Shown piece by piece: positions 1 through 54,461 of a stretch of 54,461 nucleotides of DNA. The notes under the pieces were generated by a model. That model was given only the letters and a program-made list of their open reading frames with translations. It had not been told where the DNA came from and ran no database searches. Position 1 is the stretch's first letter. Every line of letters starts with the position of its first letter. Both the position numbers and the translations under genes were made by a program. This stretch comes from a bacterium (GTDB lineage: Bacteria; Myxococcota_A; UBA9160; SZUA-336), in assembly GCA_024226335.1 (NCBI GenBank), contig JAAELY010000054.1:1-54461 (forward strand), written 5' to 3'.

Positions 1-2142
1 AGCGAGGGTATCGACTTCGTATTGCAGGTCGGTGATTCGATCGCATCCGGACATCACCTGCCTCTGCCCGATACCTGCGATCCCAGTCTGTGTCCGACAG
101 TCAATTCAACCTACTGCATTGCGAATCGCATCGATCCGGGTTGTAGTGTTTCGCAGGATCCAGGCGTGTGCGACACGGTCGGTGGATGCGATGACCTGTG
201 TTTCAATATTGCCGGAGGCTCCGACCCGAACGGATCGTGCTTTTCCTGCTGCGACGTCTATGAAGGTGCACAGAGCCAGTGGCAGCGAGTCGAGGATTTC
301 TGGGCACAGATCGCCAGCGCGGATATTCCGTACGGCATCGTGCGTGGCAACCACGACAATTACGGGTCGCCGGCTTCCCCTCTCACAGTTCCCGGTTTTT
401 CCAGCTACTTCGGCGAAGCTCATTTCCAGGCGCTGCAAACACAGTTCGAGCAGGCTGATCGCGCCTTCAAGCTGATCGAGACGAAGATCGTCGATGCCAC
501 GCCCTACTGCAGAGAGAGCATTCCCTCGGAGTGCGATAACGCCATGGGGCATATCTTCGAGTTCCAGTTAGGTGCACAACCCGTGCGCGTCGTTGCGCCG
601 CCCTGGGATATTCACGAGTACAGCACCCGCCTGGTCTGGTCGGACTGGATCAAGGCGAGTTTCCTGGCGTCGCCGTATCCGACGATCCTGCTGACGCATG
701 ATCTGCAACCGGGTAGTCGCGGTGGTGATCTCGTCGCCGAAATTTCGAGTGACCCGAACTACATGTCCACCGCCCAGAAATTGTTCATGACGGCGGCGGG
801 TCATATCGTCAACGATGACAAGACGCTGCGCTTCTCGGCATTTCCGGACAATCCAATAGATCCCGGTGACGATCCGCTCGATCCCAATGACAATCCGCAA
901 TTCGAGTACCTGGAAACGACCGTCGACCACACTGGATCGGATGGCGCCGGATTGCTCGCGCTGGTGCGCTTCTATCAGAACGCGAGTACGCTCGACCAGG
1001 TCGAGGCTCTGACGATCGACACGGTGCCCGATCCGGTGGACTATTCCCCGTCGGTTCTCGGAACCAATCCGGTTCTTTCCGTGACCCAGTTCAGCATCCA
1101 CAACGATGCGGACGAGGATGGAACGGCCAACGCCTATGACAACTGCGCTGAGGTTCCGAATCCGGATCAGGTGGACGTCGATGGTGACTTCGCCGGAGCC
1201 GCCTGCGACAACTGCCCCCAGGATCAGAATCGCTACCAGGAAGACCTCGACGGCGACAGTATCGGCGATCTGTGTGACGACGATCTCGACGGTGACGGCT
1301 TTGGTTCGGAAGATTTTTGCTCTACGACGTTTTCACGCACCAATATCGATTCTGACGGTGACGGGATCGGCGACGCCTGTGACAATTGCCCGGACTGGCC
1401 GACTGCTGCGCCCGAACCCGATAGCGGCGGTGGCCCGATCAATTTCTTTCCACCGGTCGGAGCTACGTATTTCCAAGACGGGATCGGCGACGCCTGTCAG
1501 TGTGCCGATCTGGTGCCCGACGGGCTGATCGACCAGAGCGACGCGGATGCCTTCGACTACTGTGTCAATCAGGCTTCGGCGCCCGCGGGACTCCCCGCCG
1601 ACTTCGATTGCGGCGCTCCGGGTCCTCTGGCCGATACGGACGGGGATGGCGTGATGACGGAGAACGATCGCCTGCGCGTCCAGGCGATCCTCGACCACAC
1701 CTTCGGCTACCCGTCCCCGCCGGATCCCGCGCCGGCCTTCCTGTGCGAGGCGCGCGATACCAACGATCGCGACCAGGATGGTCTGGTCGACGCGATTCCC
1801 GGTCTGCTGTTTCCCGCGCACACACTCGGTCCACTCGATATCTGCCTGGAAATGAGCGCTTCGCAAATCGACAGCGACGGCGACGGAATCGGGGACGCCT
1901 GCGATGTGGACACCCTGTTCTGCGATCTAAATTCCAACGGAATCGTGGATTCTGGTGACGTAGCGATGGCATTGGATCTCCTCGACGACCCAAACTCGAT
2001 CAGCGAGTTGCAGCACATCCTGCTCGACGTGGCACCCGAATCGGGAGGCCCAACCGACGGCATCATCAACGCTGCCGATCTGCTCCTGCTTACGAGGGCC
2101 CTGGACGGCGTGAGCACCGCCATCTGTCGCCCGACCCGGTAG
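1..2142 (+). CDS. Secreted metallophosphoesterase with TSP3 repeats and dockerin-like tail (5' partial)
   Basis: The reading frame is open from the first base, so the N-terminus, including the first metal-binding motif and any signal peptide, lies outside the window. The visible part starts with LQVGDS, then has GIVRGNHDN and ILLTHDLQPG, matching the GD, GNHD and later H motifs of calcineurin-like metallophosphoesterases. The second half has Asp-rich calcium-binding repeats of thrombospondin type 3 style (DSDGDGIGDACDNCP and variants, about codons 370-500 and 620-640). The C-terminus has two EF-like loops (DLNSNGIVDSGD, then DGIINAADLLLL) like a type I dockerin. High Cys and Asp content fits an extracellular protein. 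The substrate is unknown. It is probably exported and may be held in a surface complex through the dockerin-like tail. The downstream neighbour is convergent, with a 27-base gap. Confidence 0.85.
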   Translation, partial: SEGIDFVLQVGDSIASGHHLPLPDTCDPSLCPTVNSTYCIANRIDPGCSVSQDPGVCDTVGGCDDLCFNIAGGSDPNGSCFSCCDVYEGAQSQWQRVEDFWAQIASADIPYGIVRGNHDNYGSPASPLTVPGFSSYFGEAHFQALQTQFEQADRAFKLIETKIVDATPYCRESIPSECDNAMGHIFEFQLGAQPVRVVAPPWDIHEYSTRLVWSDWIKASFLASPYPTILLTHDLQPGSRGGDLVAEISSDPNYMSTAQKLFMTAAGHIVNDDKTLRFSAFPDNPIDPGDDPLDPNDNPQFEYLETTVDHTGSDGAGLLALVRFYQNASTLDQVEALTIDTVPDPVDYSPSVLGTNPVLSVTQFSIHNDADEDGTANAYDNCAEVPNPDQVDVDGDFAGAACDNCPQDQNRYQEDLDGDSIGDLCDDDLDGDGFGSEDFCSTTFSRTNIDSDGDGIGDACDNCPDWPTAAPEPDSGGGPINFFPPVGATYFQDGIGDACQCADLVPDGLIDQSDADAFDYCVNQASAPAGLPADFDCGAPGPLADTDGDGVMTENDRLRVQAILDHTFGYPSPPDPAPAFLCEARDTNDRDQDGLVDAIPGLLFPAHTLGPLDICLEMSASQIDSDGDGIGDACDVDTLFCDLNSNGIVDSGDVAMALDLLDDPNSISELQHILLDVAPESGGPTDGIINAADLLLLTRALDGVSTAICRPTR

Positions 2143-2169
2143 TTCACCCGACCGGAGAGTTCGGAGTGC

Positions 2170-4155
2170 TCAGAGCATCTCGCGCGCGATCGCGGTCACT
2201 GCTTCCGGGGTGAAGCCGAAGTGCTCGGCCAGAACCTTGTAGGACGCAGACGCCCCAAAACCGTTCATGCCGTGGAAGCGATCGCCGGGACGCAAGAGCG
2301 CTGCCATACCGAGTTCTACTCCCGCCTCGACAGCGAGACGGGGCGCGTCACCGAGGATCTCTCCCTGGAACGCCGGGTCCTGGAGAAGGAACGTGTCGAG
2401 ACAGGGGATCGAGACCGCTCGAACCCGCCGTCCCTCTTCTGTCAGAGTTCGCGCCGCAGCCAGTGCCAGTTGCGCTTCTGAACCCGTTCCTACCACGACC
2501 AGTTCCGGAGGGCCTCCCGACTCTGCGTGCAGCACATAGCCGCCCCGCGTCGCTTTCTCTTCCACCGCGTCCAGTTCGATCACTTCAAGGGCCTGGCGTG
2601 TCAGAATCAAAGCCGTCGGTCCGTCTTCGCGTTCCAGTGCAGCCTTCCAGGCGGCGACCGTCTCGCGCGGGTCGGCCGGTCGCCAGACATTCAATCCCGG
2701 GATCGCGCGCAGTGCGGCGATCTGCTCTACGGGCTGGTGGGTGGGACCGTCTTCGCCGACGAAGATCGAGTCGTGCGTGAACACGTACGTGACCGGTTGA
2801 TTCATGAGCGCCGCGAGTCGGATCGACGGACGCATGTAGTCGCTGAACACCAGGAATGTGGCGACGTACGGGCGCACGCCTCCGTGTAGCGAAAGTCCGT
2901 TCGCAACTGCGGCCATGCCGTGCTCGCGCACGCCGAAGTGCAGATTGCGTCCTTCGAACTTGTCGCGAACGACATCGCCTGCGCCCTTGAGGGTCGTATT
3001 GTTCGAGCCCGCCAGATCGGCCGAGCCTCCGATCAATGCCGGTACCCTGGGCGCGAGCGAGTTCAGTATCTTGCCCGAGGCCTGACGCGTGGCCATCGGC
3101 TTCTCGCCGCGCAGGTCGGGAAGGATTCGATCCAGATCGTCGGGCAGGTTGCGCTCCAGCATCGACTTCCAGAGTTCGGCGAGTTCGGGATCCTTGAGTG
3201 CGAGGCGCTTGCGCTCCTGCCACTCGCTTCGCTGCCGGGCACCGTGTTCGGCATTGGCGCGGAAGACCTCGCCCGCATCCGAGGGCAATTCGAAGGGTGG
3301 GGCGCTCCAGCCCAGGTTCTGGCGTGTCTGCTCCGAGCCTTCGTCGCCGATGCCGAAGCCGTGAGCCGCCGACTGGTCGACAGCGGGTGAGCCAAAGCCG
3401 ATGTGGGTCTTGCAAGCGATCAGATGCGGACGGTCCTCGCTCGCGCGAGCGCTGGCAATCGCAGAGCGGATGGCGGCGGGATCGTGGCCGTCGATCGTCT
3501 GCACGTCCCATCCGTAGGCCTCGAAACGCCCGGGCACGTTCTCCGAGAAAGACAGGCTCGTGGGACCGTCGATCGTGATTCCGTTGTCGTCGTACAGCAC
3601 GATCAGTCGGCCGAGCGCCAGATGACCGGCGAGCGAGGCGGCTTCCGAGGCCACTCCCTCCATCAGATCTCCGTCGCTGGCCAGCGCGAAGGTCCGGTGA
3701 TCAATCAGCTCGGAGCCGAAGCGCGCCGCCAGAATGCGTTCCGCGAGCGCCATTCCGACGGCATTGCCAAAACCCTGGCCCAGTGGACCCGTGGTGACTT
3801 CCACGCCGGCCGTCACTCCGAACTCGGGATGTCCCGGCGTCAGCGAATGCAGCTGTCGGAATTTGCGGATCTCGTCGATCGTCAGCGGATAGCCCGACAG
3901 GTGGAGCAGGGAGTAGAGCAGCATGGATCCGTGACCAGCGGACAGCACGAAGCGGTCCCGGTCGGGCCAGTTCGGGTCTGCAGGGTCGTGACGCAGGCTC
4001 TCGGCGAACAGCGTGACACCGATCTCGGCGCATCCGAGCGGTAGGCCCAGATGCCCGATTCCGGCGGCTCTCACGGCGTCGACGCTCAGTACCCGAATGG
4101 TGCGGGCGGCGGCTGCAATCTGCTCTGCGGAGGCGGCGGGGACGCCTGATGACAC
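2170..4155 (-). CDS. tkt: Transketolase
   Basis: This thiamine-diphosphate enzyme transfers two-carbon ketol units in the pentose phosphate or Calvin pathways. The family landmarks are in order: [15 protein letters not shown] near the N-terminus, [31 protein letters not shown], the TPP motif beginning GDLMEG and ending YDDN, and in the second half [25 protein letters not shown] and a C-terminal domain. The open frame extends far upstream, but I chose a GTG start at 4155 because AAGGAG lies 7 bases before it and the resulting 661 residues match the family length. GHPG is GHLG here, a mild variant. It is divergent from the HDOD gene, so the control region lies at 4156-4354. Confidence 0.95.
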
Positions 4156-4354
4156 GGCGGTACTCCTTGATAGGTTCGCGTCGGCGCACTGATTATCCCC
4201 GTCGCTGCGCCTGGAGCAAGGGGACGAGCGAATGCTCGACGACGAACCCCATACTTTGCCTCGCTCAGAAACGGCTGCTATCGCCTCAACTCGGCTCTCG
4301 CAAAGGCCGATTCGATCGCTGAGTCGCGCCTTGATGTGCGGCCGGAGGCACGCC

Positions 4355-5845
4355 TTGAACGAGTTTGAAGCCAGACTCCTGGAGTCCGCGAAGCTACCGA
4401 CGCTAGTATCGGTTGCCCAGCGACTTCTGGGTCTACTACGCGACGATCTGGGCAGTGCGCAACTCGCCGAGGCCATCAGTGTCGATCCGGCCATCGTGGC
4501 TCGGCTCCTCAGCCAGGCGAATTCACCAATGTACGGCATGTCCCGCGAGGTGAAAGCACTGCCGGACGCACTGAACCGGCTGGGTCTGAACACGGTGCGC
4601 AGCATCGCGCTCTCGTTCTCGTTTGCCGACCGCCTTCGGGACGATGAGGAATCCATTCGCGTCATGGACCAGCTCTGGCGCGCATCACTGATGACCGCTC
4701 TGGCCGCTCGTCGTCTGGCTCAGGAGTGCGGTGGCTGGGAACCCGAAGAAGCCTTCAGCGCCGGTCTGCTCTGCGACGCGGCGGTGCCGTGGATGTACGA
4801 GGTGCTGCCCGAATACCGGGACCTGGCTCGACGATTCCTGGCGGGCGAGGCCGATCTGATCGAACTCGAGCGCTCCGAACTCGAAAGCGACCACGCGCGC
4901 GTGGGTGCGCTGCTGCTCAACGCGTGGAATCTGCCCAAGGACTTGTGCCGCACCATCGGGCAGCACCACCGCGGGGGTGGGGCGTCAGCGAAAGGCGAAG
5001 GGCCGGTTGCACTCCTCGATGGCGCATGGCTGTGCGCACGTGTCATGACCGTCGAAGGCTTCGCCCACGAAGCCAGCGATCTGGCTCAGAGGCTCCAGGA
5101 GATCACCGGAATTGCCCCGGCCGTCGCCGAGCGGGTTCTGGACGCTCTGCCAGAAGAACTGCGCGAGACCGCGGAACCCTTCGAGATTCCGCCTTCCCGG
5201 CAACGCAGTTTCGGGGATCTGCTCGAAGATGCCGGTGAGATCCTGCGCAATATCGCGATCGAGGCCGATCGAAGCGCCTACCTCTACGCCGCGGCGACGG
5301 GCGGCGGGCGCAGCGGATTCGAAGATATTCGCCAGGCGCTCAAACCGACTCTCGGTCTCGATGAGTCGACGAATCTCCTGCAACACCGTTCCATGGAGCG
5401 CCTGCTCGAGGCGTATTACGCGCGTGCCGGCCAGCGCCGCTGCGCCCTGGGAATGCTCGTCCTGGAGATCGAGCAGGCCAAGGATCCTGCCCTTTCCAGT
5501 GAGAACTGGCCGGTCGTGCTCGAGCAGATCCTGAGCGAACTAGGCGATCGTCTGCAGCGCGTGATCCGCGACGAAGACGATCTCGCCCGCTATTGCGTGG
5601 ACAAGATCGCGATCTTGATGCCCGACTGCGGGGGCGAGGATCTCCTGCCCGCCGGACGGCGCATCCGCGAGCAGATCGAGTTCGACGAGATCGAATTCAG
5701 CGGTGCGCCCGAGGGTCTGCGCATCGTGATCGGCGCTTCGTTCGTCGTCCCCCGTTCCAGCCGAGGCGAATTCGGAGGGTTGCTCGAGAGCCTCGACGGG
5801 GCGCTCGAACGCGCGCGCGTACAGGAGGATCGCCTGTCTCTCTGA
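4355..5845 (+). CDS. HDOD domain protein with degenerate GGDEF domain
   Basis: The first ~215 residues form an HDOD domain ([40 protein letters not shown]), a HD-like signalling domain without a full metal centre. The C-terminal ~130 residues align with a GGDEF domain, but the active-site loop reads CVDKI (about residues 414-418) instead of GGDEF. The RxxD inhibitory-site motif is kept as RDED nine residues before that loop, as in active cyclases. I infer loss of cyclase activity and possible c-di-GMP binding. The start is uncertain: I chose TTG at 4355 because GGAGG sits 6 bases upstream, but the frame is open from an ATG at 4232. The next gene begins 19 bases downstream, so they may share a transcript. 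Confidence 0.85.
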
Positions 5846-5864
5846 GTTGCGATAAGGTCGCGTA

Positions 5865-6632
5865 ATGACGACGCCGTGGCTCGACTTGTTGAATGAGATC
5901 GCCGACGAAGCCGACGCGATCGCGACGCGCTTCTTCCGTCGCAGCGATCTGCGCGTCGATTCGAAGGCCGATACCACCTGGGTTACCGAAGCCGACGAGT
6001 CGATCGAAGAAATGGCCCGAAGCCTGGCGCTCCAGCGCTTCCCGCAGCTCTCGATCCTGGGGGAAGAGCAGGGAGAGACCGCTGGCAGCGACGCGACCCG
6101 ATTGATCATCGATCCGATCGACGCGACCAGCAATTTCGTGCGCGGTATTCCGATATTCGCCACGCTGCTGGCCATCGAGGAGCAGGGCGAAATTACCGCG
6201 GGTCTGGTCAGCGCACCTATGCTGCACGAGCGCTGGACGGCTCAGCGTGGTCTCGGTGCGTTCGCGGGTCAACGCCGGCTACACGTATCAGCCGTCGCGG
6301 AACTCGGGGAGGCTCAGTTGTTTCACGGCAGTGTGGGCGGTGTCGAAGCGCTGAAGACACCGCCGACCCTGATGACGCTCGCCCACGCTACGCGAAGGCA
6401 GCGCGGACTCGGTGACTTCTGGCAGCACTGCCTGGTCGCCGAAGGTGCGGGTGAAATCGCAGTCGACCCGATCGTCGCGCCCTGGGATATCGCACCGCTG
6501 ATGATCCTGGTCGAAGAGGCGGGCGGACGTGCAACTTCACTGAGCGGGGAGCGTTCAATCTACGCAGGCAGTTTTGTCAGCGGCAATTCGGCCTTGCACG
6601 GGGAAGCTCTGCGAATCCTGGCCGGGGAGTAG
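5865..6632 (+). CDS. Inositol monophosphatase family phosphatase (histidinol-phosphatase-like)
   Basis: A 255-residue protein of the Mg/Li-dependent phosphatase superfamily. The metal motifs are visible: TEADESIEE (41-49), GEE (66-68), IIDPIDATSN (81-90, the DPIDGT site with Gly replaced by Ala) and APWDIAPLMILVEEAGG near the C-terminus (the WDxA site). The family includes inositol-1-phosphatase, histidinol-phosphatase (HisN) and 3'-phosphoadenosine-5'-phosphatase. The IDPIDATSNFVRGIP stretch looks most like the histidinol-phosphatase branch, but the substrate cannot be settled here. It starts 19 bases after the HDOD gene on the same strand. Confidence 0.87.
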   Translation: MTTPWLDLLNEIADEADAIATRFFRRSDLRVDSKADTTWVTEADESIEEMARSLALQRFPQLSILGEEQGETAGSDATRLIIDPIDATSNFVRGIPIFATLLAIEEQGEITAGLVSAPMLHERWTAQRGLGAFAGQRRLHVSAVAELGEAQLFHGSVGGVEALKTPPTLMTLAHATRRQRGLGDFWQHCLVAEGAGEIAVDPIVAPWDIAPLMILVEEAGGRATSLSGERSIYAGSFVSGNSALHGEALRILAGE

Positions 6633-6638
6633 TGCGTT

Positions 6639-6902
6639 CTAGCGACCGCGGCGGCGACCGCTGCGTTCGGCCTGTTCCGAGTTCAAGACAGTGGCGCGTT
6701 CGATGTCTTCGATGCGCAGTCGAAAGCCCGTCGAGTCGCAGACCGCGTAGCGTTCGGGCTGAGAGGAACGCACGACCGTGTAGCGCAGCACGTCTCCGTC
6801 GCACGCGAGAACCTTTGCCACCAGGACCTCACCTTCACAGGTGTGCAATCGGACCGGTTTCCCTGTCTTTACAGCTGTGTCGATTTCTGAATGCGCGCTC
6901 AT
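6639..6902 (-). CDS. Small hypothetical protein
   Basis: An 87-residue protein starting MSAHSEID, of unknown function. The middle (KPVRLHTCEGEVLVAKVLACDGDVLRYTVVRSS) is strand-rich and could be a small beta-barrel such as an Sm-like or PilZ-like fold. The C-terminus is Arg-rich (RSGRRRGR), suggesting nucleic-acid contact, but this is only a guess. The frame is open further upstream to 7004. I prefer ATG 6902 because a weak GGGTGA precedes it and the upstream part looks non-coding. It is convergent with the phosphatase gene, with a 6-base gap. Confidence 0.5.
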   Translation of the reverse strand: MSAHSEIDTAVKTGKPVRLHTCEGEVLVAKVLACDGDVLRYTVVRSSQPERYAVCDSTGFRLRIEDIERATVLNSEQAERSGRRRGR

Positions 6903-7073
6903 TTTCACCCGCTCGCTTCCTGCTTTCTCTTCGCTTCCCGCTCTTTCTTCGAATGGGGTGGGGCTTCCAGCGATCCATACTGATGATCCGTAAAGATGAA
7001 CCATGCTGATGAGTGGGAAAATTCCCGATATAGATAAGCGCCCGGCCCTGCTGATCAGATACCATTTCCTGTG

Positions 7074-8498
7074 ATGGATTCACTCATGCGCATCACATAC
7101 TGCCTGTTTCTTGCCTATTTCGTGGCCTTTACCGCCAAGGCGGTAGAACTGCCACCAGAAGGAGCCTGTCCGCCACACACGCTTTCGAATTCCTCGCAAG
7201 AAGATTCCCTCCCAGAGGACGCCGTGCCTTCCCGGATCCATCCCGGACAGATCCTCGACCTGGAAAAGCTGGCGCCTCTGTCCGATTTCCTGCCGCCCGA
7301 AGTCTGGGAGCGACGCCAGAGCTTCTTCTTCGAGGGGCAGATGATGCAGATCGGTCCCTGCTATCGCCGTTATCCGGTGGCGCCCTATTTCGAAGCCGCC
7401 ACCGCAGAGCACGCCGGAAAAGCAACACTCAACGAGGACTTCGACCTGATCGACTACAGCGGAACGGGACTGCCGTTTCCAATCGAGTCGATTCCCGACG
7501 AAGCCGCCGACGCCGCGCTCAAGTGGGCCTGGAACTTCCGCTACCGCTACCAGGGCGCTGGCTTCCGCGGGCGCTTCCGTCTACGCGATGTGATGAATCG
7601 CGGTCACAAGGTCGAGCGCTTTGAAGGCCGCTTCTTTTTCCTTCCATTGCACGGTTATCCCGGAGTGGAGAGCCGCGATGAACGCAATCGTTTCGTGGCG
7701 GGTGGCCAGTTCACAAAGCCAACGATTTCGCGTGGTCTCAGCTGGAGGCAGTTTCGGCGCGCGAGTGTAGATCAGGACTACTCCGAGACCGATGACGTAT
7801 TCGTCTACATTCCGAGTTCCCGTAAAGTGCGCAGAGCACCGCCCCAGAATGCAGAAGGCGTCTACCTGCCTTCGTACACACGCGCGAACACCATCGATGC
7901 CTCGAGCGTGACCCTGCCCGACGGAACGAATATTTCCGACGTGACCTTGACTGCGGCGGAACCTGTGCGCAAGGGCTTTGTGGGTCTCATGATCCGTCCC
8001 AACGCCTATCGTTTCGAGGCGCTTGGCGTGAAGGACGTTCTCGCGCCGATCAATACGAACAATCCCGGCTATCCGACGGTAGACGAACGCAGCTACGGTC
8101 CCAGCGGTCTGTCGGTTGCCAGCGATCGCTGGGAACTGCGCCGCGCTGTCGTGCTCAGCGGTGTGCGCAAGGTACGCGAGGGCAATATCGCGCGGATCAC
8201 TCTGTACGCCGATGCTCAGACGCTGGCACCTCTGTATCTGATCGCGCGACGATCGAATGGAAGCATCGCAGAGGTGGGAATTTTCGTCGGTCGCTATAGT
8301 TCAGAGGATCCCATGGCGACTGAGTGGCAGGGAAACCAGGCAAACTACGGTCTGATACTGTCGGTCGCCGAGACGTTCCTCGTCTCGGGTTCAGGCGGTT
8401 GGGTGCGCGAGTCGTTCGAATTGAAAGCGCATCCACCGAGTTCGGAAGAGGCGAGCCGCTTCCAGACGACCCGGCGTTTGCAACTCAAGGGACGCTGA
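7074..8498 (+). CDS. DUF1329 domain protein, exported
   Basis: A 474-residue protein with an N-terminal signal peptide (MRITYCLFLAYFVAFTAKA, probable cut after AKA). It carries family features of DUF1329: MMQIGPCYRRYPVAPYFEAAT, IDYSGTGLPFP, then WNFRYRYQGAGFRGRF and a long beta-rich region with FVYIPSSRKVRRAP. DUF1329 proteins have a LolA/LppX-like fold and occur in the envelope of proteobacteria that use steroids, alkanes or other hydrophobic compounds. A role in moving lipids or hydrophobic substrates through the periplasm is the usual inference. Three in-frame starts are possible (GTG 7071, ATG 7074, ATG 7086). None has a strong Shine-Dalgarno sequence. Confidence 0.85.
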   Translation: MDSLMRITYCLFLAYFVAFTAKAVELPPEGACPPHTLSNSSQEDSLPEDAVPSRIHPGQILDLEKLAPLSDFLPPEVWERRQSFFFEGQMMQIGPCYRRYPVAPYFEAATAEHAGKATLNEDFDLIDYSGTGLPFPIESIPDEAADAALKWAWNFRYRYQGAGFRGRFRLRDVMNRGHKVERFEGRFFFLPLHGYPGVESRDERNRFVAGGQFTKPTISRGLSWRQFRRASVDQDYSETDDVFVYIPSSRKVRRAPPQNAEGVYLPSYTRANTIDASSVTLPDGTNISDVTLTAAEPVRKGFVGLMIRPNAYRFEALGVKDVLAPINTNNPGYPTVDERSYGPSGLSVASDRWELRRAVVLSGVRKVREGNIARITLYADAQTLAPLYLIARRSNGSIAEVGIFVGRYSSEDPMATEWQGNQANYGLILSVAETFLVSGSGGWVRESFELKAHPPSSEEASRFQTTRRLQLKGR

Positions 8499-8505
8499 GG
8501 CGCGC

Positions 8506-9417
8506 TCAGCCAAACAGCGCGAACAACTCCTCGAAAGCCTTCATCTGGTTGCCTGCGGCCGACGACGGTACGAGGATCGGCGTGCGTATGCCCGCTTCGT
8601 ACCAGGCTTCCAGGCCCTCGATGATGCTCGACGGAGGTCCGTAGAGAGTGGTGTCCGACAGCCAACGATCGCTCATCAGTTCGGGAATCTTGTCGCGCTC
8701 ACCGGCAGAGATCGCCTGCTCGATGGCTTCCATTTCCTCGACGTAACCGGCTTCCTTCCAGTAGGCCCGGTAGTTGGGCATCGTGACGTAGCCGCTCAAG
8801 GTGCGACGATTGACGGCTGCTGCAGCTGCCACGTCCTCAGAGATGCAGGTGGGAATCATGTCTCCGATGAAGAAATCCGGATTTGCGCGTTGCGAATCAG
8901 AAAGCGCGGCGAGCGAATTGGGAACGTGTGAACGGGCGCAGTTCGCGAATACCAATCCGTCGCCGATTTCACCCGACATGGCGACCATGCGCTTGCGCAA
9001 GCCCGCGAGCACGATTGGCGGAAGCTCACCCACGCGCGGAATTCCGCGAAGCTTCTCGACGAACTCGCGCATGTCCGAGAGCGGGGGCCCGGCTTTTACT
9101 CCCAGGCGGTCCAGCATTGGACCGTGACTGACTCCGATACCGAAGCGAAAGCGGCCGCCTGAAAGTTCCTGGATCAGCGCGGCCGTCGAGGCGTACTCGG
9201 AAACGTGTCGCAGATAGATATTGACGATGCTCGTTCCGAAGGGGATGCGTTCGGTGACCATCGCGATCGCCTCGCATAGGCCGAGTCCATCGCCGAAGCT
9301 CGGACAGTAGATGCCGGCGAAGCCTCGTCGCTCGATTTCCCGAGCCAGATCCAGAGTCGCGGCGCGGCGACCGGGGACGGCGGCAAGACTGAGGGCGGGA
9401 AGCGGAACCGATGGCAT
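8506..9417 (-). CDS. LLM class (luciferase-like) oxidoreductase, probably F420-dependent
   Basis: A 303-residue TIM-barrel protein of the bacterial luciferase / F420-dependent oxidoreductase family: EIERRGFAGIYCPSFGDGLGLCEAIAMVTERIPFGTSIVNIYLRHVS at residues ~26-75, then LIQELSGGRFRFGIGVSHGPML, the usual substrate/cofactor pocket. The reaction and substrate are unknown; relatives reduce F420-linked or flavin-linked substrates. The ATG at 9417 is well supported because AGGAGA lies 5 bases upstream, although the frame is open to 9501. It is convergent with the DUF1329 gene, with a 7-base gap. Confidence 0.85.
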   Translation of the reverse strand: MPSVPLPALSLAAVPGRRAATLDLAREIERRGFAGIYCPSFGDGLGLCEAIAMVTERIPFGTSIVNIYLRHVSEYASTAALIQELSGGRFRFGIGVSHGPMLDRLGVKAGPPLSDMREFVEKLRGIPRVGELPPIVLAGLRKRMVAMSGEIGDGLVFANCARSHVPNSLAALSDSQRANPDFFIGDMIPTCISEDVAAAAAVNRRTLSGYVTMPNYRAYWKEAGYVEEMEAIEQAISAGERDKIPELMSDRWLSDTTLYGPPSSIIEGLEAWYEAGIRTPILVPSSAAGNQMKAFEELFALFG

Positions 9418-9484
9418 GAGATTCTCCTGACAACGATGAGGAGCGCATTCTAGCCTGAATGAGCCATGGACTTCCGGGACAGGG

Positions 9485-9588
9485 CTAGGGAACCTCTGCA
9501 CAGGGAGGCTGCGGCTGCGAAGCGCGATGCAGCGCAGGCGGCGACTCCCGCTTCTCGCTCGAATCCTCCCTGTGCAGAGATTCCCTAG
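9485..9588. repeat. Inverted-repeat element, possible MITE (CTAG-bounded)
   Basis: Two 24-base arms, 9485-9508 and 9565-9588, are reverse complements with one mismatch. They flank a 56-base centre with no reading frame. The outermost bases are CTAG on both sides. The arm core GGGAACCTCTGCAC resembles ends of IS5-group elements, which often duplicate a CTAG-like (YTAR) target. This suggests a miniature inverted-repeat transposable element, though a bidirectional terminator or mRNA-stabilising hairpin would look alike. It sits between two minus-strand genes, just downstream of the diguanylate cyclase stop. Confidence 0.6.
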
Positions 9589-9598
9589 AGGCTGTCTG

Positions 9599-11248
9599 CT
9601 AGTCGGGCTGACTCAACATCACGCAGTCTTTGCCCGCGCTTTTCGCCTCGTACAGGGCTTTGTCAGCGTCGTTGAACAGCGTCTGGGTATCGCTGCGGAA
9701 CATGGCTACACCCACGGAGATGGTCACACTCACCTCGACCAGGCCCTCTTCGTCAGTCTCGTAACGGTAGTCGGCACCCGATACGGCGAGTCTGAGCTTC
9801 TCAGCGACTCGTGCCGCACCCTCGAGGGAACTCTGGCTACTGACCAGAGCGAACTCCTCGCCTCCGTAGCGTGCGAGCAGGTCGTTCTCGCGTACGGCTT
9901 CTGCCATGACTCTTGCGGCGCGGTTCAGGATCATGTCGCCTGCGGCATGGCCGTAGCGATCGTTGAGCTTCTTGAAGTCATCTAGATCGACGAGAATCAG
10001 CGATAGTCCCGTTCCCGTGCGTCTGGCCGCGGAAATCTCCCGGCCCAGGTGTTCGTGGAAATGGCGATGGTTGTAAAGCTGCGTCAACCCATCGGTGATC
10101 GAGAGCTGTTCCATCTGCTCGGCACTGCGATGCAGTTCTTCGTTGCGTGCGCGCAGGCGGGCTTTGGCGGCTTCGACCTTCTCCCGCCCTTTCCGAAGCT
10201 CGCGCCTGTTCGTCTTCAATCGATCCGCCATCTGGTTGAAGGCATCGACCAACGTCGAGATTTCTCTGTCGGCTCTTGGCACCGAGATCGCGGGCGTGAT
10301 ATCGCCCTGCGCGATCGCGTGGGCCGCCGCAGATAGAGCCTGCAAGGGCGCCACTAGAGAGCGAACGAAGCGCACGGCGATCGCGCAGCCAACAGCGGCG
10401 ACCAGAAGATGGAAGAGCGCCAGTCGCCAGAATACGCTGGACACCGGAGCGAATACCGGGCTGGAAGCCTTTTCGACTGCCAGGGTCCAGGCGATGCGCG
10501 GAATGCGGACGGCTACACCGAGCATCTCGCGACCTTGTGGATTGCGCCATTTGTAAACCCGTGGTGCTTCGCCTGACTCGGCTCCCTTCTCGAGCTCTTT
10601 TGGCCGCTCGCCCAGCGCGTCTGCTTCTGGGGTCGTGCCGCCGGCCGTTCCCATCAGGATTCGACCCGACGCATCGACCAGGCTCAAACTCCCGCCGTTG
10701 TCTGCATGCTCTGTGCGCAAGAATTCCTCGAGGCGATCCAGAAGTACCAGCCCGCCGATCCAGCCGCGTTCTCCATTTTCTTCACTGGGCAGGGAGGCCC
10801 AGAAGATCTGCGCGAGTCCGGCCGGGGTTTCGATGACCCCGCCCGTCTTTGAACCAGCTGGTTTCTCGTCCGCCGGTTGGAATGCCGTGCTGACTCCGCC
10901 GCGGGCGGTCACCTGTCCGCGGGCATCGACGAGCATCAGGCTGTTGAAGTCCGGCGAACCGGCGGCAAGCTGGTGCAGAGCCTCGCCGGGTGCGGTCGCG
11001 CGGGTCAGGTGCGGGTCGCGACGCAGGGCCAATATCTCGAGTTCCCGAGCCAGGAACCAGTGCTCGACCAGGCTGGCGGCGTGCTCGATACCGGCACCCA
11101 ACTCGAATTCGACCTGCTGTTTCAAGATCGATCGGGTGGCTTCGAGCGATGACCCGAGCATGAAGCAGGCAGATATGAAGCTCATCGCCAGTACCAGTGC
11201 GCTGATTCTGGCCGCCAGGGAGAGCCTTTTTGTGTACGAAGTGAGCAC
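9599..11248 (-). CDS. Membrane diguanylate cyclase (sensor-HAMP-GGDEF)
   Basis: A 549-residue inner-membrane sensor that should make cyclic di-GMP from two GTP. Order: short cytoplasmic N-terminus, TM1 (about residues 14-32), a periplasmic sensor region of ~240 residues (Cache-like, inferred from length and position), TM2 (LALFHLLVAAVGCAIAVRFV), HAMP, a coiled coil (KGREKVEAAKARLRARNEELH), then GGDEF. The catalytic loop is intact as GGEEF at ~462-466 and the RxxD product-inhibition site (REND) precedes it, so it is likely active and feedback-inhibited. The start was set at GTG 11248, preceded by GAGGG 7 bases upstream. The open frame continues to 11563, but that part reads like non-coding DNA. 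Confidence 0.9.
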   Translation of the reverse strand: MLTSYTKRLSLAARISALVLAMSFISACFMLGSSLEATRSILKQQVEFELGAGIEHAASLVEHWFLARELEILALRRDPHLTRATAPGEALHQLAAGSPDFNSLMLVDARGQVTARGGVSTAFQPADEKPAGSKTGGVIETPAGLAQIFWASLPSEENGERGWIGGLVLLDRLEEFLRTEHADNGGSLSLVDASGRILMGTAGGTTPEADALGERPKELEKGAESGEAPRVYKWRNPQGREMLGVAVRIPRIAWTLAVEKASSPVFAPVSSVFWRLALFHLLVAAVGCAIAVRFVRSLVAPLQALSAAAHAIAQGDITPAISVPRADREISTLVDAFNQMADRLKTNRRELRKGREKVEAAKARLRARNEELHRSAEQMEQLSITDGLTQLYNHRHFHEHLGREISAARRTGTGLSLILVDLDDFKKLNDRYGHAAGDMILNRAARVMAEAVRENDLLARYGGEEFALVSSQSSLEGAARVAEKLRLAVSGADYRYETDEEGLVEVSVTISVGVAMFRSDTQTLFNDADKALYEAKSAGKDCVMLSQPD

Positions 11249-11745
11249 TCCATGTCCCTCTGCCGGAGTCGAATCGGCGCGTCCAATCCCTCTTTCGTCA
11301 TCGGAAGCTGATCGGAGCGGATTGACCACGCACGGCGCCAAATGCGCACTTTGGCCACAGGCGTTCCGGTTCTGGGTCGGGCCTTTAGGGGCTGGAATTG
11401 CGCGCAAGATGCCACTCGTCGAAGAGTTATTGTGCGATGCCACCGCAATCCATCGCGATCCATCGCGATGGAGAGAAAGGGGGGTTTTCAACCCACAGTG
11501 AGCAAACTGCTTCCTCCTGATAAGTCCCTGAAAAAGCAGGCGGGCAGGGCATGAGAGTCCCAAGACGGCCCGAATCGTGTAAAGTAGGACGGCAGTATGT
11601 CCGGGCTTTTCCCCCGGTCACAGGGTTTTTCCGCTGTTTCGAGAACAGCATTTTCGAAGAAGTTTCAGCTTTTTGATTCTGACCAGGTAGATCTTGGCAT
11701 CCTGCTTGCGAATGAGAATCTCGCTGCGTTGTAGTGCGGAGTTGA
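11249..11745. other. Intergenic control region, no gene seen
   Basis: About 500 bases between two divergent genes. Reading frames run through it but lack coding character. It contains a doubled CCATCGCGAT motif around 11449-11470. It also has two small hairpins: CCGGG/CCCGG near 11601-11616, and GCTGTT/AACAGC at 11633-11649 followed by ATTTTC, which could be a weak terminator. I looked for a c-di-GMP riboswitch upstream of the cyclase and did not find its conserved core. Confidence 0.4.
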
Positions 11746-13050
11746 GTGACAGTGGACAGAACGAGAATTGGAATACTGGGAGGTGGAATCGCCGGACTGA
11801 CGTCCGCGTACTACCTGGCCCGTTCTGGGTTCAAACCCGTGGTCATGGAGCCATCCTCCGACCTGGGAGGGCTGCGTCCGCAGATTGATCACGAGGGTGT
11901 GCTGGTTGACCGCACACCGCATTCCATTCTCAATACCGACACGGCGGTCTGCGGACTGCTCGCCGAGCTCGGCGCGATCGGTCGGTTGACCTGGCGACCT
12001 ACAAAGACCGGTGTCCTGGTCGGTTGCCAGGCCTGGGAGGCGAAGTCGCCTCTGGACGTGATACGCGCCACTTCGATGCCCCTGACGCAACGCGCGCGCC
12101 TGACCGCCGGTTTGCTTTACGCGACCCGCCTACAGGGCTACACGCTTCACCTGAGCAATATTCCCGCCGCCCAATGGTTGCCGCGGATTTTCGGCCAGCA
12201 CGCATTCGACGATCTCTGGGCTCCCTATCTGCAGAGACGTTACGGCGAGTATGCCGATCGGGTTCCGGCCTATCAGATCTGGCAGGAGCTGAAGAGGATC
12301 CACACTCAGCGCCGCAGGGCATCGGGGTATGTTCGCGGCGGCCCGCGCTGGCTCGCCGAGAAACTTCGGCGCAATATCGAAGAGGCCGGTGGAGAAGTTC
12401 GACTCCACGCGCAGCTGGGCGGGGTGGATGCCGATTCCAATGGTTGCACCGTGGAGATCGACGGTCGGACGCGCCACTTCGACGCTCTGATCAACACCAT
12501 GACGCCCGATACCTTCTCGCGTTTCGCTCGAGGTCATGTCGAGCGTATCGCCAAGGCGTCCGAGCTACCGCAGCAGGGCAGTATCATTGCCCTTGCGATC
12601 TCGCGACATTCCCTGTCCCCGTATCACGACACTCTGGTGCTCGACGAGGACGTTCCGTTCCGCACGATTCTCGAATCCACCCGTGTGATTCCATCTCGAC
12701 AATGCGGCGGCAAGCATCTGACCTATCTGATCAGTCACTGTGATCCGTCGGACGATGGTTTCACGCTGCCCGATGACGTCGTGCGAAAGCAGGTGGTCGA
12801 GAACCTGGTCAAGTGCTATAGCGACTTCGACCCGGCCGATCTCGAGGCCATCCACGTCACGCGTGTGGCCGAAGCCGAGCCCATCTTCACGGTCGACAAT
12901 CTTCACGACCGACGTCCCGGCTTCCGCGCCAACGGCGTTCCTCTGTACCTGTGCACTCCGGCACAGGCGTATCCGCGCAACGCCGGCTGGGACGCGGAGA
13001 TCACTCTGGCTCGCGAAGTCGCCGGCGTCGTTCGCAGCCAGCACGGGTAA
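11746..13050 (+). CDS. FAD-dependent oxidoreductase, amine oxidase / desaturase-like
   Basis: A 434-residue flavoprotein with an N-terminal Rossmann dinucleotide motif GGGIAGL (12-18), a downstream acidic residue that ends strand 2 (VVMEPSSDLGG, 33-42) and an amine-oxidase-like layout. Part of the middle (IFGQHAFDDLWAPYLQRRYGEYADRVPA) resembles proteins annotated as protoporphyrinogen oxidase / phytoene desaturase-like or UDP-galactopyranose-mutase-like. The C-terminus has the expected RRPGFRANGVPLYLC segment before the second FAD contact. The substrate cannot be read from sequence. The next gene, a Gfo/Idh/MocA protein, follows after 141 bases on the same strand. The start is GTG 11746 with GGAG just upstream; GTG 11752 is an alternative. 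Confidence 0.82.
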   Translation: MTVDRTRIGILGGGIAGLTSAYYLARSGFKPVVMEPSSDLGGLRPQIDHEGVLVDRTPHSILNTDTAVCGLLAELGAIGRLTWRPTKTGVLVGCQAWEAKSPLDVIRATSMPLTQRARLTAGLLYATRLQGYTLHLSNIPAAQWLPRIFGQHAFDDLWAPYLQRRYGEYADRVPAYQIWQELKRIHTQRRRASGYVRGGPRWLAEKLRRNIEEAGGEVRLHAQLGGVDADSNGCTVEIDGRTRHFDALINTMTPDTFSRFARGHVERIAKASELPQQGSIIALAISRHSLSPYHDTLVLDEDVPFRTILESTRVIPSRQCGGKHLTYLISHCDPSDDGFTLPDDVVRKQVVENLVKCYSDFDPADLEAIHVTRVAEAEPIFTVDNLHDRRPGFRANGVPLYLCTPAQAYPRNAGWDAEITLAREVAGVVRSQHG

Positions 13051-13191
13051 CCTTTACTCCTCTCGCCCCCGCTGCCCTGTTCCCATTTGCTTCCCAAGTG
13101 CCTGTCTCTGGAGATCGCTGCGCCGTCTATCCGCTTCTGTTCGTGGCACGGAATCTGCTTTATCTCCGGGTTCAACAAGTGGAGGTAGCGG

Positions 13192-14163
13192 ATGTCGGCA
13201 TCGATGGAGAAGCGGTTGGTCATCGTGGGATTGGGTCGAGTCGGACTCGGCTATATTGAAGCGCTAAGCCAGTTTCCCGAAGTGCGACTCGAGGCCGTCA
13301 TCTCGAGTGACACCGGTCGTGCGCGCAAGCGCCTGGGAGAGGGTGTCCGAGTTTTTGCGAGCGTTACGGAGATGCTCGCTGCCCACTGCGTTCCTCACAT
13401 TGCCATCATTGCCTCTCCGCCGTCGACGCATCTCGATGTAGCGCGCCCACTACTCATGGCCAATATCGATGTTCTTGTTGAGCCCCCGATCGCGACGACT
13501 CCGGCAGACGCGGACCTGATCGCCGCTCTGGCCGAACGCCTGGGTCGTGTCGCGTGCACCGCTTCTCGTTTTCGCACACACGCCGCGCTCAATGAAGTCG
13601 AGCGACGCATCAGTGCAGCGCGCATCGGCCGGCTTTGCCAGATCGAGGTCACGCTCTCGAGCAAGCGCGATGCCTCGGCGAGCTGGTACGGCAACCCAGA
13701 ACTTTCCGGTGGCGGTGCCTGGATGGAGCACGGCTCGGATGCGATCGATATCGCCGAACGCCTCGCCGGTCCGATCCACAGCATCCGCATGCTCCGGGCA
13801 ACCCACGTTCAGGGTGCGGAAGTCGAAGACGAGGCAATCGTGGAGACGGAACACGAACACGGACTCTGTACGCGCATCGACGTGTCGTGGAACGAACAAC
13901 TCGCGGGTCCCGTCGTGCGTTGCATCGGCGACAAGGGAGAGATCGTGCTCGGAAACGCCCAGGCTTCGCTGCGCTCCATCGACGGTTACGAAGAGGCCTT
14001 TGGTCCCGGATACCTCGAAAGCGAAGGCACCGAAGAGGTGCTGAGCTATTTCATGCGCAGCCGGATGTCGCCTGAGCTCCAGAACGATCACGGCGCACAG
14101 AGCTTCGCCTGGCTACATGCGGCCTACCGAAGCTTGGCCTCCAAGCGCTGGGAGATTGCCTGA
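13192..14163 (+). CDS. Gfo/Idh/MocA family protein with altered EKP motif
   Basis: A 323-residue NAD(P)-binding protein: VIVGLGRVGLGYIEAL at residues 10-25 is the Rossmann loop, and IIASPPSTHLDVARPLL (72-88) is the usual second strand and helix. In most active members the next strand ends with EKP, where Lys is catalytic. Here it is VLVEPPIATT (94-103), so the lysine is proline. The C-terminal domain has GGGAWMEHGSDAIDIAERLAG, like the GG..D.G.H.ID segment. It may be a dehydrogenase with an unusual site or a non-catalytic NAD-binding protein. A clear GGAGG lies 6 bases before the ATG. Confidence 0.85.
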   Translation: MSASMEKRLVIVGLGRVGLGYIEALSQFPEVRLEAVISSDTGRARKRLGEGVRVFASVTEMLAAHCVPHIAIIASPPSTHLDVARPLLMANIDVLVEPPIATTPADADLIAALAERLGRVACTASRFRTHAALNEVERRISAARIGRLCQIEVTLSSKRDASASWYGNPELSGGGAWMEHGSDAIDIAERLAGPIHSIRMLRATHVQGAEVEDEAIVETEHEHGLCTRIDVSWNEQLAGPVVRCIGDKGEIVLGNAQASLRSIDGYEEAFGPGYLESEGTEEVLSYFMRSRMSPELQNDHGAQSFAWLHAAYRSLASKRWEIA

Positions 14164-14170
14164 CGCGTTT

Positions 14171-15307
14171 CTACTGCTTCAACCGGGTGATCACCTGGTT
14201 GAGTTCTTCCAGTAGCCTGGGTAGAACTTCGTCGTAGCCGAAGGCTCCCAGCTTTTCGGTACCGCGCTTCAGGTTGACGTAGTTCGGGCCGCACCACAGA
14301 CCCAGGTCGGCGCTATCGGTTTCGCCGGGTCCATTTACGCGACAGCCCATGATGGCAATCGTCACGTCCTGCCCTTTGGCGTACTGTGTCGACTCCTTCA
14401 CCTTCGCCGCCAGTTCGATGAACTTCTCGTTCTCGACTCTCGAGCACGAGGGACAGGAGATGATGTTGAGTCCCGAGAGATCGGGAACCGAACGAAAACG
14501 GCCTGCGTGGATGTCGTCGAGGATGCGTAAGCCCACCTCCACTTCCTCCTGCTTTCGTTCGTTGGGAAGTGTCAGCGAGACGCGAATTGTGTCTCCAATC
14601 CCCTTCGGGATCAGCTGCTCGAACGCGATGCGGGTCTTGTTCTCACCGTCCGGCAACATTCCAGCTTCGGTCACGCCCAGGTGCAGTGGTACGTCGGCGC
14701 GTTGAGCACTGAAACGCCGGTTCGCCTCGACGACCTTTGCGGGGTCCGAGTCCTTGAGCGACACCACGAAATTCGTGAAGCCAAGAGCGTCGAGCATTTC
14801 ACAGTGATCGACGGCGCACGCCACCATGGCGCCGATCGAGTCCCCTGGAAAGCGCTCATCGTATTCCGGAGCAACGGACCCACAGTTCACACCCACGCGT
14901 AGTGCGCAGTCGTGGCTGCCCGCGACGTTCGCAATCCAGGCCACCTTGTCGGCGATCGGCCGATGCCGTTCGTGGTGGTGCAGATGGCCGGGGTTGTAGC
15001 GCAGTTTATCGACCTGGGGTGCGACCCGTTCCGCGAGTTTGTAGTGTTCCTGAAGATCTACCACCAGGCCGGCTTCCGTGCGTTTGCGGATCTCGGCCAG
15101 GGCTTCAGCGTCGCTCTTGCTGTCGACCGCAACGCGCACCAGAGCGGCTCCCGCGCGGTGCAAAGTCTCGATCTGCCGAACGGTCGCTTCCACGTCCTGA
15201 GTGCGCGTGGCGCACATGCTCTGGACCGAAATGGCCGCTCCGCCGCCTATCCGGACTCTTCCGGCGCGTACTTCTCGGGTCGGGTTTCGGGATTCTCCAG
15301 GGGTCAC
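14171..15307 (-). CDS. ispG: 4-hydroxy-3-methylbut-2-enyl diphosphate synthase
   Basis: IspG (GcpE) is a 4Fe-4S enzyme that converts methylerythritol cyclodiphosphate to HMBPP in the non-mevalonate isoprenoid pathway. The 378-residue protein has the TIM-barrel part ([29 protein letters not shown]) and the C-terminal cluster domain with Cys ligands in SCPSCSRV and [10 protein letters not shown], which includes the conserved Glu. The segment where many IspG proteins read HFNYRLA is [11 protein letters not shown] here, and the barrel has HLHHHERH, so this is a divergent branch. The start is GTG 15307 without a clear Shine-Dalgarno; a later GTG is possible. It is convergent with the Gfo/Idh gene. 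Confidence 0.95.
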
Positions 15308-15338
15308 GGGCGCACCCTAGCACTCGCGAAGGCCCGGG

Positions 15339-16229
15339 TCAGACCGAGTCCAGTCCCCATACATAAAGAGGAAGCTGGGCCGGGTCCTCGGCGTGTCCGA
15401 ACAATACACGCGGGTCGTCGCTTCCCAGGCTCTCGGGTTTCAAGATCCGGAACTGCGCCACCGGCCCCAGAGTCGTGGGACCCTGAACCGGAGCGGGTTC
15501 CGCGACCGGTGAGAGTACCCAGACCTGTTCCTGAGTGCGCGCCGCAACCGCGCACAGGAGCGTTTCCACCGAGGCGGGTTCACCGGCCCACTCGTGGATG
15601 ACTCCCTGTAGGTCTCGGCCCTTGCCCACTACACAATAGGCTTCGATCTGTTCCTCGTTTTCCAATACCCACAAGTGCGTATCGCGCACGGCCAGTAGCC
15701 GCTGGAATTCGTTCACGCTGCGCTCAACTCCAACCGGATGTGCGCGAAGCAATCTCAGCAGTTCTTCCGCCCGTTCCGGTTCGCCTTGCCGAACGCGCTT
15801 GTCGTCGTTCAACTGTCCGCCTTCGAGGCGAATCACGCGCTCGCGACCGGCTGGGACGAAACCCAACTGGGTATAGAGCGAGCGCGGCGGTGCGAACAGG
15901 AAGACGACTTCGGCACTCGTCGTGCTCGCGTTGCGTACGCAGTGGTTCACCAGATGGGAAGCGTGACCGCGTTGTCGCTCTGTCCCAGAGGTGGTTACGA
16001 GTCCGATCGCTGCCGCTCGCACGCGCTTTTCACCGCAACGAAGCGTGCACGGGCGCCAGGCCGCATGTGCGATCACCTGGTCTGCTTCGCCGCGCAATAC
16101 GAAGCTGCGCCCGCCCGGGCCCATCAGGGTAGGGAACTCGTCCACCACTCCTGGTGTTCCGTCGAAGTGACAGTCGAGAAACTCGACAATTTCACGTCGA
16201 TAAGAGTCCAGACGGATTTGGGAGGCCAT
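15339..16229 (-). CDS. GNAT family N-acetyltransferase, two-domain
   Basis: A 296-residue protein. The N-terminal half has the GNAT acetyl-CoA region (RAAAIGLVTTSGTERQRGHASHLVNHCV, with an R-x-x-G-x-A/G-like phosphate loop) and LYTQLGFVPAGRERVIRLEGG, the typical end of the fold. The second half is also acetyltransferase-like, giving a tandem arrangement as in Eis-type proteins. The acceptor is unknown. I preferred ATG 16229 because AGGA lies 7 bases upstream; ATG 16256 in the same frame is the alternative. It is co-directional with ispG (31-base gap), so possibly co-transcribed, and divergent from flagellin. Confidence 0.8.
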   Translation of the reverse strand: MASQIRLDSYRREIVEFLDCHFDGTPGVVDEFPTLMGPGGRSFVLRGEADQVIAHAAWRPCTLRCGEKRVRAAAIGLVTTSGTERQRGHASHLVNHCVRNASTTSAEVVFLFAPPRSLYTQLGFVPAGRERVIRLEGGQLNDDKRVRQGEPERAEELLRLLRAHPVGVERSVNEFQRLLAVRDTHLWVLENEEQIEAYCVVGKGRDLQGVIHEWAGEPASVETLLCAVAARTQEQVWVLSPVAEPAPVQGPTTLGPVAQFRILKPESLGSDDPRVLFGHAEDPAQLPLYVWGLDSV

Positions 16230-16329
16230 ACCTGAATCCTGGGAATATCCACTCATATTCCGGTTACTTCGGCGCCTTTCTGCGCCCCCTTTAGGATCTT
16301 CCGTCTATTCTAGAGAATTCCAGTATCAC

Positions 16330-16357
16330 TAAAGATCAATTCTGGTGCCCCCGAAGA
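16330..16357 (+). promoter_or_regulatory. Possible sigma-28-type flagellin promoter
   Basis: TAAA at 16330-16333 is followed after 16 bases by CCCGAAGA at 16350-16357, a 5 of 8 match to the FliA consensus GCCGATAA that keeps the central CCGA. The position, about 95 bases before the flagellin start, fits a long leader. Spacing is one base longer than usual, so this is tentative. Confidence 0.35.
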
Positions 16358-16404
16358 GTTCACTGCGACCAATACTCGGCCGCATTGACCAGCTAAGGGG
16401 GGGG

Positions 16405-16426
16405 CGTAGGGCAAGGACGCCCTGCG
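16405..16426 (+). promoter_or_regulatory. Flagellin leader hairpin with GGA loop (possible CsrA site)
   Basis: An 8-base-pair stem (16405-16412 with 16419-16426, one G-T pair) closes a six-base loop AAGGAC. A GGA in a hairpin loop is the preferred CsrA/RsmA target. A second GGA is in the Shine-Dalgarno region (GGGAGGA) 14 bases downstream. This is the same arrangement that represses flagellin translation in Bacillus. No csrA or fliW gene is in the window, so binding is inferred only. Confidence 0.5.
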
Positions 16427-16451
16427 GATAACCACTCAGGGAGGAATGCGT

Positions 16452-17300
16452 ATGGGTCTCCGGATCAATACAAATATCGCTTCGCTTACTGCGCAGAAGA
16501 ACCTCGGACGAACACAAAGCGCACTAGAGCGATCACTTGACAAGCTCTCGTCGGGTCTGCGAATTACCCGTGCGGGAGACGATGCGGCCGGACTGGCCAT
16601 ATCGGAGTCTTTGCGTGCTCAGATTCGAGGTCTGCAGCAGGCAGAGCGCAACGCGAATGACGGTATCTCCGTTATTCAGACCGCTGAAGGCGCACTCAAC
16701 GAGATCGCCAACATCCTGATCCGAATGAGAGAGCTCGCTGTGCAATCGTCGTCTTCGGGCGCGGTTTCCAATACGGAGCGCAGTTTCCTGAACAATGAGT
16801 TCAGCTCTCTACAGAGTGAGATCACTCGTATTGCCAATGCTACTCAGTTCGGCGGCCGAACTCTGCTCGATGGAACTCTGTCGGGTACGAGCAACGCTCT
16901 GACCTTCCAGGTTGGCATCAACAACGACTCGAGTGTCGATCGAATTTCTCTTTCGGTCGGTAATTCGACGGCGAGTGGTTTGGCGATTACGTCCAGCAAT
17001 GCCGCAGTTTCTACGGCAACGTCGGCGCAATCGGCACTCGCCACGATCGACTCGGCCCTTACGTCCGTTTCGACCGTTCGCGGTGATCTGGGTGCGGCCC
17101 AGAACCGACTCCAGTCTACCATCAACAACTTGCAGTCTTCGGTAGAGAACCTGTCTGCTGCTAATTCTCGGATCCGAGACGTAGACGTCGCGGCCGAGAC
17201 TGCAGCACTGACACGAAATCAGGTACTGCAGCAGGCCGGTATCGCCGTCCTGGCTCAGGCCAATGTTTCGTCGCAGGCGGCTCTCAGCCTCCTCCAGTAG
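16452..17300 (+). CDS. fliC: Flagellin
   Basis: The 282-residue filament subunit, exported by the flagellar type III system and polymerised outside the cell. It has the conserved D0/D1 N-terminus ([36 protein letters not shown] and [20 protein letters not shown]) and C-terminus ([21 protein letters not shown]-type segment ending [14 protein letters not shown]). The centre is short, so outer domains D2/D3 are nearly absent. It is rich in Ser and Thr there ([20 protein letters not shown]), suitable for O-glycosylation by the enzymes encoded downstream. I chose the second ATG, 16452, since GGGAGG is 7 bases upstream; the first ATG, 16446, is too close to it. Confidence 0.97.
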
Positions 17301-17340
17301 GAGTAGGCCTTTCGCAATCGTCTCAACATAGCTGAGTCGA

Positions 17341-17369
17341 AGGCGGGGAGGGACTTTCCCTCCCCGCCT
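17341..17369 (+). terminator. Strong hairpin after flagellin
   Basis: A perfect 13-base-pair GC-rich stem, 17341-17353 with 17357-17369, closed by a CTT loop, 40 bases past the flagellin stop. There is no T-run after it, so it may act more as an mRNA 3'-end stabiliser or attenuator than a classical intrinsic terminator. It would separate abundant flagellin mRNA from fliD. Confidence 0.7.
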
Positions 17370-17480
17370 ATCTGCGTGTGTAAGTACCGGAGGGATCTCG
17401 CTCCTGCTTCGCGAGTCGTCGCCTAATCAAACCCGAGCGTAAAGCTCAACTCGAAGGTGATCGCGAACGAAAGGAAGATT

Positions 17481-18881
17481 ATGGGAACCCGAATTGGTTC
17501 GCTTACGTTCGGAGGTCTGGCTTCTGGATTTCCGACTGAGGATGTCATCGCGAACATCCTCAAACTCGAGCGTCGACCTATCGATCTGCTCGAAAAGCGC
17601 AAGACCGAGTTCGCGTCGAAGCTCGAGATCTACCAGGATCTGAACACCAAGGCGACGAGCTTCCGCAATCTGTTGCGCGACATCGACAACATGGACCTCG
17701 TCGGTTCGGGTCCGTCTGCCTTCGAAGAGTACGCTCAGCTGACGGCTACGTCGACCAGCGATACCATCGCGACCGCAACAGTAACCAGCTCGGCCACTCG
17801 CGGAAGCCTGTTGATCCGAGTGGACCAATTGGCTCAGCAAGAGCGCGAACTCTCCAGCGCCTATCTTACCAGCACTTCCGACATCGGAACCGGAACCTTC
17901 ACGATCAACGTAGCTGGCGCAGGCGCTCAAGCGCTCACCATCGATACGAGCAACAACACGCTCGAGGGATTGGTCCAGGCGATCAACGACGCTGACGTCG
18001 GTGCCACGGCCTTCATCATCAACGATGGTGGAGCCAGCGCAACACCCTATCGAATTGCCGTGACTGCCGATGAGACCGGCGCGTCGAATACCATCGTGCT
18101 TGACGGTTCCGGACTTTCTGGCGGGACCGCACCCACGTTTACTCAGACCCAGACCGCGCAGGATGCGAAGATCACTCTCGATCCGGACTCCGCGGCTGAA
18201 CTCCAGATCGCCAGTTCGAGCAATGTTTTCAGCAACGTGATCAATGGCGTGACGATCGAGGCCCAGAAGGTCGATCTGAGCACGAACGTGACCATCAATA
18301 TCAAACGCGACGAAGATGCGATCGTCGCGCGCATTCAAGATCTGGTCACGAGCTACAACGAGATCACGGATGTGATCGAGGCACAGGCGAAGGTCGACCC
18401 GACCACGAATCGCGGCGGGGTTCTCCTGGGCGATTCCACCCTGGTCAGGTTGAAGCAGGGGCTTTCATCGATCCTTTCCAGTGCCATCGGTAGCGGGAGT
18501 ATCACGTCCGCAAGCCAGGTTGGTTTGTCGCTGAGTCGGGACGGGAAATTATCTCTCGACGAAGCGGAGCTGCGCTCCGCCTTTTCGTCCGACTTCAGTG
18601 CGGTCGCTTCCTTCTTTTCTGGAACCGACTCTCTGAATGACCAATTGCGTTCGCTGGCGGATACCTACGTCGATCCGGTCGATGGGCTTCTGGTTGCGCG
18701 AATCAACGGAACGAATCTATCCATTGCCGACCTCGATAAGAGCGTCGATGCTGCAGAGAGTCGAATCGAAAATATCGAAGCTTCTCTCATCCAACAGTTC
18801 TCGGCGATGGAGCGCATAGTATCCCAGCTGCGCCAGCAGGGGGATTTCCTGAGTCAGTATATGCTCTCGCAGAACCGTTAG
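17481..18881 (+). CDS. fliD: Flagellar filament cap protein FliD
   Basis: FliD (HAP2) caps the growing filament and folds incoming flagellin. The 466-residue protein begins GTRIGSLTFGGLASGFPTEDVIANIL, the FliD N-terminal signature (usually ...GLASGLDT). It has TLEGLVQAINDADVGATAFIINDG in the middle and a coiled-coil C-terminus (DAAESRIENIEASLIQQFSAMERIVSQLRQQGDFLSQY). The ATG at 17481 follows AAGGA by 6 bases. Order flagellin-fliD-fliS-fliT is the usual late flagellar cluster. Confidence 0.96.
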   Translation: MGTRIGSLTFGGLASGFPTEDVIANILKLERRPIDLLEKRKTEFASKLEIYQDLNTKATSFRNLLRDIDNMDLVGSGPSAFEEYAQLTATSTSDTIATATVTSSATRGSLLIRVDQLAQQERELSSAYLTSTSDIGTGTFTINVAGAGAQALTIDTSNNTLEGLVQAINDADVGATAFIINDGGASATPYRIAVTADETGASNTIVLDGSGLSGGTAPTFTQTQTAQDAKITLDPDSAAELQIASSSNVFSNVINGVTIEAQKVDLSTNVTINIKRDEDAIVARIQDLVTSYNEITDVIEAQAKVDPTTNRGGVLLGDSTLVRLKQGLSSILSSAIGSGSITSASQVGLSLSRDGKLSLDEAELRSAFSSDFSAVASFFSGTDSLNDQLRSLADTYVDPVDGLLVARINGTNLSIADLDKSVDAAESRIENIEASLIQQFSAMERIVSQLRQQGDFLSQYMLSQNR

Positions 18882-18899
18882 GGGCTGTAGGGGGAAGCG

Positions 18900-19295
18900 A
18901 TGAGTCTGAATACACAGCACGCACATGCGGCATACCAGCAAGGTCAGGTCAACGCTTCCAATCCGGTGCGTATCATCGTTCTGCTCTACGATGGAGCCAT
19001 TCGCTTCACGCGGAGAGGCTATGAACATTTTGATGACCCGGCGGTTCGAGGGCAGGTGCTTGGACGCGCGCACGCAATCGTGTCTGAGTTGCAGCTCGCT
19101 CTGAACCGAGACGAAGGTGCAGAAGTGGCCGCCAATCTGGATCGTCTCTACCGCTATATCCTCGACAATCTCCTCCAGGCGAATATTGACGGGGCTCGTG
19201 ACAGTCTCCTGTCGGTGATCGATGTCATGGAGACACTGGTTTCGGGTTGGCGCGAAGTTGAAGTGAAGCACCGGACCCAGGAGCAGGGTGTTTGA
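18900..19295 (+). CDS. fliS: Flagellin export chaperone FliS
   Basis: FliS binds the C-terminal helix of flagellin in the cytoplasm and prevents early polymerisation. This 131-residue all-helical protein has the hallmark start AYQQGQVNASNPVRIIVLLYDGAIRF and the later NLDRLYRYILDNLLQANI segment. It follows fliD by 18 bases. Its stop overlaps the next start (TTGA), which implies coupled translation. Confidence 0.95.
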   Translation: MSLNTQHAHAAYQQGQVNASNPVRIIVLLYDGAIRFTRRGYEHFDDPAVRGQVLGRAHAIVSELQLALNRDEGAEVAANLDRLYRYILDNLLQANIDGARDSLLSVIDVMETLVSGWREVEVKHRTQEQGV

Positions 19296-19615
19296 ACGAT
19301 CCACGCTTGCTCGAGTGGCTCGAGGCAACACGGTCTCTATTGAAGCAATCCGTTTCGCCACAGAAGTTCGACGAGTTGGCGAAGCGGCGAGAAGAGCTCA
19401 AGCGCTCCCTCGAGAGTGAACCACCGTCCGCGCCGGTCTCGGCAGAACTCGCAGCGGAACTCAGCGCATCCGAAACCGATCTCTCGCAGCGCCTGGTCGG
19501 ACTCGAGGAGTCCATTCGGTCCCGCATCGATGAGCTCCATCTGATCCGCGAAGCGAATTGCGGATATCGCCCCACGCGGGCGAATCGTCCCGCATTCATC
19601 TCCCGATCCGTCTGA
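19292..19615 (+). CDS. FliT-like small helical flagellar protein
   Basis: A 107-residue, mostly helical protein, starting at TTG 19292 and overlapping the fliS stop by four bases. It has heptad-like charged stretches (KFDELAKRREELKRSLES, SETDLSQRLVGLEESIRSRIDELHLIREA). Size, helical make-up and position after fliS fit FliT, the chaperone of FliD, but sequence likeness alone is too weak to name it. The last ~20 residues are basic and probably disordered. Confidence 0.65.
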   Translation: MNDPRLLEWLEATRSLLKQSVSPQKFDELAKRREELKRSLESEPPSAPVSAELAAELSASETDLSQRLVGLEESIRSRIDELHLIREANCGYRPTRANRPAFISRSV

Positions 19616-19739
19616 ATTCCCCGCCCTAGCGGTGACTCGCAGCCTTCTAGACGGCTGATCTCTGACACCTACCCGGCAGTTTTTGCCCGCCTCCTGGCGC
19701 AGCCGTGCATCGCCGTGCAGCCACGATCGCCGCTGACTA

Positions 19740-19755
19740 CGGCACGCCGCTTGCT
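19740..19755 (+). promoter_or_regulatory. Sigma-54 (-24/-12) promoter
   Basis: CGGCACG-N4-TTGCT matches the RpoN consensus TGGCACG-N4-TTGCW at every position but the first. The expected start point is near 19767, about 30 bases before the ATG of the glycosyltransferase gene at 19796. It lies in a 180-base gap after the fliT-like gene. RpoN control is common for polar flagellar genes and would need an enhancer-binding activator encoded elsewhere. Confidence 0.7.
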
Positions 19756-19795
19756 CTTTATTCCATCGCTTTCCCTAGCACTTCCCCGGAAGTAG

Positions 19796-21643
19796 ATGGA
19801 ATACCTGCACTCAAATCTTGCGGCTCTGCGACCCGCGCAGCCCGAACTCGCGCGGCGTTTGGAAACGTGCGCGTCGCGCCCGTCCATCGAGCTGGTCGCG
19901 TCTCGTTCTGGTGGACCCTCGATACGCGTCGACCGACGCCTCGAAGCCAGCGCCCAGGATCCAGAGGCGGAAGCTCGTGCACTGGCGCGTCACTTTCTCG
20001 AACGGGCTGGCGCAGCCGGTGCCGAGCGACTCATTGTGTTCGGTATCGGTGTTCACACTCTGCGCTTCCTGGAGGATTTCGACGGCGATATCCTGGTCGT
20101 GGAACCCAGCACCGAACTCTGTCGCCGCGTGTTCGAACACATAGATCTGAGCAGTGTGCTCGGTCGGATCGAGTTTGAAATTGGCAATGACGTAGCGGCG
20201 GTCCTGCGCCATCCGGTTTTCGCGGCCACGACCCGGGGTGTGCTGGTCGAGCATCCCGCTGCACGCAGTCGCGCTGGAGAGTTTTTCGATCGCATCGCCT
20301 CGAGGTTCCACCCACACGGGGTCTCGTCGAAGCTGGACATCGTCGTGGTTCCGCCTCTCTACGGTGGCTCGCTACCGGTGGCAAAGGCCTGCGCGAGCGC
20401 TTTTCGCAGCCTCGGACACCGGGTCCGCGAAGTCGACCTATCACCTTTCCTGCCCGCGTATCGTGAGATTCTTCGCGCGTCCGAAGATGATCGCCTGAGC
20501 GCGCGCGGCTCTCGCTTGATCGCGAGTCTGATCCGTGTGATCGGCGAGACCGTTCTCTCAGACTTCGAGATCGACCCACCCGATCTCGTGTTTGCGCTCG
20601 CTCAGGCTCCGCTGGATGAGCCCACTCTCGAGCGTATGGGTCAACTCGGAGTCACGCGCGCATTCTGGTTCTGTGAGGACTTTCACGTCATGTCGTACTG
20701 GCGGGATATTTCTCGCTTCTACGACACGATCTTCCACGTACAGCCAGACGACTTTTCCGGCCCTCTTCGCGAAGCGGGTGTTCACGGTTTTCCGTTGCCC
20801 ATGGGTTTTGATCCCGAACTGCATCGACCGATCACACCAGATCCGGAAGCAGTGGATCGTTACGGGTGCGATCTGAGCTTCATCGGAGCGGGTTATCACA
20901 ATCGCGTACAGCTCTTGCAGTCTCTCTTTTCTCAAGGGCTGCGGATCTACGGAACCGAGTGGCCCATGACTCGGCCATTCCAGCGGGTGATGCCGGAACC
21001 AAATCAGCGTCAGTCGAGCGAAAACTCCAACCTCATATTCAACTGCACCCGCATCAACTTGAATCTGCACTCATCGCCCTGGTGCGATGGTGTCAATCCA
21101 GCTGGCGACTTTTTGAACCCGCGAACCTTCGAACTGGCGGGCGCCCGCGCATTCCAGCTGGTCGATGTCCGACGCGACCTTCCGAATTCGTTCGAACCCG
21201 GTGTCGAAGTGGAGACGTTCTCGGATGTGAACGAGTGCCGAAAGAAGATCCGCTACTACCTGGAACACGAAGACGAACAACGCGAGATGGCCGAGCACGC
21301 CTATACCCGGGCGCTGAACGAACACACATACCGGCATCGTATGGAGCTGGCGATCCAGGCCCTGGAAGCGGCTCCTGTTCCGCTGGTGCCGCGAAGTAGA
21401 TTGCTGCCCACCGCGGGTGCAATCTCCAGTCACCTGGGCGACGACGAAGTTCTGGGGCAGGTGCTCCAGCGTCTGAATCCCGAAACCGTGATCGATTCCC
21501 ACAGCATCGCACTGGCCGTCTCCGCAGGTAAGGGGCCGCTGAGTCGCGAGGAGAAGATCCTGCTCCTCATGTGCGAGCTGCGCAGCGAAGTGAGTGTGGT
21601 CGAGAACCCGCCAGAGGAAGCGGATCAGGAGGTCGCCGCGTGA
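19796..21643 (+). CDS. Maf-like / CgeB-type glycosyltransferase, probable flagellin modification
   Basis: A 615-residue two-part protein. The first ~180 residues (YLHSNLAALRPAQPELARRLE, LIVFGIGVHTLRFLEDF, LVVEPSTELCRRVFEHID) resemble the N-terminal region of motility-associated Maf proteins. The rest looks like a CgeB/DUF3880 glycosyltransferase: DIVVVPPLYGGSLPVAKACASAFRSLGHRV, FWFCEDFHVMSYWRDISRFYDTIFHVQ, and the donor-site part LIFNCTRINLNLHSSPWCDGVNP with NPRTFELAGARAFQLVDV. It probably transfers a sugar to flagellin Ser/Thr in the cytoplasm, inferred from location. The stop overlaps the next start (GTGA). Confidence 0.8.
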   Translation: MEYLHSNLAALRPAQPELARRLETCASRPSIELVASRSGGPSIRVDRRLEASAQDPEAEARALARHFLERAGAAGAERLIVFGIGVHTLRFLEDFDGDILVVEPSTELCRRVFEHIDLSSVLGRIEFEIGNDVAAVLRHPVFAATTRGVLVEHPAARSRAGEFFDRIASRFHPHGVSSKLDIVVVPPLYGGSLPVAKACASAFRSLGHRVREVDLSPFLPAYREILRASEDDRLSARGSRLIASLIRVIGETVLSDFEIDPPDLVFALAQAPLDEPTLERMGQLGVTRAFWFCEDFHVMSYWRDISRFYDTIFHVQPDDFSGPLREAGVHGFPLPMGFDPELHRPITPDPEAVDRYGCDLSFIGAGYHNRVQLLQSLFSQGLRIYGTEWPMTRPFQRVMPEPNQRQSSENSNLIFNCTRINLNLHSSPWCDGVNPAGDFLNPRTFELAGARAFQLVDVRRDLPNSFEPGVEVETFSDVNECRKKIRYYLEHEDEQREMAEHAYTRALNEHTYRHRMELAIQALEAAPVPLVPRSRLLPTAGAISSHLGDDEVLGQVLQRLNPETVIDSHSIALAVSAGKGPLSREEKILLLMCELRSEVSVVENPPEEADQEVAA

Positions 21644-23295
21644 AGCGCATCGGCATCCTCAACCTGACCCGTTTCGGCGATCTGGTGCAGACGACACCGG
21701 TTCTGTGTGGGCTGCGCAAGCGCTATCCGGACGCCGAGCTTCACCTGATCGTGAAGTCCCGGTTTCGTCTGGTGGCCGACATGCTCCCGTGTGTCGACGC
21801 AATCCACGAAATCGATGGTGACGAGCTGGCTCGAGCCCTGGCCGATCCGGAATCGAGCTTCGTGGAGGCGTACGAGAAGATCACTTCCGTGGTCGATCGT
21901 CTGGCCGAGATCGAGGTCGACGTCATGTACAACCTGACGCACTCGCGAGCATCGGCCGTCCTGCTTTCGTTGCTCGAAGCCAAGGAGCGAGTCGGGTACT
22001 CGATCGACCGCGAAGGTCTCAGGCACGTAGAGAACCCGTGGCTGGCCCATATGGGTACCTTGGTATGTGCACGGCGTCTGAACCGCTTCAACCTGGTCGA
22101 TATGTATCTGGGAGCAGCGGGATTGCTGGGATGCGGCGAGCGGATGTCGGTGAGGATCAGTTCATCCGCTCGCGAGTTCGCGGAAGCGATCCTTCCACAC
22201 GGACCCCACTATCTCGCCGTCCAGCTCGGCGCCAGTTCGGATACCAAGACCTGGTCGATCGAGCGTTACGCCGCGACTCTGCGAGCACTCGCACAGCGTC
22301 TCGACGGACTTCAGGTGGTGCTCGTCGGTGTCGGGTCCGAATCCGATGCAGCTGAGCGCCTGGTCTCGGAGTGCCCGGGTGTGGAGTTCATATGGCTCAT
22401 CGGTCAGACGGAGGTCGCTCAGCTGGCGGCGGTGATCGAGCGTTGCGACCTGCTTCTGACCGGGGATACCGGCACGATGCACCTGGCTGGCGCTGTCGGT
22501 ACAAAAACCTGCGCGGTGTTCGTCGGGCTCGGTACACCCTGGGAGACGGGTGTTTACGCGGAAGGGAACTACGCCCTGATGTCGCGTATCGACTGCGCGC
22601 CCTGCCAGCACGATCGACAATGTGGTCATCCGGTTTGTCACACGGATATTCCCACGGAGTGGCTTGCGGAGCTGATCGAGCGTCTCCTTCTGGGAAAAGG
22701 CATCGACGAACTTCCGGCTGCACCGCGCGCCGACCTGTTTCGCACGTGTTTCGACGAAGACGGACTCCTGGATCTGGTTCCCCAACACGAGCGCGCAGCG
22801 ACACCCAACGATCTGATGGGCCTGGCCTGGCGGGCGCTCTTTCTCGAACATCTCGCGCGAATTCCCGTCGATGTGAATCGGATCTGGAGGCGCGCCGAGT
22901 TGCGCTATGGCATCGCACCGTGGGAATGGTGCTCCATCTTGCCGGAGACCATCAACGCCGATCTCGATCGCCTCGAAGCGCTCGGACGAGAGGCCGTCAA
23001 GATGGCGAGTGAGTTGAGTCGATTACGGGAGAGCCATCCGGAGATATCCAAGATCGGCTCCCGCCTCGAGCAGTGCGACGAAGCAATTCTGGAAATCGCT
23101 CGCAGCGAGCCTCTTCTCGCACCTGCGGGGCTTTCGCTCGAAGGTTCCCTCGAAGGTCTTCCCGACGGCGATCTGCCTCTGCTCTCTTCCATGAGTTCCG
23201 GTTACTACCAGGCACTGGTCAACGAAGCACTTGCATTGCGAAAACTCTTCAACGCCCCCAAAGAACAACGCTCCCAAGGAGGTCCGGCACAATGA
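21640..23295 (+). CDS. Glycosyltransferase family 9 protein with C-terminal extension
   Basis: A 551-residue protein. Residues ~1-350 form a GT9 (heptosyltransferase-type) GT-B fold: RIGILNLTRFGDLVQTTPVLCGLRKRYP at the N-terminus, HYLAVQLGASSDTKTWSIERYAATLRAL at the domain junction, and LLLTGDTGTMHLAGAVGTKTCAVFVGLGTPWETG for donor binding. A Cys-rich loop (CAPCQHDRQCGHPVCH) follows, as in several GT9 proteins. The last ~190 residues are mostly helical and have no family I recognise. GTG 21640 has AGGAGG upstream and overlaps the previous stop. A flagellar or surface glycan is the likely target. Confidence 0.85.
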   Translation: MKRIGILNLTRFGDLVQTTPVLCGLRKRYPDAELHLIVKSRFRLVADMLPCVDAIHEIDGDELARALADPESSFVEAYEKITSVVDRLAEIEVDVMYNLTHSRASAVLLSLLEAKERVGYSIDREGLRHVENPWLAHMGTLVCARRLNRFNLVDMYLGAAGLLGCGERMSVRISSSAREFAEAILPHGPHYLAVQLGASSDTKTWSIERYAATLRALAQRLDGLQVVLVGVGSESDAAERLVSECPGVEFIWLIGQTEVAQLAAVIERCDLLLTGDTGTMHLAGAVGTKTCAVFVGLGTPWETGVYAEGNYALMSRIDCAPCQHDRQCGHPVCHTDIPTEWLAELIERLLLGKGIDELPAAPRADLFRTCFDEDGLLDLVPQHERAATPNDLMGLAWRALFLEHLARIPVDVNRIWRRAELRYGIAPWEWCSILPETINADLDRLEALGREAVKMASELSRLRESHPEISKIGSRLEQCDEAILEIARSEPLLAPAGLSLEGSLEGLPDGDLPLLSSMSSGYYQALVNEALALRKLFNAPKEQRSQGGPAQ

Positions 23296-23870
23296 TCGAG
23301 CTGGAAGTCAACGGCCATCGACAGAACGTGGAGCCCTCCACTACGCAAGAGCTTCGCTCGCTCGTGGAGAAGCAACTTCCAAGCGGTCACGTGATTCGCC
23401 GCATCGACGTCAACGGTGGGCAGTTCGACGAGGCCAAACTGGAAGAGGTCGATCTGACGCGACTCAATACCGTCACGGTGCAGAGTTCGAGCACTTCAGC
23501 GGTCGCGTACGAAAGCCTGGCCGAAACGTCGGAGTGGATCGGTCGCATCTGCGGAGTGCTGGCGGAGATTGCCGAGGACTATCGTCTGGGTCGAACGGCC
23601 CAGGGCACGGGCCGTCTCGTCGATGTCGTCGATGCGCTCCAGGTGCTGGTCCCGCTACTGAGCGGCATCAACAAATTCATCGAGATACCCGAGGCGGAGC
23701 GCAGCGAGTTCGAATGCGTCTGGTCCGAAGCTGAAAAGGGTCTCTGCTCATCGATCGAGGGCTTGTTCGAAGAGTTGAAGGACGCAGATCCGGTCCTGTT
23801 GGCCGATCGAACCGGTTACACGCTGCCCGCAGCTCTGAAGCACTTTCAGGAGGTACTGGACCGCCCGTGA
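23292..23870 (+). CDS. Protein of unknown function in flagellar glycan operon
   Basis: I do not recognise this 192-residue protein. The first ~65 residues look like a small beta-grasp domain (MIELEVNGHRQNVEPSTT, then HVIRRIDVNGGQFDEAKLEEVDL). The remainder is helical with acidic stretches (SEWIGRICGVLAEIAEDYRLG, VVDALQVLVPLLSGINKFIEIPEAERSEFE). There is no signal peptide or membrane helix. Its ATG overlaps the GT9 stop and its own stop overlaps the PilZ-like start, so it is translated with both. Context implies an assembly, regulatory or chaperone job in the flagellum. Confidence 0.75.
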   Translation: MIELEVNGHRQNVEPSTTQELRSLVEKQLPSGHVIRRIDVNGGQFDEAKLEEVDLTRLNTVTVQSSSTSAVAYESLAETSEWIGRICGVLAEIAEDYRLGRTAQGTGRLVDVVDALQVLVPLLSGINKFIEIPEAERSEFECVWSEAEKGLCSSIEGLFEELKDADPVLLADRTGYTLPAALKHFQEVLDRP

Positions 23871-24406
23871 GGACGGAAGAACGACGCGAGTATTTCCGCA
23901 TCCACGCGTTCGCGCGCGTTGGATTCCGTCCGCTCGCAGTCGGGGACCTCGATAGTGCACGCCGCCGGATTCGCGCAAGGAATGTGCCGGCCATACTCAG
24001 TCCGGGATCGACGACGGAGGCGGGACTTTCGGCGGAACGACGCATTGAACTCGACTTGTTACGCCATATTGCGCTCACTCTCGAGCGCATCGATCGCCGC
24101 ATGGAAGACACTCTCGCCCGACGTTCGGCCACAGCGCTGGGTGCCTGCAAGTACGCGCCCGTCGAGATCTCCTTGTCGGGGGCGGGTTTCTCCGGACCCT
24201 TTGAGCTGTCGATCGACTCCGACGAACTCGTCGAGGTCGACCTGGATCTCTGGGAGTCCGGTCTACCGTGCATTCCAGCCATTGCGCGGGCCGTTGCGTC
24301 AACCGCCGAAGATCCGCGAATCAATTCCTTCTGCTTTGAGGAACTCCACCCCGAAGACGAAGACCAGATCGTGAGACTCACGCTCCAAAGTCAACTCAGG
24401 CTCTGA
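23867..24406 (+). CDS. PilZ-like domain protein
   Basis: A 179-residue protein starting at GTG 23867 in a GTGA overlap. The N-terminus RTEERREYFRIHAFARVGFRP matches the PilZ RxxxR start, and VEISLSGAGFSG matches the (D/N)xSxxG motif with Glu in the first place. The stretch between them is longer than in a minimal PilZ domain and includes a helical insertion (ERRIELDLLRHIALTLERIDRRMEDTLARR). It could read c-di-GMP for the flagellar genes around it, as YcgR-like brakes do. Binding is inferred from motifs only. Confidence 0.75.
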   Translation: MRTEERREYFRIHAFARVGFRPLAVGDLDSARRRIRARNVPAILSPGSTTEAGLSAERRIELDLLRHIALTLERIDRRMEDTLARRSATALGACKYAPVEISLSGAGFSGPFELSIDSDELVEVDLDLWESGLPCIPAIARAVASTAEDPRINSFCFEELHPEDEDQIVRLTLQSQLRL

Positions 24407-24431
24407 AAGAGGAGCGTGAAGAGGTACTGAT

Positions 24432-25970
24432 ATGAACGAAAATCGACCCAGAATTCTGCTGATTGGCGGCACCTATCGCGCATTGTGCGTGTTGGAGCGC
24501 TTGCTCGAGCGAGGTGACCGCGTCGTCGCCTTCATCGGACTGGAAGGCGGAAATCCAGGTGAGCGCGACTTCTGTCCCGAAGTGATGGATATCTGCGATC
24601 GCTCTTCTATTCCGGCGCGAAGTGGCCACAAACTCGGTGAAGAGGTGATCCGCTGGCTCGAGGACCGAATTCGTCCCGAACTGGTGATCGCGGTTGGCGT
24701 GAACGCCGACATCCCCGTTGCAATCGGCGGAAACTGCAGGCACGGACTCGTCGAAGTCATCGATTCCTTCCATTCGGAAGAGTGCCCAGGTGTCGTCTTG
24801 CGCCAGCGAGGACAGGTGGTCATGCAGCGTGATCTCCAGAAGTCGGACGATGACGAGGATGCGGGAGACGCCTATCTGCGGATGCTCGATGAGGCGCTGA
24901 GTTGTCTGGGCGAATACCTCGACGAGATCGCACCCCCGGTTGCCACGCTTCCCGTGCGCGTTCCCTACCGTCCGGAAAACGTTCTCATGCATTCGATACC
25001 TACTTCGGAACTCGACGCAGATGCCGGGCGCGAGACGGAAGCGTTGGAGCGCGAGGTCGCGGCGTATACCGGCGCTGAGCACGTATTCGCTATGCGCTCC
25101 GGAATCGATGCCCACCGCTTGCTACTGGAGGCGCTGGAAGTCGGCAATGGCGATCATCTGGTGCTTCCAGGTCTCGCGTCGGCGAGCCTCTCCGAGGCGG
25201 TACGCGAGAGTGAGGCGCGGGCAGTTTTTGCCGATGTCCTTCCCGACCGACTGACGGTGAACCCCGAGCGTGTGGAGGCGGCGATCGATCTTTCGACCCG
25301 CGTGCTCTACGTTTCGCATCCACTCGGACAAGCTGCGGATCTCGATCTCCTCTACGAGATGGCCGCGAGCAAGAACATCGAACTGATCGAGGATGCGGGA
25401 GACAGCCTGGGCGCGTGCTTCGGCGACTCGCGGCTCGGGCGTAGTCCCAGCACAGCGGTATTTCGTCTTCCTCTTACGACGACCGCGCCGAGTTCCGACG
25501 CCACACTCGTGACGCTGTCCGACGCACTGGCTGAGCGCTTCGAACCGCTGGTCAAAGGACTGCGTCTGGGCGACGGCCTGGCCCGATGCGCGCGTCAGGA
25601 GCTGACGACACTCGACGATCGCATCGCCGTCCGGCGGAGAAACGCGAGCACCTATTCCGCGGAGTTCAGCCGTTACGATGCCTTTCGCGTGCCCGCTACG
25701 CCCGAGGGTGCTCTGTCAATCTACAGCAACTATCTGCTTCGACTGACGCGCTTTGCGCGCACATCGGCTGACGATATGAGCAAGCTCATGGCCGAAGCCG
25801 GTATCGAGACACGACGTCTGCTCGTACCGCTGCGCGAACGCGAACTCGCGGCTCTTCCCGCGACGGAGAGCGTTCGGAGCAATGGGTTGCTTCTGCCCAT
25901 CGACGGAGAGTTCCAGGATGTGCAGACCGATCGCCTGCTAGACGCGATCTTCGGTTACGCGATCGGCTGA
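24432..25970 (+). CDS. Formyltransferase-like / DegT aminotransferase-like fusion, probably catalytically degenerate
   Basis: A 512-residue fusion. Residues ~1-170 resemble the N-terminal Rossmann domain of sugar N-formyltransferases (RILLIGGTYRALCVLERLLERGDRVVAF, then a segment around VIDSFHSEECPG where active enzymes have an N-x-H-P motif). Residues ~190-510 follow the DegT/DnrJ/EryC1/StrS fold (LEREVAAYTGAEHVFAMRSGIDAHRLLLEAL, IELIEDAGDSLGACFGDSRLG). The region that should carry the PLP lysine reads AVFRLPLTTTAPSSDATLVTL (342-361) and has none. Related enzymes make amino and formamido sugars for glycans. GAGG is 7 bases before the ATG. It is last in the operon. Confidence 0.75.
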   Translation: MNENRPRILLIGGTYRALCVLERLLERGDRVVAFIGLEGGNPGERDFCPEVMDICDRSSIPARSGHKLGEEVIRWLEDRIRPELVIAVGVNADIPVAIGGNCRHGLVEVIDSFHSEECPGVVLRQRGQVVMQRDLQKSDDDEDAGDAYLRMLDEALSCLGEYLDEIAPPVATLPVRVPYRPENVLMHSIPTSELDADAGRETEALEREVAAYTGAEHVFAMRSGIDAHRLLLEALEVGNGDHLVLPGLASASLSEAVRESEARAVFADVLPDRLTVNPERVEAAIDLSTRVLYVSHPLGQAADLDLLYEMAASKNIELIEDAGDSLGACFGDSRLGRSPSTAVFRLPLTTTAPSSDATLVTLSDALAERFEPLVKGLRLGDGLARCARQELTTLDDRIAVRRRNASTYSAEFSRYDAFRVPATPEGALSIYSNYLLRLTRFARTSADDMSKLMAEAGIETRRLLVPLRERELAALPATESVRSNGLLLPIDGEFQDVQTDRLLDAIFGYAIG

Positions 25971-25971
25971 A

Positions 25972-26892
25972 TCAGACGCGGGTGAGCCAGGCTTCGTACT
26001 TGCTGCCCTTGGCGCGAACTGCGTCGAAGTAGGCGGTCTGGATCGTCTTGGTGACCGGACCTCGTGTCCCCTCGCCAATCGAGCGATCGTCGACCTCGCG
26101 CACCGGTGTGACTTCGGCGGCCGTACCGGTCAGAAAGGCCTCATCGGCACTGTAGAGTTCGTCGCGGGTGAAAGCCTGTTCGGCGACATCGATTCCCTTG
26201 TCGTGGGCGATTCGAATCACAGAGTCGCGCGTAATGCCTTCGAGTACCGAACCGAGTGGCGGTGTCTTCAGCACACCGTCGCGCACGATGAAGATATTCT
26301 CACCACTGGCCTCGGCGACCATGCCCGTCGTATCGAGCATGATGGCTTCGTCGTAGCCGGAGCGCGTGACTTCGCGCTTGGCGAGGATCGAGTTGACGTA
26401 TTCACCGCAGGTCTTCGACTTCGTCATCGACACATTGGGATGGTGTCGCGTGTAGGACGAGACCTTCGCGCGGATTCCGTTATCGAGTCCGTCCTGACCC
26501 AGGTAGGCACCCCAGGGCCAGACGATGATCGACACCCGCACCGGGTTGTCGGTCGGAAGCAGGCCCATCGCGCCTTCGCCCAGGTATACCAGTGGTCGGA
26601 TATAGCCCTCGGCCAACTGGTTTACCCGTAGCGTTTCGATCAGCGCCGTTTCGATCTGATCGCGTGTGAACGGGATCTCCAGTTCGACGATGCGAGCGGA
26701 GCGGAACAGGCGGTCGACGTGTTCGCGCAGGCGAAACACCGCGCTGTGACCATCTGGGGACTTATAGGCGCGAACGCCTTCGAATACTCCCAGTCCGTAG
26801 TGCAATGTGTGGGTGAGGATTGGGACACGAGCTTCGTCCCACGGGACGAACTCGCCGTCCATCCAGACCTTCTCGGTCTTCTCGACGGGCAC
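25972..26892 (-). CDS. ilvE: Branched-chain amino acid aminotransferase
   Basis: A fold-type IV PLP enzyme of 306 residues that transaminates Leu, Ile and Val. The N-terminal HTLHYGLGVFEGVRAYK and the region around the PLP lysine (MTKSKTCGEYVNSILAKRE, Lys at about 160) are typical, followed by GYDEAIMLDTTGMVAEASGENIFIV and PPLGSVLEGITRDSVI. The start is GTG 26892 with AAAGGAAA about 10 bases upstream. It is convergent with the glycan operon, leaving one base between the two stop codons. It reads downstream of the REC-DnaJ gene on the same strand, 6 bases apart. Confidence 0.95.
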   Translation of the reverse strand: MPVEKTEKVWMDGEFVPWDEARVPILTHTLHYGLGVFEGVRAYKSPDGHSAVFRLREHVDRLFRSARIVELEIPFTRDQIETALIETLRVNQLAEGYIRPLVYLGEGAMGLLPTDNPVRVSIIVWPWGAYLGQDGLDNGIRAKVSSYTRHHPNVSMTKSKTCGEYVNSILAKREVTRSGYDEAIMLDTTGMVAEASGENIFIVRDGVLKTPPLGSVLEGITRDSVIRIAHDKGIDVAEQAFTRDELYSADEAFLTGTAAEVTPVREVDDRSIGEGTRGPVTKTIQTAYFDAVRAKGSKYEAWLTRV

Positions 26893-26898
26893 TTGTTT

Positions 26899-28752
26899 CT
26901 AGTTTCCTTTAGCCCGACGCATCTGAAATAGGCGCAGTTCGCGGGCGGCTTCGACGTGGTCCGGGCGCAGTTCCAGAACCTGTCGGAACATTCTCTCCGC
27001 CTCGGCCTGTTCTCCGCAAGCCTTTCTCGCCAGGCCCAGGTAGTAGTAGCCGGTCGTAGCCTTGGGAGCGAGGGAAATTCCTTTCTCTAGATGCTGGATT
27101 CCTTCTGCGCGGGCGTTGGGATCTCCCCGGTTCACCAGCAGGAAGGCCCAGCCGTACAGCGAGTGGAACTCGCCTTCTTCGGGGTCGAGATCTATCGCCT
27201 CTTGCAGACGCTCGAGCGCCTCGTCGTACTGACGAGCGCGAACGAGTTCCAGGCCCTTCTTGAACAGGACTTCAGCACCGAGAATGCGTTCGACCACCTC
27301 GGAGTCGTCGACCCCGAGGTTTCCGCTCTCGAGCTTCTGCAGGTAGCTTTCGCGTTCGCTTTCATTGCCCAGGGTCTGATGGGCATCCGAGATCAGGGCG
27401 AAGACCTCTCCGGCGACCTCCTGCAGTCCGACCGCGCCCACCTTGTCCGGGTGGTAGATTTTGGCCTTGCGGATGAACGCCTTGCGAATCTCGGATGTGG
27501 TAGCGGTCGGTTCCAGACCGAGAATCTCGAAGAAGTTCTGTTCACGCATACGCTCGAGCATCGCCTTGAGCTCGGTGTCCAGGTTCGTATGCGTCGTCGC
27601 GACCGGATTCGTCGACGATGTCGGCCCGACAGCCTCTGCCGTGGAGGCCGCTTTTGATTCTTCGGTGGCCGGATTCCGTTCGTCGAAACGGACACCACCC
27701 ACCAGATAGAGGGCAAAGAGCAAGGCTCCGAAACCTTCTGAGAGCTCTTGCACAGTCTTTTCGCCGTCGATGGCCGCGAGTGCATCGGCGACGGCCTTAT
27801 TGTGTTCAAAGCCGTCGAATTCGGTGATTGCACTGCTGACCGTGCAATCCGAGAAACGCGCGAGTTGCTCGCGAACGACTTCCGGACGCATGCGCATCGC
27901 GCCGCGCAAGATCGTTTCCTTGAGTCCCCACGGCAGTAGTTCGCTGGCCAGGTTGAGCGAGCGAACGCCCGCTTGACGCCAGGAGTCACCTTCTGCCCAC
28001 GAGAACAGTTCGAGCATCTTGTCTTCCGCTTGCTCCGCGAGCACGCGATCCAGTTCGGGTTTTTGAACCGCACCCATTTCGACCAGAATCTCACCGATGC
28101 GACGACCGGTCGCCTTGGCTCGTCGCAGCGAATCGCTATAGGTCTTCTCGCCGATCCGTCCGGAGCGCAGCAGACGCTGACCGAGCGCCTCTTTCGCCAG
28201 GTTCGAACGCAGAAAGCGCGGTGTGCCCTTGTCGAGCACCAGGATCTTGTGGCGCTTGCCGTCCTGGAAATGGATCGCTCCGCTGAAGTCTTCGCGGATG
28301 GCACGCCAGATCGTCTCTGCCGGCGTCTGCTCCTTTATGGAGGTCTTGTCGGCACGTTCAGCCGCCTCTCCGGGTACCTCTGCCTTGCCAAGGTGGCGCA
28401 CCAGATTCTCTGTCAGATCCGAAGCCGAAAACGGCTTTTCCAGGTACTCGTCTGCGCCCGCCTTCATGGCCGTAGCCACGTGATCGCGCCCGCGATAGAT
28501 GCCGCTGATCGCGATGATCTTTACGTCACGAGTGGCATCGCGAGACTTCAGTGACTCCATGACGCCGTAGCCGTCCTTCTTCGGCAGCAGCATGTCCAGG
28601 AGAATCAGGTCCGGAACGTTCTCGGAAATCGCCTTGATGGCTTCGTTTCCGTCGTGTACCTGGCGACAGGTGTAGCCCTGACTCTCGACAGCGCGTACCA
28701 GTGAACGCGCCAATGCGCGATCATCGTCGACAATGAGCACTTCTTTCGCCAA
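26899..28752 (-). CDS. Response regulator with DUF4388, J domain and TPR repeats
   Basis: A 617-residue cytoplasmic protein with four modules. REC domain 1-120: DD at 10-11, phosphoacceptor Asp53 (LILLDMLLPKKDGYGVM), Lys in EKPF. DUF4388/PATAN-like region ~140-350 (GAIHFQDGKRHKILVLDKGTPRFLRSNL, LEELFSWAEG-like motif). J domain ~405-465 with HPD at 434-436 (KIYHPDKVG). TPR region ~490-610 ending LRPDHVEAARELRL. REC plus DUF4388 plus J plus TPR is a deltaproteobacterial style and suggests a phosphorylation-controlled adaptor or chaperone recruiter. The start is TTG 28752, with GGGAG just upstream. It is followed by ilvE. Confidence 0.9.
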   Translation of the reverse strand: MAKEVLIVDDDRALARSLVRAVESQGYTCRQVHDGNEAIKAISENVPDLILLDMLLPKKDGYGVMESLKSRDATRDVKIIAISGIYRGRDHVATAMKAGADEYLEKPFSASDLTENLVRHLGKAEVPGEAAERADKTSIKEQTPAETIWRAIREDFSGAIHFQDGKRHKILVLDKGTPRFLRSNLAKEALGQRLLRSGRIGEKTYSDSLRRAKATGRRIGEILVEMGAVQKPELDRVLAEQAEDKMLELFSWAEGDSWRQAGVRSLNLASELLPWGLKETILRGAMRMRPEVVREQLARFSDCTVSSAITEFDGFEHNKAVADALAAIDGEKTVQELSEGFGALLFALYLVGGVRFDERNPATEESKAASTAEAVGPTSSTNPVATTHTNLDTELKAMLERMREQNFFEILGLEPTATTSEIRKAFIRKAKIYHPDKVGAVGLQEVAGEVFALISDAHQTLGNESERESYLQKLESGNLGVDDSEVVERILGAEVLFKKGLELVRARQYDEALERLQEAIDLDPEEGEFHSLYGWAFLLVNRGDPNARAEGIQHLEKGISLAPKATTGYYYLGLARKACGEQAEAERMFRQVLELRPDHVEAARELRLFQMRRAKGN

Positions 28753-28859
28753 ACGAGCTCCCAGAGAGGACAGGTTCTCTAGGCTGATCTATCGGCTTCG
28801 AATGGAGTCGTGTTGAGTCTTCGCGATGCACTCAGCGTCGGCACTGCTGCAAAATCGCA

Positions 28860-29897
28860 TCAACGCGAGAGTTGTTCCGCGATACCGGTGGCGAGAGGGG
28901 CGCGAATGACACCGCGCTCGGTCACGATCGCCGTTACGAACTCGGCCGGCGTGACGTCGAAGGCAGGGTGCAGAGCTTCAACGCCCTCGGGAGCAATCCG
29001 CGACCCGCGAAATTCGACGACTTCTTCGGAGCTGCGCTGCTCGATCGGGATCTCGGCGCCGCTGGCGGTTTCCGGATCGATCGTCGAGATCGGCGCCGCC
29101 ACGACGAACGGAATCCCGTGATGGTGTGCGAGCACCGCCAGTGTGTAGGTGCCGATCTTGTTGGCGACATCGCCATTGGCCGCGATCCGGTCCGCGCCCA
29201 CCACGACCATATCGACTTCGTCGCGCGCCATCATTGCGCCGCCCATCGAGTCGGTAATCAGCCGAACCGGAATTCCATCCCGGTCCAGCTCCCAGGCCGT
29301 GAGCCGCGCACCCTGCAGGTACGGGCGCGTTTCGCAGGCGAGTACGCCTTCGAGAAGTCCTTCTCGGGCCGCCGAGCGAATCACGCCCAGGGCCGTGCCG
29401 TAGCCCGCCGTCGCGAGTGCGCCCGCGTTGCAATGTGTGAGCACGCGCGTCTTCTTCTCGAAGAGTTCGACCGCCGCATCCCCCAGGGCCCGACAGTTGG
29501 CGACATCTTCGTCAAGGATCTGCTGCGCTAGTTCGCGAGCTTCCTGTTTGACTTCAGCGGCTGGACGGCCAGCCCCGAGCGATTCGGAGAGCCGGGTCTT
29601 CATCCGCTCGAGCGCCCAGGTCAGGTTCACGGCGGTGGGGCGCGTACGCGCGAGCCGTTGTACGACCCGCTCGAGAGTCTGCTCGAGTTGATCGTCTGCG
29701 GCAGTCGAGATTTCGATCGCCACGCCCATCGCCGCAGTTACACCGATCGCCGGGGCACCGCGCACGGCCATGTCTTCGATCGCGCGCGCAACTTCCTCTC
29801 CGCTCTTCAATAGCAGGTAGTGTTCCTGGCTCGGTAGCAGGCGTTGGTCGAGCAACTCGAGCCCGGAATCGCAGAGGCGCAGTGTGAAGAAACTCAC
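28860..29897 (-). CDS. mtnA: S-methyl-5-thioribose-1-phosphate isomerase
   Basis: MtnA isomerises methylthioribose-1-phosphate to methylthioribulose-1-phosphate in the methionine salvage pathway. The 345 residues contain RGAPAIGVTAAMGV (46-59), the catalytic Cys156 in THCNAGALATAGYG and Asp236 in VVGADRIAANGDVANKIGTY, matching Cys160 and Asp240 of Bacillus subtilis MtnA. The same fold also covers 5-methylthioribose/ribose variants, but the motifs fit MtnA. The GTG start overlaps the AsmA stop (GTGA), so it is translationally coupled as the last gene of the pafA-like operon. Confidence 0.95.
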   Translation of the reverse strand: MSFFTLRLCDSGLELLDQRLLPSQEHYLLLKSGEEVARAIEDMAVRGAPAIGVTAAMGVAIEISTAADDQLEQTLERVVQRLARTRPTAVNLTWALERMKTRLSESLGAGRPAAEVKQEARELAQQILDEDVANCRALGDAAVELFEKKTRVLTHCNAGALATAGYGTALGVIRSAAREGLLEGVLACETRPYLQGARLTAWELDRDGIPVRLITDSMGGAMMARDEVDMVVVGADRIAANGDVANKIGTYTLAVLAHHHGIPFVVAAPISTIDPETASGAEIPIEQRSSEEVVEFRGSRIAPEGVEALHPAFDVTPAEFVTAIVTERGVIRAPLATGIAEQLSR

Positions 29898-31816
29898 TCC
29901 GGCTTCTTTTCCTCTGCCGCCGGTGGTTCGGGTGCCTGTTCGGAAGGAGGGGACTCCTCGGGCTGCCCGCCGAGCAATCTTCCGAAGATCCCCTGGACCG
30001 CTTCCTTCGCCCCGGGTCCGAGCTTCTCTTCCAGCTTTCTTCCCAGGCGGCCATCGAGCTTCTCGTTCAACTTTTCGCGCGCCCGATCCTCGGCCGCAAG
30101 ACTTGCGGCCACCCGCGTCAGTTGAACTCTGTCGAGTCTGAGCCGCGGATTGTCGACGGTACCGGCGATTGAAGAGATCGGAATGACGCGTCTACGTCGT
30201 GGCTTTGAGCCCGAGAGTTCCTCGGCCAGTTCGTCGCCGAGTACGACCTCGCCCGAAAGATCGAGGGCAAGGTCGACCAGACCGACGGTGCCCCGCAGAT
30301 TTGCAGTGGCGTAGCGGTAGTTGAGCACGAGATTGTCGGTGTGCAGAACTCCATTCTCGATGGTGTAGTCCGCGGACAGGTTCTCGAAATCCTCCTGCTC
30401 GTAGCGGGACAGGTCCTTGCCTTTGACCTGAGCCACCAGAACCGGAATCTCCGAGAGCGGGCCGAGCAGTTCCTGGACCAGAGAGAAGCCGCGCAACTGG
30501 CCCGGTGTAATCGCGAAATGACCGCTGCCCGAAAGCGTATCGAGGTCACCACTCATGCGGAACTTGCCACCCGCGGCAAACGCGCCCAGGAGCTTGGAGT
30601 CGCCGGCGAAAAAGCCGATCAGGTCTTCGATCTTGTGCTCCCTGGCGTCGAATTCGAACGCAGAACGACCTCGTTCCAGATCGTAGCTACCCCTAACACC
30701 GATCTCGTTCTGGCCGATCTTCGCGCTCGCATCTTGTAGCGCGAGCACGGTTCCGCGCGCCGCGAGTGGGCCGGAAACAGACACCGGACCCTGCTCGAGG
30801 TCGACACCGGCACTATGGAGTGTCGCCGTTCCGACGATCGAAAGTGGCTCGAGTTTGACGCGGAACTCCTTGACGGCGACACCGCCTCGAAGACGGGGAG
30901 TGTCCTGGCCGAGAAAGGGCTGTAACGCGGCGAGGTCGATCTCGGTGCTCGTCAGGTGGATCTCCATGGGTTCAGCTTCCAGCAACAGGCGCAGCGGAAA
31001 CTCGTTTTTGCCCAGTTCGATGCTCGCTTCCTTCAAAACCCCTGCACTCAGCTCCTGGCCCAAAGGCCCGCTGATCCGCAGTCGATCGCCAGCTGGCTTT
31101 CGAAACGAATCACCCGATACCAGCGCGGCGTCATCGAGATTGATCTCGAAACTCTCGCCGATCTTCAGGTCTCCGCGCACGGGACCCGAGAGCTTTACTT
31201 CGTCCTGTGCGTAGTTGACATCGGCGAGGTCGAACTTCAGGGCCGTCGATCCGCCCAAGCTGAAGCGGCCGTCGAGCTTCCCGCCGCTGAAGGCATAGGG
31301 GCCGGCCTGCAAGTCAGCGTTTCGAACTCGGATGTTCTGGATCGCGAGTGCGGGCTTCGCGGGATCCGATTCACTTTCACCCTGGGCGGGCGCGCTCGCC
31401 TGCGCACCCGGGCTCTGCGCTGCATCCGGTCCTTGTGCAGGTGTCGGAAGGATCGGATCGCCATTCTCATCGAAGGGAATGAAGATCCTGGGTGATTCCA
31501 ATTCGACTGCGCGCAGTACTACCTGCCCGGTGAACAGCGGCAGGACAGCGATCTTCAATTGAAGTTCCGCGACGTCGGCCAGGGCCGGGGCGCCCGCTTC
31601 GTGGCCCGCGACGCTCAGACTCTGCACGCGAACCGCAGGGGTCGGGAAGACGCGCAGGTCGATCCCACCCAGTGTAACTTTGCGTCCCAGTGCTTCAGAG
31701 GCGTACTCGGTGATCGGTTCTCGATAGTCCTCGGCGTCGATCAACAGGAAGGCTGCAACCAGTACGGCTGCGAATCCGGCCGCCAAAACGCCCAGAACGA
31801 TTAGGATGCGCTTCAT
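29894..31816 (-). CDS. AsmA family protein
   Basis: A 640-residue envelope protein with one N-terminal membrane helix (MKRILIVLGVLAAGFAAVLVAAFLL) and a long beta-rich body. AsmA-type motifs are visible: AEDYREPITEYASEALGRKVTLGGIDLRVFPTPAVRVQSLSV near the start, VELESPRIFIPFDENG, and a C-terminal part with SGSGHFAITPGQLRGFSLVQEL and DLALDLSGEVVLGDELAEEL. AsmA proteins bridge inner and outer membranes and take part in lipid transport and outer-membrane assembly. A Pro/Ala-rich linker near residues 125-150 and a charged C-terminal tail (EESPPSEQAPEPPAAEEKKPE) are added. It lies 31 bases after gatA and overlaps mtnA. Confidence 0.87.
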   Translation of the reverse strand: MKRILIVLGVLAAGFAAVLVAAFLLIDAEDYREPITEYASEALGRKVTLGGIDLRVFPTPAVRVQSLSVAGHEAGAPALADVAELQLKIAVLPLFTGQVVLRAVELESPRIFIPFDENGDPILPTPAQGPDAAQSPGAQASAPAQGESESDPAKPALAIQNIRVRNADLQAGPYAFSGGKLDGRFSLGGSTALKFDLADVNYAQDEVKLSGPVRGDLKIGESFEINLDDAALVSGDSFRKPAGDRLRISGPLGQELSAGVLKEASIELGKNEFPLRLLLEAEPMEIHLTSTEIDLAALQPFLGQDTPRLRGGVAVKEFRVKLEPLSIVGTATLHSAGVDLEQGPVSVSGPLAARGTVLALQDASAKIGQNEIGVRGSYDLERGRSAFEFDAREHKIEDLIGFFAGDSKLLGAFAAGGKFRMSGDLDTLSGSGHFAITPGQLRGFSLVQELLGPLSEIPVLVAQVKGKDLSRYEQEDFENLSADYTIENGVLHTDNLVLNYRYATANLRGTVGLVDLALDLSGEVVLGDELAEELSGSKPRRRRVIPISSIAGTVDNPRLRLDRVQLTRVAASLAAEDRAREKLNEKLDGRLGRKLEEKLGPGAKEAVQGIFGRLLGGQPEESPPSEQAPEPPAAEEKKPE

Positions 31817-31847
31817 GACTGACGTATCGGAAGCTGCGAAACGGGCT

Positions 31848-33320
31848 TCATTCGGAATCTCCAGAAGGCACGGCCTTGTGCCAGTCCGTCTGACGTTGGA
31901 AAGCGTCTCCAATTCGCAAGAGAGTCTGTTCGTCGAGCGCTCGCCCCAGTAACTGGAAGCCCACCGGCAAGCCCGAGGCAGTGAATCCGCAGGGCAGGGC
32001 GATTCCCGGAAGCCCCGCCAGGTTCAGCGTGACCGTGAAGATGTCGGACATGTACATCTGCAGGGGATCCGCCGTGCGCTCGCCGAGTGGCCAGGCCGGT
32101 CCCGGCGTCGCAGGAGATGCCAGAACGTCGCAGACCTCGAAGGCGCGCGCGAAATCCCGGCGGATCAGTGTGCGCACCTGTTGCGCCTTGCGGTAGTACG
32201 CGTCGTAGTAACCGGCCGACAGTACATAGGTGCCGAGGATGATCCGCCGCTTGACCTCGGCGCCAAAACCTTCGGAACGCGTGCGGCGATACATCTCGTC
32301 GAGTTGATCGGATTCGGCGCGAAAGCCAAACTTCACACCGTCGTAGCGCGACAGGTTCGAAGAGGCTTCGGCGGTGCAGATCAGATAGTAGGTGGCGATG
32401 CCGAACTCACTGTGAGGCAGCGAAACGGGCACCGTCTTGGCACCCATGCTCTCCAGAGTGCTGACCGCCTCGCGCACCTTGAGCAGGACTTCGGGATCGA
32501 TGCCCTCTTCACTGAAGAGCTCTTCGGGAATCCCGATCCGCAGGCCTTCGACGGAACCGTCGAGACCTGCCGAGAACCTTGGCACCTCGCGTGGCACCGA
32601 CGTGGCGTCCTTGGGATCGTGCCCGCAGATCGTTTCGAGCAGGAGCGCCGAATCCTCGACCGAGTGTGAGAATGTTCCGATCTGGTCGAGCGAACTGGCA
32701 AACGCGACCAACCCGTAGCGAGACACCCGTCCGTAGGTCGGCTTGATGCCGACCACGCCGCAAAGTGCCGCCGGCTGCCGGATGGAACCGCCCGTGTCCG
32801 AACCCAGGGTTGCCGGTACCTGTCGCGCGGCGACGGCGGCGGCACTGCCGCCGCTCGAACCGCCGGGCACGCAGTCGGTGTTCCAGGGATTGCGCGTGGG
32901 TCCGTACGCGGAGTTCTCGCACGAAGAGCCCATTGCGAACTCGTCCATGTTTGTCGAGCCGACCACGATCATTCCGGCTTCGCGCAGTTTGCGCAATACC
33001 GTGGCTTCGTAGGGGGCGCGGAAGCCCTTCAAGATGCGCGAGCCGCAGGTGGTTTCGAATTCGGGACTCGCCAGGATGCCCTTGATGGCGATCGGCAATC
33101 CGTGCAGCGCCGAGCGGACTTCGCCCGCAGAGCGCTCGCGATCGGCTTCGTCCGCAGCCCGAAGCGCCGCCTCGGCGCGCACTTCGGAGAATGCCCCCAG
33201 CAAGTCATCGCTGGATTCGATCCGTTCCAGGCAATCCGCCACGATCTCGCGGCTGGAGAGCTCCCCACTTTCCAGGCTCGCACTCAGCGAACTCAGGGTT
33301 CTGGCCGAGAGCCGGCTCAA
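31848..33320 (-). CDS. gatA: Asp-tRNA(Asn)/Glu-tRNA(Gln) amidotransferase subunit A
   Basis: GatA hydrolyses glutamine and passes ammonia to GatB for tRNA-dependent Asn or Gln formation. The 490 residues keep the Ser-cisSer-Lys triad of the amidase signature family: Lys80 in PIAIKGIL, Ser155 in GGSSGGSAAAVAA and Ser179 in GSDTGGSIRQPAA. TTG 33320 is chosen as the start because it overlaps the gatC stop codon in TTGA and gives the usual length; the open frame continues through gatC to 33746. The subunit order C-A is normal; gatB is not in the window. Confidence 0.95.
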   Translation of the reverse strand: MSRLSARTLSSLSASLESGELSSREIVADCLERIESSDDLLGAFSEVRAEAALRAADEADRERSAGEVRSALHGLPIAIKGILASPEFETTCGSRILKGFRAPYEATVLRKLREAGMIVVGSTNMDEFAMGSSCENSAYGPTRNPWNTDCVPGGSSGGSAAAVAARQVPATLGSDTGGSIRQPAALCGVVGIKPTYGRVSRYGLVAFASSLDQIGTFSHSVEDSALLLETICGHDPKDATSVPREVPRFSAGLDGSVEGLRIGIPEELFSEEGIDPEVLLKVREAVSTLESMGAKTVPVSLPHSEFGIATYYLICTAEASSNLSRYDGVKFGFRAESDQLDEMYRRTRSEGFGAEVKRRIILGTYVLSAGYYDAYYRKAQQVRTLIRRDFARAFEVCDVLASPATPGPAWPLGERTADPLQMYMSDIFTVTLNLAGLPGIALPCGFTASGLPVGFQLLGRALDEQTLLRIGDAFQRQTDWHKAVPSGDSE

Positions 33321-33604
33321 TCGAGCACCTTGGGTACGACCATGGCGTGGTCGGTGTGTTCGGGCGCGTTGCGAACGGCTTCTTCCGGTGTGAGTACACC
33401 CGAGATTTCGTCGGCGCGCAGGGGAGTTTCGATCTCCAGAACATGGGTCGTCGCTTCGACTTCGGACGTGTCGAGTTCTTCGAGCTTCGCCATGTATTCC
33501 AGGATCTGATTCATGTCGCGCTGCAGTCCGGCCACCTCGCCCTCGTCGAGATTCAGATTGGCTAGCTGCGCGACGCTCAAAACGGTGTCGAGATTGATCT
33601 TCAT
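33317..33604 (-). CDS. gatC: Asp-tRNA(Asn)/Glu-tRNA(Gln) amidotransferase subunit C
   Basis: A 95-residue belt protein that holds GatA and GatB together. The motif set is typical: TVLSVAQLANLNLDEGEVAGLQRDMNQILEYMAKLEELDTSEVEATTHV and the ending DEISGVLTPEEAVRNAPEHTDHAMVVPKVL. It starts at ATG 33604, 77 bases after the pafA-like stop, and overlaps gatA by four bases. The frame is open far upstream (to 34438), but that part is antisense to nothing and in fact is a shadow of the pafA-like gene. Confidence 0.95.
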   Translation of the reverse strand: MKINLDTVLSVAQLANLNLDEGEVAGLQRDMNQILEYMAKLEELDTSEVEATTHVLEIETPLRADEISGVLTPEEAVRNAPEHTDHAMVVPKVLD

Positions 33605-33681
33605 CGGCAGGCAGAATAGCGCCTTTGGCCGCGCAGGCTCCTGCCCGACCAAGGGCTTGCGGGGCGAGTTCTGGATTCGGG

Positions 33682-35469
33682 CTAGCGGTCCTCGTCGTCC
33701 TGGGGGTCGAGTGGGTCTCGGAAGAAGCGCCAGTCCAGTTTCCCAAGCCTTACGCGATGCCAGGCGGCGTGGCCCGAAGCCGCATGTGCGTGCGCCCATT
33801 TGATCGCCTGACCCCGCGCCCAGGCGCGCGTATTGCGCGGTGGCTCGGTGCGCGCGCGCTCCACTTCGGTCGGCTGGCTGATGCGGAGCATTTCTCCCTG
33901 GCGCTCGAGGCGCCTGTAGCCGCCCCGCGGGCCGAGTTCGTGGTAGCGCAGGTCGGTCTTCCAGGCGCGAAACGCCAGATCCCGAAGCCTTCGCTCCGCA
34001 TCTGTATTCACCGCTCGAGCCGTCAGCCGTTCGCCCCGCTGCTCCAACTCCATGCGATCGGCGGGGTCGGGTACCTGCGCGTGTACCTGGCGCCGTTTGG
34101 CCAGCCAGTCGATGCGATCGCAAAGCGATTCGGGATCGCGCTCCAGCGCCTCCAGGGTTTCGCCCCAGCTGTGCAACACGCGGTTCTTCCAGGCATCGGT
34201 CGTCGCACCTTCCTCGGACAGTGCGCGACTCACCAGTGTGTAGTAACGGCGTTGCAACTCCAGGGCCGTGGCGCTCGAGCCGTCGAGGAGTTCGAGGCGG
34301 GTCTCCAGTTGCGGATCGTCGTTGACCCGGATGAGTGCGTCCATCGGATCGGCGAGTTCGGGCCAATCCCTCACCTTCCCCGCCTCGATCGCTTCCAGTA
34401 CCAGGGCTGTCGTGCCCACGCGCAAGACCTGCGCCCATTCCGAGAGGTTCGCGTCGCCGATCAAGAGATGTAGCCGTCGATGGCGTCGCAAGGGCGACCA
34501 GGGAAAGAAGAACAGATCGCGCATTTCAAAGATCGGCCGATCATCGCCTTCGGGAAAGATGCGGGCGAGTGACTTCAGGAACGGGGGTCGTTGCGCCAGA
34601 CGCACCAGTGGTCCGCCGTCGAAACGCACGGCTCCGGCACCTGTGAACAATGTGCGCGTGATCAGGTGTGCAGTCAGATTGCGCCGGATGTCGCGCAAGA
34701 AGAACAGATTGTAGAGATGCGAGTGCACTCGCATCAGTCCGTAGAGTGGACCGACGAGCCATTGCAGACGGCGCGCATAACGACCCGGCTGGGTTTCGAT
34801 ATCGCGTGAAAACCGACCGAGCGCGTCGAGGATCGACCAGCCCGCACGCGGCCACACTCGGCGCAAGAGACTCCCGAGCAGGAGCAGGCTCAATCCGAGC
34901 AGACCGCCCGCGATCAGCACAGCAATCTGCAGCGCGAAGACCGCAGCGATGACTGGCGCCGAGATCGCCCAGAGCAAAAGCCACGGCGGCAGGAACAGCG
35001 CCAGCCGTCCCAAGGGAAGCGGATCTTCTACCCAGTAGCTCTCGTGTGAGCCGAAGGTGTGGCCTTGACTGTCGACGTTGTTCTTGCCCAGGCGCAACTC
35101 ACCGGTATACCCGGCGAGTTGCAAACGCCGATTCACGTCCTCGGCCAGGTCTTCCACGAGTTCGTCCTTGGCGCGCTCGTAGTGGATCAGCCGGTAGGGA
35201 TCGCGACACTCAGGGCTGGCCAGTTCCAGCAGTCCGTGCTCGTACTCCTGGGCCGTCGCCTCGTAGTGGAAGGTGCCGCCATTTTCCAGGAAGCGACCTC
35301 CCTTCGAACGCAGCGGCGAAAAAGCGTGGGGCAGACTGCCGATGCGGCGCAGCAAAACCGCCTCGAAGTGCCTGTAAAGCTGCAAGTTCGTCGGCCTTGG
35401 AAGATCCGAATTCCCCGGGTGGTAGATCAGGGCGTATTCGGTTTCGATTCCAACGACGCGTTGCCTCAT
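33682..35469 (-). CDS. PafA/Dop-family protein (Pup ligase/deamidase-like) with membrane insertion
   Basis: A 595-residue member of the PafA/Dop family, which fold like glutamine synthetase and ligate or remove Pup. Family hallmarks: GIETEY (7-12), KNNVDSQGHTFGSHESY (129-145), TRTLFTGAGAVRFDGG, RRLHLLIGDANLSEWAQVL (331-349), TTALVLEAIEAG, DRIDWLAKRR, and the C-terminal domain with LRGQAIKWA-like text. Two oddities: residues ~152-204 are a hydrophobic insertion (LALFLPPWLLLWAISAPVIAAVFALQIAVLIAGGLLG), enough for one or two membrane helices, and the catalytic Asp of PafA/Dop aligns with Glu70 (FHYEATAQ). Substrate and reaction are unknown. No Pup gene is nearby. First gene of an operon with gatC, gatA, asmA and mtnA. 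Confidence 0.88.
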   Translation of the reverse strand: MRQRVVGIETEYALIYHPGNSDLPRPTNLQLYRHFEAVLLRRIGSLPHAFSPLRSKGGRFLENGGTFHYEATAQEYEHGLLELASPECRDPYRLIHYERAKDELVEDLAEDVNRRLQLAGYTGELRLGKNNVDSQGHTFGSHESYWVEDPLPLGRLALFLPPWLLLWAISAPVIAAVFALQIAVLIAGGLLGLSLLLLGSLLRRVWPRAGWSILDALGRFSRDIETQPGRYARRLQWLVGPLYGLMRVHSHLYNLFFLRDIRRNLTAHLITRTLFTGAGAVRFDGGPLVRLAQRPPFLKSLARIFPEGDDRPIFEMRDLFFFPWSPLRRHRRLHLLIGDANLSEWAQVLRVGTTALVLEAIEAGKVRDWPELADPMDALIRVNDDPQLETRLELLDGSSATALELQRRYYTLVSRALSEEGATTDAWKNRVLHSWGETLEALERDPESLCDRIDWLAKRRQVHAQVPDPADRMELEQRGERLTARAVNTDAERRLRDLAFRAWKTDLRYHELGPRGGYRRLERQGEMLRISQPTEVERARTEPPRNTRAWARGQAIKWAHAHAASGHAAWHRVRLGKLDWRFFRDPLDPQDDEDR

Positions 35470-35475
35470 TTCTAC

Positions 35476-35504
35476 AGTGTAGAGGGTTCTGGGCCGGGAG
35501 TGAA
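35476..35504 (-). promoter_or_regulatory. Possible sigma-70 promoter for the pafA-like operon
   Basis: On the minus strand TTCACT (35499-35504), 17 bases, then TACACT (35476-35481), each 4 of 6 to consensus. Only six bases separate the -10 from the ATG at 35469, so the mRNA would be nearly leaderless. The 62-base space is shared with divergent mutM. Confidence 0.3.
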
Positions 35505-35531
35505 TTCTTCCAGGCTTGCTAAGCTTTGCAA

Positions 35532-36407
35532 ATGCCCGAACTGCCCGAGGTGGAGGTCACGCGCAGATGCATCGCGCCTTTTCTGGTGGGGCGACGCATC
35601 GCCGAAGTGCGCACGACCTCCAATAGCTACTTCTTCCTGACCCGACCCGAACAGCTGCGCCGCGGCCTGACCGGTCGCACTGTCGTTCGACTGGTCCGTC
35701 GGGGAAAGTACCTGGTTGCGGAGCTGGACGATCATCAGCGACTGCTCCTGCACCTGGGCATGACGGGACAGCTCTTCGCCGACGGAGCGAGCAGTGTGAG
35801 GCTGATGTCCGCGACCGCGCGCGCAGCTCTCTCGCCGGAAGAGCAGATGCAGTTTCAGCCCGATCGGCACACACACGTCCAGATCGGGTTCGATGACGCC
35901 GGCCAGCGGGTGTTCTTCCGCGACGTGCGCAAATTCGGGAAGATCCGCCTCTTGAAGCCCGACCAATCCGATCCGCGTCTCGACAAGCTCGGTGTCGATG
36001 CACTGGAAGCGTCGAGCGAGCACCTCTACGAGGGAACCCGCGGCCGCAAGCTCGCGATCAAGACCCTTCTGCTCTCCCAGTCGATCGTGGCGGGCATCGG
36101 CAATATCTACGCCGACGAAGCGCTGTTTGGCGCCGGCATCCGTCCCTCGAAACGCGCCGGTCGGCTCACGCGCCCCGATTGCCAGCGCATCCTCGAAGCC
36201 GCGAAAGCGGTGATGCTGCGTTCCATCGAAATGGGCGGCTCCAGCATCAGCGATTTCGTGGCCCCCGACGGCAGTGATGGTGCCTATCAGGATGAGCGCC
36301 ACGTGTACGCCCGCACCGGCGAGCCGTGCACGGTCTGCGATACGCCGATCAAGCGTTCCGTCCTCGGGGCTCGCGCTAGCCACTTCTGCCCCAGCTGCCA
36401 GCATTGA
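35532..36407 (+). CDS. mutM: Formamidopyrimidine-DNA glycosylase
   Basis: A DNA repair enzyme removing 8-oxoguanine and formamidopyrimidines by base excision with AP lyase activity. The mature N-terminus PELPEVE (Pro2, Glu3, Glu6) is the catalytic site. The 291-residue protein also has LLLHLGMTGQL, FRDVRKFGKI, VAGIGNIYADEALFGAGIRP (helix-two-turn-helix) and a C-terminal zinc finger CTVCDTPIKRSVLGARASHFCPSC. ATG 35532 must be the start, since Pro2 is the nucleophile. The divergent neighbour is the pafA-like gene. Confidence 0.96.
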   Translation: MPELPEVEVTRRCIAPFLVGRRIAEVRTTSNSYFFLTRPEQLRRGLTGRTVVRLVRRGKYLVAELDDHQRLLLHLGMTGQLFADGASSVRLMSATARAALSPEEQMQFQPDRHTHVQIGFDDAGQRVFFRDVRKFGKIRLLKPDQSDPRLDKLGVDALEASSEHLYEGTRGRKLAIKTLLLSQSIVAGIGNIYADEALFGAGIRPSKRAGRLTRPDCQRILEAAKAVMLRSIEMGGSSISDFVAPDGSDGAYQDERHVYARTGEPCTVCDTPIKRSVLGARASHFCPSCQH

Positions 36408-36434
36408 AGCCGCGCGACGCGTATATTCCCGGGC

Positions 36435-37595
36435 GTGAATTTCGCCGTCCACTACGCCGAGATCGGACTCAAGGGTCGCAACCGCCCGCGCTTCGAGAGC
36501 CGTCTGCGCAAGAACATAACGCGTGCACTCGCCCGAGCGGGCTCGGTCCAGGTCCGAAATCTGTACGGCCGCCTGCTGGTCGAGATATCGGACGACGTCG
36601 ATCCGGAGTATGCGGCGAGTTGCCTGAGCAAGGTCTTCGGCGTGGCCTACTTCAGCCGGGCCACCGAAATCGCACCCTCGCTCGAAGCCATCGAGGCGGC
36701 GGTCGACGAATTCGTTTCGCAGCGGGAGTTCGAGAGTTTCGGCGTCAAGGTGAGACGCGTAGAAAAGAGCTACCCGTGGAAGTCGGTTGAACTGGCGACT
36801 CGACTGGGCTCGCGCATCCAGTCCGCAAGCGGCGCGCGGGTCAATCTCTCGAAACCCGATCTCTGGGTCGAGTTGCATCTGCTTTCGCAGCGCGTCCTGC
36901 TTCTGCACCGGCGACAGCCCGGACCGGGCGGCATGCCGGTGGGCAGTGCGGGTCGAGTCGTGAGTTTGATTTCGGGTGGAATCGACTCTCCGGCTTCTTC
37001 GTATCGCATGCTCAAACGCGGTTGCGAACTCATCTACGTGCACTTCCACAGCGCGCCGTTTACGAACGAGGCGTCCCAGGAAAAGGTGCGAGATCTGGTC
37101 GGCATCCTCGCCCGCTACCAGGGGCCGGTGCGCCTGTACTCGGTGCCTTTCGGGGAGATCCAGCAGGTCCTGGTCAGCGAAGCTCCGGCGGATCCACGGA
37201 TCGTGCTCTATCGCCGCATGATGGTGCGGATTGCCGAGCAGATCGCCTTGCGCGAACGGGCACTGGCGCTCGTAACGGGCGAAAGCGTGGCGCAGGTGTC
37301 TTCCCAGACCCTGGCGAACCTCGACACCATCAACCGGGCGGCTACCCTGCCGATTCTGCGGCCTCTAGTTGGTATGGACAAGGCCGAGATCATTGAGCTG
37401 GCTGAACAGATCGGTACGTATGAGATCTCGATCGAGCCAGACGAAGACTGCTGCAGTTACCTCATGCCTCGGAACCCGGCGACCCGGACCCACGCCGAGC
37501 ACATCGAACGGCTGGAACGCGCGTTTGATGTGAGTGGAATGGTCGAAGCGGCGCTGGGACGCGCACAGCGCGAAAGGATTGATCCCGCCACATGA
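36435..37595 (+). CDS. thiI: tRNA 4-thiouridine synthetase ThiI
   Basis: ThiI adenylates U8 of tRNA and inserts sulfur. This 386-residue protein has a N-terminal ferredoxin-like and THUMP region (YAEIGLKGRNRPRFESRLRKNI, LVRVRRVEKSYPWKS-type), then the PP-loop ATPase with SGGIDSP (180-186), LVTGESVAQVSSQTLANL and the conserved Cys region DCCSYLMPRNPATRT. It has no C-terminal rhodanese domain, so a separate sulfur carrier is needed. The start is GTG 36435, 27 bases after mutM. The stop overlaps the helicase ATG (ATGA). Confidence 0.94.
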   Translation: MNFAVHYAEIGLKGRNRPRFESRLRKNITRALARAGSVQVRNLYGRLLVEISDDVDPEYAASCLSKVFGVAYFSRATEIAPSLEAIEAAVDEFVSQREFESFGVKVRRVEKSYPWKSVELATRLGSRIQSASGARVNLSKPDLWVELHLLSQRVLLLHRRQPGPGGMPVGSAGRVVSLISGGIDSPASSYRMLKRGCELIYVHFHSAPFTNEASQEKVRDLVGILARYQGPVRLYSVPFGEIQQVLVSEAPADPRIVLYRRMMVRIAEQIALRERALALVTGESVAQVSSQTLANLDTINRAATLPILRPLVGMDKAEIIELAEQIGTYEISIEPDEDCCSYLMPRNPATRTHAEHIERLERAFDVSGMVEAALGRAQRERIDPAT

Positions 37596-39151
37596 GCGAT
37601 GAACCGATCTACACACCGTCCGAAGAGGTCGACGAATTGGAGAGCTTCGACAGCTTTTCACCCGAAATCAAACGCGGTATCGACGAACTGGGCTGGGTCG
37701 ACCCCATGCCCGTTCAACGTCGGGCCACCCCGGTCATGCGTCGAGGACGCGACATCATCGTGCAGGCGGTGACGGGTAGTGGCAAGACGGGGGCCTTTGG
37801 CCTGCCGATCCTCGAGATCATCGACGCCGAACTAGCGGCCGCCCAGGTCCTGATCATGGCGCCCACGCGCGAACTGGCTCAGCAGATCTGCAGCGAAGTC
37901 ACCCTGATGGGTAAGTACTGCGATGTCGAAGCCGTTCCGGTCTACGGCGGAACTGCCTACGGTCCGCAACTCGACGCTTTCGAACGCGGTGCCCAGGTCG
38001 TGGTCGGAACACCGGGGCGCCTGCTCGATCATCTGAAATCGGGCCGTCTCAAGCTCAACGAGTTGCGCGCGCTGATCTTCGACGAAGCCGACGAGCTGCT
38101 CTCGCTGGGTTTCTGGCCCGATATGAAGGAGATCAACAGCTACGTACCCAAGCAGCGCCTCTGCGGTCTGTTCTCTGCGACCATGCCGCAGCGTGTGATG
38201 TCGCTTGCGCGTGTCTTCCTGGACGAGCCCGAGTTCGTATCGTTGACCGAGGGGGGCGTGCGCGCACCCGAGGAGATCGAGCACCTGCACTACATCGTGC
38301 AGGCGAATCAGAAAGAGAAGGCGCTGTTGCGCATCCTGAAGTACGAAGATCCCGACTCCGCGATCATCTTCTGCAATACGCGCGACGACACGCGTTTCGT
38401 CACCGCTTTCTTGCAACGCAACAAACTCGACGCCGATATGATCCAGGGTGAGATGACCCAGGCGGCTCGCGAATCCGTCATGAAGCGCATCAAGGCCGGT
38501 GATCTGCGTCTGCTGGTGGCGACGGATGTTGCGGCGCGCGGCATCGACATCAGCGATCTCTCACACGTCATTTCGTACACGTCGCCAGACTCGCCCGAAA
38601 GCTATGTGCATCGCACCGGTCGAACGGGACGCGCCGGCAAGAGTGGTACGGCCATCTCGCTGGTTTCCGGTCTCGACATCGGGAACTTCCGCTCGATCAT
38701 GAAGGTCAATCGCATGACCATTCCCGAGCGCGCACTTCCCAGTGAGGAAGACCTGGCGGAGCGCCTGGCGCAACGGATCCAGGTCGAGGTCGAGCACAGT
38801 CTGCGGGATCTGTCCGACCGCGAGAAGCGCATGCGCATGGACGAACACCTGCCGGTCGTCAAACACTTGTCGGCCACCGACGAAGGTCAGCGTGACCTGG
38901 CGGCAATCATCTCCGCCTATCTGGAGAAGAAACACGTTTCCGCGCCGAAAGAAGAAGAGGTCGCCGCGCAACCGAAACAAGAGCGCGAACCGCGTCAAGC
39001 AAGAGGTGGGCAGGAAAACCGCGCCCGAAGCGACTCGAGCGATGGCGCACCGCGAGCCGATTCCGACGATGGCGAAGCTCCGCGGCGGCGCCGACGGCGA
39101 CGGCGACGACCGGGAGGTCCCGGAGGTTCGGGGTCCGGCGAGCGTTCCTGA
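37592..39151 (+). CDS. DEAD-box ATP-dependent RNA helicase
   Basis: A 519-residue SF2 helicase that remodels RNA using ATP. The Q-motif region (LGWVDPMPVQRRATP), motif I AVTGSGKTGAFGLP (59-72), PTRELAQQ, GTPGRLLDHL, II DEAD (164-167), III FSATMP, and in the second domain IIFCNTRDDT, VATDVAARGIDI and HRTGRTGRAG are all present. The C-terminus is DbpA/CshA-like with a low-complexity Arg-rich and Gly-rich tail (RRRRRRRRRP, GGPGGSGSG) that probably binds RNA non-specifically. Its ATG overlaps thiI, so both are on one transcript; a cold-response or ribosome-assembly role is likely. Confidence 0.95.
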   Translation: MSDEPIYTPSEEVDELESFDSFSPEIKRGIDELGWVDPMPVQRRATPVMRRGRDIIVQAVTGSGKTGAFGLPILEIIDAELAAAQVLIMAPTRELAQQICSEVTLMGKYCDVEAVPVYGGTAYGPQLDAFERGAQVVVGTPGRLLDHLKSGRLKLNELRALIFDEADELLSLGFWPDMKEINSYVPKQRLCGLFSATMPQRVMSLARVFLDEPEFVSLTEGGVRAPEEIEHLHYIVQANQKEKALLRILKYEDPDSAIIFCNTRDDTRFVTAFLQRNKLDADMIQGEMTQAARESVMKRIKAGDLRLLVATDVAARGIDISDLSHVISYTSPDSPESYVHRTGRTGRAGKSGTAISLVSGLDIGNFRSIMKVNRMTIPERALPSEEDLAERLAQRIQVEVEHSLRDLSDREKRMRMDEHLPVVKHLSATDEGQRDLAAIISAYLEKKHVSAPKEEEVAAQPKQEREPRQARGGQENRARSDSSDGAPRADSDDGEAPRRRRRRRRRPGGPGGSGSGERS

Positions 39152-39212
39152 GCACTCAGCAGACGGGGCCGTCAGCTTGTATCCTCGGGGCTGAACTTCC
39201 AAGGAGCCCCCA

Positions 39213-40229
39213 TTGAAGTCTCGACGCCTCGGCAAGACCGCGCTCACGGTTTCTGAAATCTGTATGGGAACCATGACTCTCGGCAGCATGGCCGATGAGA
39301 AGACCAGTCTGCAGATTCTGGATCGAGCGGATGAAGCGGGGGTCGATTTCTTCGATACCGCCGAGATCTACCCGGTACCGCCCGATCAGAAGCACTGGGG
39401 ACGCAGCGAGGAGATCCTGGGCAAGTGGCTCGAGGGTCGCCGGCGCGATTCGGTGTTCGTGGCCACGAAGGCCGCGGGACCGACGGGTGGCTGGTTTCGC
39501 GCTCCGGTGCGCGGTGGACTGACCGGGCTGGATCGCCATGCGATCGAGAGCGCGCTCGAAGGCAGTCTGAAACGCCTGAAGACCGATTACATCGATCTCT
39601 ACCAGACGCACTGGCCCGATCCCGAGCTACCGCTCGAGGTGACGATGGAAGCGTTGGACCGCCTCGTCCAGTCCGGCAAGGTGCGCTACGTGGGCTGTAG
39701 CAATCAGAACGCCTATGGATTGACCAAGTCCCTGTGGACCTCCGACCTCAACGGCTTCGCCCGCTACGAGACCATCCAGAACAACTTCAGCCTGCTCAAT
39801 CGACGCTTCAGCGATGAACTCGCAGCGGTGTGTCGCGCCGAGCAGGTCAGTCTTCTGCCCTACAGCCCGATCGCCGGTGGCGTGCTATCGGGCAAATACC
39901 TGAACGGCGAATTCCCCGAGGGCGCGCGTTTCTCGCGCTACCGGGACAACGACGCGCGCACCAAGGCCATGACGGCGCGCTTCATCAATCCCAAGACGCT
40001 GGCTTCGACCGAACGCTATGCGAAGATCGCCTCCGATGCCGGAATGTCGGTCGCCAAACTCGCGGTGGCCTGGTCGCTCGCCCACGACTTCGTGGGCTCG
40101 ACGATCATCGGCGCGACGCATACGGAGCAGCTCGAAGACACGCTTTCTGCGGGCGACGTGAAGCTCTCGGACGAAGTGCTGCTGGCCTGCGATCAGGTCG
40201 AACGCCAGGAGCTGTACCCGCTGGGCTGA
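39213..40229 (+). CDS. Aldo/keto reductase
   Basis: A 338-residue NADPH-dependent (beta/alpha)8-barrel oxidoreductase. The catalytic tetrad is visible in DFFDTAEIYPVPPDQK (Asp, Tyr), VFVATKAAG (Lys) and YIDLYQTHWPDPELPLE (His). It also has VRYVGCSNQNAYGL, YETIQNNFSLLNRR and the cofactor-phosphate loop SLAHDFVGSTIIGATHTEQLEDTL. It is close to the Tas/YajO branch of general AKRs. The substrate is unknown. The TTG start at 39213 has AAGGAG 6 bases upstream. Confidence 0.92.
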   Translation: MKSRRLGKTALTVSEICMGTMTLGSMADEKTSLQILDRADEAGVDFFDTAEIYPVPPDQKHWGRSEEILGKWLEGRRRDSVFVATKAAGPTGGWFRAPVRGGLTGLDRHAIESALEGSLKRLKTDYIDLYQTHWPDPELPLEVTMEALDRLVQSGKVRYVGCSNQNAYGLTKSLWTSDLNGFARYETIQNNFSLLNRRFSDELAAVCRAEQVSLLPYSPIAGGVLSGKYLNGEFPEGARFSRYRDNDARTKAMTARFINPKTLASTERYAKIASDAGMSVAKLAVAWSLAHDFVGSTIIGATHTEQLEDTLSAGDVKLSDEVLLACDQVERQELYPLG

Positions 40230-40270
40230 GCCTCGCCTCCGCGAGTGCGACAGACGATCCGCACAGCAGT

Positions 40271-40846
40271 TCAGGTGTAGAGGCGCCTGGGTCCGGTCTG
40301 CTTGGCGAAGGTCGCGGTCAGCTTGCAGGTGATCTCGTCGAACAGCAATACCAACGGCTTCTGGTTTTCTTGTCCCTCGAGAGCGGCGTTGAGCCAGTTG
40401 CGGATCGGCGCCATGCCGTTGTCTTCGATCGCGTCGGTTACCCGTTGGCGTATGCGCGCTTTCACCGGGAAGATGACCAATGAAACCTTGAAGGTCGATT
40501 CAGCGATGGCCTTGGCCTCTTCGACGCGGGCTTTCTTGCACTTGCCGTCGTGGGAGGCGTGAACCAGTCCCGCGAGTTCCGCGCGCCGGCGCTGGGCTTC
40601 CCCCAGGCGCGCCTGGGCATGCCCGACGAGTGGCGGCGGGTTGCGATCGAGTGCGAGTACCGGGTACACGCTTTCGCGACTCGTGAGCGGATCGTAGTAA
40701 TCCAGCTGGATGCCGGAGGTGAACAGATAGAAGAGGCCGAAGTCCTCTTCCTCCGCATCGCCCAGGAGCTGGCTGCTGAGGTAGCCCTCACCGATCGGAT
40801 AGGCCAGCTGGCGCGGAATTTCGTCTTTTAGAACAATCGGAATCAT
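40271..40846 (-). CDS. Hypothetical protein
   Basis: A 191-residue protein that I do not recognise. There is no signal peptide or membrane helix. It starts MIPIVLKDEIPRQLAYPIG and has a mid-region with FTSGIQLDYYDPLTSRESVYPVLALDRNPPPLVG, then a helical part with Lys/Arg-rich KKARVEEAKAIAESTFKVSLVIFPVKARIRQRVTDAIEDNG. The ending LVLLFDEITCKLTATFAKQTG is hydrophobic-strand-like. The codon usage agrees with neighbours, so it looks like a real gene. It is convergent with the aldo/keto reductase and divergent from the UbiA gene. Confidence 0.6.
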   Translation of the reverse strand: MIPIVLKDEIPRQLAYPIGEGYLSSQLLGDAEEEDFGLFYLFTSGIQLDYYDPLTSRESVYPVLALDRNPPPLVGHAQARLGEAQRRRAELAGLVHASHDGKCKKARVEEAKAIAESTFKVSLVIFPVKARIRQRVTDAIEDNGMAPIRNWLNAALEGQENQKPLVLLFDEITCKLTATFAKQTGPRRLYT

Positions 40847-41009
40847 CCACCTGACGAATCGGCAGACCTCTCTGAAATCAGTATGAAATTCCAGCAGACC
40901 GAGGCTATCTGCTCGGCGAGTGCGGGCAGAGGAGACTCCGATCGGGCCCGCTGGCTTCTAGTGACCCGTCTCGGTTAGGCTCTCGAACGACCCGAACCGG
41001 AGGAAGAAC

Positions 41010-42017
41010 ATGGCTTCGTCGCTGGAGAACTGGGGAGAAATCCTCAAGACCCAAAACCTCAGCTCAGAGCGTCAGATGGACCCGGTCAGCAAGTGGCTGC
41101 TGATCACGCGCGCAAGCGTCTTTCCCATGACGTTCATTTCTGGCGCGATCGGTGGACTCCTGGCGGTTTCGAGTGGCACCGGCGATGCCAGCTTCTTCTA
41201 CTTCAGCGTCGCGCTGATCGGCATCGTCCTGGCCCACGCGGCCAATAATATGATCAACGACTATTTCGACCTGGAGCAGGGGGTCGATTCCGAAGACTAC
41301 GTGCGCGGCCAGTACGCACCCCATCCGGTCCTCTCGGGCCTTCTCAGCAAGAAGGGTTTGTTGCTGGCCATAGCGGTCGTCAATCTTCTGGATCTCGCCA
41401 TCATGCTGTACCTGTACAGCGCCCGCGGCTGGCCGATCGTTGTATTCTCGCTCGCCGGTCTGTTCATCAGCGTGTTCTACGTGGCGCCTCCACTCAAGCT
41501 CAAGCATCGCGGTCTGGGCGAACCCGGCGTGGCGATCGTCTGGGGACCGCTGATGATCGGCGGTACCTATTTTGCGACCGTCGGCGAGTTTCCTCTCTGG
41601 GTTCTGCTCGCGAGCCTTCCCTACTCGTTGCTCGTGATGGCCGTGCTCCTGGGCAAACACGTCGACAAGTTCGATGCGGATAAAGCCAAGGGCATCCACA
41701 CCCTGCCGGTCGTATTGGGCAAGCAAAAGGCGCTCGCCTGGACACGCGGCCTGATGATCGCGTTTTTCGTGCTCACGACGGGGCTCGTGCTCCTGGGTGT
41801 CTTCGGCGTCTGGGGTCTGGTGGTATTGCTCGGCATCCCAAAGCTGCGCGAAGTGCTCGAGACCTTCTCGAAGCCCAGGCCCGACTCGCCGCCCGAGGAC
41901 TATCCCATCTGGCCACTGTGGTACGTGGCGTGGGCGTTCCTGCTCACGCGCACCGCGGGCGGCCTGTTCGTCGCCGGTCTGGTGATCAACGCAATCTGGC
42001 CGTGGTACCTCTTCTAA
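41010..42017 (+). CDS. UbiA-family prenyltransferase (MenA-like)
   Basis: A 335-residue integral-membrane enzyme with about nine helices that joins a polyprenyl chain to an aromatic acceptor. The first Asp-rich motif is NNMINDYFDLEQGVD (79-93) and the second is KHVDKFDADKAKGIHTLPVVLGK. The latter looks more like 1,4-dihydroxy-2-naphthoate octaprenyltransferase (MenA) than UbiA or heme O synthase, but no other menaquinone genes are near to confirm. GGAGG is 6 bases before the ATG. The antiporter gene follows 19 bases later. Confidence 0.85.
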   Translation: MASSLENWGEILKTQNLSSERQMDPVSKWLLITRASVFPMTFISGAIGGLLAVSSGTGDASFFYFSVALIGIVLAHAANNMINDYFDLEQGVDSEDYVRGQYAPHPVLSGLLSKKGLLLAIAVVNLLDLAIMLYLYSARGWPIVVFSLAGLFISVFYVAPPLKLKHRGLGEPGVAIVWGPLMIGGTYFATVGEFPLWVLLASLPYSLLVMAVLLGKHVDKFDADKAKGIHTLPVVLGKQKALAWTRGLMIAFFVLTTGLVLLGVFGVWGLVVLLGIPKLREVLETFSKPRPDSPPEDYPIWPLWYVAWAFLLTRTAGGLFVAGLVINAIWPWYLF

Positions 42018-42036
42018 GCCGGCCAGGAACGCTCGC

Positions 42037-44226
42037 TTGATAATTCGCTTGCTCGCCGGTGCGTTGATCGCGCTGGTGGTGCTCTATCCGACGCCGGATC
42101 GCGACGCGCTGATCGCACAGGCCGCGTCGCGCCTGCTCGAACGCGCTCGCGAGGCGCCGGACTCGCTATTCGTCGCACTCGACGAACTCGCCGAGCAGGA
42201 ACGCTTCGCACTTGCGGAAGACTTGGATTCGCGCGCGAAGCGCGGTTTTCGCACCCAGTTGAACGTGCACAACGCTGCGCGTCGCGCGCGCGGGCTTCGC
42301 CCACTCGAGCTTCTGGAATCGGGAAGCGCGAAAATCAGCCTGGCCATCAGCCTGGCTGAAAGTGACGGTGCGCTGGAACTATCGGCTGAGCTCCGGGATG
42401 GAGGTCGGGTGCTGCGCAGTCTGCGCAACGGCCCGCAAGTACTACCAGACGCCCGCGCGCTTCTACCGCCTCTGCTGGCAATCGTCCTGGCCCTCGCCTT
42501 GCGGCGAGTTCTGGTCTCGCTTTTCGCCGGAGTCTGGTTGGGAGCGGTTCTATTGCGCGTGAGTGCCGGTTCGGCACTCGCCGCAAGCCTGCCACTCGGC
42601 TTCTGGGACGTGTTCGCGAAGTTCTTCGTCAACGAACTGGTTGATTCGTTTCGCATCGAGGTGATCGGCTTCGTGCTGGCCTTGTTGAGCATCGTCGGGA
42701 TCGCGACGCGCGCCGGTGGAATCCAGGGGCTGGTCGAACGCGTGCTTCACTTCGCCCACTCCGTGCGCTCGACGTTGGCCGTGTCCTTTGCGATGGGTCT
42801 CTCGCTGTTCTTCGACGACTATGCGAACTGCCTGGTGGTGGGCAATGCCATGAGGCCCGTCACCGATCGCATGCGCATTTCGCGCGAGAAGCTGGCCTAT
42901 ATCGTCGACAGTACGGCGGCCCCCGTCGCCGGGCTGAGCCTGCTCTCCACCTGGATCGCGTTTGAAGTTTCGACCTACGCGGCCCAGCTTCCGGGTGCCG
43001 GTATTCACGAGAGCGCGTACGCGATCTTCTTTCTCTCGCTGCCGTTTCGCTTCTACTCGATCTTCGCGCTGAGCTTCGTGGCACTGGTGATCTGGACCGG
43101 GCGCGATTTCGGGCCGATGCTTACGGCCGAGCGGCGCGCGCGTACGACCGGACAGCTGGTGCGCCCTGGCGGCAAGCCGCTGGTCAGCGAGAGCGTCGCC
43201 CAGATCGAACCCAGTCCCGCGCTGCGTCCGCGCTCGCGCAATGCGTTGATCCCGATCGCCCTGGTGATCGTGCTGACATTCGAAGAGATCTTTCGCGCGG
43301 GCGGAGGATTCGCCGTCCTGGCCAGCGAGCCCGGCCAACTCGCCACACTCGAGGGCTGGACGCAGATTCTCTTTGCCGGAGGAGGAGCCGGTCCGCTGTT
43401 TCGCGCGGCCAGTGTCGCGCTCGTGGTCGGCGCCTGCCTGGTGGGCAGTCGCGTTCTGCGTGTGTCGGTCGCGCTCGCTGTACTGGCTGCCGCGCTCGGG
43501 GCGGGGGCTCTCGAAACCCGGCTCTCGGTTTTGCTACCGGAGGGGCTGGCGAGCTACGCCGCGCACGGCTTGATCTTCGGAATTGCCGCGACCGCCACAG
43601 CCTTCGCGGCCCGCGGCCTGACGACACCGGGCCCCCATCTGGCCTGGGGCGAAATCCGCGCCGCCGCGCTTTCGAGCACCAGCGCGCTGGGCTTCGCGAT
43701 CGCGATCCTGTTCCTGGCCTGGATGATCGGAGCCGTCTGCGTCGAAATCGGCACCGCGGACTATCTGGTCGCACTCACCTCGGGAAACGTCGCACCCGGA
43801 CTGATTCCCGTCCTGCTGTTCTTTGTCGCCTGTGTGGTCGCCTTCTCGACTGGAACGTCCTGGGGAACCATGTCGATCCTGCTCCCCAATGTGGTCGCAT
43901 TGGCCGCCGCAGCCGGCGAGCAGCACGCCCTCGGTTCACTCGGCATGGTCACGATCTGCATCGGAGCGGTCCTGGAAGGCTCGATCTTCGGAGACCACTG
44001 CTCACCGATCTCCGACACGACTGTACTCTCCTCGATCGCAAGCGGAAGCGACCACATCGACCACGTGCGTACCCAACTCCCCTACGCACTGACCGTCGCC
44101 GTCCTGGCCCTGCTCGCCGGCTACCTGCCCTCGATCTGGCTCACCAGCTGGTCCTTCCCGATGGCTTTCGCCAGTGGGATGGCTCTGGCACTCGTCGTGT
44201 TGTTTGCAGCTGGGCGAAAAGCTTGA
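42037..44226 (+). CDS. NhaC-family Na+/H+ antiporter with N-terminal extension
   Basis: A 729-residue membrane protein. From about residue 145 there are roughly twelve hydrophobic helices with NhaC-type text: SLFFDDYANCLVVGNAMRPVTDRMRISREKLAYIVDSTAAPVAGLSLLSTW, and SAGVAFSTGTSWGTMSILLPNV, EGSIFGDHCSPISDTTVLSSIASG near the C-terminus. The first ~140 residues are extra: one hydrophobic start segment (IIRLLAGALIALVVLYP), an acidic/basic helical part, and a strand-rich piece (AKISLAISLAESDGALELSAELRDGGRVL). The extra domain probably lies in the periplasm. The start is TTG 42037 with AGGA 8 bases upstream. Confidence 0.88.
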   Translation: MIIRLLAGALIALVVLYPTPDRDALIAQAASRLLERAREAPDSLFVALDELAEQERFALAEDLDSRAKRGFRTQLNVHNAARRARGLRPLELLESGSAKISLAISLAESDGALELSAELRDGGRVLRSLRNGPQVLPDARALLPPLLAIVLALALRRVLVSLFAGVWLGAVLLRVSAGSALAASLPLGFWDVFAKFFVNELVDSFRIEVIGFVLALLSIVGIATRAGGIQGLVERVLHFAHSVRSTLAVSFAMGLSLFFDDYANCLVVGNAMRPVTDRMRISREKLAYIVDSTAAPVAGLSLLSTWIAFEVSTYAAQLPGAGIHESAYAIFFLSLPFRFYSIFALSFVALVIWTGRDFGPMLTAERRARTTGQLVRPGGKPLVSESVAQIEPSPALRPRSRNALIPIALVIVLTFEEIFRAGGGFAVLASEPGQLATLEGWTQILFAGGGAGPLFRAASVALVVGACLVGSRVLRVSVALAVLAAALGAGALETRLSVLLPEGLASYAAHGLIFGIAATATAFAARGLTTPGPHLAWGEIRAAALSSTSALGFAIAILFLAWMIGAVCVEIGTADYLVALTSGNVAPGLIPVLLFFVACVVAFSTGTSWGTMSILLPNVVALAAAAGEQHALGSLGMVTICIGAVLEGSIFGDHCSPISDTTVLSSIASGSDHIDHVRTQLPYALTVAVLALLAGYLPSIWLTSWSFPMAFASGMALALVVLFAAGRKA

Positions 44227-44257
44227 GTCGTGGCCCGACTGTTCCTAACCAGCCAGA

Positions 44258-44950
44258 TCACTCCACCAGTTTGTAGCCGAAGGAGCGGACGGCCAGCAGG
44301 TAGCGGGGTTCGGAGGGATCGGGTTCCAGGAGTTTTCGCAGCCGGAGTACGAAGGTGTCGACCACTCGGGTCTTCGTTTCCCGGTGTAGTTCCCAGACTT
44401 CCTGAAGGATGTCTCCCCGACTCACGGCGTTGCCGCGGCGGGCCCAGAGCAGGGAGATCAGGGCGAGTTCCTTGGCCGTCAGATTGCTTCGTTGTCCGTG
44501 CCGTTCCAGTTCGAAGCGATCGGGGTGAATCGTCACATCGCCGATCGTGAACGGGCTTTCGCCGACGCTGTCATCGCTGCGGGCGGCCCGGCGCATCAGG
44601 GTGCGCACGCGCGCCAGCAGGACCGGCAGCGAGAACGGCTTGGTCAGATAGTCGTCGGCGCCCAGATCCAGACCCTGGACGACGTCGGCTTCCGCATCGC
44701 GCGCCGTCAGCATGAGCACCGGGACCTGGTTTTCGCTGGCGCGCAAGCGCTCGAGCACTTCGAAGCCCGAGATGCCCGGGAGCATGATATCGAGCAGTAG
44801 CAGATCGACGGGCGGGTCTTCGCCCACGCGTTCGAGGGCGGGTTCGCCCCGGTCGAAGCTCTCGACCTGATAGCCCTCGGCTTCCAGGTTGAAGGTGAGC
44901 ACCCGGGCGAGGTGCTCCTCATCTTCAACCAGCAGGATGCGCGCGTCCAT
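44258..44950 (-). CDS. OmpR/PhoB-type response regulator
   Basis: A 230-residue transcription factor. The REC domain has VEDEEH (8-13), phosphoacceptor Asp54 in LLLLDIMLPGISGFEVL, Thr in MLTARDAEADVV and Lys in YLTKPFSL. The winged-helix C-terminal domain has LTAKELALISLLWARRGNAVSRGDILQEVW and TRVVDTFVLRLRKLLEPDPSEPRYLLAVRSFGYKL. Its start overlaps the end of the sensor kinase by 26 bases, so both come from one transcript. Targets and signal are unknown. Confidence 0.94.
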   Translation of the reverse strand: MDARILLVEDEEHLARVLTFNLEAEGYQVESFDRGEPALERVGEDPPVDLLLLDIMLPGISGFEVLERLRASENQVPVLMLTARDAEADVVQGLDLGADDYLTKPFSLPVLLARVRTLMRRAARSDDSVGESPFTIGDVTIHPDRFELERHGQRSNLTAKELALISLLWARRGNAVSRGDILQEVWELHRETKTRVVDTFVLRLRKLLEPDPSEPRYLLAVRSFGYKLVE

Positions 44951-45860
44951 TCAACTGTCCTGGCAAGGTGACGATGAAGCGGCTGCCCAGGCCTTCGCCC
45001 TCACTTTCGGCGCGCACATTGCCGCCGTGCGAGCGCATCACGTTGCGCACGATGTACAGACCGAGTCCCAGGCCGCGCGGATTGCGCACCGCATCCTGCG
45101 AGAGTCGCTGGAAGCGCAAAAAGATGCGACCGAGCGCTGAGGCGGGGATCCCGAGTCCCTGGTCTTCGACTTCGATCTCGAGCTTGCGCGAAGAAAACGT
45201 GCGCACGCGCACATCGACACGCGTTTCCTCGCCCGCGTGGCGGATCGCGTTGTCGATCAGGTTTCGGAATGCGAAACGCAACTGCTCGACGTCTCCGCGC
45301 ACCTGCGCACCTTTGGGAATATGTAGACGCACGGCTTGTTCTTCGAGTCCGTAGCGCTCGCGCGCGTCGGCCGCGCACTCAGCCAGGAGTTGCGTCAGGT
45401 CGACCTGCTTGCGCTTCACGCGTCGCACTTCGGAACGCGCCGCACCCAGGATCTGGTTGATCGTACGTTGGAGTCGGTCGAGGTCTTCGCTCATCACGCC
45501 CAGGAATTCTTCGCGCTTCTCTTCGTCGATCGAGCGCTGGCGCAGAGTGTCCAGGTAGAGCTGAAGTGAAGCCAGGGGCGTATGCAGTTCGTGCGTGACC
45601 GCATCGATGAAGTTCTGTTGGCGTTGGTTGGTGCGCATCTCGCGAACCAGCCACACGGTCTGAAGGATGACGGTCGTGATGATCGCGATGAAAAACAGCG
45701 AACCCAGGATGATCAGAAACCAGTGGATCGCCGTGAAACCGCCCGTGAAGGCCGCGGATTCCCGCGCGACCAGGATCTGCCAGCCCACGGTGAGTGAGAT
45801 GGTGATCGCGACGAGTCCGACGGTCAGCCAGATCGGGACGGAAACACGTGGAGCGGCCAT
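44925..45860 (-). CDS. Membrane sensor histidine kinase
   Basis: A 311-residue kinase with two N-terminal membrane helices (WLTVGLVAITISLTVGWQIL and FLIILGSLFFIAIITTVILQTVWLV) and a short loop between them, so little periplasmic sensing domain. The phosphoacceptor box is FIDAVTHELHTPLASLQLYLDTLR (His90). N box RNLIDNAIRHAG, G1 DQGLGIP and G2 RGLGLGLYIVRNV are intact. ATG 45860 is chosen because the longer frame adds a non-coding-looking stretch. It partners with the overlapping OmpR-type regulator; the gene is divergent from the M20 peptidase. Confidence 0.9.
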   Translation of the reverse strand: MAAPRVSVPIWLTVGLVAITISLTVGWQILVARESAAFTGGFTAIHWFLIILGSLFFIAIITTVILQTVWLVREMRTNQRQQNFIDAVTHELHTPLASLQLYLDTLRQRSIDEEKREEFLGVMSEDLDRLQRTINQILGAARSEVRRVKRKQVDLTQLLAECAADARERYGLEEQAVRLHIPKGAQVRGDVEQLRFAFRNLIDNAIRHAGEETRVDVRVRTFSSRKLEIEVEDQGLGIPASALGRIFLRFQRLSQDAVRNPRGLGLGLYIVRNVMRSHGGNVRAESEGEGLGSRFIVTLPGQLNGRAHPAG

Positions 45861-46005
45861 GCGCGCATAGTGTACGACGTGAGGCCTCCCGACTGCCAGA
45901 CACTCTTCCGGAGGGCTGAGCAGGGCAGGCGGGTGCCCGGGCGCAGCGGCGATGCGGTTTTGGCGGGCGCTTTGGCGTAGGCTGGTGGCTGAGGAGGTGT
46001 TCGAG

Positions 46006-47325
46006 TTGAGACCCTTCGCGAGATCGGGCTTCGGAGTTCTGGGGTTGAGTGCCCGGCTGTATGTCGGGCTGTTTGTCGGCTTGTGCACGGGAAGCGCCTA
46101 CGCCGATCTGGATGCTCCGGAAGAGCAGATTCGCGCGTCGCTGCAGGAGCGCAGCGCGGAGATGCAGTCACAGCTTCGGCATTGGGTCGGTCTGAACACG
46201 GGCAGCTTCAATCTCGCCGGACTCGAGCAGTTTTCGCGCGAACTGGAGCAACCCCTGGTCGACCTGGGCTTTGAAGTCGAGATCCGGCCGGGTCCGGAGA
46301 TCGACTATCCCGGACGCGGCAAACTGCAGACCGCGCCGATCGTGCTGGCGCGGCGCGGATCGAGCGATCCCGAAGCGCTCCACCTCCTGCTCAACGGCCA
46401 CTACGATACGGTCTTCGAACCCGACTCGGCGTTTACCGGCTATCGCATCGACGAGCGGCGCGCAGACCGCGCGATGGGTCCCGGCGTGTCGGACATGAAG
46501 GGCGGGCTGGTCGTCCTGATGCACACGTTGCGCGCGCTGGCCGATAGCGGCGATCTGGAGCGCATCCGCTGGACGGTGCTTCTGGTCGGCGACGAGGAAA
46601 TCGGTTCGCTGGCCTCGCGCCCGATCATCGAAGAAATGGCGCGCAGCGCCGACTACGGATTCGTTTTCGAGAGTTCGCGCGAGAGCGGCGCCATGGTCCG
46701 TTCGCGCCGCGGCCTGGGCCAGTTCTTCATCACGGTGGAGGGGCGTGCCTCGCACGCCGGCAGTGCGCACGCCGAAGGTCGCAGCGCAATCCGGGAACTC
46801 GCCCACGAGATCCTGGCCATCGAGGCGCTCACCGACTACGACCGTGGCGTCACCTTGAACATCGGTACGGCCAACGGCGGCTCCAAGCGCAATATCGTTC
46901 CCGAGCGGGCCACGGCCTGGGTCGACGTGCGCTACGACGCGCCCGATCTCGGCGAGCAGGTGCGCGAGCGCCTCGAGGAAATCACCTCTCAGACGACGGT
47001 GGAGGGAACCCGGGCCGAGATCTGGGGGACCCTGCACCGCCCGCCCAAGATCGAAACAGAGGCCGTGCGCCGCCTGCTCAGCGCCCACGAGCAGGTGGCC
47101 GAAGACCTCGGCGCGCCCACCGCACGGGCGATCCACGCCGGGGGAGGCACCGACGGCTCGCTGATGGCGGGCGTCGGACTGGCCGTACTCGATTCGATGG
47201 GCTCGCGCGGTGGTTTCGCCCACACGGACCGGGAATTCGTGATCCTGAGCAGTCTGCCCGAGCGGGCGGCGCTCGCGGCACTGCTCTTCCGGCGCCTGCT
47301 TTACCTGGATGGGAGCGAGCGGTAA
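46006..47325 (+). CDS. M20-family zinc peptidase, exported
   Basis: A 439-residue metallopeptidase of the carboxypeptidase G2/ArgE/DapE group. The start TTG 46006 with AGGAGG 8 bases upstream gives a clear signal peptide (RPFARSGFGVLGLSARLYVGLFVGLCTGSAYA); the open frame also begins at 45952. Zinc-site motifs: NGHYDTVF (His, Asp), GPGVSDMKGGL (bridging Asp), GDEEIGS (catalytic Glu pair), and HAGGGTDGSLMAGVG (C-terminal His). The dimerisation insert lies between. It probably removes amino acids or deacylates a periplasmic substrate, but the specificity is unknown. Confidence 0.88.
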   Translation: MRPFARSGFGVLGLSARLYVGLFVGLCTGSAYADLDAPEEQIRASLQERSAEMQSQLRHWVGLNTGSFNLAGLEQFSRELEQPLVDLGFEVEIRPGPEIDYPGRGKLQTAPIVLARRGSSDPEALHLLLNGHYDTVFEPDSAFTGYRIDERRADRAMGPGVSDMKGGLVVLMHTLRALADSGDLERIRWTVLLVGDEEIGSLASRPIIEEMARSADYGFVFESSRESGAMVRSRRGLGQFFITVEGRASHAGSAHAEGRSAIRELAHEILAIEALTDYDRGVTLNIGTANGGSKRNIVPERATAWVDVRYDAPDLGEQVRERLEEITSQTTVEGTRAEIWGTLHRPPKIETEAVRRLLSAHEQVAEDLGAPTARAIHAGGGTDGSLMAGVGLAVLDSMGSRGGFAHTDREFVILSSLPERAALAALLFRRLLYLDGSER

Positions 47326-47328
47326 AGT
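47300..47328 (+). promoter_or_regulatory. Putative sigma-70 promoter of the SRP RNA gene
   Basis: TTTACC (47300-47305) and TAAAGT (47323-47328) are separated by 17 bases, each 4 of 6 to consensus. The predicted start is near 47335, which matches the 5' end of the long SRP RNA stem. The promoter lies inside the last codons of the M20 peptidase gene. Confidence 0.5.
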
Positions 47329-47334
47329 TTCGTG

Positions 47335-47465
47335 TCCGTCTCCGGCGGTGATCGCTGGGTCCCGGCTGGTGGGGAGATCGTGAATCCGCCAGGTCCGGAA
47401 GGAAGCAACGGCAGCGTTTCGCTTCAGGTAGTCGGATCGGCCCAGCGATCACCGACGGAGATGGA
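47335..47465 (+). ncRNA. ffs: Signal recognition particle RNA (4.5S-type)
   Basis: The RNA partner of Ffh in co-translational targeting. The universal core CAGGTCCGGAAGGAAGCA is at about 47390-47406, within the asymmetric-loop apical domain. The two ends form a long helix: GTGATCGCTGGG (47348-47359) pairs with CCCAGCGATCAC (47441-47452), and the terminal TCCGTCTCCG with CGGAGATGGA, extending the stem to about 47335/47465. It lies just before dnaX, the common genomic place for ffs. Exact ends are inferred from pairing. Confidence 0.93.
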
Positions 47466-47489
47466 CGCAGCCTTGGAGTATGCCCCCCG

Positions 47490-49106
47490 ATGAGTTACGA
47501 GGTTCTCGCACGACGCTGGCGGCCGCAGACCTTTGACGAGGTCTACGGTCAGAAGCACGTCACCACGGCCCTGGCCAATGCGATCCGTCTGGGTCGCATG
47601 CCCCATGCCCTTTTGCTGTGCGGACCGCGTGGCGTGGGCAAGACGACGCTGGCGCGCATTCTGGCGCGCGCCCTGAACTGCGACCAGGGACCGACCGAAA
47701 AACCCTGCGGCGAGTGCACGCCGTGCAAGGAGATCGCCGCCGGTACCTCGCTCGACGTGCAGGAAATCGACGCCGCCAGCAATACCGGTGTCGACAGCGT
47801 CCGCGAGGTGCGCGAGTCGATCCGCTACGCCGCCGCGCCCGGCAAGCACCGCATCTACGTGATCGACGAGGTGCATATGCTCTCGACTGCGGCCTTCAAC
47901 GCCCTGTTGAAGACGCTCGAGGAGCCGCCGCCCGGCAGCCTGTTCGTGCTCGCGACCACCGACCCCCAGAAGATTCCCGCGACCGTGCTCTCGCGCGTGC
48001 AGCGCTTCGACCTCAAGCGCATCGGCCCCGCCGAAGTCCTCGAACGCCTGACCGAGATCGTCACGACCGACGCCATCCAGATTCCCGAGTCGGTTCTGCG
48101 CGCGCTCGTGCGCGAGGGCGACGGCAGTCTGCGCGACGCGCTCACACTGCTCGACCGTCTGTCGAGTGCGCTCGGCAATCAGATCGACGAGGCGGACGCC
48201 ATGGCGATTCTCGATCTGATCGATCGACGCATCCTGGCCGACATCCTCGATCCGGTCCTGCAACAGGATCCCGCTGCGGCACTGCTCGCGGTGCGGCGTG
48301 CCTTCGACAAGGGGATCGAGCCGGCGCGTCTGGCGGCCGATCTTCTGGCCTCGTTGCGCGACCTGCTGGTGGCGCGTCTCGTCGACGATTCGCAGCCGCT
48401 GATCGACGTGGCTCCCGACGAACTGGAAGAACTCCGCACCCGCGCCAGACCTCACGAACCCGAGACGCTCCAGCGTCTGTTCCGCGTACTGCTTTCGCGC
48501 AACCAGGATTTGAATTTCGCACCGCGGCCCGAGCAGGTGCTCGAGATGGCGATCGTGCGACTCGCAACCCTGCCGAGTGCCCAGGCCCTGGGCTCGCTCA
48601 TCCAGAGGCTCGAAGCGCTCGAGAATGGCGGGTCCGGTGGCTCGGATCCCGCGGGTCTGGATACGCGCGGCGGTGCTCCCAGGCGCGGCGGCCCAGGCCC
48701 GCGACGCAGCGGGGCTTCCGCATCGGCGAAGCCGGCGAACCCGCCGCCCAGCGCCCGAGCCGTGCCCGAGCCGCCTCGCGCGAGCGCTTCGTCCGGAATC
48801 TCAACTACCGAAATCGCAGAGTTCAAAACTGCAAAGTCCGGAGCCGCAGAGTCCGGAGCCGTAAAGGCGGAAATCGCAGAGCCCGAAATCGAAGAGATAC
48901 CGATTCCGCAGGAACCGCCGCCGGACACGTACGCGGAGCCCGTGCCGATTGCCCCCCCCCTTCCGCGTCGCGATCCCGAGTTCGAAAGACGCCTGCGCCA
49001 GGAATCGAAGAGCCATCCTCTCGTATTGCAGATGATTGAGTCACTCGACGCGGAGCTGCGCGAAATCCGCACACCGCGCGCGCCTATAAGTGGAGATCCG
49101 TCGTGA
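47490..49106 (+). CDS. dnaX: DNA polymerase III subunit gamma/tau
   Basis: The clamp-loader ATPase subunit, 538 residues. The AAA+ part has MSYEVLARRWRPQTFDEVYGQKHV, the P-loop GPRGVGKTTL (45-54), four zinc Cys (64, 73, 76, 79), DEVHMLSTAAFNALLKTLEEPP and the SRVQRFDLKRI sensor. A Pro/Ala/Glu-rich linker follows from ~400, with short imperfect repeats (SGAAESGAVKAEIAEPEIEE). A run of nine C near 48952-48960 lies in the linker. The C-terminus is shorter than E. coli tau. Stop overlaps the ebfC start (GTGA). It is 25 bases after the SRP RNA. Confidence 0.96.
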   Translation: MSYEVLARRWRPQTFDEVYGQKHVTTALANAIRLGRMPHALLLCGPRGVGKTTLARILARALNCDQGPTEKPCGECTPCKEIAAGTSLDVQEIDAASNTGVDSVREVRESIRYAAAPGKHRIYVIDEVHMLSTAAFNALLKTLEEPPPGSLFVLATTDPQKIPATVLSRVQRFDLKRIGPAEVLERLTEIVTTDAIQIPESVLRALVREGDGSLRDALTLLDRLSSALGNQIDEADAMAILDLIDRRILADILDPVLQQDPAAALLAVRRAFDKGIEPARLAADLLASLRDLLVARLVDDSQPLIDVAPDELEELRTRARPHEPETLQRLFRVLLSRNQDLNFAPRPEQVLEMAIVRLATLPSAQALGSLIQRLEALENGGSGGSDPAGLDTRGGAPRRGGPGPRRSGASASAKPANPPPSARAVPEPPRASASSGISTTEIAEFKTAKSGAAESGAVKAEIAEPEIEEIPIPQEPPPDTYAEPVPIAPPLPRRDPEFERRLRQESKSHPLVLQMIESLDAELREIRTPRAPISGDPS

Positions 49107-49453
49107 GTCAGCCGCCGTTCGATATGAATCAGGTCATGAAACAGGCCCAGGAGATGGGCGGAAAGCTCAAGCGCCTGCAGGAAGAGCTCAAGCACCGGAG
49201 CGTCGACGTGACCGTCGGCGGCGGAATGGTCGAAGCGACCGTCAACGGTGCAATGGAACTCGTGAACCTGCGCATCGATCCCCAGGCCGTGGATCCGCGC
49301 GATGTCGAGATGTTGCAGGACCTGATCCGCGCCGCGGTCAATCAGGGCATGGTGCGCGCGAAAGAGATGATGCAGCAGGAGATGCAACAGTTGACGGGCA
49401 TGCCTCCCGGTATGCTCGACGGCGTGCTCCCGGGTATGGGTGGCGGCGAGTGA
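49103..49453 (+). CDS. ebfC: YbaB/EbfC nucleoid-associated protein
   Basis: A 116-residue DNA-binding protein: MSQPPFDMNQVMKQAQEMGGKLKRLQEELKHRSVDVTVGGGMVEATVNGAMELVNLRIDP, the family's tweezer-like dimer region, then a Met/Gln-rich helix (AKEMMQQEMQQLTGMPPGM) and a Gly-rich tail ending GMGGGE. GTG 49103 overlaps the dnaX stop. The recR start GTG at 49450 overlaps its own stop. It belongs to the standard dnaX-ebfC-recR recombination/replication operon. Confidence 0.94.
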   Translation: MSQPPFDMNQVMKQAQEMGGKLKRLQEELKHRSVDVTVGGGMVEATVNGAMELVNLRIDPQAVDPRDVEMLQDLIRAAVNQGMVRAKEMMQQEMQQLTGMPPGMLDGVLPGMGGGE

Positions 49454-50058
49454 GCGATCGCCAGCCCGGTCCGATCGAGCGCCTGGTCAAGGCCTTTCGA
49501 CGTCTTCCGGGTGTCGGCGAGAAGACGGCGACGCGACTCGCGTATTTTCTGCTTTCGGCTCCCGCGAACGTTCCCGAAGAACTCGGCTCCGCCATCTTGC
49601 GACTGCGCAGCGAAGTGATGTTATGCGAGGAGTGCTTCAATCTGACTGCGAAGTCCCCTTGTGGCATCTGCAGTGACGTGTCGCGCTCCTCTCACGAGAT
49701 CTGCGTGGTCGAGGAGCCGGCGGACCTGGCATCGATCGAAAGCTCCGGGGTGTTTCGCGGGCGCTTTCACGTGCTGGGTGGAACGATCTCGCCCATGGAC
49801 GGCATTGGTCCGGAGGCGCTGCGCATTCAACCCCTGATCGAGCGCGTCGAACGCGGGGACGTCGAAGAGGTCATCCTCGCCACCAATCCCAATCCGGAAG
49901 GCGAGGCCACGGCGCTCTACGTGGCCGAGCAACTGCGCCGCTTTGGCGTGCAGGTCACGCGCATCGGCTACGGCATGCCGATCGGCGGCGATCTGGAGTA
50001 CGTCGATTCGGTCACCGTGAGAAAATCACTCGAGAATCGCCGCCAGTTCAGCAGTTGA
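49450..50058 (+). CDS. recR: Recombination protein RecR
   Basis: RecR loads RecA with RecF/RecO at gaps. The 202 residues show the helix-hairpin-helix (LVKAFRRLPGVGEKTATRLAYFLL), the zinc finger CEECFNLTAKSPCGIC, the Toprim domain (ICVVEEPADLASIESSGVFRGRFHVLGGTISPMDGIGPE) and the C-terminal ATNPNPEGEATALYVAEQL and RIGYGMPIGGDLEYVD segments. GTG 49450 overlaps the ebfC stop. The open frame runs back to 49090, but that part is a shadow of ebfC. Confidence 0.96.
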   Translation: MSDRQPGPIERLVKAFRRLPGVGEKTATRLAYFLLSAPANVPEELGSAILRLRSEVMLCEECFNLTAKSPCGICSDVSRSSHEICVVEEPADLASIESSGVFRGRFHVLGGTISPMDGIGPEALRIQPLIERVERGDVEEVILATNPNPEGEATALYVAEQLRRFGVQVTRIGYGMPIGGDLEYVDSVTVRKSLENRRQFSS

Positions 50059-50155
50059 GCGTCAGCGGGCGACTCTCGCGCCCATCAACTGCCAGACAGA
50101 CCCCCGACGCTCAAGATCCCGACCGGAGCGCCGATCAGGCATGGCGAATCGGCTC

Positions 50156-50185
50156 TTGTGCCCTTGGAAAGACCTCTGCTAGCAT
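50156..50185 (+). promoter_or_regulatory. Possible extended -10 promoter for the mglBA pair
   Basis: TTGTGC (50156-50161) and TAGCAT (50180-50185) are 18 bases apart, with a TG dinucleotide one base ahead of the -10 (50177-50178). It is the only promoter-like pair seen in the 280-base gap after recR, which contains no other gene. A GGGGCCCC palindrome lies downstream near 50279-50287. Confidence 0.35.
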
Positions 50186-50337
50186 CGCTGCCAGGGGGGG
50201 GATTTCCAGAGCATTCTCGAAGTCTTACGGACGTCCGGCAGAACTCTGTCGGTCGCTGGACGACGGATGGGAAAAGCTCGGGGCCCCGGGGTTGATTCCG
50301 ACTGCGCAATACGCGGTTGTTTGGGGGAACGGACCGG

Positions 50338-50835
50338 ATGTCCATGCTGCCACAATTAGTTCTCTACGAGGAAGACCAGAACCGGCTCCTCGAGGTGACC
50401 GACCGTCTGGTCGAGGACGCCAACGCCAAGGCCGTCTTTCTGGTCGACAAGAACGGACAGCTCGTAGGTGAGTCCGGCGAACTCACGGGCATCGATACCG
50501 TGTCTCTCGCGTCGCTGGTGGCGGGCAATGTCGCCGCGACGTGCGGGCTGGCGAAGATTATCGGCGAGCCCGAGTTCCCGATCCATTTTCACCAGGGCGA
50601 ACGCGACAATATGCACATGACCACGGTCGCGCAGCGCGTGATCCTGGTGGTGATTTTTGACGACCGCAGCTCGCTGGGTCTGGTGCGCTTACGCGTCAGA
50701 CGCGCGGGTCAAAAGCTTTCACAGATCTTTGACGAAGTCTTCAAGAGGGCTGAAGCCGAGTTCGCAGATGACGGCCCAGCATCGCCTCTGACCGAGATCA
50801 GTGACGACGACATTGACAATTTGTTCTCGGACTGA
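50338..50835 (+). CDS. Roadblock/LC7 domain protein (MglB-like)
   Basis: A 165-residue protein with a Roadblock/LC7 fold: VTDRLVEDANAKAVFLVDKNGQLVGESGELTGIDTVSLASLVAGNVAATCGLAKIIGE and VAQRVILVVIFDDRSSLGLVRLRVRRAGQKL. Such proteins act as GTPase-activating partners of MglA, setting cell polarity and motility direction. A C-terminal acidic tail (TEISDDDIDNLFSD) is extra. ATG 50338 has GGGGGA upstream; the frame is open from TTG 50317. MglA starts 7 bases after the stop, so the pair is co-translated. Confidence 0.87.
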   Translation: MSMLPQLVLYEEDQNRLLEVTDRLVEDANAKAVFLVDKNGQLVGESGELTGIDTVSLASLVAGNVAATCGLAKIIGEPEFPIHFHQGERDNMHMTTVAQRVILVVIFDDRSSLGLVRLRVRRAGQKLSQIFDEVFKRAEAEFADDGPASPLTEISDDDIDNLFSD

Positions 50836-50842
50836 ATAACCC

Positions 50843-51436
50843 ATGGCGTTTATCAATTATTCCGCGCGTGAGATCAACTGCAAGCTGGTGTACTACGGTC
50901 CCGGCCTTTGCGGGAAGACCACCAATCTGAAGGCGATCTACGAAAAGACCAGCCCGGACGCCAAGGGCAAGATGATTTCGCTCGCGACGGAAACCGAACG
51001 AACCCTGTTCTTCGACTTCCTGCCGCTCGCCCTCGGTGAGATTCGCGGTTTCAAGACGCGCTTCCACCTCTACACCGTTCCCGGACAGGTGTTCTACGAC
51101 GCCAGTCGCAAGCTCATCCTGAAGGGCGCCGACGGTCTGGTCTTCGTGGCCGATAGCCAGGAAGAGCGTTTCGAAGCCAATATCGAATCACTCGAGAACA
51201 TGAAGGCCAACCTCACCGAGCAGGGCTTCGACATCAACAAGATTCCCTGGGTGATCCAGTACAACAAACGGGATCTGCCCAACGCCGTCTCGGTCGAAGA
51301 ACTCCGCGAAGTTCTCAACCCCGACGGCAAGATCCTGGATTTCGAAGCGGCGGCCCAGTCGGGCCAGGGAGTCTTCGAAACCCTGAAAGCACTGGCCAAG
51401 CTAGTGCTTCAGGAACTGCGCAAGGGCGGCCGCTAG
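50843..51436 (+). CDS. mglA: MglA-type small GTPase
   Basis: A 197-residue Ras-like GTPase that controls polarity in gliding or twitching. The P-loop is GPGLCGKTT (19-27). The switch II start is TVPGQ (78-82) instead of the usual DxxG, a hallmark of the MglA group, and the base motif is NKRD (141-144). The order of Roadblock then MglA is the same as in Myxococcus mglBA. It acts on the cytoplasmic face. Coupled with the upstream Roadblock gene. Confidence 0.94.
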
Positions 51437-51541
51437 GACCGACCGGGTCTTTCCCCTTTCCTTCGACGCTCGTTATTTGCTGCTCCGGGGGCGTTCGGAG
51501 CTCTTTGGCATCAATTTGAGCCGAGGAGTAGAATCCCGCGA

Positions 51542-52351
51542 ATGCCGACCACCGAAAAACGCGGATTCCCCATCTACTACGAAAAGCACGGCGATGGCGC
51601 TGCCACTCCGTTGCTGATGATCATGGGGCTCGGCGGAACCTGTCAGGGCTGGAATGTGGTCACGGTTCCCGAGCTTTCCAAGGAACGCCCCTGTGTGATC
51701 TTGGACAATCGCGGTGCGGGTCGATCGGGCGATCCCGGTGGGGATTTTTCGACCGCCGACCTGGCCGAGGACGCGCTCTCGGTGCTCGACGAACTGGGCA
51801 TCGCCAAGGCCCACGTGATGGGGGGCTTTCTCGGTGGGATGGTCGCCCAGGAACTCGCGATCGCGCATCCGGATCGCGTCGATCATCTGATCCTGATCGG
51901 TACGTATGCCCGGCCCGACGCGCGCCGCCGGGCGATCCTCGATCTGTGGAAGAGCATGGCCGAGTTCGGTGTTCCGGCCGAGCTGCGCGTCAAGAACCTG
52001 CTGTGCTGGACGGTCTCGAACACCACCATGGAACAGACGGATCTGATCGACCGTCTCCGGCGCCACTTCATCGAGGAAACGCATCTCGACGACAAGGTCT
52101 ACGCGCGTCAGGCTCAGGCTTGTATTCAGCACGATGCACTGGAGCGCCTGGAGAGTATCCAGGCGCCTACGCTGGTGGTCTGCGGGGAGCAGGACATCCT
52201 GACTCCTGTCTCGCAGGCTCGGGAACTCGCCGATGGCATTCCCGACTCCCACCTGGTGCCGATTCCAGAAGCCGGACACCTGGTGGTCGCCGAGCTGGCA
52301 CCGCGCGTGAACCGGCTGATCAGTCGCTTCGTCTCCGGTCAGTTCTCCTGA
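51542..52351 (+). CDS. Alpha/beta hydrolase-fold protein lacking the nucleophile serine
   Basis: A 269-residue protein with the oxyanion-hole region (LMIMGLGGTCQGWN), DNRGAGRSG, an elbow motif VMGGFLGGMVAQE (92-104) and the C-terminal acid CGEQDILTP and His EAGHLVVAEL. In active enzymes the elbow is GxSxG; here the Ser place is Phe96 (GGFLGG). The acid and His remain. So it either uses another residue, has a non-hydrolytic role such as lyase/sensor, or is inactive. The start is ATG 51542. It is convergent with ribokinase. Confidence 0.87.
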   Translation: MPTTEKRGFPIYYEKHGDGAATPLLMIMGLGGTCQGWNVVTVPELSKERPCVILDNRGAGRSGDPGGDFSTADLAEDALSVLDELGIAKAHVMGGFLGGMVAQELAIAHPDRVDHLILIGTYARPDARRRAILDLWKSMAEFGVPAELRVKNLLCWTVSNTTMEQTDLIDRLRRHFIEETHLDDKVYARQAQACIQHDALERLESIQAPTLVVCGEQDILTPVSQARELADGIPDSHLVPIPEAGHLVVAELAPRVNRLISRFVSGQFS

Positions 52352-52354
52352 TTT

Positions 52355-53269
52355 TCAGCCCGGCAGGTGATTCAGGTCTTCGGGTCGAGGCATGGCCGCG
52401 GCCGCTCCGCGCGCCAGCGTGGCGGCCGAACCCGCACGCAGCGCGAGATGCAACGCACTGCCCAGGTTTTCGCCGCGCGCCAGGCCCAGCGCCAGACCGC
52501 CGTTGAAGGCATCGCCCGCGCCCGTGGTGTCGACCGCTCGAACCCGTGGAGCCGGGATGTGCTCAAAGCCCGTCGCGTAGCTCCACACGCAACCGTTCTC
52601 GCCCAGCGTCACGATCACATCGCCCTGAGTTCGCTCGCGCAACTCGGCCCCGGCCCGCGCAGCGGATTCGATGTCGACCACTTCGATGCCCGACAGGGCC
52701 TGGGCTTCGCTTTCATTGGGCGTCAGCACGTCGACCTTGCGCAGCAGGGCGTCGTCGAGTTCGCGCGCTGGTGCGGGATCGAGCACGGTCGTGACGCGGT
52801 GTTGCGCGGCCAGGTCCAGGGCGCGATCGACCGCCTCGAGCGGGAGTTCGAGCTGCACCAGAAGCACGCCTGAAGCGCGGAAGATCGCCACGGCATCCTC
52901 GACGTGCGCGGGCGAAACCCGGTGATTGGCGCCGCCAATCGTGCCGATCATGTTCTCGCCGCTCTTTGCATCCACCCAGATCATGGCGACGCCGCAGCGC
53001 TCACCGTCCAGTGCCGTCACGTGATCGGTATCGATTCCGGCCTCGCGCAATGCGCCAAGCGGCACATCGGCGAAGACATCGTCTCCAATGCAGCCGATCA
53101 TGTGCACCCGTCCACCCAGGCGGGCCGCCGCCACGGCCTGGTTGAGACCCTTGCCCCCGGGGCCGATCTCCAGGCTCTGCCCTCGGATCGTCTCGCCGGG
53201 CCGGGCCAGGCGGGGCAGTTCCATCGATATATCGACATTCAGGCTGCCGACGACCGCGATATCGCGCAT
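52355..53269 (-). CDS. rbsK: Ribokinase
   Basis: A 304-residue PfkB-family kinase that makes ribose-5-phosphate. Features: MRDIAVVGSLNVDISMELPRLARPGETIRG, GPGGKGLNQAVAAARLGG (substrate region), DVLTPNESEAQALSG and the anion hole DTTGAGDAFNGGLALGLA with the catalytic Asp. ATG 53269 is chosen from the conserved start, since the frame extends on to 53506. It is divergent from priA by 77 bases; no ribose transport genes are near. Confidence 0.93.
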   Translation of the reverse strand: MRDIAVVGSLNVDISMELPRLARPGETIRGQSLEIGPGGKGLNQAVAAARLGGRVHMIGCIGDDVFADVPLGALREAGIDTDHVTALDGERCGVAMIWVDAKSGENMIGTIGGANHRVSPAHVEDAVAIFRASGVLLVQLELPLEAVDRALDLAAQHRVTTVLDPAPARELDDALLRKVDVLTPNESEAQALSGIEVVDIESAARAGAELRERTQGDVIVTLGENGCVWSYATGFEHIPAPRVRAVDTTGAGDAFNGGLALGLARGENLGSALHLALRAGSAATLARGAAAAMPRPEDLNHLPG

Positions 53270-53346
53270 GCCGAGGAGGTAGTCGGAACCAGCCGACTCG
53301 GCAAGCGTCGCTGGCCGGAAGGCTCGGTGGGGAGTACAAAGATCGG

Positions 53347-54461
53347 GTGAGTGCCCGCGCCGTCGAAGTTGCGATCCCCGTTCCCGTCGAGCAGACGTTC
53401 CGCTACGCGCTGCCCGAGGGAACCTCGGCCGAGCCCGGCGTGCGCGTGCTGGTTCCCTACGGCAGCCGGCGCCTGGTCGGGGTGGTCGTGGCAGGCGTCG
53501 AGCCACTGGCGTTTGGCGGTCGCAAGCTCAAATCGGTGCTGCAGATCCTGGACGCCGAGCCGGTCCTGCCCGCGCCGCTGATCGAGATCATTCTGCGGGC
53601 TGCCCGGGACGCGCTCTGCCCGCCGGGCACTGCGCTGGCCGCCGCGATTCCTCCGGGAACGGCGCCGCGTCCGGGTCGGCGCGTACAGCTCGAGTCTCCG
53701 GGGCGGCGCGCGCTGGAACGCGGCGAGGCGCGCGGAACCCTGGGCAAGGTGCTCTGGGCGCTGGGCAAGCGACCCCTGCCGGAGTCGACACTGCGCTCGC
53801 GATTTCCCGCGGCCGTGCCGGCGCTCGATCACCTGGAGCGTGTGGGTTGGGTCTCGCGCGAACTGGCGACCGAGCCCCCGCGTGTGAAGATGCGCACCGA
53901 GCGCGTCTACCGGATCGCCGACGGAGTCGACGTCGAGGCCGCGCGCGAAAATCTGCTCCGCGCACCCCGACGGCTGGAGATTTTCGAACAGTTGCTCGCC
54001 CAACCCGCACCTCTGCGCGCGAGTGCGGCACTGCGCGCGTTGCGCGAGGATTCGCTGGTCAGCTTCGACGAACGCGAGGTGATGCGCGGCGAACAATCGT
54101 CTCCGATGACGGCGCCCGAAGAGATTCCCGAGTTGACCCCACACCAGCGCGAAGCCGTCGCCGAGATCGTCACCGCGATCGACGAGCGCATGGACGACAC
54201 CTTCCTTCTGTACGGCATCACGGGCAGCGGAAAGACCGAGGTGTATCTGCGCGCCACTCAGAAGGCGCTGGAATCCGAGCGTCAGTCGATCATCCTGGTG
54301 CCGGAGATCTCACTGACCCATCAACTGGTGGATCGCTTCCGCGCGCGCTTCGGCGATCGCGTCGCCGTCTTGCACAGTGGGCTCTCGGCGGGCGAGCGTT
54401 TCGACCAGTGGCGGCGCATCCGCGAGGGCAGTGTGCCGATCGCGATCGGTGCGCGCTCGGC
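53347..54461 (+). CDS. priA: Primosomal protein N' (PriA), 3' truncated by window end
   Basis: The first 371 residues of the replication-restart helicase. The 3'-DNA-binding domain starts at SARAVEVAIPVPVEQTFRYALPEGTSAEPGVRVLVPYGSRRLVGVV, followed by the winged-helix part and the helicase: ELTPHQREAV, Walker A YGITGSGKTEVYLRA (around residue 290), LVPEISLTHQLVDRFRARFG and IAIGARSA. The remaining helicase and zinc-binding regions lie outside the window. GTG 53347 is the chosen start; the preceding sequence has no in-frame start that is better. Confidence 0.93.
   Translation, partial: MSARAVEVAIPVPVEQTFRYALPEGTSAEPGVRVLVPYGSRRLVGVVVAGVEPLAFGGRKLKSVLQILDAEPVLPAPLIEIILRAARDALCPPGTALAAAIPPGTAPRPGRRVQLESPGRRALERGEARGTLGKVLWALGKRPLPESTLRSRFPAAVPALDHLERVGWVSRELATEPPRVKMRTERVYRIADGVDVEAARENLLRAPRRLEIFEQLLAQPAPLRASAALRALREDSLVSFDEREVMRGEQSSPMTAPEEIPELTPHQREAVAEIVTAIDERMDDTFLLYGITGSGKTEVYLRATQKALESERQSIILVPEISLTHQLVDRFRARFGDRVAVLHSGLSAGERFDQWRRIREGSVPIAIGARS

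Follow-up and report, generated by a model that had tools for sequence, protein, structure and literature searches.

Membrane-inserted Pup ligases were described by Iyer, Burroughs and Aravind (2008), who noted four transmembrane segments in the Plesiocystis and Rhodopirellula enzymes, placed just behind core strand 4 (PMC2588565). These ligases are encoded beside Pup and a membrane-protein gene, are unlinked to proteasome genes, and were proposed to be able to tag membrane proteins; the same work stated that Pup neighbours every PafA gene then known (PMC2588565). A literature search for later work on membrane Pup ligases returned only this 2008 paper, two later reviews being silent on membrane forms, and the prediction seems to have had no experimental follow-up in the literature searched. 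Throughout the experimental literature that we searched, the pupylation enzymes are soluble and comprise one PafA and one Dop. Here we analyzed a PafA/Dop-family gene within a 54,461-nucleotide stretch of bacterial DNA (the window). The gene departs from the 2008 rule in that it has no Pup neighbour, and it also shares its genome with a canonical system. A first-pass annotation made from the DNA letters had taken the protein to be of an unknown kind, a view that we withdraw, since Pup ligases whose transmembrane insertions occupy this position had already been described in 2008.

The annotation had also credited the protein with the full PafA/Dop plan, and this was borne out. Its product matched the Pfam Pup_ligase profile PF03136 from end to end (1.3e-84; 285 bits against a cut-off of 25; profile positions 1-440 of 441), its predicted fold is that of Dop and PafA, and the named landmarks (GIETEY, KNNVDSQGHTFGSHESY, GDANLSE and the C-terminal domain) are all present. 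Scores against the NCBIfam equivalog models for PafA (TIGR03686; 215 bits, cut-off 551) and Dop (TIGR03688; 207 bits, cut-off 492) fell well below their cut-offs, so the protein belongs to neither of these two standard types. By sequence (phmmer), the only solved structures matched were Dop and PafA. An AlphaFold2 (AF2) model, computed from the window protein plus eleven of its orthologues (those on named contigs), reached a mean pLDDT of 80.2 and a pTM of 0.84. Foldseek searches of the PDB with this model placed Dop (4b0r; ~1e-24) and PafA (4bjr; ~1e-23) on top, with the GCS2 family following weakly; TM-scores against Dop/PafA were 0.59 by query and 0.71-0.76 by target. Dop ranked slightly above PafA in both phmmer and Foldseek. 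The product is thus a PafA/Dop-family protein with a GS-like fold, and we regard it as very probably a membrane-anchored member of that family.

Table 1. Coordinates of the features discussed (window positions unless a locus is given; residue numbers are those of the window protein unless marked)
Feature	Position	Strand	Basis or remark
Membrane-inserted PafA/Dop-family protein (third paralogue)	33682..35469	-	ORF of 595 aa, ATG start; Pfam, AF2, Foldseek
Metal-binding Glu pair E9 + E11 of GhExE motif	35437..35445	-	aligned to Dop E8/E10
Glu70 codon, position of catalytic Asp (Dop D94, PafA D64)	35260..35262	-	alignment
His142 of strand-4 HxN motif	35044..35046	-	aligned to Dop H155; Asn N157 replaced by S144
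Clade-specific insertion, residues ~148-267, ~120 aa	34669..35028	-	alignment; right after core strand 4
Hydrophobic stretch, residues 151-205, predicted membrane hairpin	34855..35019	-	hydropathy, AF2 helices
gatC	33317..33604	-	~80 bp downstream, same strand; shared context in the window's family, functional link not implied
fpg (formamidopyrimidine-DNA glycosylase)	35526..36407	+	divergent neighbour
Own-genome Dop	L004 6149-7633		542 bits to 4b0r
Own-genome PafA	L004 9380-10786		344 bits to 4b0t
Rhomboid-linked loci	L085 6305-7876; L086 4141-6522; L088 1207-2805; L089 1086-2678; L087 1-1224	+	

We examined the proposed membrane segment by Kyte-Doolittle hydropathy together with the AF2 helices. 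From the HENY motif of strand 4 to the next helix, canonical PafA and Dop have 15 residues, compared with 119-132 in the window protein and its orthologues, a net excess of ~105 residues after core strand 4. An earlier estimate of a hydrophobic insertion of about 50 residues (~152-204) therefore captured the hydrophobic part (~151-205), but the whole insertion is more than twice that length. Within the hydrophobic part, 19-residue hydropathy peaked at residues 151-169 (1.57) and 173-191 (2.57), and residues 161 to 202 include no charged residue before R203, R204 and R208 follow. The best 19-residue mean was 2.36-3.05 across the 14 orthologues versus 0.74-1.47 across 26 canonical PafA/Dop proteins, all 26 of which lack the ~55-residue hydrophobic stretch; the insertion is thus absent from the soluble enzymes compared. 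AF2 modelled the insertion as one long helical stretch (153-205) followed by helices at 207-226 and 228-256, the latter two far less hydrophobic, and each orthologue showed one or two strongly hydrophobic segments. The insertion is therefore a hydrophobic, helical feature specific to the clade, consistent with the membrane-spanning role first assigned to it. Since it exits and re-enters one catalytic domain that needs cytoplasmic ATP, it would be expected to cross the membrane an even number of times, most simply as a hairpin.

The catalytic Asp of PafA and Dop has been proposed to act as base or nucleophile (PMC3511204), and in Dop residues R227, H241 and D94 have been tied to the phosphate site and R90 and Y92 to nucleotide positioning (PMC8599861). 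Glu70 of the window protein lies at the position of this Asp, as the first-pass annotation had proposed, and Glu occupies the position in all 14 orthologues. Among 82 columns invariant in 25 canonical PafA/Dop proteins, the window protein kept 54, including (Dop numbering) E8, E10, E99, E104, K142, D146, H155, E156, R180, R205, R227, D228, R238, R239, H241, D246, N248, R433 and W453. In its own numbering the retained residues include E9, E11, E82, H142, R294, R317, D318, R331, R332, H334, D339, N341 and R548, and the metal/ATP residues E9, E11, E82, H142, R294, R317, H334 and R548 were invariant across the 14 orthologues. The GhExE site is complete (GIETE); the HxN motif is only partly matched, with Dop N157 replaced by Ser in 12 of 14 orthologues (strand-4 motif HES in 12, HEN in two, the G005 orthologue being one that keeps HEN). 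Other altered positions (Dop numbering) are R90 (Thr), Y92 (His), H97, P98 and Y100, and the HPEY motif of PafA reads LLEL. Most Mg/ATP-site residues are therefore retained, together with Asp to Glu at position 70, Asn to Ser at position 144 and loss of the equivalents of Dop R90 and Y92. The distance from strand 1 to the NG motif is 50 residues, versus 69-76 in Dop and 37 in PafA, indicating that the window protein is without a Dop-loop. In three orthologues (G053, G012 and G281; loci L015, L016 and L088) the GDANLSE block has become ADAT... while metal-site residues are unchanged, and judging from this difference in sequence activity may possibly vary within the clade.

To place the protein we used a tree of 50 sequences (LG+C20; no outgroup) that included a different form of the family, found in 14 Myxococcota genomes of other families outside the class. 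The window type (14 sequences) and this other membrane form (11 Myxococcota sequences) each formed one group, and the two together were split from PafA plus Dop with support of 100/100; the same grouping and support were obtained from 43 sequences with the insert removed. The protein stays inside the PafA/Dop family in this tree, and the split upholds its assignment to a separate clade, as originally suggested. Provided that the root of this outgroup-free tree falls outside them, the membrane-inserted forms would be monophyletic, and the shared Asp to Glu change, the extra loop before (S/T)PECR and the insertion fit one origin.

The other Myxococcota form, the Plesiocystis-like sister group of the window type, was membrane-inserted in all 13 loci read (L094-L106) and is the sole PafA/Dop-family member found in each of its genomes. 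A short Pup lies directly upstream in 12 of the 13 loci, with a conserved tail (YL...VP.GGE) and, wherever the start was clear enough, a length of ~48-58 residues; because these Pups end in GGE, deamidation is not needed. The Pfam Pup profile PF05639 missed all of them. Examples of such short divergent Pups lie at L098 7100-7267 (+), L103 6904-7050 (+) and L104 9012-9176 (-). Sister-group genomes hold at most one proteasome-family gene, presumably HslV, and no 20S proteasome subunits were detected in them; most genomes that carry the canonical system have two or three such genes. Since the Pup profile misses the short Pups and no 20S was detected, the spread of proteasome-free pupylation is probably underestimated. 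Apart from Pup, the only recurring neighbour of the sister-group ligases was an NAD(P)-binding-like ORF near three loci.

The window's own genome (5.75 Mb in 556 contigs; 97% complete) presents a different setting. A whole-genome search recovered three PafA/Dop-family genes and one Pup, and on a single strand of another contig (C157) genes for the ARC/Mpa ATPase, Dop, Pup, the two proteasome subunits PrcB and PrcA, and PafA follow one another in this order. Beside this complete canonical operon, the window gene stands by itself as a third paralogue. The observation that no Pup or proteasome genes are in view is correct for the window and not for the genome, and the earlier picture of an enzyme without a Pup-proteasome background has to be given up. 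The Pup on C157 is 85 aa long and ends NYVQRGGE. No Pup gene was found near the orthologues (0 of 12 loci read), nor any small ORF with a GGE or GGQ end near the gene or its orthologues. Elsewhere in the window, a YbaB-like ORF (49103-49453, +; 116 aa) ends in ...GMGGGE; its sequence looks like that of the nucleoid-associated protein YbaB, and the likeness of its end to that of Pup is a coincidence. We considered a dedicated second Pup of the Plesiocystis kind and rejected it: a profile built from Plesiocystis-type Pups, which detects these Pups in the genomes they come from at 1e-8 to 1e-21, gave no convincing match in the 14 window-type genomes (best E 0.03, partial, inside a long ORF). Each of the 11 window-type genomes with a completeness of 82% or more has the canonical Pup. 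Pup is found in 78 of 91 genomes of the class anyway, so this co-occurrence of membrane ligase and canonical system is uninformative.

Full-length orthologues occur in 14 of the 91 genomes of the class searched, at 47-64% identity; the eleven whose contigs carry names (one scan) are all from metagenome-assembled genomes, mostly labelled Deltaproteobacteria or Myxococcota. In the window's family the gene adjoins gatC-gatA and, in most genomes, fpg. The corresponding site is empty in G009, G008 and G003, where fpg lies directly beside gatC (loci L144, L145 and L147), while in G006 thiI lies beside gatC; G008 and G009 share genera with the carriers G010 and G007. Such precise empty sites in relatives indicate an accessory gene that is gained or lost as a whole. 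Among four close orthologues dN/dS was 0.10-0.26, and in the closest pair it was 0.15 in the insert and 0.09 elsewhere, low values which indicate that insert and remainder are both maintained by purifying selection. All five readable loci from another family in the class have a rhomboid intramembrane protease gene immediately upstream of the ligase gene and in the same orientation, a sixth genome being left out of the count because its locus ends at a contig edge; this link is restricted to two genera and is absent at the window locus. The window additionally encodes a bacterial small SRP RNA (47353-47450, +; Rfam RF00169, 52.8 bits).

We propose that the window protein is a membrane-tethered Pup ligase that uses the genome's ordinary Pup, a statement which, taken as a whole, we give an even chance of being correct. 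The insertion would form a hairpin in the cytoplasmic membrane and hold the catalytic domain on its cytoplasmic face, ATP would phosphorylate the gamma-carboxylate of the C-terminal Glu of ordinary Pup, and Glu70 would activate a lysine amine for attack on the phosphorylated Glu. Pup would in this way be joined to membrane or membrane-near proteins, which may then be extracted and degraded by the ARC-proteasome or be regulated by the tag. Ordinary Pup is the likely substrate because it is the only Pup found in the genome and already ends in Glu. Ligation rather than removal is suggested by the missing Dop-loop and, by homology, by the sister group, where a lone enzyme with a GGE-ending Pup should be the ligase; the rhomboid gene upstream in five genomes fits membrane-protein turnover. 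Several observations count against a ligase. HPEY and the equivalents of R90/Y92 and Asn157 of Dop are changed, the three orthologues named above also alter GDAN, the gene is unlinked to pup, and the rhomboid link does not extend beyond its two genera to the window locus. To our knowledge, Glu in place of Asp at the proposed catalytic base is not known to work, which likewise weighs against ligation.

The protein could instead be a Dop-like, membrane-tethered depupylase or deamidase that strips Pup from membrane proteins or shields them from degradation, opposing the soluble PafA. PafA and Dop have a common active site and few changes interconvert them (PMC7947786), Dop scores slightly better in phmmer and Foldseek, and with a Glu-ended Pup in the genome an extra enzyme is unneeded for deamidation and could reverse tagging. 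Such an enzyme would nevertheless have dispensed with a Dop-loop of normal length and with the Dop-typical DHAH/HPEY surroundings, and a ligase is required in the sister group with its single enzyme and GGE-ending Pup; we consider removal of Pup rather unlikely. The altered surroundings of the Pup end (HPEY lost, Asp to Glu) could also mean a changed substrate, the protein being a carboxylate-amine ligase that no longer serves the Pup pathway and acts on a different small peptide or amino acid. The lack of an adjoining Pup in all 12 orthologue loci read and of a second Pup in the genome would agree with this, yet the full Pup-ligase profile is matched, C-terminal domain included, Pup adjoins the ligase in 12 of 13 sister loci, and every sufficiently complete window-type genome has canonical Pup, making departure from the pathway improbable. 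Finally, the same replacement of the catalytic Asp, the changes at HPEY and Asn157, the further drift of the GDAN block in three orthologues, and the dispensability of the gene implied by precise empty sites could point to a pseudoenzyme. It would then act as a receptor without catalytic activity, binding Pup or proteins tagged with it and either drawing them to the membrane or withholding them from the proteasome. Against loss of catalysis stand metal and ATP residues that are invariant in 14 orthologues and the dN/dS of 0.09 outside the insert in the closest pair, and we judge a pseudoenzyme improbable as well.

Returning to the membrane-tethered ligase, some Myxococcota may run two parallel pupylation enzymes on one Pup: soluble PafA would serve the cytoplasm, and a membrane ligase, possibly coupled to rhomboid, would be dedicated to membrane proteins; we offer this scheme only tentatively. 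If true, it would give bacteria a counterpart to the sharing of tasks by soluble ubiquitin ligases and membrane-embedded ones that is seen in ER-associated degradation. The ATP site of the window type resembles the canonical site more than do those of the other membrane-inserted forms identified here, and the gene sits in a genome with a full Pup system, which makes the protein a good candidate for biochemistry. The gene allows one to ask whether a bacterium splits its tagging between cytoplasm and membrane.

The protein is real and conserved, and it represents the membrane-inserted Pup-ligase type as a third paralogue beside a full system rather than a new category. It is a membrane form that occurs alongside the soluble enzymes, a single Pup and a proteasome within the same genomes. 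With the membrane-inserted ligases of the 2008 work and of L094-L106 it shares the PafA/Dop fold, a hydrophobic insertion after core strand 4, Glu in place of Asp and a GL(I/L/V)E..(S/T)PECR block with an extra loop, where the likeness to the Plesiocystis and Rhodopirellula ligases follows the 2008 description and the Myxococcota relatives were compared by sequence. The sister ligases have lost H155, R205, R227, D228, H241 and R433 (Dop numbers), whereas the window type retains all six; the sister ligases are lone family members with Pup upstream (12 of 13) in genomes where no 20S was found, whereas the window type lacks a nearby Pup and has the full canonical system. Dop (PDB 4b0r and 9cku, and the genome's own copy) has a common domain plan and is the slightly best fold match, but differs in its Dop-loop, in a VDHAHPEY block with Asp, and in having no membrane insertion. 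Soluble PafA (PDB 4b0t/4bjr and the genome's own copy) has the domain plan, the Mg/ATP residues and the lack of a Dop-loop in common with the window protein, and differs from it in having no membrane insertion, in its catalytic Asp and HPEY motif, and in being encoded in the pup-proteasome operon.
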